The position numbers and the translations under genes were made by a program. The notes under the pieces were generated by a model, which saw only the letters and a list, made by a program, of their open reading frames with translations, searched no databases and had not been told where the DNA came from. Shown piece by piece: positions 1-31,843 of a stretch of 31,843 nucleotides of DNA. This DNA is from a virus: the IMG/VR virus record IMGVR_UViG_3300046817_000787, positions 1 through 31,843 of that record; one strand, given 5' to 3'. Positions within the stretch are counted from its first letter, which is position 1, and the number at the start of each line of letters is the position of its first letter.

Positions 1-813
1 TACTAAGCCGGCCAGGACGGCGAACAGGACCGCCCACATGGGCCAGGACGCCGAGAGAAAGAGGCCGGCCACGACCCAGGCGGCGAGGATCGCCCTGTCG
101 TCGCGGCCGGCTAGTCGCCATACGGTGACGGCGAGCCACATGCCCGCCGCGGCGCCGATGATGCCGGTGGCGATCAGCCAGTCAAGCGGGACGGAATAGA
201 AATGGTTGAGCGGCCAGACCTCGACCCCGCGAATCCCCCATCCCGTCAGCGGGTGCTGGGCGGCGATCTTGAGGCCAAGGGTCCAGATGCCGATCCGCGC
301 CTCTGGCCGCCACAGCAGGATTGCGGCAGCTATTGCGGCGATGATCCCCACGCAGGCGGCGATACGGGAACGCTGCCACAGCCAGACCGCGCCGCCCGCG
401 CCGACCGCCAGCAGCGCGCCGCGGCTCTGGGTTACGGCTACGGTGACGAGGTTGCCCACAGCCAGATAGCGATAGCCGAAGCGCAGGCAGACAAAGGCCA
501 TGACGGCGGCGAATGCGCCGAGGTAGTCGGGGCTGGCGAACGGCCCGGGTGGCCGAAATGGGTATTCGAGCCGGGGCAGCTGTACATAGGCGCAAATGGC
601 CGCCCCTACGGAAACCCATATGAAGCCGGTCCATACGCGGTCTATCTGGGGCCGGTCCAGGGCGGACAGCACGAGAAACCAGCAACCCAAGGCCATCGCG
701 GGCATGAAGGTGCCGGACCCTCCGGCGACGGGGATGGCGGCGGCGACAAGGCAGGCTAGGACCGCCCAGGTCAGGCGGTTGCTGCGGGTAGCGGCAAGGG
801 TCGCGCTCGTCAT
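1..813 (-). CDS. O-antigen ligase/polymerase-like (Wzy_C-type) membrane protein, partial at left edge
   Basis: Reading leftward from an ATG at 813, the frame is open for all 271 codons to the window edge. AAGGA lies five bases before the start. The product is almost entirely hydrophobic, with about eight likely membrane segments. Two features recall the Wzy/WaaL family: a TQSRGALLAV stretch near the middle, and a later HPLTGWGI segment followed by NHFYSVPLDWLIATGIIG, which resembles the conserved periplasmic loop and next helix. Family members polymerise O-antigen or ligate it to lipid A-core in the inner membrane. The gene is divergent from the tail genes, so I infer a cargo gene that alters the host surface, as in lysogenic conversion. 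Only the C-terminus is missing. Another polytopic transporter is less likely. Confidence 0.72.
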   Translation of the reverse strand, partial: MTSATLAATRSNRLTWAVLACLVAAAIPVAGGSGTFMPAMALGCWFLVLSALDRPQIDRVWTGFIWVSVGAAICAYVQLPRLEYPFRPPGPFASPDYLGAFAAVMAFVCLRFGYRYLAVGNLVTVAVTQSRGALLAVGAGGAVWLWQRSRIAACVGIIAAIAAAILLWRPEARIGIWTLGLKIAAQHPLTGWGIRGVEVWPLNHFYSVPLDWLIATGIIGAAAGMWLAVTVWRLAGRDDRAILAAWVVAGLFLSASWPMWAVLFAVLAGLV

Positions 814-891
814 CGGGTTCCTTGGCTTTGTGGCATTCGGGTTGACATGAACACGTCGGGCAACTTCGCCGGCACCATCGGGAGAAAGCGT

Positions 892-1065
892 ATGCCAAAG
901 CGCACGCCGGGCGGCAAGAAAACGGCGGTGGCCGATGTCGAGAGCAAGCTGAAGCGCGAGTACCCCGGCAACAAGTCGGCGGTGTACGGCACGCTCAACA
1001 AGATCGGCCTCATGCGCGGCAACAAGACCACCGCGAAGGGGCGCAAGGCCGCGAGGAAAAAGTGA
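892..1065 (+). CDS. Small very basic phage protein, 57 aa
   Basis: The product is short and rich in lysine and arginine, with basic runs at both ends (MPKRTPGGKK and KGRKAARKK) around a predicted helix containing SKLKREYPGNKSAVYG. I chose the ATG at 892 because GGGAGA stands shortly before it. The in-frame ATG at 847 would add 15 residues but has no good ribosome site. Small basic proteins of this style occur near virion genes of many phages, and their function is not established. Nucleic-acid binding is plausible from charge alone. The stop overlaps the next start as TGATG, so the genes are probably co-translated. Confidence 0.68.
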   Translation: MPKRTPGGKKTAVADVESKLKREYPGNKSAVYGTLNKIGLMRGNKTTAKGRKAARKK

Positions 1066-1508
1066 TGTTCGACGGCGCGCAGGACGATTGGGTGATGGGC
1101 GACCCGCTGGGCGGCAAGCTGATCGAGTGGCGGTGGACGCGGCCGCTCGTGCTCGCCGCGGCGGTTGCCGCGCTGTCGATCGCGCTGGCGACCTCGGCCT
1201 TCGCTCAGGCGAGCGCGGCGCTGTCGCGCTGCGACCAGACGGTTACGACCGGCTCGGCCCCCGTGGTCTTCCCGACCGCGACCACCACAGGCCCGTCTGC
1301 GCCGCAGAACTACTTCATGATCTGCAACGCGCACGCCTCGAACACGCTCGGGGTCAACCTGACCGGGGGAACCGCCGCCATCGGCTCGGCCGGCACGCTG
1401 ACCTTGCAACCCGGCGGCTGCCTGTGGCGTGACAAGTTCCCGATTCCGCCTGCGGTCACGATCATCGGCTCGGCCAGCGGCACCACCACGGCATGTTGGT
1501 ACAAATGA
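1065..1508 (+). CDS. Exported small virion-associated or decoration-like protein
   Basis: The product has 147 residues. After a polar leader of about 27 residues comes a strong hydrophobic stretch ending in TSAFAQA, a good signal-peptidase I site. The remaining ~95 residues are rich in Thr, Gly, Ser and Ala and look beta-structured (NLTGGTAAIGSAGTLTLQPGG). This pattern recalls small beta-sandwich proteins near phage capsid or tail-fibre genes. Two or three cysteines in the mature part would suit an exported protein. ATG 1065 overlaps the previous stop; GTG 1062 and ATG 1095 are alternatives, and 1095 would give a more normal signal-peptide leader. The end overlaps the tail-fibre start as ATGA. 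Function is inferred from position only. Confidence 0.6.
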   Translation: MFDGAQDDWVMGDPLGGKLIEWRWTRPLVLAAAVAALSIALATSAFAQASAALSRCDQTVTTGSAPVVFPTATTTGPSAPQNYFMICNAHASNTLGVNLTGGTAAIGSAGTLTLQPGGCLWRDKFPIPPAVTIIGSASGTTTACWYK

Positions 1509-2569
1509 AGCGCCACGCTCTCGGACTTCTCCTGGCGTTGCTGCCGGTGGCAGCGGCGGCGCAGGTCTACAACCCGCCCAACGCCCTCGTGCCGGGCGGC
1601 GCCCTTTTTACCCTCGGCTCGACCGCGATCACCTACGGCAGCACCGTCACGACGGTCGCCGGCCTAACCCTCTCGGGCGGCACGCTGTCTGGCACGACGA
1701 CACTCCCCGGATCGGGGCAGATAACATCTGGCGGGTTATTGGGATTGGGTGTTACGCCGACAACTATTATCCACTTATCGGCGGCGGCCCCGAGAATTAG
1801 CCTCAGAGATACCGGGCTTTCAGAAAGAACTGTTTATGCTAGGGCAGATAACAATGGCACCACTAATTTCGTAGCACTCGGCGTAAGGACTGGCGGAGAT
1901 ACTGCAAATCAAGACATGGTGTTGGCTGATGTGAACGGGGTCAGCATAGCCGGACCAAACAAACCAATAGCGAAATTGAATATTGGGACCACCGCAGGCA
2001 CGGCGCGCATCTACAACCTTTTCACCGATGCCTCAAACAGCGAGTGGGCGTATCTCGGGTCGTGGGCCGCCAACGTATCGACATTCGGCACTGCGCATAA
2101 CGGCAGCGGCGTCGCCCGCGACGTTAGCCTTGTCTATGACGGAACGGAACGCATCCGTCTCGTAACGGGAGGCATCAATCTGCCGTCACTCCCGAGTGAC
2201 GCGACCCATACCGACAATACCGTTTGCGCCGATACCAGTACGGGACTGCTTTATAAAGGATCTGGCGCTGTCGGTATTTGCCTTGGGACATCGAGCGCTC
2301 GCTTCAAGCACGACATATCGCCGTTGCGGCCCGGGCTCGCACAAATCATGGCACTTCAACCCGTCTCGTATCGCTACAATAAGGGCTACGGCGATGACGG
2401 CGCTCGCGAGTTGTATGGGTTTACTGCCGAACAAGTAGCCGATGTTCTGCCGGAACTGGTTGGACACGACGCCGAGGGGCGCCCGAACAGCGTTGATTGG
2501 GCGGGTATTGTGCCGGTGTTGGTTAAGGCGATCCAAGAATTGAAGGAATCGGAGAAAGCCGCTAGATGA
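1505..2569 (+). CDS. Tail fibre with C-terminal peptidase S74 chaperone domain and N-terminal signal peptide
   Basis: The product has 354 residues. The C-terminal ~90 residues match the intramolecular chaperone of endosialidase (peptidase S74): SSARFKHDISPLRPGL, then LYGFTAEQVADVLPELV, then VDWAGIVPVLVKAIQELK. In this family the domain trimerises the fibre and cleaves itself off at a serine near the SxxxxK motif; Ser and Lys are both present here. The middle is Gly/Thr/Ser-rich and probably beta-helical. The N-terminus MKRHALGLLLALLPVAAAAQ is a typical Sec signal peptide, which is unexpected for a virion fibre. I chose ATG 1505 over 1493 because it makes an ATGA overlap and starts the signal peptide cleanly. 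Confidence 0.85.
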   Translation: MKRHALGLLLALLPVAAAAQVYNPPNALVPGGALFTLGSTAITYGSTVTTVAGLTLSGGTLSGTTTLPGSGQITSGGLLGLGVTPTTIIHLSAAAPRISLRDTGLSERTVYARADNNGTTNFVALGVRTGGDTANQDMVLADVNGVSIAGPNKPIAKLNIGTTAGTARIYNLFTDASNSEWAYLGSWAANVSTFGTAHNGSGVARDVSLVYDGTERIRLVTGGINLPSLPSDATHTDNTVCADTSTGLLYKGSGAVGICLGTSSARFKHDISPLRPGLAQIMALQPVSYRYNKGYGDDGARELYGFTAEQVADVLPELVGHDAEGRPNSVDWAGIVPVLVKAIQELKESEKAAR

Positions 2570-4587
2570 AGGCATTCCTGCTCACGGGCCTGCTGCTGGC
2601 CGCGGCCGCCCCCGCGTGGGCGCAGAGCCATAGCGGCGGTGGGATGAACCCGGCGGCCTCGAATGCGACGCTGCCGACCGCCCAGGTCAACATGGGGATG
2701 GGGGCAATAGCACTACGCAGCGAGGTAAGCGTCACAGCCCCGCCGCCGGAGCTCGCCGCCGCCGCATGTAACTGGAACGGCACGACCGGCGCCGACGACA
2801 CCGCGGCTATTCAGGCGCTGGCGACGGCGTATCCAACCGCCACACTCGTTTTCCCCACCGGGCATCCCTGCTATTCCGCAACGGGGCTGGTGTTCACCAC
2901 GCCTGTTTTCTTGCAGGGGAGCGGCTCTCTCACGCCGGGCATCTCCTCGACTTCCCAGGGCGCCTCGATAGTCTGCGCGCAGGCCGTCGTGACTTGCGTT
3001 AAATACACTCCTGTCCTGCAAGCGCCGCCTATTCGTGACCTCAACATTCTTGGCGCTAACACTTCGCCACTTTCCGGTTCGACGTGCCTTCGTATGGAGC
3101 TTTCTTATAACGTCGTTCTCGACCGTGTGCGCTGCTCGAATTTCGACAACGGATTTTACTTCTACTCAACCGCCAGCGCCGGGATTTCCGTCCACGCCTC
3201 GAAGCTGTTTACCTGCAACATCACGGGGAATTACCTCGTTTTTGATGGCTGGCCGGAAGCATATATCGACAACAGCCGTTTCGGTTGCAACAGTGGCCCC
3301 AACCCCACAGCAAACGCTTACGTCAAAATTACGGGCGGCAACGCGACGAATGCTGCTGGCGGTCCCAACACCCTACATTTTAACAACAATCATTTCAATG
3401 GAGCGGCTAATTATTGGCTCTCGTTTGAGAGTCAGCTGCCGGCGTCGATAGCCGACATTGTCGAGTATAATTTCTATAATAATCATGTGGAAGGGGTTCA
3501 TACCGCCTATATACACTCAGACTCGACGTGGCCGGTGGTTCAGCGTGTGCAACTTTCAGCAAACACACTGAATAGCGCGCAGCCACTTTTTTCCCTGGAC
3601 GCCACTACGGCCCTCAAGCAATGGACGATCACGGGGAATATAATAGCGTGTACCAACATCACTGTGGCGCCGCCGCAAATTCGCCGGTTTGATTTTGTCG
3701 GCAATGAAGTGGGTTGCGGCGGGACTATCACGGGTCCGGGCGCAAGCACCATCGCCGCCGCGTCATTCTCTGGCAATACATTCTCTGGGAACGTGACGCT
3801 GGATGGTGCATGGGGAAGTTTGTATTGGGCAAATTCGTTCGCCGAGGGCGGGACTCTCACCGATAGCGCGACCGGGACCAAGGCTGTGCTGCGAACGAAT
3901 GGCCCCTCTACGCTCACAGCGCCCTATAGTGGGGGGCAGCTTGTCCTCGGGTCTTCGGGACAATCCGGCTTAATTCAATTTGCGCGTGGCGCGGACGGGC
4001 TAGTGAGGGGTTCTGTTGGATGGGCCGGGGCCAGCGAGGCTAATAGGTTTTTCACGACGGTAATCGGGGGCAGCAGCGTTGCCGGCCTGAATGCTGCCGA
4101 TCCAACGGGGACTTCTCAGATCCAAGCCAATAGCGTCACCGGGCTGACGGTCGGCGTCGGCTACGGCAATCAAGCCGTAATCGGCACCACGGGGGTGGCC
4201 GGAAGGTTGGACCTGGCGCGGACAGGCGACGGTACTTGGGGCAGGCAATGGTTCGGGTACTGCGACCCGTCCGGCGCGACCGATGGCGCACTATGCGTCA
4301 ACTCCAATGGCGGGTCGGCTGAGGTCCGTATCCAGGCGCAGAACACCGGCGGCCTCGTCAAGATACAGGTCGGCACGACCCCGACAACGATTGGCATTTG
4401 GTCCGATCTTGGTCTCAATATCGTGCCTGTGGCTGTGGCGTCATTGGGCACTTGCAATGCCGGCGCAGAAGGAACATTCCGCCCCGTCAATAACAACAAC
4501 GGCGCGGTCTTTAACGCTGCCGTTGTGGCCGGAGGGACAGACCATATCGTTGCGTACTGCAACGGTACGGGGTGGGTGGTTCACTAG
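2566..4587 (+). CDS. Tailspike-like right-handed beta-helix protein with N-terminal signal peptide
   Basis: The product has 673 residues. The first 20 (MKAFLLTGLLLAAAAPAWAQ) form a signal peptide with an AWA-Q cleavage site. Residues ~70-110 contain the segment typical of pectate-lyase-like phage spikes (a D-D-T-A-AIQALA motif followed by VFPTGHPCY). Short repeats with frequent Asn, Gly and aromatic residues follow, as expected of a beta-helix. The last ~150 residues resemble a trimeric fibre tip. Such proteins bind and often cut capsule or O-antigen. I cannot identify catalytic residues. The start overlaps the previous stop as ATGA. The run 3000-3700 is less GC-rich than its neighbours, suggesting exchange of the receptor-binding part. 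Confidence 0.8.
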   Translation: MKAFLLTGLLLAAAAPAWAQSHSGGGMNPAASNATLPTAQVNMGMGAIALRSEVSVTAPPPELAAAACNWNGTTGADDTAAIQALATAYPTATLVFPTGHPCYSATGLVFTTPVFLQGSGSLTPGISSTSQGASIVCAQAVVTCVKYTPVLQAPPIRDLNILGANTSPLSGSTCLRMELSYNVVLDRVRCSNFDNGFYFYSTASAGISVHASKLFTCNITGNYLVFDGWPEAYIDNSRFGCNSGPNPTANAYVKITGGNATNAAGGPNTLHFNNNHFNGAANYWLSFESQLPASIADIVEYNFYNNHVEGVHTAYIHSDSTWPVVQRVQLSANTLNSAQPLFSLDATTALKQWTITGNIIACTNITVAPPQIRRFDFVGNEVGCGGTITGPGASTIAAASFSGNTFSGNVTLDGAWGSLYWANSFAEGGTLTDSATGTKAVLRTNGPSTLTAPYSGGQLVLGSSGQSGLIQFARGADGLVRGSVGWAGASEANRFFTTVIGGSSVAGLNAADPTGTSQIQANSVTGLTVGVGYGNQAVIGTTGVAGRLDLARTGDGTWGRQWFGYCDPSGATDGALCVNSNGGSAEVRIQAQNTGGLVKIQVGTTPTTIGIWSDLGLNIVPVAVASLGTCNAGAEGTFRPVNNNNGAVFNAAVVAGGTDHIVAYCNGTGWVVH

Positions 4588-4592
4588 GGCTG

Positions 4593-4991
4593 ATGCCGAA
4601 CAGCGTCCTAGACCCCCTTTCGCAGCTGATCGGCGGCCTGTCGGCGCAGGTCCAGGGTCTCGCGTCGCAGATCACCGACTTGCGCGCCGAGGTCGTCACC
4701 AACCGCTCCAGTAATCAAATAAGGTGGGACGACCTAACCAAACAGATGGATTTGGTTCAGGCGGAATACCGTAATGTCAAGCACATGGAGCGCGGACTTG
4801 AACAAGAGAAGTTGCTGATCGCCCAGCGGTTGCAGGGCATGGACAGCCGCCTTGACGCTATCGAGCGAATGATCCTGATCTGGCGCACCCGGTATTCGAT
4901 GCTGCTGGCCGGCGGCGTGGCCTTGGGCACCTTCCTGGGCGGCATATTGCACGCTATCTTCGGCGTCTGGCTGGGAGCGGTATGGCACTGA
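4593..4991 (+). CDS. Coiled-coil protein with C-terminal membrane anchor, lysis-associated
   Basis: The product has 132 residues. Residues ~10-95 form a long amphipathic helix with heptad-like spacing (LSQLIGGLSAQVQGLASQI and later EYRNVKHMERGLEQEKLL). A single hydrophobic segment around residues 106-127 is rich in Gly and Ala. This architecture resembles XhlA-type hemolysin or holin-accessory proteins of phages. Position supports a lysis role, since the endolysin follows directly and overlaps the last ten bases. I preferred ATG 4593, preceded by AGGG, to the GTG at 4572, which lies inside the tailspike gene. No second transmembrane segment is seen, so it is not a classical holin. Confidence 0.62.
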   Translation: MPNSVLDPLSQLIGGLSAQVQGLASQITDLRAEVVTNRSSNQIRWDDLTKQMDLVQAEYRNVKHMERGLEQEKLLIAQRLQGMDSRLDAIERMILIWRTRYSMLLAGGVALGTFLGGILHAIFGVWLGAVWH

Positions 4992-5527
4992 TGAACACAT
5001 TCCAGATGGACCCGTGCACCGACATCATCCTGCACTTTATCCGGGGCGGGGTGCCGGACAACCCGATCGGCGAGGCGCGCAACAATTACAACGCCTATTT
5101 CGGGCACCCGACATCGACGATCGCGCTCACCGAGATGAGCATGGGGCAAATCTACTCGTTCCAGTCATCCATGCTGATGCGCGATACCCGGTCGTCGGCG
5201 GTGGGTGCCTACCAGTTCCTGCGCGGCACGCTGCGACGGCTGGCGCAGCAGGCCAACCTGTCGCCCGGCATGCTGTTCACGCCCACCTTGCAGGACATGC
5301 TGGGGTGGGAATTGCTGGTCGGGCGCGGCTACAAGCTCTGGTGGAAGGGCGACATGGACGACGAGGGCTTCGCGCATCTCCTGTCCTGCGAGTGGGCCTC
5401 GCTGCCGGACCCGGAGAACGGCGGCAAGTCGCACTACGACGGCGACAGTGTAGGCAACCACGCCTCGACGACGTTGCGCGCGGTGTACGCGATGCTGGCC
5501 GAGGCTCGTGCCGCGAAGCCGAAGTGA
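4982..5527 (+). CDS. Endolysin, lambda R-like transglycosylase (GH104-type fold)
   Basis: The product has 181 residues. The core TRSSAVGAYQFLRGTL (around residues 69-84), followed by FTPTLQDMLGWELLVGRGY and a later CEWASLPDPENG, parallels lambda gpR, where TGAGRYQLL, SPKSQDAVALQQIKERG and IWASLP occupy the same order. GpR cleaves the glycan strand of peptidoglycan. The N-terminal portion with the catalytic glutamate differs: candidates are Glu31 in IGEARNNYN and Glu51. No signal peptide is evident, so a holin-like partner would be needed. ATG 4982 has GGGAG just upstream; ATG 4991 makes a TGATG overlap and is possible. The stop overlaps the next small gene. Confidence 0.8.
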   Translation: MALMNTFQMDPCTDIILHFIRGGVPDNPIGEARNNYNAYFGHPTSTIALTEMSMGQIYSFQSSMLMRDTRSSAVGAYQFLRGTLRRLAQQANLSPGMLFTPTLQDMLGWELLVGRGYKLWWKGDMDDEGFAHLLSCEWASLPDPENGGKSHYDGDSVGNHASTTLRAVYAMLAEARAAKPK

Positions 5528-5619
5528 CCCCCGAAGGCCGCCGGCTCCTGCTGGTGTGGACGATCGCGGGGATTTGCTTCCTCGCGCTGGTCGTGCTGAT
5601 CTTCAGCGGCCAGTGGTAG
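5524..5619 (+). CDS. 31-residue single-span membrane peptide in the lysis cluster
   Basis: A GTG at 5524 shares its last two bases with the endolysin stop (GTGA). It opens a 31-codon frame: a short basic N-terminus (TPEGRR) followed by about 20 hydrophobic residues (LLLVWTIAGICFLALVVLIF) and SGQW. It is a one-span membrane peptide directly after the endolysin, which is where phages often keep holins, antiholins or inner-membrane spanins. The length is too short for a known spanin. A holin-like role is inferred only from position and topology. The next gene starts within its last codons, giving a tightly packed cluster. Confidence 0.55.
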   Translation: MTPEGRRLLLVWTIAGICFLALVVLIFSGQW

Positions 5620-6083
5620 CCTGCGGCTGGGAACCTCTCGGCACGCTGCTGCTCGAACCCAACCTTCCCGACCTGATTCGCGCCTACTGGGCCGAGCTAT
5701 CGCCGCACAAGGGCAAGCTGATCCCGCTGCCGGATTGGGAGCGGATGGCCGAGATGGAGGCGGCGGGGGCATTCAAGGTTTGGGCTTGCCGGGTCGATGG
5801 CACGGTGGCCGGCTTCATCGCCTGGCAGTTCTCGACCCATCTCGCCTACAAATCGACGCTGCTCGCCATCGACTGCGGCCACTACCTGGGGAACGCATGG
5901 CGCGATAGCGGGCGAATCGGCTATAAGATGTGGCGCGAGTGCAAGAAGGCCCTACGGATAGAGGGCGCGGTGTTTGCGATGCTGCACGACAATGGCGACC
6001 GCCCGCTGATGCCGTTCTTCCTGGCGCTGGGTGCGGAGCCGAGGTCAACCATTTTCTGGTGGTCGCTAACCGATGAAATCTAA
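5613..6083 (+). CDS. GNAT-fold acetyltransferase-like protein
   Basis: The product has 156 residues. The pattern KVWACRVDGTVAGFIAWQF, then a segment with SGRIGYKMWRECKKALR, then a C-terminal FFLALGAEPRSTIFWWSL follows the GNAT outline of beta-strands around an acetyl-CoA-binding helix with RxxGxG-like spacing, here degenerate. GNAT-like proteins occur in podovirus virion regions; T7 gp13 has this fold. Whether this one is an enzyme or a structural protein cannot be told. GTG 5613 was chosen because it follows the preceding gene closely; the open frame upstream is antisense-like endolysin sequence. It lies between lysis and internal virion genes. Confidence 0.6.
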   Translation: MVACGWEPLGTLLLEPNLPDLIRAYWAELSPHKGKLIPLPDWERMAEMEAAGAFKVWACRVDGTVAGFIAWQFSTHLAYKSTLLAIDCGHYLGNAWRDSGRIGYKMWRECKKALRIEGAVFAMLHDNGDRPLMPFFLALGAEPRSTIFWWSLTDEI

Positions 6084-6252
6084 CCTGAAGGCCGGCGACA
6101 AGGTGCGGGTCAAGTTCCCCGGCTACTGGGCGCACAACCGCATCGTCGAGGTCGCCGAGCCGGTCTGCGAGTGGGGCTTGCCGATCCGCTACACCGGGCC
6201 GGGGCAGCCCGGCGTCTGCGTCATCGGCCTCGACCGCGTGGAGCCCGTCTGA
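6073..6252 (+). CDS. Small SH3-like beta protein, 59 aa
   Basis: An ATG at 6073 overlaps the end of the GNAT-like gene and opens 59 codons ending at a TGATG junction with the next gene. The sequence begins with KAGDKVRVKFPGYWAHNRIV, continues with VCEWGLPIRYTG and ends VIGLDRVEPV. This hydrophobic/charged alternation suits a small SH3- or KOW-like beta barrel. No family is recognised with certainty. It sits between two virion-region genes and is probably co-translated with both. It may be a small virion or assembly protein. Confidence 0.6.
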   Translation: MKSNLKAGDKVRVKFPGYWAHNRIVEVAEPVCEWGLPIRYTGPGQPGVCVIGLDRVEPV

Positions 6253-7682
6253 TGCCGTCCGCAATGGGGGCCGGCGGCTCCGGTTCGTCATCAGGCAGCC
6301 CGACCGTCATGCTGCCGCCAAACCAGGGGCTGGCAGCCAGTTCATGGGGCGATATCCTCTCGCCGCTTGCCGGCATGTCAGCGAACGGCGGTGCCGGCAC
6401 TCCGGCCGCGTGGGCCTACCCGCAAGCGCAGGGGCTTTATCCGCAGGGCTACAACGCCGGCGCGCAATACCTGTTCGGCGCGCCGGGGCAATCGACGCTC
6501 TACGACCAGAATGCGGGGCAGGCGGTCGGCAGCGCGCAGAACGCTTACAACAACTTCCTGCCGATCTACGGCGATGTGACGGGCGCCGCGCCGCAGCTGG
6601 CCGGTGGCGCGCAAGGGGCGCTGGGGCTGCTGCCGCAGATCGAGAGCAGCGCCTTCTCGCCGCTCTACGGCCAGATGGTGAACGCGGCGGCGTCCAACCC
6701 GCAATACGCGCAGGCGCTGACCGGCGCATCGCAGGCGGCGGCCTACGGGGCCGGCGGCGCGCAGAACATGTACGACCAGGCCGGCTCGATCATGCAGGCC
6801 GGGTTCGACCCGCAGTCCGCGCTGTTCAACCGGACGCAGCAGCAGCTGACGGACCAGTCGGGGGCCGCGAACGCGATGGCGGGGCTCGGGTCATCGCCCT
6901 ATGGCGCGGGCGTGGCCTCGAACGCGATGGGCAATTTCGACATCAACTGGCAGAACAACCGGCTGAACCGGATGGAAGGCGCAGCGGGGGCAGCCTCGCC
7001 GCTCTATTCCGGTGCGACCAACCTCGCCTACGGCTCGTCGCAGCTGCCCACCCAGACCTACATGGGCCAGATCGCCAACGTACTGGAGGCTCTCAAGGCG
7101 CAGAACCAGGCGGGGGTGCAGGGGGCGGCCTCCTACGGCAGTCTGCTTGACGCAGGCGGCCAAGGACTCGGGCGGGCGCTCGGCCTCGGCACGACGGGCG
7201 CGCAGGGTCTCTCGACCCTCGGCGCGGCTCCCTACTTGACCGGGGCGACGATCGGCAACAATGCAATGGCCGGCACCAGCAATTTGCAGAGCCAGCTGAC
7301 CGGCGCGACGAATCTCGGCAACAACCAGTACCTCTTGCCGCAGCAGGTGCTGGGCGATCTGATGCAGTACATGGGGCTGGGGCAGCAGGCGTCGCAGCTC
7401 AGCGGCAACCTGGGTCAGCAGGGCTTCAACCAGACCGCGCAGGGCATCGGCGGCCTCCTGTCTGGCGGCAATGCGCTGTTCGGCAGCAACGGATTGCTCG
7501 GCAGCGGCGGCGCGGCCGGGGCTGGCGGGTGGCTCCCGGGGTCAGGCATGGGCGCTGGCATCTTCACCAATCCGCTGACGGGCGTGACCAGCGATATTGC
7601 GGGGTCCGGGTTTGCCGGCGGTGGCGGCGGGCTGCTCAGCGGCCTCGGGTCGATGCTCCCGATGTCACTCTCGGCAGCGTGA
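6252..7682 (+). CDS. Internal virion / DNA-ejection protein, Gly-Ala-Gln-Asn rich
   Basis: The product has 476 residues and is extremely rich in Gly, Ala, Gln, Asn and Ser, with few charged residues. A central segment (AGFDPQSALFNRTQQQLTDQ, then SSPYGAGVASNAMGNFDINWQNNRL) resembles internal virion proteins of podoviruses that leave the capsid and help build the ejection channel. The C-terminus is glycine-rich, as in membrane-inserting ejection proteins. I chose ATG 6252, which makes a TGATG overlap, since the upstream extension would only translate the previous gene out of frame. The two following genes appear to complete the internal-core set. The exact protein equivalent is not known. Confidence 0.68.
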   Translation: MPSAMGAGGSGSSSGSPTVMLPPNQGLAASSWGDILSPLAGMSANGGAGTPAAWAYPQAQGLYPQGYNAGAQYLFGAPGQSTLYDQNAGQAVGSAQNAYNNFLPIYGDVTGAAPQLAGGAQGALGLLPQIESSAFSPLYGQMVNAAASNPQYAQALTGASQAAAYGAGGAQNMYDQAGSIMQAGFDPQSALFNRTQQQLTDQSGAANAMAGLGSSPYGAGVASNAMGNFDINWQNNRLNRMEGAAGAASPLYSGATNLAYGSSQLPTQTYMGQIANVLEALKAQNQAGVQGAASYGSLLDAGGQGLGRALGLGTTGAQGLSTLGAAPYLTGATIGNNAMAGTSNLQSQLTGATNLGNNQYLLPQQVLGDLMQYMGLGQQASQLSGNLGQQGFNQTAQGIGGLLSGGNALFGSNGLLGSGGAAGAGGWLPGSGMGAGIFTNPLTGVTSDIAGSGFAGGGGGLLSGLGSMLPMSLSAA

Positions 7683-7696
7683 GGTAAGGGCAGGCG

Positions 7697-8866
7697 ATGT
7701 TTTCACTAGCAGCTCTCGGCGCCGGTCTCGGCCAGTTCGCGCAGGACTACCGGCAGCAGCAGGAATCGGCGATGCGCCAGATGCAGGCGCGTCTCTTGAT
7801 GCAGCAGTACCAGCGCGAGCAGCAAGGCCGCCAGCTTATGGGGCAGGCCCTGATGGCCGGCGGCATCCCCGGCTTCGGCTCGCCGCAGCAGAACCCGATG
7901 CAACAGATCGCAGGCATCGGCGGCGGGCAACCCATGTCGCCGCCACCCGCTGCCGGCATGCAGCTTCCCTCGTCCGCCCCGGCTCCCGCCGCGCCTCCGC
8001 AACAGCAGGCCGGGCCGCGCACGCTGTCGGAGGATCAACAGGACGCGATGGAGCTGAACGGCGGGCAGGAAATGTCGCCGGAGCAAACTGACGCTTACTA
8101 TCGTCTAGCCGGGGCTGGGCAGAGCCGCGCGGGCGTGCCGCTGGAGCCGCCGCCTGCCGCCGGCACGTCGGCCACGGATGCGACGGGGGTGACGACCAAC
8201 ACGCAGGACACGCCACTCTCTCCGGGCGCCGCGGCGGCAGCCCCGGTCTCGGCTGCCGCCGCCCCTCCGTCCGTCGATGTCGCCGATCACAACGAGTTGA
8301 CGCAGATAATGGGTATGTTCCGCTACACCGACCCGAGCGCCATCGCCGCCCGCATCAAGGACATCCGGCCGGATGCCGACCCGGAGGCGGTCGCCTACGC
8401 GACGGAGCAGCTTTACAAGATGTCGTCTGGCAATCTGCGCGAGCAGCTGGCCGCAGCGAATATGTATAAATACCTGCGCGGCGAGAACTGGCAGCGCGAG
8501 AAGTTTGCCGCCCAGCTGCCGCTGAAGCAGGCCGATCTTACGATAAAGAAGGGCAACCTGACCGAGCGGCAGAAAACGCAGTCTCGCCTGTCGGCGCAGT
8601 TCGGCGAGAAGGTACAGCAGTTCACCTCAAAGCTGGCCGAGGCGCGGGCTAAGACCAGCGCGCAGGACCGGCGCGGCGCGCTGGAGGGGTTGCGCAAGAA
8701 CATCGAGAAGCAGCTTTATCCGCCGTTCGGCACGCCGGGGCCGACCGAGGAGGAAAAGCCTGTCCTGCAACGGCAGCTGAACGAGGTCGTCAATGAGATG
8801 CGGAAATCGGCGGGCATGAAGCCTCTGCCGACGCCGGGGGCTCCGGCGCAACCGCCGTCAGAATGA
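7697..8866 (+). CDS. Internal virion protein, Gln-rich with C-terminal coiled coil
   Basis: The product has 389 residues. It starts with a small Gly/Ala helix (MFSLAALGAGLGQF) followed by a glutamine-rich helix (residues ~15-50). A Pro/Ala/Gln linker runs to about residue 190, and charged helical sequence with coiled-coil character follows (residues ~260-340). The layout matches proteins found beside the large lysozyme-bearing ejection protein in podovirus-like genomes, presumably part of the internal core. AGGTAAGGG lies before the start, and the next gene begins one base after the stop. No enzymatic motif is seen. Assignment rests mainly on neighbourhood and composition. Confidence 0.62.
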   Translation: MFSLAALGAGLGQFAQDYRQQQESAMRQMQARLLMQQYQREQQGRQLMGQALMAGGIPGFGSPQQNPMQQIAGIGGGQPMSPPPAAGMQLPSSAPAPAAPPQQQAGPRTLSEDQQDAMELNGGQEMSPEQTDAYYRLAGAGQSRAGVPLEPPPAAGTSATDATGVTTNTQDTPLSPGAAAAAPVSAAAAPPSVDVADHNELTQIMGMFRYTDPSAIAARIKDIRPDADPEAVAYATEQLYKMSSGNLREQLAAANMYKYLRGENWQREKFAAQLPLKQADLTIKKGNLTERQKTQSRLSAQFGEKVQQFTSKLAEARAKTSAQDRRGALEGLRKNIEKQLYPPFGTPGPTEEEKPVLQRQLNEVVNEMRKSAGMKPLPTPGAPAQPPSE

Positions 8867-8867
8867 C

Positions 8868-11800
8868 ATGGCGGACCCGTTCGATTACGGCGTCAACTAC
8901 CTCTCCAGCACGCTCGGCCTAACCCCGGAGCAGGCGCGCGGCGCCGTCCGGTGGATGAGCCGCGTCGAGAGCGGCCTTAATCCCTCGATCGTCAATCCCA
9001 GCAGCGGCGCCTACGGCATTGGTCAGTGGCTTGGGCCACGCAAGCAGGCACTGTTCAGGAACTATGGCCCCTCTCCGTCTATTGAGCAGCAATTTGCGCA
9101 CACGGCCGATGAGTTGCGCGGCCCCGAGGCGGGCGCGCTCCGAGCGTTGCGTGGGGCCAAAACCGAGGACGAGGCATTCAGGGTTTGGGGAAGCGCATTT
9201 GAGCGGCCAAGCCCCGCTGAATATGCCAAGGCGACCGGCGGATATAAGTCAGGTCTGCGAGCGCCCTCGGGGCCTAGCGAGGGCTATTACGACAGCGCCC
9301 TCCACCTGACGCTGCGGCCGGAGCCGGAATTTCCGGCCGATGCCGTTCTCGATACGCTGCTCGGCAGCGGCGACGACACGACGAAACAGCCGACCGGGCC
9401 TCTGGCGCTGCTCGATTCGCTGATGGCGCAGCGGCCGGACGAGGCCAAAAGGGCGTCAGGAGGCGACACCATCGAGCCGCCGGGCCTTCCGTCACCGGCG
9501 CCAAACCTGCTCGCCGAGCATGCGGCCGATCTTGAGCCGGCCAAGATGCAGCCGATCTCGGCGGCGTTGCCACAGCTGCCCGCGGCGCCGGCCATGCAGA
9601 ACCGGCCGGCCGCTCCGGTCGGGGACACCATCGAACCGCTGGCGATGGGGCAGACCGCGCCGCCCATGCCGCAGATGCAGAAAGGCGTGATGGAGCCGGC
9701 CGAGCATCCGACGAGCCTGATCGACACGCTGCTGAAGGGGGCGATGTCCTCGATCAAGGCGGGCGGCGGTGAGGCCGCACCGGGCTTTGCGCGCGGAGTC
9801 GTGAGAGGCGCGGGGGCCGGGTTCACCGGCCAGCCGGTCGAGGGCGAGGGCAAGCCGCCGGTTGCGAGCGGCGCCGAAGCTGCGGGGCTTATCCCCGGCG
9901 CGGTCGGCGGCATGCTGCTGTCGCCGCTGCACACCGGCGGCCAAGCGTTGCAGGCGGCGATGGAGGGCCAGCCGGTCGCGGCGCAGGAGATGCTGACTGC
10001 CGGGATGGCTGGCGTGGACCCGATGGGGCGGCTGCCGGGGGGTGTTTCACGTGAAACACCGGGCGTCATGCAACGGCTTGCGTCCAGCGAGCAAGGGGCA
10101 ATTCCGCTGCCGCCGCAGCTTGTCCAGGGCGTCAAGGACGCCGGAAAGGGCATCGAGAAAGTGTTCTCTCCCTCGACCGTGGACGCCTTTTCCGAGGCGG
10201 GGGAGGCCCTGTTCCGCAAGGAGGTCGGCTCGGCTCGGCGATCAACGGAAAGGGCCGAGGCGCAGGTCGGCGCACGCGGCCCGCTGGCGAACCGGCCAGC
10301 GGCAGATTTTGTCGAGGCGGCGCGGGAGCCCTGGCGGCCGCTGGTGCAACGCTACATTCCCGAGTTTCAGGCGTACATCGTAGCAAAGAAAGCTGGTCTG
10401 TCGCCGCCGAAGCCGGCGCTGCTGAATTTCCTCGATTTCGTCGAGACCCGCAGCCAGGGCACGCAATACAGCGGGCCGCCGGAGCTGCGGCCACTCGCCG
10501 ATATCATGCGCAAGCTGTTCAAGGAGCGAGAGCTGGCGATCGCCGCCGAGCCGTCCACGTCAGGCGCTTCCTTTGTCGAAGACTACTATGCCCACCAGTA
10601 CCGCGACCCGGCTGGCGTCACCCGCGCGATGGGCGCGGCGGCGGGGCGGCAAGGTACCGGGCGGGCGCTAAAGAAGCGATCCATCCCGACGATTTCCGAC
10701 GCGATCGACATGGGGTTCGAGCCGGTGACGCTTGACCCTGTCGATATGACCATGCGCAACGTCGCGAACATGGACCGCTACCTCGCGCACAACCGCATTT
10801 TCCGCGTCGGCCGCGACAGCGGCATGATCCGGTATTATCCGCGCGGCAACCAGCCGGACGGGTGGGGGCCGCTGGAGGGGCGGCTGGCCGAACGGGCTAT
10901 CGCGATCCACAGCCAGCAGAACCCGCAACCGCGCGGCGTCGTAATCCAGGCGTATGCCCCGGACGGATTCGCCCGCATCTACAACAACTCCGTCGCGCTG
11001 GGCTTCCTGCATGGCGAACTCGGCGGCAAAGCCTATACCGCAGCGTTGCACGCCAAGAACGCGATCACCCAGTCTGTCCTGGCGCTGTCCGGCTATCACG
11101 CTCTGGCGATGTCGCAGGAGGCATCGGCATCGGCCTTCGCGTCCGGCATCCAGGCGCTGAAGGCCGGAGATATCCGCGAGGGCCTGAAGCAGGTCGGGCT
11201 CGGTGCTATCCCCGGCGTAAAGGCAGGGAAAGACGTGTTCGGCATCGGCCGCAAGATGGAGCGGCAGTACCGCGGCATCGACGACTACGGCCCCGATTTC
11301 GAGAGGGTCGCTGACCTCTATGCCAAGTCCGGGTCTCGCATGGTCGGGCGCGGCGCCGAGTACCAGGGCACGTCGCGGCAGAACTATTTCACCGCGTTCC
11401 GGCGGGGCCAGACCCGGATGGAGCTGGCCGCCGGGCTGCGTGATGTCGGCGAAGGCAACCCGGTCTACGCACCGATGCGAGCGGTCGGGTTCCTCGCCGG
11501 CGAACTCGCCCGGATCAACGAGACCATCACCGCTCCGCTGTTCGACAAGGTGGTGCCGCGGCTCAAGGCCGCCGCCTTCTATGATGAGATGTCCGAATGG
11601 CTGGCGCAGAACCCCAACGCCACGCCAGATATCCAGCTGCGGCAAGCCCGCGAGTTCTCTGACCGGATGGACGACCGCTTCGGCGAGCTTGTCATGGACA
11701 ACCTATTCTGGGCGGGGCGGGCAAAGCAGGGGCTGCAGCTGGCAGCAACCTCTCTCGGCTGGGAGCACGGCTCGATCCGCTCGATCGGCGGAGCGGCGCT

Positions 11801-12563
11801 CGACGTGCTGCGCGGCCAGTTCAGCCCCCGCGTGCGGTACGTGATCGGCCTCGGCATGGCGGTCGGTCTCGAGAACGCAGTCTATCAGTACCTCAAGACC
11901 GGCAAGACGCCGGGGGAGGGCCGCGGCGGCGTCATGTCCCCCGGCGGCGCACTCGACATGGCTCTGCCCCGTACCGGCGGCCAGACCCCGGAGGGCGCGG
12001 CCGAACGCGCGCTGCTGCCGGGCTTCGAGAAGGATATCCTCGGCTACATGCACGATCCGGTCGGCGAGTTGGCCGGCAAGCTGTCTCCGGCCGGGCGGCT
12101 CACCGTCGAGGCGTTCACCGGGCGCGACTATTTCGGGCGGGAGATCGCACCGTTCCCGAAATACACCCCGGCCTGGTTCAAGGCTTACGCCGGCCATGTG
12201 TTGCAGAGTATGTCGCCGATCCCGCTACGGCAGGAGCAGTTGAAGGGCACCAGCATCGGGCAGGCTGAGCGGTTTGTCGGCGGCAACCGCCCGGCACCCG
12301 AGCGGTGGCAGAACCCGATGCGGCAGGAGAAGATGGAGACATCCAGCCACATTCGGGCACTGAAGGGCCAGCTCGCTGGTCTTTACGCGCACGGCGTGCG
12401 GACGCAGCAGGAGCGCAAGGAACTGGACGCCAAGGCCAAGGAGATCATGGGGCAGATCAAGTCGCTACAGGACGATCTTCAGCGCCACCAGCGCGAGGGG
12501 CGGTCGTCCGAATATCTCTACAAGCCAGACCGCGAGCTGCGCGTGCCGACGAGCGGCCCGTGA
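8868..12563 (+). CDS. Giant internal virion protein with N-terminal lysozyme-like domain
   Basis: The product has 1231 residues. Residues ~15-120 form a phage lysozyme-like domain: Glu34 in RVESGLNP is the likely catalytic acid, followed by SSGAYGIGQWLGPRKQALF, the conserved substrate-groove segment. In T7 gp16 a comparable domain opens peptidoglycan during DNA entry. Residues ~150-430 are a Pro/Ala/Gly-rich linker, and ~440-1150 are mostly helical with several hydrophobic stretches. The last ~80 residues are a charged coiled coil. The size, order and neighbours fit the largest ejection-channel protein. A chromosomal-type ParB site lies inside the linker (10041-10060), encoding GVSRET. The end overlaps the next gene as GTGA. 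Confidence 0.8.
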   Translation: MADPFDYGVNYLSSTLGLTPEQARGAVRWMSRVESGLNPSIVNPSSGAYGIGQWLGPRKQALFRNYGPSPSIEQQFAHTADELRGPEAGALRALRGAKTEDEAFRVWGSAFERPSPAEYAKATGGYKSGLRAPSGPSEGYYDSALHLTLRPEPEFPADAVLDTLLGSGDDTTKQPTGPLALLDSLMAQRPDEAKRASGGDTIEPPGLPSPAPNLLAEHAADLEPAKMQPISAALPQLPAAPAMQNRPAAPVGDTIEPLAMGQTAPPMPQMQKGVMEPAEHPTSLIDTLLKGAMSSIKAGGGEAAPGFARGVVRGAGAGFTGQPVEGEGKPPVASGAEAAGLIPGAVGGMLLSPLHTGGQALQAAMEGQPVAAQEMLTAGMAGVDPMGRLPGGVSRETPGVMQRLASSEQGAIPLPPQLVQGVKDAGKGIEKVFSPSTVDAFSEAGEALFRKEVGSARRSTERAEAQVGARGPLANRPAADFVEAAREPWRPLVQRYIPEFQAYIVAKKAGLSPPKPALLNFLDFVETRSQGTQYSGPPELRPLADIMRKLFKERELAIAAEPSTSGASFVEDYYAHQYRDPAGVTRAMGAAAGRQGTGRALKKRSIPTISDAIDMGFEPVTLDPVDMTMRNVANMDRYLAHNRIFRVGRDSGMIRYYPRGNQPDGWGPLEGRLAERAIAIHSQQNPQPRGVVIQAYAPDGFARIYNNSVALGFLHGELGGKAYTAALHAKNAITQSVLALSGYHALAMSQEASASAFASGIQALKAGDIREGLKQVGLGAIPGVKAGKDVFGIGRKMERQYRGIDDYGPDFERVADLYAKSGSRMVGRGAEYQGTSRQNYFTAFRRGQTRMELAAGLRDVGEGNPVYAPMRAVGFLAGELARINETITAPLFDKVVPRLKAAAFYDEMSEWLAQNPNATPDIQLRQAREFSDRMDDRFGELVMDNLFWAGRAKQGLQLAATSLGWEHGSIRSIGGAALDVLRGQFSPRVRYVIGLGMAVGLENAVYQYLKTGKTPGEGRGGVMSPGGALDMALPRTGGQTPEGAAERALLPGFEKDILGYMHDPVGELAGKLSPAGRLTVEAFTGRDYFGREIAPFPKYTPAWFKAYAGHVLQSMSPIPLRQEQLKGTSIGQAERFVGGNRPAPERWQNPMRQEKMETSSHIRALKGQLAGLYAHGVRTQQERKELDAKAKEIMGQIKSLQDDLQRHQREGRSSEYLYKPDRELRVPTSGP
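10041..10060. promoter_or_regulatory. Consensus parS-type ParB-binding site inside a virion gene
   Basis: The bases at 10043-10058 read TGTTTCACGTGAAACA, the consensus of chromosomal parS centromere sites. They extend to a perfect 20-bp palindrome at 10041-10060. Chromosomal ParB binds such sites, loads as a CTP-dependent clamp and spreads. The site lies in the proline/glycine-rich linker of the giant internal virion protein, where it is read as GVSRET. No parA- or parB-like gene is present in the window, so the binding protein would be encoded elsewhere in the phage or by the host. The match is seen directly; function is inferred. Confidence 0.8.
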
Positions 12564-13858
12564 GGGCACTCATTGTCGAGCCCCACGCCGATGGTCTGCT
12601 CGATCTAGCGATCCGAGGCAAGAAGCATGGCCACGATATCAAATACTGGTGCCGTGATTTTGACGCCCAGAAGTGCCCGGTCGGCCGCGGCCTTGTGGAC
12701 CGGGTGCCGGACTGGCGCTCACTCGCGCGCCGGGTCGATCTCGTCATCCTGGGAAGCCTCGGGTACGCTCAGCGCGAGTTTGACCAGCTTAAAGCGGAGG
12801 GCATCCCCGTCATCGGCGCCCCCGGCCTCGTAGGAGAGTGGGAGCTTAACCGCCTCGTCGGGATGCAAGAGTTCAAGCGCGCCGGTATCCCGGTCCCACC
12901 GTATCGGCAATGCACCAATTATGACGAGGCTATCCGTCTTGCCGCAGAGCGTGAGGACGGGTGCGCCATCAAGCCCTGTGGCGATGTAACAGACAAAAGC
13001 CTGTCGTTCGTCGCCAAGACCCCGCGCGAGGCCGTCTGGCGGCTCCAACGGTGGAAGCGGCAAGGGAAGGTGTTTCCGCAAGGCTTCATCCTCCAGGATT
13101 TAGTCAAGGGCGTCGAGTTCGCGGTCGGCGGCTGGATCGGCCCCGGCGGCTTCGCTTCGGGGTGGGAGGAGAATTTCGAGGAGAAGCGACTCTTCGCCGG
13201 CGGCGTTGGTCCCAACTGCGGTGAAGCGGGCACGGTGATGCGGCTCGTCACCAAGTCCAAACTGGCTGAAAAAGTCTTGAGCCCGTTCGAGGACCGCCTC
13301 GTATCTCTGGGGTACGTCGGCAATGTCGATGTCAACTGTATCGTCGATGACGATGGTAATCCTTGGCCCCTGGAGTTCACCTGTCGCTTTGGCTACCCTG
13401 CCTTCAACCTTGAACTGGCACTTCATCGCGGCGATCCCATCGAGTTTCTGGCCGGGCTCGCGGCAGGGAAGCCGCCCAAGAGCCGGGCGTTGAACGAGAT
13501 TGCGGTCGGCGTCGTCATGGCGCTGCCGCCGTACCCGTACCGGGAGAATACCGAGGAAACGGTCGGCGCGCCGATCTGGGGCGTTACCCCCGGTATCGAG
13601 GACAACCTGCATTTCTGCATGGCGCAGCGCGGCCAGTGGGACGGTGAGCCGACGCTGATGACGGCGGGCTCGTACACGCTGGTCTCGACAGGCACCGGGG
13701 AGAGCGTCGTCGAGGCCCGCACCAAAGCGTATCGCGTGTTGGACCGGCTCACGATCCCGGCGAGTCCGTTCTTTAGGAATGACATTGGCTCGCGGCTCCG
13801 GTCGCAGCTGGACAAGCTACAGGCCAACGGCTACGCGACCGGGATGCGCTACGCCTAG
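12560..13858 (+). CDS. PurD (GARS)-like ATP-grasp protein
   Basis: The product has 432 residues. The N-terminus resembles the first domain of phosphoribosylamine-glycine ligase. The region around residues 180-225 (VKGVEFAVGGW, then EEKRLFAGGVGPNCGEAGTV) parallels the PurD ATP-grasp segment with its KR...GPNTGG motif. Residues 271-282 (LEFTCRFGYPAF) parallel the metal-binding E-x-N-x-RFGDPE motif, but Asn is replaced by Thr274, and DPE by YPA. Substrate specificity is therefore probably altered. ATP-grasp enzymes join a carboxylate to an amine or thiol using ATP. GTG 12560 makes a GTGA overlap with the ejection-protein gene, which suggests late expression. Its target is unknown: a purine precursor, a peptide or a virion protein. 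Confidence 0.72.
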   Translation: MRALIVEPHADGLLDLAIRGKKHGHDIKYWCRDFDAQKCPVGRGLVDRVPDWRSLARRVDLVILGSLGYAQREFDQLKAEGIPVIGAPGLVGEWELNRLVGMQEFKRAGIPVPPYRQCTNYDEAIRLAAEREDGCAIKPCGDVTDKSLSFVAKTPREAVWRLQRWKRQGKVFPQGFILQDLVKGVEFAVGGWIGPGGFASGWEENFEEKRLFAGGVGPNCGEAGTVMRLVTKSKLAEKVLSPFEDRLVSLGYVGNVDVNCIVDDDGNPWPLEFTCRFGYPAFNLELALHRGDPIEFLAGLAAGKPPKSRALNEIAVGVVMALPPYPYRENTEETVGAPIWGVTPGIEDNLHFCMAQRGQWDGEPTLMTAGSYTLVSTGTGESVVEARTKAYRVLDRLTIPASPFFRNDIGSRLRSQLDKLQANGYATGMRYA

Positions 13859-14385
13859 CACTCTGCCGCCTCCCGTTTCCGTCCGTCGATCACCAGGGCC
13901 ACCGCATCCCACTCGCCCCCGTTAAGCGCCGAGCGCGGGGCGCGGTGGTTGACCAGCGTGACCCACCCCGGCGTCAACACCTGCCACTCCGTCCCGGCGA
14001 ACAGCGTCGCCTGCGGGTTCCACCGCAGCGCCAGGTAGGCCCGCGAGAACCGGGTGCCGTAGGCGCTGTCATCGAGCTCCCACCGGCCGCGATATCCGGC
14101 AGGGTAGAGTTCGAGCCAGACCCGGCCGAACTCCTGCCCTTCGCCAAGCCGCTCGATGCGGTCGAGCAGCGTCTTCATCTCAGGCCACTTGCCGCTCCTG
14201 ACCCCGGCGCGCTTGTAGAAGCCAAAGCCCGCCTCGTCGTCGGGATCGTCGGCGTTCTCCGGCGCGCCGCGCACCGGCAGCAGGGACATGCCGTCTTCCT
14301 GCCGGCGGAACGAGCCCCAGCGGGTGCGCAGCGAGGCCGCGACCTCGAACGGGTCGAGGTAGGTCACGGGGGCAAAGTTCGCCAT
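13855..14385 (-). CDS. Possible 2-oxoglutarate/cupin-fold oxygenase-like protein
   Basis: The product has 176 residues. The C-terminal half (RAYLALRWNPQATLF, then PGWVTLVNHRAPRSALN, then WDAVALVIDGR) resembles the double-stranded beta-helix core of aspartyl/asparaginyl hydroxylase-like proteins, where the second iron-binding histidine and an arginine lie in H-x-x-x-N-x(n)-R. His and Arg are visible in NHRAPRS. The usual first HxD is not clear, since the matching place reads RWELDD. Enzymatic activity is doubtful. It is the last gene of the leftward operon, and its stop shares a CTAG with the convergent ATP-grasp gene. Three bases separate it from the upstream gene. Confidence 0.5.
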   Translation of the reverse strand: MANFAPVTYLDPFEVAASLRTRWGSFRRQEDGMSLLPVRGAPENADDPDDEAGFGFYKRAGVRSGKWPEMKTLLDRIERLGEGQEFGRVWLELYPAGYRGRWELDDSAYGTRFSRAYLALRWNPQATLFAGTEWQVLTPGWVTLVNHRAPRSALNGGEWDAVALVIDGRKREAAEC

Positions 14386-14388
14386 GCG

Positions 14389-14817
14389 CTACGCCGGGTC
14401 CGCAGGATCGGCTGTCATCCCATATATTCGCGCTTGGGCCTGTTCGCTGAAAGCGCGGGCGCAATCGGGACACCCGGGAGAGAGCCACCCGTGTACCGGG
14501 CAGCCCGCAGCGGGTTGCAGCCCCGTGTTATCGCTATTGCCTGGCGGTCTCTCGCTCGGCACCAGCGAGACGACGGGAGCCTTGCGCGGCTCGCCGGTCT
14601 CGATGGTCTTAAGCGCCCAGCGCAGCCAGTCCGCCGGCATCTCGACGCAGCCGACGCCTTGCAGCTCCTGCGTCGGAACCTCCATGCGGCACACCCCCAG
14701 CATGGTCATGGCGGCAGCGGCCTCCGCGCTCGGTGCCGCCAGCGTGTTGAGGATCAGCGGTCCGCCGCCGGCAAAGGAAAGCGTCACCGCCCAGACGCGC
14801 ATGGTTTGCTCGGTCAT
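14389..14817 (-). CDS. Hypothetical protein with C-terminal CxxH...CxxC motif
   Basis: The product has 142 residues. The N-terminal half looks like a small alpha/beta domain (MRVWAVTLSFAGGGPLIL). The C-terminal part holds CPVHGWLSPGCPDCARAF, a likely four-ligand zinc site (Cys, His, Cys, Cys). No family is recognised. The start overlaps the upstream stop as ATGA, so it is translated with its operon neighbour. Position in the leftward early operon suggests a DNA-metabolism or host-takeover accessory role, but nothing in the sequence proves this. Confidence 0.62.
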   Translation of the reverse strand: MTEQTMRVWAVTLSFAGGGPLILNTLAAPSAEAAAAMTMLGVCRMEVPTQELQGVGCVEMPADWLRWALKTIETGEPRKAPVVSLVPSERPPGNSDNTGLQPAAGCPVHGWLSPGCPDCARAFSEQAQARIYGMTADPADPA

Positions 14818-15158
14818 GGCTCACCCCGCGCCTTGGCGAGGACGGCACGCAGTCGTTTGCAACGCTCATAGTCGTCCGGGAATTCCTCGCGGAAATCATC
14901 GTCGTCACGGCCCGAACGCGACGACGCGCTGGCGATCAATCCGGCCTCAGTCTCATCAAGCAGCTCAACCAAACCCGCGTAAAGCTCCGGCGCGGCGGCG
15001 ATCAGACGGGCGTTGGCTTCAAGCGGCCAGTCTATTTCTGAATGGCCTCGGAGATAAGCAAGCTGCCAGGGGATGCCCCGCGCATGGATGCACCAATCGC
15101 CCGGCGGGTAGGTTTGGGATGCGTGCCAAGGCCCCGGCGTCCATTTCGGCTCTGTCAT
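14814..15158 (-). CDS. Ead/Ea22-like small phage protein
   Basis: The product has 114 residues. It shows the widespread phage signature WTPGPWHA near the N-terminus and EANARLIAAAPELYAGLVELLDE in the centre, as in Ead/Ea22-type proteins of unknown role in early operons. The C-terminus is charged. An excellent ribosome site, TAAGGAGG, precedes the ATG at 15158, which suggests strong translation. Ten bases separate it from the ERF gene. Its end overlaps the next gene as ATGA. Confidence 0.72.
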   Translation of the reverse strand: MTEPKWTPGPWHASQTYPPGDWCIHARGIPWQLAYLRGHSEIDWPLEANARLIAAAPELYAGLVELLDETEAGLIASASSRSGRDDDDFREEFPDDYERCKRLRAVLAKARGEP

Positions 15159-15168
15159 GCTCGCCTCC

Positions 15169-15954
15169 TTAGATCGGCAGTGGCGCGGTTTCGTCGGCCT
15201 GCATCTTCAATAAGCCGCTCTGCCGCCCGATGCGCCGCCGCAAGTCCTCCATCGCCTCCGTCGCGGCAGCCTCGCCGCTGGCCTCGACGATCAGCTTGTG
15301 GCACTCGACCCAGCTGGGCGACTTCGGCAGGTTCTCCAACTCGGGCAGCGTCATCAGTTGCGGGATCGCGGCGGCGATCTCCTTCCACCGCTCCCGCGCG
15401 CTCTCATCGGCGCTGGCCTGGCCGTTCGGGGCGCTTGGGGCCACCGTTCGGGCTTCCGGCGCTGTACGGCCGCGAGACGCCGCCGCTGGGATATTCTGGA
15501 CCGGGCGGCCGACCGCCGCCTCGCCGTCGTCATCGTCATCGTCCGGAGCCACCCCTGCCATCGCGGCCAGCGCGTACCGGCGCAGGTAGGTCACGACCGA
15601 GCCGACGCCCTGTGCGTCGAACTTGGTCGGCTGGACGTAAATCGTGCTCTCGATCCACTGGCCGGACGAATGGCCGAGCAGGGTTACGACGCCGATGTTC
15701 TGGCCGATGTTGACCGGCATCTGGACGGGCGCGATACCATTCGCCGTCAGCGCCGCCCAGCACGCCTCCTTGACCGAGGCTAGATCGGCGTACCGGCTGC
15801 GGAAATGCGGGTTCTGCGCGTCCTTGATCGCGTTCTTGATCTCGGCCTGCGCCTTCGCCAGTGCCGCGAATATCTCGTTCGCCGGGGCGCTCCATCGGTG
15901 CGACAGCCCGGAAGGACTAACCTCGCCGGTCGTGCGGTCGTAGTCGTCGCTCAT
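15169..15954 (-). CDS. erf: ERF-family single-strand annealing recombinase
   Basis: The product has 261 residues. Residues ~26-140 match the ERF family (P22 Erf type): IFAALAKAQAEIKNAIKDAQNP, RYADLASVKEA, then VGSVVTYLRRYALAAMAGV, followed by an acidic run (DDDDDD). The conserved TYxRRY core is intact. Such proteins anneal complementary single strands, helping genome circularisation and repair. A Pro/Ala linker and a ~80-residue C-terminal domain follow. The exonuclease partner is probably the YqaJ-like protein upstream in the same operon. ATG 15954 was chosen because it overlaps the upstream stop as ATGA and is preceded by GGGGAGAGAAG. Confidence 0.87.
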   Translation of the reverse strand: MSDDYDRTTGEVSPSGLSHRWSAPANEIFAALAKAQAEIKNAIKDAQNPHFRSRYADLASVKEACWAALTANGIAPVQMPVNIGQNIGVVTLLGHSSGQWIESTIYVQPTKFDAQGVGSVVTYLRRYALAAMAGVAPDDDDDDGEAAVGRPVQNIPAAASRGRTAPEARTVAPSAPNGQASADESARERWKEIAAAIPQLMTLPELENLPKSPSWVECHKLIVEASGEAAATEAMEDLRRRIGRQSGLLKMQADETAPLPI

Positions 15955-16349
15955 GTCTTCTCTCCCCAGGTTAAACCGTCGATAGCGTCCCCGTATTCGG
16001 GCCAGTCCACGCCCAACTCCCGCGCCACCATCGCCTCGATCAGCGTCGCGAAAGCGTGCTCCTTGCGGTAGGGCGCGTCGGGATGCTCGCCCGGCTCGCC
16101 CTCGCCGCCACTCGCTTCGTGCTCCTTGTCGAAGGCGGTCACAGCCTCCTCGCTGATGCCGCGGTGATGGCACAGCGCGGCCTCGACCATCTCGTGAATC
16201 GCGATCAGGAACTCGAAGCGCCAATCGCCGAGTTCGGAGACGCGCACAATGATCCGACCGTCATGGTCGATCAGCCAGTCGCCACATGTATCGTACCGTT
16301 GATCGGCGTGGCGGATCACATCGACGCGGACGAGCGGGGTGGTTGTCAT
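15951..16349 (-). CDS. Hypothetical protein with HExxE-type metal-like motif
   Basis: The product has 132 residues. A helix around residues 48-70 reads FLIAIHEMVEAALCHHRGI and is followed by VTAFDKEHE; the H-E-x-x-E pattern and extra histidines could bind metal, though it is not a classical HExxH protease. No confirmed family. I preferred ATG 16349 to ATG 16361, because 16349 makes an ATGA overlap with the small membrane gene upstream and neither start has a clear ribosome site. The first eight residues (MTTTPLVR) are identical at DNA level to the start of that upstream gene. The stop overlaps erf as ATGA. Confidence 0.68.
   Translation of the reverse strand: MTTTPLVRVDVIRHADQRYDTCGDWLIDHDGRIIVRVSELGDWRFEFLIAIHEMVEAALCHHRGISEEAVTAFDKEHEASGGEGEPGEHPDAPYRKEHAFATLIEAMVARELGVDWPEYGDAIDGLTWGEKT
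16325..16349 (-). repeat. 25-bp direct repeat, copy A (gene 5' end)
   Basis: These 25 bases are identical to 16498-16522, 173 bases away. On the minus strand both copies begin with ATG and encode MTTTPLVR, the first eight residues of two adjacent genes whose remaining sequences are unrelated. Confidence 0.9.
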
Positions 16350-16522
16350 GGGAGTAACCATTCAAAAAACAATATCAATAGGGCTATTGGGCCAAAAACC
16401 AGATATCGCAGTATCGTCTTAAGGTAAAAAAGTCCCACAACGGCTATAGCGCTTGCTGATATGCTGGCTAGCAGAACAGCCAAATAACACCAATAGGCGC
16501 GGACGAGCGGGGTGGTTGTCAT
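16346..16522 (-). CDS. Small two-span membrane protein, 58 aa
   Basis: An ATG at 16522 opens 58 codons leftward. After MTTTPLVRAYWC come two hydrophobic segments (residues ~12-32 and ~40-55) separated by a short basic turn (LKTILRY), and the protein ends EWLLP. The stop overlaps the next gene's start as ATGA, which supports expression. No family is recognised. Its first 25 bases, starting with the ATG, are an exact copy of the first 25 bases of the downstream gene, while the rest is unrelated. Base composition is more AT-rich than neighbouring genes, suggesting recent acquisition. Confidence 0.6.
   Translation of the reverse strand: MTTTPLVRAYWCYLAVLLASISASAIAVVGLFYLKTILRYLVFGPIALLILFFEWLLP
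16498..16522 (-). repeat. 25-bp direct repeat, copy B (gene 5' end)
   Basis: Exact second copy of 16325-16349. It forms the first 25 coding bases of the 58-residue membrane protein gene. Identity stops at both edges, so the duplicated unit is only the start of the gene. Confidence 0.9.
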
Positions 16523-16528
16523 CTACTT

Positions 16529-16903
16529 CTACCCCCGCCTGGTCGCGATGGCGAAGTGCAGCTTGTGGCGCAGGGTATCGCGCTCCATTTCCAACTCCCG
16601 CAGCATTCCCTCGTAGTGCTGGGACTTTGCGGCGAGGGATGCGAGGGCGGCGTCGCGCTCTTTTCCGCAGCTTATATTTTCATCGGCCAGAATTATAAGA
16701 CGTTCCCGCGCCAACTTGTATTCGGCAGCTTGCGATTTATAGAGGCCCTCAAAGTCGTCGCGCTCCTGGGTGAGGCGGGCGATTTGTTTGACAAGGAAAC
16801 AATAATCACAGCCTCGATCTTCGCTGTTGCCTGAATGTCTAATGCGAATTGAAGCCAATCGCGCTGCGGCCAGCCGCTCGGCGTCCTTCATAGGATTGAC
16901 CAT
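16529..16903 (-). CDS. Coiled-coil hypothetical protein with CDYC motif
   Basis: The product has 124 residues. Near the N-terminus is RGCDYCFLVKQI, a CxxC pair. From about residue 35 to the end the sequence is a charged helix with heptad-like spacing (LTQERDDFEGLYKSQ and LREMERD-like repeats), consistent with a coiled coil. No family is recognised. I chose ATG 16903 because it overlaps the upstream stop as TAATG and has GGGAG about ten bases before it. The N-terminal KDAERLAA resembles the TKDAES start of the upstream gene, suggesting shared 5' sequence. Confidence 0.65.
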   Translation of the reverse strand: MVNPMKDAERLAAARLASIRIRHSGNSEDRGCDYCFLVKQIARLTQERDDFEGLYKSQAAEYKLARERLIILADENISCGKERDAALASLAAKSQHYEGMLRELEMERDTLRHKLHFAIATRRG

Positions 16904-17151
16904 TATTCGGTGGCTCCCATAGCCCATCTGGAGTCTGATTTCTTGTCACTTTTCCCAGAGATTAAGTCACGATTATACCAATAAGCGGCTAGTGCTTCTT
17001 CACGAGCTTTAAACGGGCCGCCGGGTGCGTTAAAGGGATACCATAAGTTGTCCATCCCTTTATAAATTTTTGTATTAGCTAACAAGCCACGCCCATATTC
17101 TATATCGTCGCGGACATTGTTTGACTCGGCGTCCTTCGTAGGTTCGCTCAT
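16903..17151 (-). CDS. Hypothetical protein, 82 aa
   Basis: The product is hydrophilic, with aromatic clusters (MDNLWYPFNAP, ALAAYWYNRDL). No domain is recognised. The start overlaps the upstream frame's stop as ATGA, and the stop overlaps the downstream start as TAATG, so it is embedded in a chain of coupled genes. GC content is clearly lower than in the structural genes, a trait shared by the whole 16350-17400 stretch. Confidence 0.62.
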   Translation of the reverse strand: MSEPTKDAESNNVRDDIEYGRGLLANTKIYKGMDNLWYPFNAPGGPFKAREEALAAYWYNRDLISGKSDKKSDSRWAMGATE

Positions 17152-17255
17152 TGCAATTCCTCTGCTTTAGCTAACCGACGCGCTTCCATTCGTTTCCAGG
17201 CAAGATAATCGCGTTCGTCTAATTTATCTTTTGCTTGTAATGTGCGCAGCTCGCA
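17148..17255 (-). other. In-frame coding-like extension after the amber codon (35 codons)
   Basis: Directly after the TAG, the same frame reads CELRTLQAKDKLDERDYLAW and then a basic helix (KRMEARRLAKAEELQ), ending in a TGA that overlaps the next gene's ATG as ATGA. It has no usable start codon of its own upstream of the internal Met23. The composition is protein-like, and the junction with the next gene is exactly what this operon uses elsewhere. I infer that this was, or still is, the C-terminus of the small membrane protein. It may be produced by readthrough or be a relic. Confidence 0.45.
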
Positions 17256-17405
17256 CTAAGTGCGGCCATATCTCAACTCAAACAGAACTATGACAAATGC
17301 CGCAATCATCCCTAGCAAGAAGGGGATGAGGGGGTGACCGAACAAACCCGAAAGCGCATCGGGGAGTTTGCCATCCTCTTTATCTATCTTGCTTTCGATA
17401 TTCAC
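17256..17405 (-). CDS. Small membrane protein, 49 aa, ended by an amber codon
   Basis: A GTG at 17405 is preceded by GGAGG six bases upstream, a strong initiation signal. The 49-codon product has a charged N-terminus (NIESKIDKEDG), a hydrophobic segment around residues 26-43 (LIPFLLGMIAAFVIVLF) and ends ELRYGRT at a TAG (17258-17256). The same frame then stays open for 35 more sense codons (see 17148-17255). The amber may be a true stop, a nonsense mutation, or a readthrough site. No family is recognised. Confidence 0.55.
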   Translation of the reverse strand: MNIESKIDKEDGKLPDALSGLFGHPLIPFLLGMIAAFVIVLFELRYGRT

Positions 17406-17435
17406 CCCTCGCCTCCGTCGCTGGTGTCGGGAGGG

Positions 17436-17678
17436 TCAGACATTGGCTGGCGTCCTCTTTCTGCCGTCGCGTAGCGCATCGAACGCCATCTGCGCGGCCT
17501 TCAGCATACCGTCGAGCAAGGGCTTCAACTCCCGATGCCCGTCTTCGTGCGCCTCGCAATAAATGCCCAGCGCCATCGCGAGGACGCCGATACCTTCGTG
17601 GTCGCGAAAGCCTGCATCCCAAAGCTCCGACGCGACCTTGTGCGCAACCGCGATGGTTGCTTTGGGGTCAGCCGGCAT
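17436..17678 (-). CDS. Hypothetical helical protein, 80 aa
   Basis: The product appears largely helical, with a conserved-looking core (AHKVASELWDAGFRDHEGIGVLAMALG) and several His and Cys residues. No family is recognised. ATG 17678 is preferred because it overlaps the KTSC gene stop as TGATG. It belongs to the leftward early operon, and the gap to the next gene is about 30 bases. Confidence 0.62.
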   Translation of the reverse strand: MPADPKATIAVAHKVASELWDAGFRDHEGIGVLAMALGIYCEAHEDGHRELKPLLDGMLKAAQMAFDALRDGRKRTPANV

Positions 17679-17893
17679 CACGACACCTTCCGCGCCGGCA
17701 GCCGCCGCAGGTTCCTACTGACGTAGCTCCCCGGCGACGTGGCGACCAGCAAATCCTGGTACGCGCTCTCCCCGGCGTCGGGGTATGCGTAGACCGAGCC
17801 AGAAGCGAACTCGACCAGCAGCTCGTTCGTCTCGTCATTCCAGCCGACCCGGCTCACGTTGCTGCTCGACACGTCTTTCCACTCAACAGTCAT
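17678..17893 (-). CDS. KTSC-domain protein
   Basis: The product has 71 residues. It matches the KTSC domain: VSSSNVSRVGWNDETNELLV followed by FASGSVYAYPDAGESAYQDLL and SPGSYVSRNLR. This ~60-residue domain was named for its similarity to the C-terminus of a lysyl-tRNA synthetase and is common in phages and bacteria; nucleic-acid binding is proposed. I chose ATG 17893, preceded by GGAGA, overlapping the end of the exonuclease gene by 11 bases. The longer upstream frame translates exonuclease sequence out of frame. Confidence 0.8.
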   Translation of the reverse strand: MTVEWKDVSSSNVSRVGWNDETNELLVEFASGSVYAYPDAGESAYQDLLVATSPGSYVSRNLRRLPARKVS

Positions 17894-18821
17894 CGGTCTT
17901 CTCCATTGCGATCGTGACGCCCCGGCCATCGCGCTTGAAGCGCACCAGCCCCACGGCGCAGAGTCCCACGTCGTCCGGCACCAGCTCGGTCATCGCCTTG
18001 CGGGTGATTGCGTGCAGGTCGGAGGCGCCCTTGGTCTCGGCGAATTGGCGAGCGAGGCGCATAAACTCGCCGCTCCAGTTCGGCCGCTCGTCCATTGGGG
18101 TCTGGTCCAGCAGTATCTGCCGCAGCCTCGGCCGCGGTTTCGGTGCCTCGGCGCGCGGGTTCTGGTCCGCCGGCTCCTCGTCTCTTTCCAGATACCCGTA
18201 GAACTCGCGCTCAGCGGCGATCAGGCGGGCTCGGAACAGCGGGTCCACAGGCTGCTCGACCAATTCCCACTTCTTGCCGGCGAAGATCGAGAGGCCCCAC
18301 CAGTCCACCCCCATGACGACCGCCTGGTGCGTCCCGGCCGGCGTGTAAAGCTGGATCATGTCGTCGCTGGCCCGCGCGATGTCCTTGGCGTCAAGCACCA
18401 TCGGCTCGCCCTGCGCGGTGGTCGTCATCGCGTCCAGGTGTGCGCCCATGAATGGGTAATCCTTGCTGACCTGTAATTCGTCCTTACAGGGGTAGGTCAC
18501 CGCCTGAAGGCCCTTCCATACCGCCCGCAGCATCGGATTCCCGCTGTAGTAGGTCACGGGCCGGCCGGTGCGCTCCTGGCAGTAGGCCAGGTTCAGCGGC
18601 TCGGTGTACTGCCCCATCAGCCGGCGCAGGTCCATCTGCTCACGCGAGACGTTGCGCTTGATGTACCACTGGAGCCCGTCGTAGAAGTCGGCCTCCTGCT
18701 CCAGCCCCTTCTTGATGCGCCACAGCAGATTCCAGCGGCCATCGAGGATCAGCTGTGCATCCCCGGCGCACAGATACTTGCGGCGCGCTTCCAGTTGGTC
18801 AGCGGTCAATCCCAGGTCCAT
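17883..18821 (-). CDS. YqaJ/lambda-exonuclease-like recombination nuclease
   Basis: The product has 312 residues. The N-terminus (ARRKYLCAGDAQLILDG) and Glu74 in GQYTEPLNL fit the YqaJ pattern. The catalytic region is FMGAHLDAM (Asp130) followed by MVLDAKDI (Asp144-x-Lys146), a PD-(D/E)XK core in which the usual Glu is Asp. A later helix (YTPAGTHQAVVMGVDWWGLSIF) matches the conserved C-terminal part of the nuclease domain. These enzymes resect double-stranded ends for annealing by a partner such as ERF, found downstream in the same operon. About 90 C-terminal residues are an extra domain. The ATG has GGGAGAGGG just upstream. The D-x-K substitution is worth noting. Confidence 0.7.
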   Translation of the reverse strand: MDLGLTADQLEARRKYLCAGDAQLILDGRWNLLWRIKKGLEQEADFYDGLQWYIKRNVSREQMDLRRLMGQYTEPLNLAYCQERTGRPVTYYSGNPMLRAVWKGLQAVTYPCKDELQVSKDYPFMGAHLDAMTTTAQGEPMVLDAKDIARASDDMIQLYTPAGTHQAVVMGVDWWGLSIFAGKKWELVEQPVDPLFRARLIAAEREFYGYLERDEEPADQNPRAEAPKPRPRLRQILLDQTPMDERPNWSGEFMRLARQFAETKGASDLHAITRKAMTELVPDDVGLCAVGLVRFKRDGRGVTIAMEKTDDC

Positions 18822-19032
18822 CGCCCTCTCCCTGCAAAATCCGCTTGATGTCGGCCTCGGCCCGCTCGACCAGCCGCAGGATCACCGGGTCGGCACCCAG
18901 TGCCACCCCCTTGATGCTGGACAGCGCCGCCTCGGCAGCCCCGAGCGCGCGGGAATAGCGCATCGACAGCCGGACGGCCCTAATAAGGGCCGAGGAGATG
19001 TCGTTGATTTGGTCAGGGGTATGCTCGGTCAT
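18799..19032 (-). CDS. Hypothetical helical protein, 77 aa
   Basis: The product is a helical protein with a pattern of small and hydrophobic residues (ISSALIRAVRLSMRYSRAL). No domain is recognised. ATG 19032 overlaps the previous stop as ATGA, and the stop lies 23 bases inside the exonuclease gene, so the two are tightly linked. It may be an accessory to the nuclease, but only position suggests this. Confidence 0.65.
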   Translation of the reverse strand: MTEHTPDQINDISSALIRAVRLSMRYSRALGAAEAALSSIKGVALGADPVILRLVERAEADIKRILQGEGDGPGIDR

Positions 19033-19229
19033 GCGGGCCACCACTCGTGCCCGCAGTCCTCGTTGTCGCATATGGCCGTCGCGTTCTCGGCAAGCTCAAT
19101 GTACTCGGTAAGCTCGACCGTCTCGTATTTGCCGTCGCGGAAAAGCGCCCACGCCGTGACGGGCAGCTTCACAGTTGGGCAGCCGCATTTCGGGCACTTC
19201 GCCGGCCCTGTCGGGCGGTCACTCGCCAT
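19029..19229 (-). CDS. Zinc-ribbon protein, 66 aa
   Basis: The product has CPKCGCPT near residues 12-19 and CDNEDCGHEW near the C-terminus. These give a CxxC plus CxxxxC zinc ribbon around a beta-like core (YETVELTEYIEL). Such small ribbons are frequent in phage early operons. Function is unknown; protein or nucleic-acid binding is plausible. ATG 19229 is favoured by the TGATG overlap with the upstream gene, and GTG 19232 is the alternative. Confidence 0.7.
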   Translation of the reverse strand: MASDRPTGPAKCPKCGCPTVKLPVTAWALFRDGKYETVELTEYIELAENATAICDNEDCGHEWWPA

Positions 19230-19387
19230 CACCGGGCCTCCCTCGTGAGGTCGGGCACCAGCGCCTCGACTGCGGCCAGGGTCAGCGTCAACTCCTTCTT
19301 GACGCCGGCCTTATTTTGCAGGTCACGCAGCTTGCGGTAGGCTAGCTCCAGCGCCTGCCGCTCTCGGTCCCTTTTGTCGACGACCAT
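19229..19387 (-). CDS. First gene of the leftward operon, charged helical protein, 52 aa
   Basis: The product is short and highly charged (VVDKRDRERQALELAYRKL), with a leucine-rich helix and a C-terminal VEALVPDLTREAR. I chose ATG 19387 because GGGAGGAA is ideally placed upstream. The longer open frame to 19729 only reads the divergent regulator gene backwards. As the first gene after the operon's promoter region it may be regulatory, but no DNA-binding motif is clear. Confidence 0.65.
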   Translation of the reverse strand: MVVDKRDRERQALELAYRKLRDLQNKAGVKKELTLTLAAVEALVPDLTREAR

Positions 19388-19414
19388 CCACGTTCCTCCC
19401 AAAACCTGCATGTT

Positions 19415-19443
19415 TCTATATAATCTTCGGATGGCATATGCAA
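19415..19443 (-). promoter_or_regulatory. Candidate promoter of the leftward early operon
   Basis: On the minus strand TTGCAT (19443-19438) and TATAGA (19420-19415) are separated by 17 bases and lie about 28 bases before the first start codon. The overlapping TATATA gives a strongly AT-rich -10 region in otherwise GC-rich DNA. The -35 match is only partial. Confidence 0.5.
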
Positions 19444-19450
19444 GCTGCTT

Positions 19451-19475
19451 TTTACCGGCCGTAAAGCGTGCTACG
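19451..19475. promoter_or_regulatory. Candidate operator, element L, in the divergent control region
   Basis: TTTAC at 19451-19455 and GTAAA at 19461-19465 form an inverted repeat with a five-base centre, followed by GCTACG at 19470-19475. A closely similar element lies at 25127-25151, upstream of the other leftward operon. L sits between the divergent regulator and operon genes, where a repressor would act on both promoters. The binding protein is unknown; the adjacent XRE protein is a natural candidate. Confidence 0.5.
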
Positions 19476-19483
19476 CTGCGGCC

Positions 19484-19708
19484 ATGAAAACCGCCTTCTC
19501 CCGCTGGCTGGAGGCCAATGGTCTCAGCGTCTACCAGTTCGCCCGCGATGCCGGGCTTTCGATCCACCAAGTCTACCGGCTGGCGGGCACGCGGCAGTAT
19601 GGCGACACGATCAGCCTCTCGGCGATCGACGCGGTGGCCGAGCTTACCGGGCTGCCGCCGCACAAGCTGGCAGCCGAGGCGATACGGGCGAGGGGCGAGA
19701 GACAATGA
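19484..19708 (+). CDS. XRE/Cro-type helix-turn-helix regulator
   Basis: The product has 74 residues. It shows a typical five-helix DNA-binding layout: SRWLEANGLSVYQFARDAGL, SIHQVYRLAG, then SAIDAVAELTGLPPHKLAAEAI. The HTH spans about residues 12-40. It lacks a long C-terminal dimerisation or cleavage domain, so it resembles Cro-like regulators more than a cI repressor. It lies divergent to the leftward early operon with a repeated operator-like element between them. Its stop overlaps the next gene as ATGA. It may control the switch between leftward and rightward early transcription; this is inferred from layout. Confidence 0.78.
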   Translation: MKTAFSRWLEANGLSVYQFARDAGLSIHQVYRLAGTRQYGDTISLSAIDAVAELTGLPPHKLAAEAIRARGERQ

Positions 19709-19905
19709 CGACATCAACAGAGGCTGCATGGCTGCTCATTATCATTGTCCACGGATGGGGTGCGGGCGTGGGCTCGGCCGGCAACGCCGTGGCGGTTGCG
19801 AGCTTCCACGACAAACTGGCATGCGAGAGCGCCCGTGGCGCAATTCTTATTGCCGACGACAAATACATCGGCCGCGCTCCGGTTATGGTCTGTGTCCCGC
19901 AATGA
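19705..19905 (+). CDS. Small exported or membrane-anchored protein, 66 aa
   Basis: The N-terminus has a hydrophobic segment (AAWLLIIIVHGWGAGVG), followed by a soluble part with two cysteines (KLACESARGAI and VMVCVPQ) that could form a disulphide outside the cytoplasm. Small proteins with this layout are common in phages and remain uncharacterised. The start and stop both overlap the neighbours as ATGA, so it is translated together with the regulator and the RusA gene. Confidence 0.66.
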   Translation: MTTSTEAAWLLIIIVHGWGAGVGSAGNAVAVASFHDKLACESARGAILIADDKYIGRAPVMVCVPQ

Positions 19906-20243
19906 TTAGCTTCACCCTGCCGGTGCCGCCCTCGGCCAACGCGCTGTTCACCTACCGCGCCGGCTCGCGGCAGCGCATCAAGACGGACGCCTACCGGCTA
20001 TGGATCATCGCAGCCGGCTGGGCCATCTCCCGCGCCTCGACCGGCATCCTGCTGTACGCACCGGCAGCGGTGGAGATCACGCTACCCTTCAACCGACAGC
20101 GCGACATCGACAACGCGATCAAGCCGCTGTTGGATTTACTCGTGCGCCACCTGATCGTGAAAGACGACCGCTGGATTGACGACCTGCGGGTGCGCCGGGT
20201 GGCGACGACCGAGCCGTTGACGGTCAGCGTGCGGCAGCTGTGA
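19902..20243 (+). CDS. rusA: RusA-family Holliday junction resolvase
   Basis: The product has 113 residues. It starts FTLPVPPSANALF, a typical RusA beginning, and has the catalytic core RQRDIDNAIKPLLDLLV near residues 65-81, then KDDRWIDDLRV. The Asp residues of RDIDN (68 and 70) and DD (88 and 89) match the acidic metal-binding set. RusA dimers cut four-way junctions, here presumably to resolve branched phage DNA before packaging. ATG 19902 makes an ATGA overlap with the small membrane gene, and the end overlaps the next gene as GTGA. Length fits the family. Confidence 0.88.
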   Translation: MISFTLPVPPSANALFTYRAGSRQRIKTDAYRLWIIAAGWAISRASTGILLYAPAAVEITLPFNRQRDIDNAIKPLLDLLVRHLIVKDDRWIDDLRVRRVATTEPLTVSVRQL

Positions 20244-20494
20244 CCGAGCCGACGCCGCTTGAAGCTGAGCTGCTGCGCGCTATCGCGCTGGCCTGGCACG
20301 AGCTGGGCCTCCGCTGCCCGGTCCGCGCCAGCGTCGCGCACGAGTACCTGGGCGATGTCATCCACTGGGCGGTCCAGTGCCGCACCGTCGAGCGGGAGTC
20401 GGCGATCGCCGCGGCCGAGTGGGTGGACGAGCGCGAGGGCGTGGTTTTCGACGAGACACAACGGATGCTCGCCGACTATCTTGCCGGGCGCTGA
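20240..20494 (+). CDS. Hypothetical protein, 84 aa
   Basis: The product is acidic and largely helical (PLEAELLRAIALAWHELGL, then ESAIAAAEWVDEREGVVF). No domain is recognised. GTG 20240 makes a GTGA overlap with rusA, and no better start exists. It stands between the resolvase and the replication ATPase, so a role in DNA metabolism is plausible but unproven. Confidence 0.65.
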   Translation: MTEPTPLEAELLRAIALAWHELGLRCPVRASVAHEYLGDVIHWAVQCRTVERESAIAAAEWVDEREGVVFDETQRMLADYLAGR

Positions 20495-20561
20495 CCAAAG
20501 GGGCGGGTTGATTTAGGATAAATTCCGGCGGCTTAATCGCGAGAACATTCCTGGGGGAGGC

Positions 20562-21431
20562 ATGGCGTTAGCGCAACAGGACATCGGCCGGCTTCGGGCC
20601 GCCACCGAGCAGGACATTTTCAGCCCGATCGACCCCTCTATATGGGCGGGCAAGCTGCCACCGCGGCGGGATTGGATGGTCGAGAGTTGTTTTATCCGCG
20701 GCTCTGTCGGCATGGTCAACGGCGATGGGGGCGTCGGAAAGTCGCTCCTGATGCAGCAGCTTTTAACCTGTGCCGTCATGGGCCGTGGGTTTCTGGGCCT
20801 CTCCTGCCAGCCGGGGCGGGGCCTTTTTCTTTCTTGCGAAGACGACAGCGACGAGCTGTGGCGGCGGCAGCACGACATCAATCGCGCGATGGGTCTCGAG
20901 ATGGAAGACACAGCCGAGTCGGGGCTGTGGATCGACCCCAGGGTGGGGCGTGACAACGTGCTCTCCCGGCTATGCCAGGACCGTAAAAGCCCGCACTACT
21001 GGACCATGCAGCCGACGCACCTGTTCACCCGGCTGATAGAGTTCTGCATAACCCATGGCATCAGCTACGTCGTCGTAGACACAGCGACACAGACCTTTGC
21101 CGGCAACCAGAATGACGAGCAGCAGGTGGTTCAGTTCATCAACCAGCTGCGCCGGCTCGCGGTGGCGATCCAGGGGCTGGTGCTGATAACGAAGCATCCC
21201 AGCATGGCCGGGCGGGCGCTGGGGACCGGCGAATCGGGCAGCGTGTCGTGGAACAACAGCGTGCGCAGCCGCATCTACATGCACAAGGACAAGGCGCGCG
21301 GGCTGATGATCGAATCGAAGAAGTCGAATTACGGCCCGGCCGATTTACAGCTTCCGATACGGTGGGAGCGCGGCGCCTACATGCTCAACCAGCCCGAGGT
21401 CGCGCAGCCCCGAGGCTACCGAGACGATTGA
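20562..21431 (+). CDS. RepA-like (AAA_25) RecA-fold replication ATPase
   Basis: The product has 289 residues. The Walker A motif GDGGVGKS spans residues 54-61, the Walker B strand YVVVDTATQTF has Asp173, and a later VLITKHPSMAGRALGTGESGSVSWNNSVRSRIYM matches the sensor region of RepA/AAA_25 proteins. This family includes the hexameric helicase of plasmid RSF1010 and many phage proteins that probably drive replication. GGGGGAGG precedes the ATG closely. The last 16 bases overlap the convergent small gene on the other strand. A DNA-repair ATPase is the main alternative. It may be the main replication motor of the phage. Confidence 0.83.
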   Translation: MALAQQDIGRLRAATEQDIFSPIDPSIWAGKLPPRRDWMVESCFIRGSVGMVNGDGGVGKSLLMQQLLTCAVMGRGFLGLSCQPGRGLFLSCEDDSDELWRRQHDINRAMGLEMEDTAESGLWIDPRVGRDNVLSRLCQDRKSPHYWTMQPTHLFTRLIEFCITHGISYVVVDTATQTFAGNQNDEQQVVQFINQLRRLAVAIQGLVLITKHPSMAGRALGTGESGSVSWNNSVRSRIYMHKDKARGLMIESKKSNYGPADLQLPIRWERGAYMLNQPEVAQPRGYRDD

Positions 21432-21691
21432 TCCTCGTAGGCCGAGTTGAGGCGGATCGCCGTAGCTACCGCGGCAAATGCTGAGTGGGTGGGAAGCGGT
21501 ATCTGTTGCCCGTCGCTGGCGACCAGCACGAAGGCCGGGATCGGCATGCCGTTGGGCTTCGTCGGGAAATCGACGCGATAGGGTCCGGGCGGCAGCGGCG
21601 CCAGGTCCAGCGCGGCCTCGATCGTGCGCCGGTCAAGCCGTTGCGCGCGACGCACCGCCCGCCGCCGCCGCCACCATCGCGCGATGCTCAT
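21416..21691 (-). CDS. Duplicated basic protein, short copy (module 2)
   Basis: The product has 91 residues. It starts with an arginine-rich stretch (MSIARWWRRRRAVRRAQRL) and continues with PLPPGPYRVDFPTKPNG and VLVASDGQQIPLPTHSAF. It is nearly identical to residues 1-75 of the protein at 22733-23068, then ends with an unrelated 13-residue tail. ATG 21691 makes an ATGA overlap with the nuclease gene. No function is recognised; the basic N-terminus could bind nucleic acid. It converges with the RepA-like gene. Confidence 0.72.
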   Translation of the reverse strand: MSIARWWRRRRAVRRAQRLDRRTIEAALDLAPLPPGPYRVDFPTKPNGMPIPAFVLVASDGQQIPLPTHSAFAAVATAIRLNSAYEDQSSR

Positions 21692-21960
21692 CGTTCCGCC
21701 GCGAGCGCGGCCGCGAGCGAGGAGAATTTCTCGACGGCTTGCCTGCCAATGAGAACCAGCGCCGCAGCATTGCGGGGCAGTTTCGAGAGCTGTCCTGCAA
21801 TACGATCGGAATGCCACTGCTTAACCTCAACGTATAGGTCCATCGCCGGCAGGTAAAAATCCAGATTCGTTGGGTCGGACTGGGTTTGCTCCGGGCGCGT
21901 ATATTCTACCCCGGCGCCCTCCATCAGGATGATAAATTGCTTTTCAAGGGGGCACGTCAT
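21688..21960 (-). CDS. Small PD-(D/E)XK-like nuclease candidate, 90 aa
   Basis: The segment NLDFYLPAMDLYVEVKQWHSDR (shown here as its parts NLDFYLPAMDL and YVEVKQW) contains an Asp, a spacing of about ten residues and E-x-K, the arrangement of PD-(D/E)XK nucleases such as very-short-patch or restriction-like enzymes. An upstream EKQF...GVEYTRPEQ segment resembles their N-terminal helix. At 90 residues it is minimal. ATG 21960 has GGAGGA suitably upstream; the longer open frame is not supported. It takes the slot that an unrelated gene fills in the other module copy. It could be a nicking or junction enzyme. Confidence 0.55.
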   Translation of the reverse strand: MTCPLEKQFIILMEGAGVEYTRPEQTQSDPTNLDFYLPAMDLYVEVKQWHSDRIAGQLSKLPRNAAALVLIGRQAVEKFSSLAAALAAER

Positions 21961-21982
21961 AGGTGCGTCCTCCAAACCCAGG

Positions 21983-22183
21983 TCAGGGCGGCCAGCGTCG
22001 CCACCCAGGCGGCACCCAGAGGCGGCCAGGTCGGCGCGGTCGGTGAGGGAGGGCCAGTATCCCAACAAGCAAGCCGCCCGCTATCGTGTGGAGGGCAGCC
22101 GCTGAGAGGCGGTCAGGCACGGCGAGGGCGGCAATGCTGCCGCCCAACACCAGCGCCGCGAGAATGCCCTGCGCCTTGCTCAT
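21983..22183 (-). CDS. Truncated signal-peptide paralogue of the thermonuclease
   Basis: The product has 66 residues. Its first ~23 (MSKAQGILAALVLGGSIAAL...) are nearly identical to the thermonuclease at 23235-23720, but the following sequence (LHTIAGGLLVGILALPHRP) is unrelated and adds a second hydrophobic stretch. No catalytic residues remain. The start overlaps the upstream stop as ATGA. It may be a degraded copy or a new small membrane protein built on the old signal peptide. The downstream nuclease has its own ribosome site. Confidence 0.58.
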   Translation of the reverse strand: MSKAQGILAALVLGGSIAALAVPDRLSAAALHTIAGGLLVGILALPHRPRRPGRLWVPPGWRRWPP

Positions 22184-22473
22184 CCGGTCGTCACCCTATC
22201 TTCGGCCTCCAGCCGATCTGCAAGCGCCTCCAGTTCTGCAGCTGCCTTTGGATACGCTCTCGGGCGCATGCCGCGGGCAGCTAAATCTCGGAGCGTTGCC
22301 GCTTGGCGGCGCAATACCTCCCATTTGGCAGGCTGGGCCACCGGCTTAAGAACTACGCCAGAAAACAGCTTTCCCGCCTCTCGCTTCATGGCCGCGGCGC
22401 GCGCTCGCTTACTCATTCGGCCTGACGGGCTCAAAAGCGAATGGTCGATAGACGGCCAGGTGCAAGCTCTCAC
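22180..22473 (-). CDS. Basic helical protein filling slot 2 of the second module
   Basis: The GTG at 22473 makes a GTGA overlap with the upstream stop, at the position matching the ATG of the equivalent gene in the other module; this gives 97 residues. An ATG at 22416 (78 residues) is also possible. The product is rich in Lys, Arg and Ala (SKRARAAAMKREAGKLF, then ATLRDLAARGMRPRAY) and helical. It is unrelated to the gene in the same slot of the first module (23717-23896). Function unknown. Confidence 0.58.
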   Translation of the reverse strand: MRACTWPSIDHSLLSPSGRMSKRARAAAMKREAGKLFSGVVLKPVAQPAKWEVLRRQAATLRDLAARGMRPRAYPKAAAELEALADRLEAEDRVTTG

Positions 22474-22733
22474 AACAACGCCTCTCTCTCCAATTTGCCA
22501 CACTCGCTCGCGGCCGCGCCCATCAGCCGGCGGATATCCTCGTCGGCTACCGTGAAGTCGTCTGCCGCCTCCTCGCACTCCGCGGCCAGCGTCAGCGCGC
22601 CGGCCTGGCGGAAGCGTGTCGCGGCCAGCATCAGCAATTCCGGCTGCTGCGTGGCACCTGCCTCCGACGCCCGGTAAAGCAGGGAGGCCCCGGCGGCGCA
22701 TTGCCGCCAGCGTCCCTCGACCTCGCGCGGCAT
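22470..22733 (-). CDS. Helical-repeat protein, duplicate of 23893-24156
   Basis: The product has 87 residues. The sequence (EGRWRQCAAGASLLYRASEA, then ALTLAAECEEAADDFTVADE, then CGKLEREALL) closely follows its paralogue 1.4 kb away. It looks all-helical, like a small helical hairpin. ATG 22733 overlaps the upstream stop as TGATG. No known family. Keeping both copies suggests selection or very recent duplication. Confidence 0.72.
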   Translation of the reverse strand: MPREVEGRWRQCAAGASLLYRASEAGATQQPELLMLAATRFRQAGALTLAAECEEAADDFTVADEDIRRLMGAAASECGKLEREALL

Positions 22734-23068
22734 CAGCAGAAATCCTTGTGTGCGCTGTCCCAAACCTGCATTGGGACATAATCAGGAAACGGCAGCCCGG
22801 GCTCGACGTAGCGGATTGCCGGGTCGGGGCCGAATTCCGTAGCGACCGCGGCGAAGGCCGAGTGGGTGGGTAGCGGTATCTGTTGCCCGTCGCTGGCGAC
22901 CAGCACGAAGGCCGGGATCGGCATGCCGTTGGGCTTCGTCGGGAAATCGACGCGGTAGGGGCCCGGCGGCAGCGGCGCCAGGTCAAGCGCGGCCTCGATC
23001 GTGCGACGGTCCAGCCGCTGCGCGTGCCTCACCGCTCGACGGCGGCGCCACCAGCGTGCGATGCTCAT
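22733..23068 (-). CDS. Duplicated basic protein, full-length copy (module 1)
   Basis: The product has 111 residues. The N-terminal ~75 match the protein at 21416-21691, including the RWWRRRR start. The C-terminus is distinct and carries EFGPDPAIRYVEPGLPF and PMQVWDSAHKDFC. ATG 23068 is preferred to 23074 because it makes an ATGA overlap and matches the start of the paralogue. Comparison suggests the short copy lost its C-terminus. Function unknown. Confidence 0.72.
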   Translation of the reverse strand: MSIARWWRRRRAVRHAQRLDRRTIEAALDLAPLPPGPYRVDFPTKPNGMPIPAFVLVASDGQQIPLPTHSAFAAVATEFGPDPAIRYVEPGLPFPDYVPMQVWDSAHKDFC

Positions 23069-23238
23069 CCCCATATCCAGAGATTCCAGCCACCCGCGCT
23101 GTCGTGTGTTATCTCGACGTAGGGAGCGGCCAGCGCCGCGAGCTTTTCGATATCTGCCGCAAAGGCGTCGCCCTCGGCTTTGGTGCCGTAGTGGCCCTGA
23201 AGGTACGCCACGCGGGGGTCTGGGTCGTAGTCCATCAT
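23065..23238 (-). CDS. Small hypothetical protein, 57 aa, slot 4 of module 1
   Basis: The product begins MMDYDPDPRVAYLQGHYG, continues with FAADIEKLAALAAPYVEIT and ends GGWNLWIWG. It is a small alpha/beta protein without a known family. The start overlaps the thermonuclease stop (ATGATG), and the stop overlaps the next start as ATGA. In the other module this slot holds the small nuclease candidate. Confidence 0.6.
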   Translation of the reverse strand: MMDYDPDPRVAYLQGHYGTKAEGDAFAADIEKLAALAAPYVEITHDSAGGWNLWIWG

Positions 23239-23720
23239 CGGCGCGCCCTCCTCCAATCTGCCGGCATCGTGAAGCTGGTCGCCCACATGCCCAGGCGTTC
23301 CTGCTGCGCTGCGGCCTCCTCGTCGCGGTAGAAGCCGTGGCTGTAGTGGCGGTAGTCTACAGCCAGCCCCAGAGCCACCATGCGCCGGCCAAGATCGCCG
23401 TCCACAGTATGGCACAGAGCCACAATGCGGCCGTACCTATCGCGATCTCGCGGGTTGCAGGTAACAGCATCATGGGCCGTCATCCTTCGTATCGCGGCAG
23501 TCGCGGCCTCACCGCACGCGAAGCTGCCGCAGGTCTGGTCGTGCTCGGGGGCGTCCATGCCCCATAGCCTGATGCGGCGGCCGGCCAGCTCGAGAGTGTC
23601 GCCGTCGATGGTGCGGGCGTAGCCGGTCAGCTCGCCTGCCGACATGACCTCAGGCACGGCGAGGGCGGCAATGCTGCCGCCCAACACCAGCGCCGCGAGG
23701 AGGCCTTGCGCTTTGCTCAT
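23235..23720 (-). CDS. Secreted thermonuclease (SNase-like)
   Basis: The product has 161 residues. Residues 1-22 form a signal peptide (MSKAQGLLAALVLGGSIAAL). The SNase core is intact: TIDGDT (Asp39 and Asp41), RIRLWGMDAPE (Arg51, Asp56, Glu59), and DRYGRIV with Arg98, matching the metal-binding and catalytic Asp, Arg, Glu and Arg of staphylococcal nuclease. Paired Cys at 64/69 and 88/103 suit an oxidising environment. The enzyme would cut DNA and RNA in the periplasm or outside the cell. It may degrade incoming foreign DNA (superinfection exclusion) or extracellular DNA. Start and stop overlap neighbours as ATGA. Confidence 0.85.
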   Translation of the reverse strand: MSKAQGLLAALVLGGSIAALAVPEVMSAGELTGYARTIDGDTLELAGRRIRLWGMDAPEHDQTCGSFACGEAATAAIRRMTAHDAVTCNPRDRDRYGRIVALCHTVDGDLGRRMVALGLAVDYRHYSHGFYRDEEAAAQQERLGMWATSFTMPADWRRARR

Positions 23721-23896
23721 GCGCTTGGCTGTCTATGTGGGGTTACCTTGACAGCCCCCCATTTACCCAGCGGGTTGCGCGTGTTCGCCGCTGCCGCCGC
23801 GTTTCTCGCGGCCTCCTCGGTGTCGTATTGCTTGCGGTCCAAAACCTCGAAGGATTGCGAGAAAATCTGCCAGCGTGGCTTCCCAGGATCGCTCAT
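23717..23896 (-). CDS. Small hypothetical protein, 59 aa, slot 2 of module 1
   Basis: The product is a small polar protein (SDPGKPRWQIFSQSFEVLD, then TEEAARNAAAAANTRNPLG, ending QPSA). The KQYDTEEAARNAAAA part resembles short DUF2188-like or repeat segments, but no family is certain. ATG 23896 makes an ATGA overlap with the upstream gene, and the stop overlaps the thermonuclease start. Confidence 0.6.
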   Translation of the reverse strand: MSDPGKPRWQIFSQSFEVLDRKQYDTEEAARNAAAAANTRNPLGKWGAVKVTPHRQPSA

Positions 23897-24156
23897 GACA
23901 ACGCCTCTCTCTCCAATTTGCCGCACTCGCCTGCGGCCGCGTCCATCAGCCGGCGGATATCCTCGTCGGCCACGGTGAAGTCGTCTGCCGCATCCTCGCA
24001 CTCCGCAGCCAGCGTCAGCGCGCCTGCCTGGCGGAAGCGGATCGCGGCCAGCATCAGCAATTCCGGCTGCTGCGTGGCGCTGGCCTCCGCTGCCCGGTAG
24101 AGCAGGGAGGCCCCAGCGGCGCATTGCTTCCAGCGACCCTCGGCCATGCTCGGCAT
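23893..24156 (-). CDS. Helical-repeat protein, slot 1 of module 1
   Basis: The product has 87 residues. It closely matches the paralogue at 22470-22733 (GRWKQCAAGASLLYRAAEAS and FRQAGALTLAAECEDAADDF). It is all-helical with no recognised family. ATG 24156 makes a TGATG overlap with the upstream gene. It opens the first of the two tandem modules. Confidence 0.7.
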   Translation of the reverse strand: MPSMAEGRWKQCAAGASLLYRAAEASATQQPELLMLAAIRFRQAGALTLAAECEDAADDFTVADEDIRRLMDAAAGECGKLEREALS

Positions 24157-24401
24157 CAGGCCGAACCCACCAAAGAGTTCGGCACATAGACGTAGCGGTA
24201 GATCGGATCGTGGCTGTTGCCCGTCAATTCGATCAGCAACTGCACGTCATCGACAGCCCACGCCACGCCCATCGGATCATCGACTAGGCGCAGTTTAGTG
24301 CCGGCCGGTATCGTGATCGTGGTTCGCAGCATCGGGCTTTGTGCCTCAAAAACCGTCGTTTGCCAGTCTTTGCATAGGACCGCTTCGGCGATGGTGGTCA
24401 T
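24156..24401 (-). CDS. Hypothetical beta-rich protein, 81 aa
   Basis: The middle reads LRTTITIPAGTKLRLVDDP and continues with VAWAVDDVQLLIEL, consistent with a small beta-barrel. No family is recognised. The gene starts with ATGACCACCATC and is preceded by the same 30-bp leader as the gene at 24853, including a GGGGAG ribosome site. The stop overlaps the next gene as TGATG. Confidence 0.62.
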   Translation of the reverse strand: MTTIAEAVLCKDWQTTVFEAQSPMLRTTITIPAGTKLRLVDDPMGVAWAVDDVQLLIELTGNSHDPIYRYVYVPNSLVGSA

Positions 24402-24419
24402 TGTCTTCTCCCCAGGTTT
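24390..24419 (-). repeat. 30-bp repeated translation-initiation leader, copy 1
   Basis: These 30 bases are identical to 24842-24871. On the minus strand they hold CCTGGGGAGAAGACA, the ATG and the next four codons (TTI-like start). A shorter relative precedes erf near 15952-15973. Confidence 0.9.
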
Positions 24420-24425
24420 GGCCGG

Positions 24426-24656
24426 CTACAGTCGCCAACCGCATTGCTTCAGCATCGTTTCCTTGGCCGCGATGCGCGATGGCAGCGGTTTCGCAGCCTT
24501 GCGCAACACGTCGAGGTAGTTGTTGGCGCTGTGTGCGTGGTAGCGCAGCACAGTGAGGCCGCTGTTGTCGAGCCTGTGCGCCTCGCTCGCCAGATCGCAA
24601 ATGCCGTCAAGCTCTCGGTTCGCGGCCTCGATCATGCCTTTGGTGATGCGCGGCAT
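24426..24656 (-). CDS. Hypothetical helical protein, 76 aa
   Basis: The product (PRITKGMIEAANRELDGI, then LTVLRYHAHSANNYLDVLRK) is helical and moderately basic. No domain is recognised. ATG 24656 overlaps the upstream stop as TGATG, and GTG 24659 is an alternative. It lies between two genes that share an identical leader. Confidence 0.62.
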   Translation of the reverse strand: MPRITKGMIEAANRELDGICDLASEAHRLDNSGLTVLRYHAHSANNYLDVLRKAAKPLPSRIAAKETMLKQCGWRL

Positions 24657-24853
24657 CACGGCAGCACCGAGATAAACGCTGGCTCCATCGTCATCTGCTC
24701 GACAGCGTACAACGCGCCTTCAGCGGCGGTGCTGCTATCGAAGCGCAGAGCTTCAAGCTCGTTTTCGGTGAAGTCGATGTCGGTGTCGAGCTTGCTGAGG
24801 AACAGCTTGCTCGATGCTGGGCCGATGGTGATCGCGTATGTGATGGTGGTCAT
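24656..24853 (-). CDS. Hypothetical protein, 65 aa
   Basis: The product (TTITYAITIGPASSKLFL, then TDIDFTENELEALRFDSST) is acidic and mixed alpha/beta. The N-terminal MTTI and the leader are shared with the gene at 24401, but the rest is unrelated. No known family. The stop overlaps the next gene as TGATG. Confidence 0.6.
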   Translation of the reverse strand: MTTITYAITIGPASSKLFLSKLDTDIDFTENELEALRFDSSTAAEGALYAVEQMTMEPAFISVLP

Positions 24854-24871
24854 TGTCTTCTCCCCAGGTTT
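24842..24871 (-). repeat. 30-bp repeated translation-initiation leader, copy 2
   Basis: Exact copy of 24390-24419, spanning the ribosome-binding site and the first codons of the gene at 24853. Confidence 0.9.
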
Positions 24872-24880
24872 CGGTTGGAT

Positions 24881-25078
24881 TTAGCCGATTATGATTATCG
24901 GCTGGCCGCCGTCTTGCGCAACGCGAAGGTTGTCGATGCCGCTGCTCAGCTCGGCGTGCGGAAACCAAGCAACCTCGCAATCAATGCCAAAGTGGCGATA
25001 ACCGAATGCCTCAGCCAGATCACGCGCGATCATTGCGCACGAAATCTTGCCGGTCTTGCGGTGGAAGGATACGAACAT
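24881..25078 (-). CDS. First gene of the second leftward operon, 65 aa
   Basis: The product (FVSFHRKTGKISCAMIARDL, then FGIDCEVAWFPHAEL, ending GGQPIIIIG) is a small alpha/beta protein with two cysteines. No family is recognised. ATG 25078 is the first start downstream of operator-like element R, about 50 bases away. A GAGCGAGG sequence may serve as ribosome site. Confidence 0.6.
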   Translation of the reverse strand: MFVSFHRKTGKISCAMIARDLAEAFGYRHFGIDCEVAWFPHAELSSGIDNLRVAQDGGQPIIIIG

Positions 25079-25126
25079 GGTGGCCTCGCTCTGTTGGTGG
25101 ACAGAGCATGCCAGATAGCCGCAGCC

Positions 25127-25151
25127 TTTACAAGCGGTAAAGTGAGCTACG
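25127..25151. promoter_or_regulatory. Candidate operator, element R, before the second leftward operon
   Basis: TTTAC at 25127-25131 and GTAAA at 25137-25141 form the same inverted repeat with a five-base centre as element L at 19451, and GCTACG follows at 25146-25151. From GTAAAG to GCTACG only two of 15 bases differ. It lies 49 bases before the operon start and overlaps the end of the CRMHGG-type gene. It has the same orientation relative to its operon as element L. Confidence 0.5.
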
Positions 25152-25647
25152 GTGTATTTTCTTTTTTCGTCAGCTTTTCCAACAGCGTAGCAAGAACGTC
25201 GTCGCGCCTCACGCGGAATTGCCCCTCAGCCACCCGCACCGCAAGCCTATTGAGGGCGTTCGCCGCGTCGTTGCCCAGTCGCAACAGCTTATAGTCGAGC
25301 GGCGCCGCGTTGGCCTGCGCCTCGAGCATCTGCCCACGAGCCATGCGGATCGTGTCCCGCTGCAACATCAGCCCATCGCGCGACCCCTCGTCGAGCAGCT
25401 GCGAGTGACCATCAGACTGCAGCAGCACCAACCCCTCGCCGTCAACGACCTCGTCCCGCTCCAGCATCGCCTCAGCCACTACCAGAGACTTCTCCATCTT
25501 CTCCATTACCCTCGCAGCCTTCGGCAGCCGCCCACCATACCACGGTAAGCCCAGCCGCTTGAACAGCGCTTGCTTCGCAGCTCGAGACGCATTCATCGGG
25601 CCCACTGGCTGACCTCGGTAGCCGCCAGGATTGGTGCCGCCATGCAT
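25147..25647 (-). CDS. CRMHGG-motif protein, possible small terminase subunit
   Basis: From the only normal start, ATG 25647, the product has 166 residues beginning MHGGTNPGG. The HGG motif, basic linker and long helices (KAARVMEKMEKSLVVAEAML, then LLRLGNDAANALNRLAVRV) resemble phage CRMHGG proteins often annotated as small terminase subunits. The conserved Cys-rich part is encoded upstream in the same frame, out to 25767: Cys residues occur 24, 13 and 2 codons before the ATG, giving Cys-x10-Cys-x10-Cys-x2-His. That stretch has no ATG, GTG or TTG and is closed by TGA. A non-standard start, a frameshift or a sequence error is likely. Terminase assignment is uncertain because the large subunit lies 4 kb away in opposite orientation. 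Confidence 0.58.
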   Translation of the reverse strand: MHGGTNPGGYRGQPVGPMNASRAAKQALFKRLGLPWYGGRLPKAARVMEKMEKSLVVAEAMLERDEVVDGEGLVLLQSDGHSQLLDEGSRDGLMLQRDTIRMARGQMLEAQANAAPLDYKLLRLGNDAANALNRLAVRVAEGQFRVRRDDVLATLLEKLTKKENTP

Positions 25648-25844
25648 GCGGCATCGTCGCTTGCCAGGAGAGGGAATGCTGCGGCACGGAAGGCCAGAGC
25701 GTCTAGACTTGGCCCCGCAGCGTAGTAGAGATGATCTACGCCATGCCTTGAGATTGTCGTGAGGTATTCAACTACCCCATCGGTGGCTAGATGTTGAAGG
25801 TGTTATGTACGACAAGCTGGCCTTCGACTTGAGTTGTACTCGGC

Positions 25845-26243
25845 TCATACTACAAGTCTTGCTTCGAGGACGATCTTTGTAGTTGGAGTTAGTACCACGT
25901 TCGGGAAAACACCAGGCCGAGGGAGGGGTCGCGGGAAATCTAGATCACCTCTCCGAACCGCTGTCGATTTTCCGTTTCCAGGATCGTCTCCGAACCGCAA
26001 CCGCTTTTCCGTTTCCGGTATACACCACCCGGCGATTGCGGCCAAGCGTGTCGTGTGGTTGGGCATCGGAGCGTCGAAGGCCCAACCGCGTATCCATGCA
26101 AACATCTTGAGAAGCTGCGAGGGAGGAGAAGCGGTCGCTTCGCTAAGCTGCGCTCTGACGGAGCATGCGCAGTCCGCTCGCGCGTGCACATGCGTTAGAG
26201 TAGAACAGAAGGGACTATACCGTAACCCTATGGCCTGCTTCAA
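25845..26243 (-). CDS. Low-confidence open frame with TTG start, 132 aa
   Basis: A TTG at 26243 has GGAGG six bases upstream, a proper initiation signal, and the frame stays open for 132 codons. The product has an odd composition rich in Cys, His, Trp, Arg and Pro, and shows no recognisable domain (start KQAIGLRYSPF, end KIVLEARLVV). It crosses the tandem repeats. I list it because of the ribosome site, but composition argues against it. Confidence 0.25.
   Translation of the reverse strand: MKQAIGLRYSPFCSTLTHVHARADCACSVRAQLSEATASPPSQLLKMFAWIRGWAFDAPMPNHTTRLAAIAGWCIPETEKRLRFGDDPGNGKSTAVRRGDLDFPRPLPRPGVFPNVVLTPTTKIVLEARLVV
25950..26018. repeat. Imperfect 37-bp tandem repeat, two copies
   Basis: TCTCCGAACCGC at 25950-25961 recurs at 25987-25998, and TTTTCCGTTTCC at 25968-25979 recurs at 26005-26016, giving two copies with a period of 37 bases. 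The central six bases and the edges differ. Such paired motifs could be binding sites for a terminase or replication initiator. Confidence 0.7.
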
Positions 26244-26264
26244 TTCTCTCCTCCACTACGCGCA

Positions 26265-26293
26265 TTGAAATTTGCGTCTGTGTGGTATAAGAT
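26265..26293 (+). promoter_or_regulatory. Candidate promoter of the RepL-like gene
   Basis: TTGAAA (26265-26270) and TAAGAT (26288-26293) are separated by 17 bases; the overlapping TATAAG at 26286 gives a spacer of 15. The block lies about 32 bases before the ATG and is clearly more AT-rich than its surroundings. Confidence 0.5.
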
Positions 26294-26324
26294 ATGCCTT
26301 GTCGCGCAAGATTTTGAGGGCAAT

Positions 26325-26759
26325 ATGAACCAGGGGCCTGATCTTCCTGTTCTGCGGGTCGTGGGGTTTTCCAAGAGGCGGAAGCATCCCTATCGGGCGG
26401 AGAGATTTATGATCGCGTCGTATCTGGGGCTGGAGGAGCTGCTGGCGCGCACCGGGGACCACTCGCTCGGCATGCAGGCGGTGCGCGTGCTGCTGGCGAT
26501 GATGGCAGAGTGCGATTACGAGAACCGGGTGCGCGGCGGCCAGAAGGACCTGGCCCGCAAGCTGGGGATGAACCAGGCCCATGTCAGCCGGGCGATCCGC
26601 GACTTGATCGAGTGCGGCTTTGTCGAGAACCCGCACAACGACCGCGGCCGCTATCTCGTCAGCCCGAAGCTGTGCTGGAAAGGAGACGAGGACAGCCTGC
26701 GGCAGGCACTGTCCGAGCGGAACCTGCTAAGCGCCGAGGGCTACCTGCGGGCGGCGTAG
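26325..26759 (+). CDS. RepL-like winged-helix DNA-binding protein
   Basis: The product has 144 residues. Residues 73-98 form a helix-turn-helix (QKDLARKLGMNQAHVSRAIR, then DLIECGF), followed by a beta-wing with GRYLVSPKLCWKGD. The wing ending in a YxxxPxxxWKG pattern is typical of RepL-type plasmid replication proteins and related phage regulators. It could start replication or control transcription. ATG 26325, preceded by GAGGG, was chosen over an upstream in-frame codon. The gene follows the repeat-bearing segment, which could be its target. It converges on the next gene with one base between stops. No replication-initiator nuclease motif is seen. Confidence 0.72.
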   Translation: MNQGPDLPVLRVVGFSKRRKHPYRAERFMIASYLGLEELLARTGDHSLGMQAVRVLLAMMAECDYENRVRGGQKDLARKLGMNQAHVSRAIRDLIECGFVENPHNDRGRYLVSPKLCWKGDEDSLRQALSERNLLSAEGYLRAA

Positions 26760-26760
26760 C

Positions 26761-27054
26761 TCATTCGTCGAGCGCCTTCCCGATCAACTCGGACCACAAC
26801 CATTGCCAGCGCCGGGTCGGGGGAGAGCCAGCCGGGAAAACCTCCCGCATGTGGGCTTCCATCTCTGCGGTAGGCTCCCGCATCGCCTCGATAGCCGCGC
26901 GGGCTGCGTCATGGAATGCCGATTGTTCGATGTCGGTTTCCCATGCCCCATCCCAGAATGCACCCTCCTCGCGGAACGCCGCGCTGATTGCGCGCGCCAC
27001 CCGCTCGATCATCGAGAGGGCTTGCGTTTCGCGGGAGTTCGTCGTATCTGACAT
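26761..27054 (-). CDS. Hypothetical phage protein, 97 aa
   Basis: The product shows a pattern frequent in alphaproteobacterial phages and prophages: a helix beginning MIERVARAISAAFREEG, then HDAARAAIEAMREPTAEM. It ends with RRWQWLWSELIGKAL. Function is unknown. ATG 27054 is the best start; the longer open frame upstream runs antisense to the next rightward gene and through the terminator. It is transcribed against the RepL-like gene. Confidence 0.66.
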   Translation of the reverse strand: MSDTTNSRETQALSMIERVARAISAAFREEGAFWDGAWETDIEQSAFHDAARAAIEAMREPTAEMEAHMREVFPAGSPPTRRWQWLWSELIGKALDE

Positions 27055-27129
27055 GGATGCTCCGGTGCGTCCATCACCGTTGAGCTTCGAGACTAGCCGA
27101 TAACCCCCAGGTGTCGCAAGTCTCTTGTG

Positions 27130-27165
27130 AAAGGCCCCGCCGGTCTCGCCCCCGGCGGGGCCTTT
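27130..27165. terminator. Strong intrinsic-type hairpin, possibly bidirectional
   Basis: AAAGGCCCCGCCGG at 27130-27143 pairs perfectly with CCGGCGGGGCCTTT at 27152-27165, a 14-bp stem with an eight-base loop. Short T runs follow on both strands (CTTTCC and TTTCAC), though neither is a long U-tract. It could shield the rightward block from upstream transcription. The 27055-27228 gap holds this hairpin and the promoter downstream, and no gene. Confidence 0.75.
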
Positions 27166-27169
27166 CCTG

Positions 27170-27199
27170 TTGTGCCTTCGGGAAATAACCGGGTATGAT
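27170..27199 (+). promoter_or_regulatory. Candidate promoter of the terminase-region operon
   Basis: TTGTGC (27170-27175) and TATGAT (27194-27199) are separated by 18 bases, directly after the hairpin and about 30 bases before the first start codon of the rightward block. Confidence 0.48.
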
Positions 27200-27228
27200 G
27201 CTACCGCATATGAACGGGAGAAACGCGC

Positions 27229-27459
27229 TTGGCTTCGCGATTGGAAATCACCTTTACCTTCGACGCCCCCGATGACGAGATGGCCCGCGCCAAGCTGATC
27301 GGTGCGCAGGTTGTGCACGAGGCGTCGGATAGCCTGCTGGCTGCACTGGAGAAGGTCGGCGCCAAGCCGACGATGGCGGCCAAGTTCGTCAAGTCCGTGC
27401 CGGCCCGCTCCAACTCGGGGCGCAAGCCGAAGGCGGTTACCATGCAGGCGGCGGAATAG
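27229..27459 (+). CDS. Small hypothetical protein with TTG start, 76 aa
   Basis: The TTG at 27229 has GGGAG about nine bases upstream, and no ATG or GTG in this frame would give the N-terminal half. The product begins ASRLEITFTFDAPDDEM, continues with a helix (AKLIGAQVVHEASDSLL) and has a basic C-terminus (RSNSGRKPKAV). No family is recognised. As the first gene behind the promoter and just before membrane and terminase genes, it might be a packaging or lysis-timing factor, but there is no direct evidence. Confidence 0.62.
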   Translation: MASRLEITFTFDAPDDEMARAKLIGAQVVHEASDSLLAALEKVGAKPTMAAKFVKSVPARSNSGRKPKAVTMQAAE

Positions 27460-27462
27460 GCG

Positions 27463-27831
27463 ATGGGCAGCTTTATCGACAGGGTGGATATGCGGGGCGC
27501 GCTGGCGATCGTCATGGTCACTGGCGTCATGGCGATGGGATTTTATCTCGCTGTCTGGCACGCCGACAGCGACATATTCAAGATGATGCTGGGAACCGTG
27601 ATCGGCACCAGCCTGTCGCCGGCGATCAACTGGTATTTCGGTTCATCGAGCGGCAGCGCCATGAAAGACGAGGCGTTATCGAAGACAGCGACGGCGCAGA
27701 ATCAGACGCTGGCGGCGCAATCCGCTGCGCTGGCCGCCAGCGTGCCGGCTCCGACGACGGTCAGCACGGTCAACGCGAAGGAGGGGACGGCCGAGACAAC
27801 GACCTCCCCGAGCCAGCCAAAGGAAGGGTGA
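27463..27831 (+). CDS. Membrane protein with FGSSxGS motif, holin-like candidate
   Basis: The product has 122 residues. Two hydrophobic segments (about residues 12-30 and 38-57) are followed by WYFGSSSGSAMKDEALSKT and a low-complexity Ala/Thr/Pro tail. The FGSSxGSxxK motif after a second membrane span recurs in small phage membrane proteins that may be holins or holin-like. The stop overlaps the lipoprotein gene as TGATG, and a membrane protein followed by a small lipoprotein resembles a lysis pair. The endolysin, however, is located elsewhere. Confidence 0.62.
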   Translation: MGSFIDRVDMRGALAIVMVTGVMAMGFYLAVWHADSDIFKMMLGTVIGTSLSPAINWYFGSSSGSAMKDEALSKTATAQNQTLAAQSAALAASVPAPTTVSTVNAKEGTAETTTSPSQPKEG

Positions 27832-28049
27832 TGCATCGGTTCGCATTTGCGCTGCCGCTGCTCCTGGCATCCTGCGCCGGGATACCGGAGGCCGATGTCG
27901 CGGGCTGCGCCCTCTCGATCGCGGCGTCCGGCCAGATGACGGCCGAGGGGTTGCTGATGGCGGCGGCGATCTCGCCGGCTTGCGAGAAGCTGGCGGTCGA
28001 GGGCGTGCAGGCTGCGGTGCGGCAGGCGATGCTGCGGGCGCCGCAATGA
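27831..28049 (+). CDS. Small lipoprotein, 72 aa
   Basis: The N-terminus MHRFAFALPLLLASCAG ends in a lipobox (LLAS-C, Cys15), so the mature protein should be lipid-anchored. The rest is small, Ala-rich and helical (CEKLAVEGVQAAVRQAML), with Cys residues that may pair. An outer-membrane spanin-type role is possible, but its partner is not clear. ATG 27831 makes a TGATG overlap with the membrane protein gene; the stop overlaps the next start as ATGA. Confidence 0.72.
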   Translation: MHRFAFALPLLLASCAGIPEADVAGCALSIAASGQMTAEGLLMAAAISPACEKLAVEGVQAAVRQAMLRAPQ

Positions 28050-28270
28050 CGCCGACGGTCTGGACCTGTGGCCACTGGCACAAGACCCGCGGCGAGGCGA
28101 TCCGGTGCTTGGCCGGGCCGCAGACCGTGGGCTTCACCGAGGACGCGACGCTTGAACTGGGGGAGGCGAGGTTCCGTGAACAGATCAGACGCTCAATGCC
28201 AGGAGTGCGACCGTCGCGAATACTGGATGGTGCCGTGGCCGCGGTTGTCGCCTATCCCGCTGGCGCGTGA
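28046..28270 (+). CDS. Small hypothetical protein, 74 aa, overlapping its neighbour
   Basis: The first ~45 residues (TPTVWTCGHWHKTRGEAIRC, then LAGPQTVGFTEDATLELG) look like a real protein with Cys and His that could bind metal. The last 30 residues run inside the next gene in another frame, an unusually long overlap of 95 bases. ATG 28046 makes an ATGA junction with the lipoprotein gene. Either the overlap is real or the 3' end was recently extended. Confidence 0.52.
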   Translation: MTPTVWTCGHWHKTRGEAIRCLAGPQTVGFTEDATLELGEARFREQIRRSMPGVRPSRILDGAVAAVVAYPAGA

Positions 28271-28379
28271 CGCCTTCAAGCCCCACGAGCTGGCGCTGAA
28301 GCCGGACCTGCGCCGGCTGCCGCCGCGGCCCGTGATGGACGGCTACCGCTCCTCGGCGCTGCTGGCGATGGAGCGGTGA
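28176..28379 (+). CDS. Small protein with CxxC motif, 67 aa
   Basis: A GTG at 28176 with GGAGG nine bases upstream opens 67 codons. The product starts NRSDAQCQECDRREYWMVPW and continues with a proline-rich region (LSPIPL, RRLPPRPVMDGYR). The CxxC pair suggests a metal site. The stop overlaps the radical-SAM gene as TGATG, which supports it as the true upstream neighbour. No family is recognised. Confidence 0.55.
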   Translation: MNRSDAQCQECDRREYWMVPWPRLSPIPLARDAFKPHELALKPDLRRLPPRPVMDGYRSSALLAMER

Positions 28380-29215
28380 TGCGCATCATTCGGGTATTCC
28401 CGCGCAAGACCAGAGCCACACCCGATGACGCCCTTGTTTATTGCGGCCCGCCGGATTTGCTGGCCTACGCGGACGAGGTTCACGTCTCTGTTACGTTCAC
28501 TTGGGACAAGCCGCGCGCCGAGCGACTTGCGGAGGAATGGCGATGGGTCGCGCCGGTCAAGATCGGCGGGGTTGCCTACGGCGATTCCAGTCTGGAGTTC
28601 ATCCCCGGTCGTTACATCAAGCCGGGGTACACGATAACCTCGCGCGGCTGCCCCGAGCGGTGCTGGTTTTGCAGCGTTTGGAAGAAGTGGCCGACCGTCA
28701 ATCTGCTGCCGATCCATGATGGCTGGAACGTCCTCGACGACAACCTGCTGGCCTGTCCGCGCGAGCATGTCGAAGCTGTGTTCGAGATGCTGCGACGCCA
28801 AAAGAGACGATGCGAGTTCAGCGGGGGCATCCAGCCGGCAAGGCTGGAGGATTGGCATGTCGATCTGTTTGCCAGCCTAAAGCCGCGGCCGAATATTTTC
28901 TTCGCGTATGACGATCCGGGCGGGACGAACGATACCCTTGAAAGCCTGGAGAGCGCCGCCAGCCGGTTGATTGCCGCCGGTTTCACCGCCGCATCTCACC
29001 GGCTGCGGTCTTTCGTTCTGATCGGGTTCCCGAAAGATACGCGGGAGGCTGCGGAGGAACGGTTGACCTCACTGGTCCGCGTCGGCATTACGCCGTTCGC
29101 GATGCGCTGGCGGCCGGAGAATGCGGCCGGAGAGCGCCGGGCACCGGGGCCGGAGTGGCAAGCCTTTCAGCGCAGCTGGTCGAGGCCCGCAATGATCCAC
29201 GCAAGGGCGGCGTAA
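28379..29215 (+). CDS. Phage radical-SAM family protein
   Basis: The product has 278 residues. The motif TSRGCPERCWFCSVW supplies CxxxCxxC (Cys91, Cys95, Cys98), which binds the 4Fe-4S cluster that cleaves S-adenosylmethionine. The preceding KIGGVAYGD and following WNVLDDNLLACPREHVEAVF, FSGGIQ and IFFAYD fit a radical-SAM TIM barrel. The N-terminal MRIIRVFPRK and surrounding pattern recall radical-SAM proteins of tailed phages whose reaction is unknown. ATG 28379 makes a TGATG overlap. The location just before the terminase suggests late expression. DNA, RNA or protein modification are all possible. Confidence 0.8.
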   Translation: MRIIRVFPRKTRATPDDALVYCGPPDLLAYADEVHVSVTFTWDKPRAERLAEEWRWVAPVKIGGVAYGDSSLEFIPGRYIKPGYTITSRGCPERCWFCSVWKKWPTVNLLPIHDGWNVLDDNLLACPREHVEAVFEMLRRQKRRCEFSGGIQPARLEDWHVDLFASLKPRPNIFFAYDDPGGTNDTLESLESAASRLIAAGFTAASHRLRSFVLIGFPKDTREAAEERLTSLVRVGITPFAMRWRPENAAGERRAPGPEWQAFQRSWSRPAMIHARAA

Positions 29216-29219
29216 TCTG

Positions 29220-29507
29220 ATGCGCCGCTGGCTCACCCGGCCTATCCTCCAAGAACTTTACCGCGTCCACGCAAAACTGGAGACGATCATGGCTGCAATC
29301 GACGACCTGAAGGCTTCCGTCGCCCGTGTCACCGAGCAGGACCAGGCGATCATCACGCTATGCACGACCCTCTCGCAGCAGCTGAAGGACGCGCTGGCGA
29401 GCAACGACACCGCGGCGATCGAGGGCATCGCGAACCAGCTGGGGGCGCAGGCCGATCAGGTGGCCGCGGCGGTCCAGGCCAACACGCCGCAGGCCCCGAC
29501 GCCCTGA
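29220..29507 (+). CDS. Coiled-coil small protein before the terminase, 95 aa
   Basis: The product is mainly a long helix (LYRVHAKLETIMAAIDDLKA, then QDQAIITLCTTLSQQLKDAL) with a short Pro/Ala tail. Small helical proteins of this kind commonly accompany phage structural and packaging genes. ATG 29220 was used; ATG 29289 would give a shorter form beginning MAAIDDLK. No catalytic motif is seen, and the role is unknown. Confidence 0.62.
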   Translation: MRRWLTRPILQELYRVHAKLETIMAAIDDLKASVARVTEQDQAIITLCTTLSQQLKDALASNDTAAIEGIANQLGAQADQVAAAVQANTPQAPTP

Positions 29508-29510
29508 CGC

Positions 29511-31616
29511 ATGGCCGAAGGCGATACCAGGAGCGCCGAGCAGGCTGACGCGGAGACCCGCGCCCGCATCATCGGCATCCTGGTCTCCGACAAGTGGCAG
29601 GCTCACCAAACGATATTCGAGCATCGCCACCAGCACGGCGGGGTGCCGGTCGAGCCGGCCCCCTTCCACAAGGAACTGATTTCCGACTTCTGGTCCGACG
29701 ACCGCTACTCGATCCGCATGGCCTTCCGCGGCTCGGCCAAATCGACGCTGGGCGAAGAAGACATCACCCTCGCCGCGTGCCTGCGGCAGTTCCACAATAT
29801 CCTGGTGATCGGCTCGTCCGAGACCCGCGCTGCCGAGCGGCTGGCCGCAGTCGCCTACGAACTCGCCAACAACGAATACCTCACCCGCCTGTTCGGCGAT
29901 CTGAAGGGCGCGGTGTGGACCCAGACGAAGCTCGTCACCACCGGCAACGTCTGCATCCAGGCGATGGGGCGGGACCAGGATATCCGGGGGGTCAAGTATC
30001 TCGACTACCGGCCCGACCTGGTGTTCGTCGATGACGTGGAAAGCCCCGAATCGGTGCAGACCCCGGAGCAGCGCATCAAGACCCTGCGCTGGTTCCTGGC
30101 CGAGCTGCTGCCGGCCTGCGCGCCGAATGTGAAGGTGCGCATCCGGGCGACGCCGATGGACGCCGAATCGGTGCCGATGCGGCTGCAAAGGGAAAGCGGC
30201 TGGCCGACCAAGACGTACCCGGTGGAGTACATCGACGAGGCCGGCAAGCGGCAACCATCCTGGCCGGCGGCCTATCCCCTGACCTGGATCGACCGGCAGC
30301 GGCAGAACTACGCCGCGCTGGGCGAGCTTGGAGTGTGGGACCGGGAATATATGTGCAAAGCGGTGTCCGACGCCGACACCCCGTTCAAGCGAGAGATGAT
30401 CCGCGTCTCGCCGAGGGAAAAGTCATGGCACGCCTGCTACGCCTTCATCGACCCGGCAAGAACCACCGGGCGGAACTCAGCATCGACGGGCTGGGCTGTC
30501 TGGTCGTGGATATCAAACCGCCTAGTCGTCTGGGCCGCCGGCGCGCAGATGCTGCTGCCCGACGAGATCGTGGCGCTGGCCTTCGATATCCACGAACGCT
30601 TCGATCCCGTCTGGATCGGCGTGGAGCTTGACGGCCTAGAGCAATGGCTGTTGCAGCCGCTGCGCCACGAGATGGCTCGCCGCGGCACGTCGATCCCGAT
30701 TCGCGGCCTCCGCGCGCCGCGATCAAAGCTTGATTTCATCAAGGGGCTGCAACCCTATTTCCACAGCCGCGAGTGCGAGTTCGCGCAGCCCCTTCCCGAA
30801 CTGACCGAGCAATTGCTGAACTTCCCTCGCGGCCGCATCGACGCGCCGAACGCGCTTGCCTACGCGCTCCAGATGCGACCGGGCCTGCCGGTCTATGACG
30901 CCTTCAACGGCGCCGAGCACATCGTCCACGACCTTGACTACGACCACACCAAGCCGCTGTTCCTCGCCGCCAACGCAACGGGCGCGATGACGACGGCGGC
31001 GCTGGTGCAGCTGGCCGAGGGGCGCCTCTTGGTCTTGGCGGACTGGGTGATGGAAGGGAACCCCGGCGAGTGCGTCGATATCATCCACCGCGAGGCGACC
31101 TTGGCCGGCGAATCGGTGCGCGCCGGCATCCGGCCCGAGACGCGGCACTGGTCGGACATGCTGAAGCAGGCGGCGCCTATGCCCTATATGCGCTCCCGCG
31201 CGCCGACCTGGATTTACCCGCCGCACCACGCCGAGAGGTACACCAATGTCGGGCTGGTTCAAGCGATCGGGACTATACCGGCTGATCGCCGGATGGGCGG
31301 GGAGGAAGTCCGGGGCCAGCTTCAAATGCGCGACCTGCTTGGCCGTACAGCCGGCGGAATGTCCCTTGTCCAGATATCAGGACTGGCCTCGTGGACCTGC
31401 CGAGCCCTCTCCGGTGGTTATAGTCGATCCCTGGTGCGAGGCCGGATACAGGACGCGGCGGAAGAAGGCCCCTACCGCCTCCTGGTGGAAGGCATCGAAT
31501 CGTTTCTTGCGCTGAGCCATGCGCGGCGCGAAGAAGAAGACGCGGATAATCAGCAGCCGACCGGCGTTGATCCTTTTGGGCGGGTCTATAAGACCGCCGT
31601 ACCGATGAGGAACTGA
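29511..31616 (+). CDS. terL: Terminase large subunit with extra C-terminal domain
   Basis: The product has 701 residues. The packaging ATPase has Walker A in RGSAKST (residues 73-79) and Walker B in LVFVDDVE (Asp174/175). The RNase H-like nuclease begins at CYAFIDPARTTG (Asp314). It translocates DNA into the procapsid and cuts it. Typical podovirus proteins are about 500-600 residues, so some 150-200 residues at the C-terminus (from ~450, starting FNGAEHIVHDLDYDHT) are extra and may form another beta-sheet domain or a portal-docking part. Only three bases separate its ATG from the preceding stop. The next gene starts one base after its stop. Confidence 0.9.
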   Translation: MAEGDTRSAEQADAETRARIIGILVSDKWQAHQTIFEHRHQHGGVPVEPAPFHKELISDFWSDDRYSIRMAFRGSAKSTLGEEDITLAACLRQFHNILVIGSSETRAAERLAAVAYELANNEYLTRLFGDLKGAVWTQTKLVTTGNVCIQAMGRDQDIRGVKYLDYRPDLVFVDDVESPESVQTPEQRIKTLRWFLAELLPACAPNVKVRIRATPMDAESVPMRLQRESGWPTKTYPVEYIDEAGKRQPSWPAAYPLTWIDRQRQNYAALGELGVWDREYMCKAVSDADTPFKREMIRVSPREKSWHACYAFIDPARTTGRNSASTGWAVWSWISNRLVVWAAGAQMLLPDEIVALAFDIHERFDPVWIGVELDGLEQWLLQPLRHEMARRGTSIPIRGLRAPRSKLDFIKGLQPYFHSRECEFAQPLPELTEQLLNFPRGRIDAPNALAYALQMRPGLPVYDAFNGAEHIVHDLDYDHTKPLFLAANATGAMTTAALVQLAEGRLLVLADWVMEGNPGECVDIIHREATLAGESVRAGIRPETRHWSDMLKQAAPMPYMRSRAPTWIYPPHHAERYTNVGLVQAIGTIPADRRMGGEEVRGQLQMRDLLGRTAGGMSLVQISGLASWTCRALSGGYSRSLVRGRIQDAAEEGPYRLLVEGIESFLALSHARREEEDADNQQPTGVDPFGRVYKTAVPMRN

Positions 31617-31617
31617 G

Positions 31618-31843
31618 ATGGCCCGTTCGCAGGACAACCAGACCGACGCCCCGGAAGACATTCGGACCCCGGCGCAGGGAACCGCCGGTGCCGATAAGGT
31701 GCTGCCGGTCGATCCCAAGGCCGACCCCCGGGCACTGGGCGCTCCGATGCCCTCGACGGCCAAGGTGCCGGGCGTGGCGTTCGCCGGGCCGGAGTGGATG
31801 CCGATGACGCAGGCCGACCGCGCCCGCCTCCAGGCGCTGCGCG
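31618..31843 (+). CDS. Start of a hypothetical protein, cut by the right edge
   Basis: An ATG directly after terL opens at least 75 codons to the window end. The visible N-terminus is polar, with many Pro, Asp and Ala (ARSQDNQTDAPEDIRTPAQG, then VLPVDPKADPRALGAPMPS). It is not a portal as far as can be seen. The gene is probably part of the virion block, and its identity needs the missing sequence. Confidence 0.65.
   Translation, partial: MARSQDNQTDAPEDIRTPAQGTAGADKVLPVDPKADPRALGAPMPSTAKVPGVAFAGPEWMPMTQADRARLQALR

Follow-up and report, generated by a model that had tools for sequence, protein, structure and literature searches.

Introduction

CTP-gated clamp loading and sliding are the established behaviour of ParB, and the chromosomal parS site of the bacterial ParABS systems is the 16-bp palindrome TGTTTCACGTGAAACA. 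The same palindrome is carried by the phages described here; unlike its chromosomal counterparts, it is present in one or two copies within a virus gene, and no parA or parB was found on the replicon. The recruitment of a host protein by means of a short site copied from the chromosome-maintenance apparatus of the host has a parallel in the CTXphi-type phages, which use the host XerCD recombinases at dif sites, although the dif copy of CTXphi serves integration, whereas a phage parS would serve positioning or segregation.

Two further systems have to be considered for comparison. The mycobacteriophage RedRock also has a partition site on its genome, but it encodes its own parA and parB and its parS loci consist of eight 8-bp repeats (PMC7157519), in contrast to the one or two parS sites and the lack of recognisable partition genes in our case. 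Staphylococcus phage Lacachita likewise possesses half of a partition system, though it is the reverse half, ParB without ParA, as against parS without ParB here; its authors state that no characterised phage with ParB alone was known to them (PMC10286716). Full-text searches covering part of the journals, preprints excluded, brought up phages that encode either a ParABS system of their own or ParB as the sole component, and none with an orphan chromosomal-type parS.

Results

The DNA analysed, referred to as the window, is a 31,843-bp virus record of IMG/VR. Positions 10041-10060 of the window read GGTGTTTCACGTGAAACACC, a 20-bp palindrome without mismatch, within which the exact parS 16-mer lies at 10043-10058, flanked by GG and CC (sequence scan, 10041..10060, no strand assigned). 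With up to 3 mismatches allowed, the window contains no other match to the parS 16-mer; in dinucleotide shuffles of the window (100 runs) the mean was 0.01 matches at the same threshold, and the expectation for the exact 16-mer in 31,843 bp, from the base composition of the record, is 1.1e-6, by which a chance match could be ruled out as the source of the 16-mer. The preliminary description, made from the letters of the window, had claimed a perfect palindrome holding the consensus ParB site and a chance origin that was very unlikely, and both statements stand.

The site is read in frame as GVSRETP within the gene of a 1231-aa virion protein (8868..12563, plus strand, open reading frame), where the codons GTT TCA CGT GAA ACA encode VSRET at residues 393-397; the earlier remark that coding for GVSRET is compatible with the site is thus correct. 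Site included, GTT accounts for 4 of the 60, CGT for 4 of the 92 and ACA for 2 of the 49 codons of the respective amino acids in this gene. Residues 9-117 belong to a Phage_lysozyme2 domain (8892..9218, plus strand; PF18013, E 3.7e-14), and since this N-terminal domain and the length of the protein fit, it is probably an ejection protein. The placement of the site in the linker of an ejection protein can be retained as far as the 1231-aa gene is concerned, the word ejection being derived from the lysozyme domain and the length. Among isolates nine phage records were matched, over at most 9% of the length of the gene, which corresponds to the lysozyme end.

Other features of the window include a PurD-like frame at 12305-13858, in which GARS_C passes the Pfam cut-off and GARS_A falls short of it, and which is possibly an auxiliary metabolic gene; a staphylococcal-nuclease domain at 23235-23720 (minus strand); a winged-helix protein at 26265-26759, for which RepL scored 20.6 against a cut-off of 20.3 bits and other HTH models fit better; and a radical-SAM-like protein at 28376-29215 (plus strand), assigned by PHROG as radical SAM and below the cut-off in Pfam. 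Comparison with contig G001 revealed repeats within 21441-24159, namely 22469-22736 with 23892-24159 (89.9% identical), 21441-21692 with 22818-23069 (88.9%) and 22113-22186 with 23650-23723 (93.2%).

The 10043 copy is present only in the species of the window (G000, G001). It is not kept in the G002 homologue of the virion gene (57% amino acid identity), where the homologous linker differs, and the virion gene of the long relatives is devoid of it, their one site each being located in the portal gene; it is therefore a peculiarity of the window's species. Conservation as DNA beyond the coding need was not observed for this copy, as the relatives do not have the site. The alignment of homologues proposed in the preliminary description, together with the outcome on which it would have withdrawn its claim, hence turned against the 10043 palindrome, which is absent from G002 and the long relatives.

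The situation is different for a second site beyond the end of the window. The window and the contigs G001 and G004 are at least 99.9% identical over their main shared blocks, and the window joined with G004 yields a circle of 46,624 bp, holding exactly two exact parS sites, at 10043 and 32817, and none other at up to 4 mismatches. The two are 22,774 bp apart on the 46,624-bp circle, almost diametrically opposite. The second perfect parS lies 974 bp past base 31843, the last of the window, and the far end of G001 begins just after it. The order of genes is the terminase large subunit (29511..31616, plus strand; phrog_38, E 7.8e-54), with the family-wide parS some 1.2 kb beyond its downstream end, then one small gene of which the window contains the start (31618..31843, plus strand, cut at the window end), and then the gene carrying parS 32817, which is, judged by its position, probably the portal. 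No Pfam family was found for this gene; it has two distant matches among isolates, one of which (23% identity) is annotated as head to tail joining protein.

Search of the viral contigs by portal alignment resulted in 39 loci. An exact parS lies within the portal gene in 34 of them, and in three others the site has 1-2 mismatches (L176, CGTTTCACGTGAAACG; L177, TGTTTCACGTGAAACC; L185, TGTTTCACGTGAAATA); deviations among the portal sites are confined to positions 1, 15 and 16. The two loci without portal site, L192 and L195, are the most divergent of the 39 (41% and 43% amino acid identity in the best segment), while L191 has an exact portal site despite 43% identity. Whole-record scans found the site once per record in 3 of 3 records (up to 3 mismatches), in 6 of 7 (up to 2 mismatches, the exception being a 5.4-kb fragment) and in 14 of 16 (up to 2 mismatches, the exceptions being the records of L192 and L195).

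Since several loci belong to one species, the 39 loci were thinned to 16 representatives with less than 90% nucleotide identity, which left L185 out; 14 of the 16 have VSRET. The codons GTT TCA CGT GAA are invariant in all 14 and ACA is found in 12, even though in the portal genes these codons make up 7.4 (GTT), 1.2 (TCA), 5.2 (CGT), 18.9 (GAA) and 3.6% (ACA) of the codons of their own amino acids. When the 123 columns sharing one degenerate amino acid in all 14 representatives were compared, the mean pairwise codon identity was 0.945 for those of the motif and 0.627 for the remainder. Five such columns follow one another in four places only, of which the motif scored a log10 of -88.7 and the runner-up -32.9; these scores assume independence of the 14 representatives, which is untrue, and serve as a rank of columns and not as probabilities. 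The portal parS is conserved as DNA beyond the need of the protein. The conservation of parS at the DNA level, looked for at 10043 without success, is thus a property of the second site, in the probable portal outside the window.

A wider search for relatives, of which the best 80 of 152 were kept together with three contigs from metagenome-assembled genomes (MAGs), gave 82 loci for examination (79 of the 80, L191 having been counted before, and the three MAG contigs). The site is exact in 8 and within 2 mismatches in 9 of the 82; one of the exact ones, L298, is the core-family contig G003. Among 29 whole records of the wider group the site was exact in 6, had one mismatch in 1 and two mismatches in 3, and was absent within 2 mismatches from 19, therefore it is dispensable in the wider group. 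Its location also varies. It is exact at the homologous portal position in L291, within the terminase gene in L250-L254 (with flanks alike in all), 153 bp upstream of the portal in L233, and, in the record of L243, within or immediately ahead of a small gene; L233 and L243 are sisters on the tree and have no similarity around their sites. Related phages thus carry parS at several non-homologous places. When the site labels were placed on a portal tree of 41 rows built with FastTree, 9 changes were required, compared with a shuffled mean of 17.7, and the portal site is present in 14/14 rows of one group; as L191 and L221 (the latter with one mismatch) carry the portal site scattered amid rows without it, gain and loss are indistinguishable on this tree.

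The preliminary description had noted neither parA nor parB in the window and had recommended to look for parB in the rest of the phage. In agreement with the former, ParB_N (PF02195) and AAA_31 (PF13614, ParA) had no match in the window record; in the recommended search none of 12 records from the family group reached the ParB_N cut-off, with one match below it in G020 (14.7 bits), and AAA_31 was above the cut-off in 0 of 10. Integrases of the tyrosine type, the type searched for, were likewise above the cut-off in 0 of 10 records. The control genomes were positive in 11/14 (ParB_N), 14/14 (AAA_31) and 14/14 (tyrosine integrase) cases, and the searched records include the same-species set G000, G001 and G004 as well as G019, a relative without the site. 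The locus accordingly has neither the own parA and parB of a phage or plasmid ParABS cassette (0/12 and 0/10 as above) nor the repeat-built site of such a cassette, having one site per record, or two distant ones on the circle of the window. A chromosomal site would lie near the origin of a ParAB-encoding chromosome; since this phage has no ParB_N or AAA_31 above the cut-off, the element was filed as a parS-type site and not as a chromosomal centromere.

A first scan of the genome contigs for a host returned 122 stretches with the pattern, none of them a relative. In a second scan portal relatives were encountered in MAGs of Elusimicrobia (43.0 kb), Kiloniellaceae (41.1 kb) and Eremiobacterota (3.5 kb) (L299-L301), with no site at up to 2 mismatches in the three stretches. 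These MAGs were rejected as host evidence: the phyla disagree, the stretches have no site, and therefore no host was assigned. Mis-binning is likely, given the unrelated phyla and the phage size of two of the contigs (41-43 kb).

Outside the family, exact parS was found in at least 120 stretches of the viral contigs, amounting to at least 146 sites, while three control palindromes of equal composition were found in 1, 1 and 5 stretches, the last one keeping CACGTG. IMG/VR may include pieces of plasmids or chromosomes, therefore these figures are to be read as an excess of parS and not as a count of phages. ParB_N was detected in 2 of 50 of these records at E <= 0.001, in 1 of them above the cut-off. 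The record of L015, which is among the 50, has no PF02195 match; its 1354-aa frame holding parS (L015:3-4064) matches phrog_2579, the ParB C-terminal domain (E 4.2e-23), therefore the ParB_N search overlooks some ParB-like proteins. The portal and the virion gene of the family had no match among the 120 loci listed, and the terminase had a distant match in two.

A common terminase, with some identities of 27-29%, is shared by 34 of the 120 loci listed, the query counted, and in 14 of these 34 the site falls within a range from 142 bp upstream of the stop-to-stop frame to 32 bp into it. Named relatives near that terminase include the Pelagibacter phages HTVC027P (61%) and HTVC023P (55%). Among six named relatives of these pelagiphage-type loci, five have no site at up to 2 mismatches and HTVC027P alone has one, which differs at one position and lies in a largely unannotated frame. 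This frame of about 95 aa (HTVC027P 16199-16509; L213:1200-1510), in which the site is read as FHVKH, is related to frames of 023Pt_psg01 (59%) and of DSL-LC04 (46%); in the records of both, no site was seen at up to 2 mismatches. Three further loci, on contigs of 4.4-6.0 kb, carry REP_ORF2-G2P Rep genes; microvirus-like is our own label for them. A blastn search with two site copies joined by Ns gave no match, the query being perhaps too short for the E-value limit.

Discussion

The best explanation, which we hold to be somewhat more likely than not, is that these phages carry a working chromosomal-type parS without ParA or ParB, which would be read by the ParB of the host for positioning or segregation of the phage DNA. 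Binding of host ParB is inferred from the identity with the consensus and from the fact that changes occur only at tolerated positions: the Caulobacter site is listed as t/cGTTt/cCACGTGAAAca in a published table, and position 1 of parS is named as tolerated in a paper. The use of host ParB, put forward in the preliminary description, is accordingly still the best reading of an exact orphan parS, although the conserved site is the one in the portal gene and not the 10043 copy. The uses named there, tethering close to the host origin, segregation in the manner of a plasmid and silencing of late genes, look alike at the level of sequence. A host ParB dimer would recognise the phage parS, load as a CTP-gated clamp and slide onto the adjacent phage DNA. 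The phage might thereby gain attachment to ParA and the nucleoid as well as SMC loading, and its genomes could be positioned or shared out like the origins of the host, with the greatest benefit in a slow or carrier-type infection. It is our guess that the purpose is positioning or segregation and does not lie in titrating ParB, in regulating genes or in compaction. Against the whole reading it should be emphasized that, within 2 mismatches, the site is absent from 19/29 wider records and 5/6 named pelagiphage relatives, and that the 16-mer is predicted as an mRNA hairpin in most representatives. A divergent ParB of phage origin could also be missed, considering the sub-cut-off match of G020 and the PHROG match of L015.

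Among the alternatives the one that survives best, although it is unlikely, is a decoy, where many phage copies of the site titrate the host ParB off the origins and halt chromosome segregation. One or two sites per genome would multiply through replication, and the lack of tyrosine integrase matches is as in a lytic phage, but the family has single sites and not arrays.

Considerably less probable is that the conserved element acts as RNA, as a hairpin of the portal transcript (TGTTTC, loop ACGT, GAAACA) affecting translation or stability. By folding, the mean pair probability is at least 0.77 in 12 of the 14 representatives and L176 swaps both outer bases jointly, from T-A to C-G; however, the pair probability falls to 0.516 in L160 and 0.124 in L189, and since any palindrome must pair, the prediction is no argument either for or against binding as DNA. 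The letters of loop and stem themselves, and not the pairing alone, are fixed and equal to parS, sites are found in unrelated genes and close to gene starts, and the CACGTG-keeping control palindrome, equally able to pair, occurs in 5 stretches; because the letters are fixed and the contexts unrelated, a role as DNA is favoured over one as RNA. An equally small chance is given to a regulatory element, at which bound ParB, of the host or an unrecognised phage protein, modulates the expression of structural genes. Throughout the family, as in part of the pelagiphage-type loci, the genes for terminase and portal contain the site or have it close by, and a reference, judged by its title, credits the Sop system of N15 with facilitating late gene expression, but the portal sites are internal to the gene and not at a promoter, and the extra site of the window is 22.8 kb away. 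Least probable of all is that the portal copy is the only functional one, the 10043 copy being a match that arose by chance or is neutral, which would suit the restriction of the latter to G000 and G001 and the different linker of G002, but is opposed by the expectation of 1.1e-6 for an exact 16-mer and by the infrequent codons GTT, CGT and ACA which the site uses in the 1231-aa gene.

The host-ParB reading may extend beyond the family. We give about even chances to the view that an orphan parS of the host type serves viruses as a general strategy, acquired separately by unrelated phages, with loading of host ParB and no own partition protein, jointly covering the tailed family described here, the pelagiphage-type tailed phages and the small phages with microvirus-like Rep genes.

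Taken together, a phage group in which no partition genes were found keeps an exact bacterial centromere sequence in its virion genes, and our data suggest that it borrows the segregation protein of its host. If host ParB indeed loads, a 16-bp site would be enough for a virus to join the chromosome-segregation machinery of the cell, which, if true, would change the view of phage DNA positioning and of carrier states. The role of ParB clamps on non-chromosomal DNA becomes a testable question, and phage contigs can mislead the finding of origins on the basis of parS.
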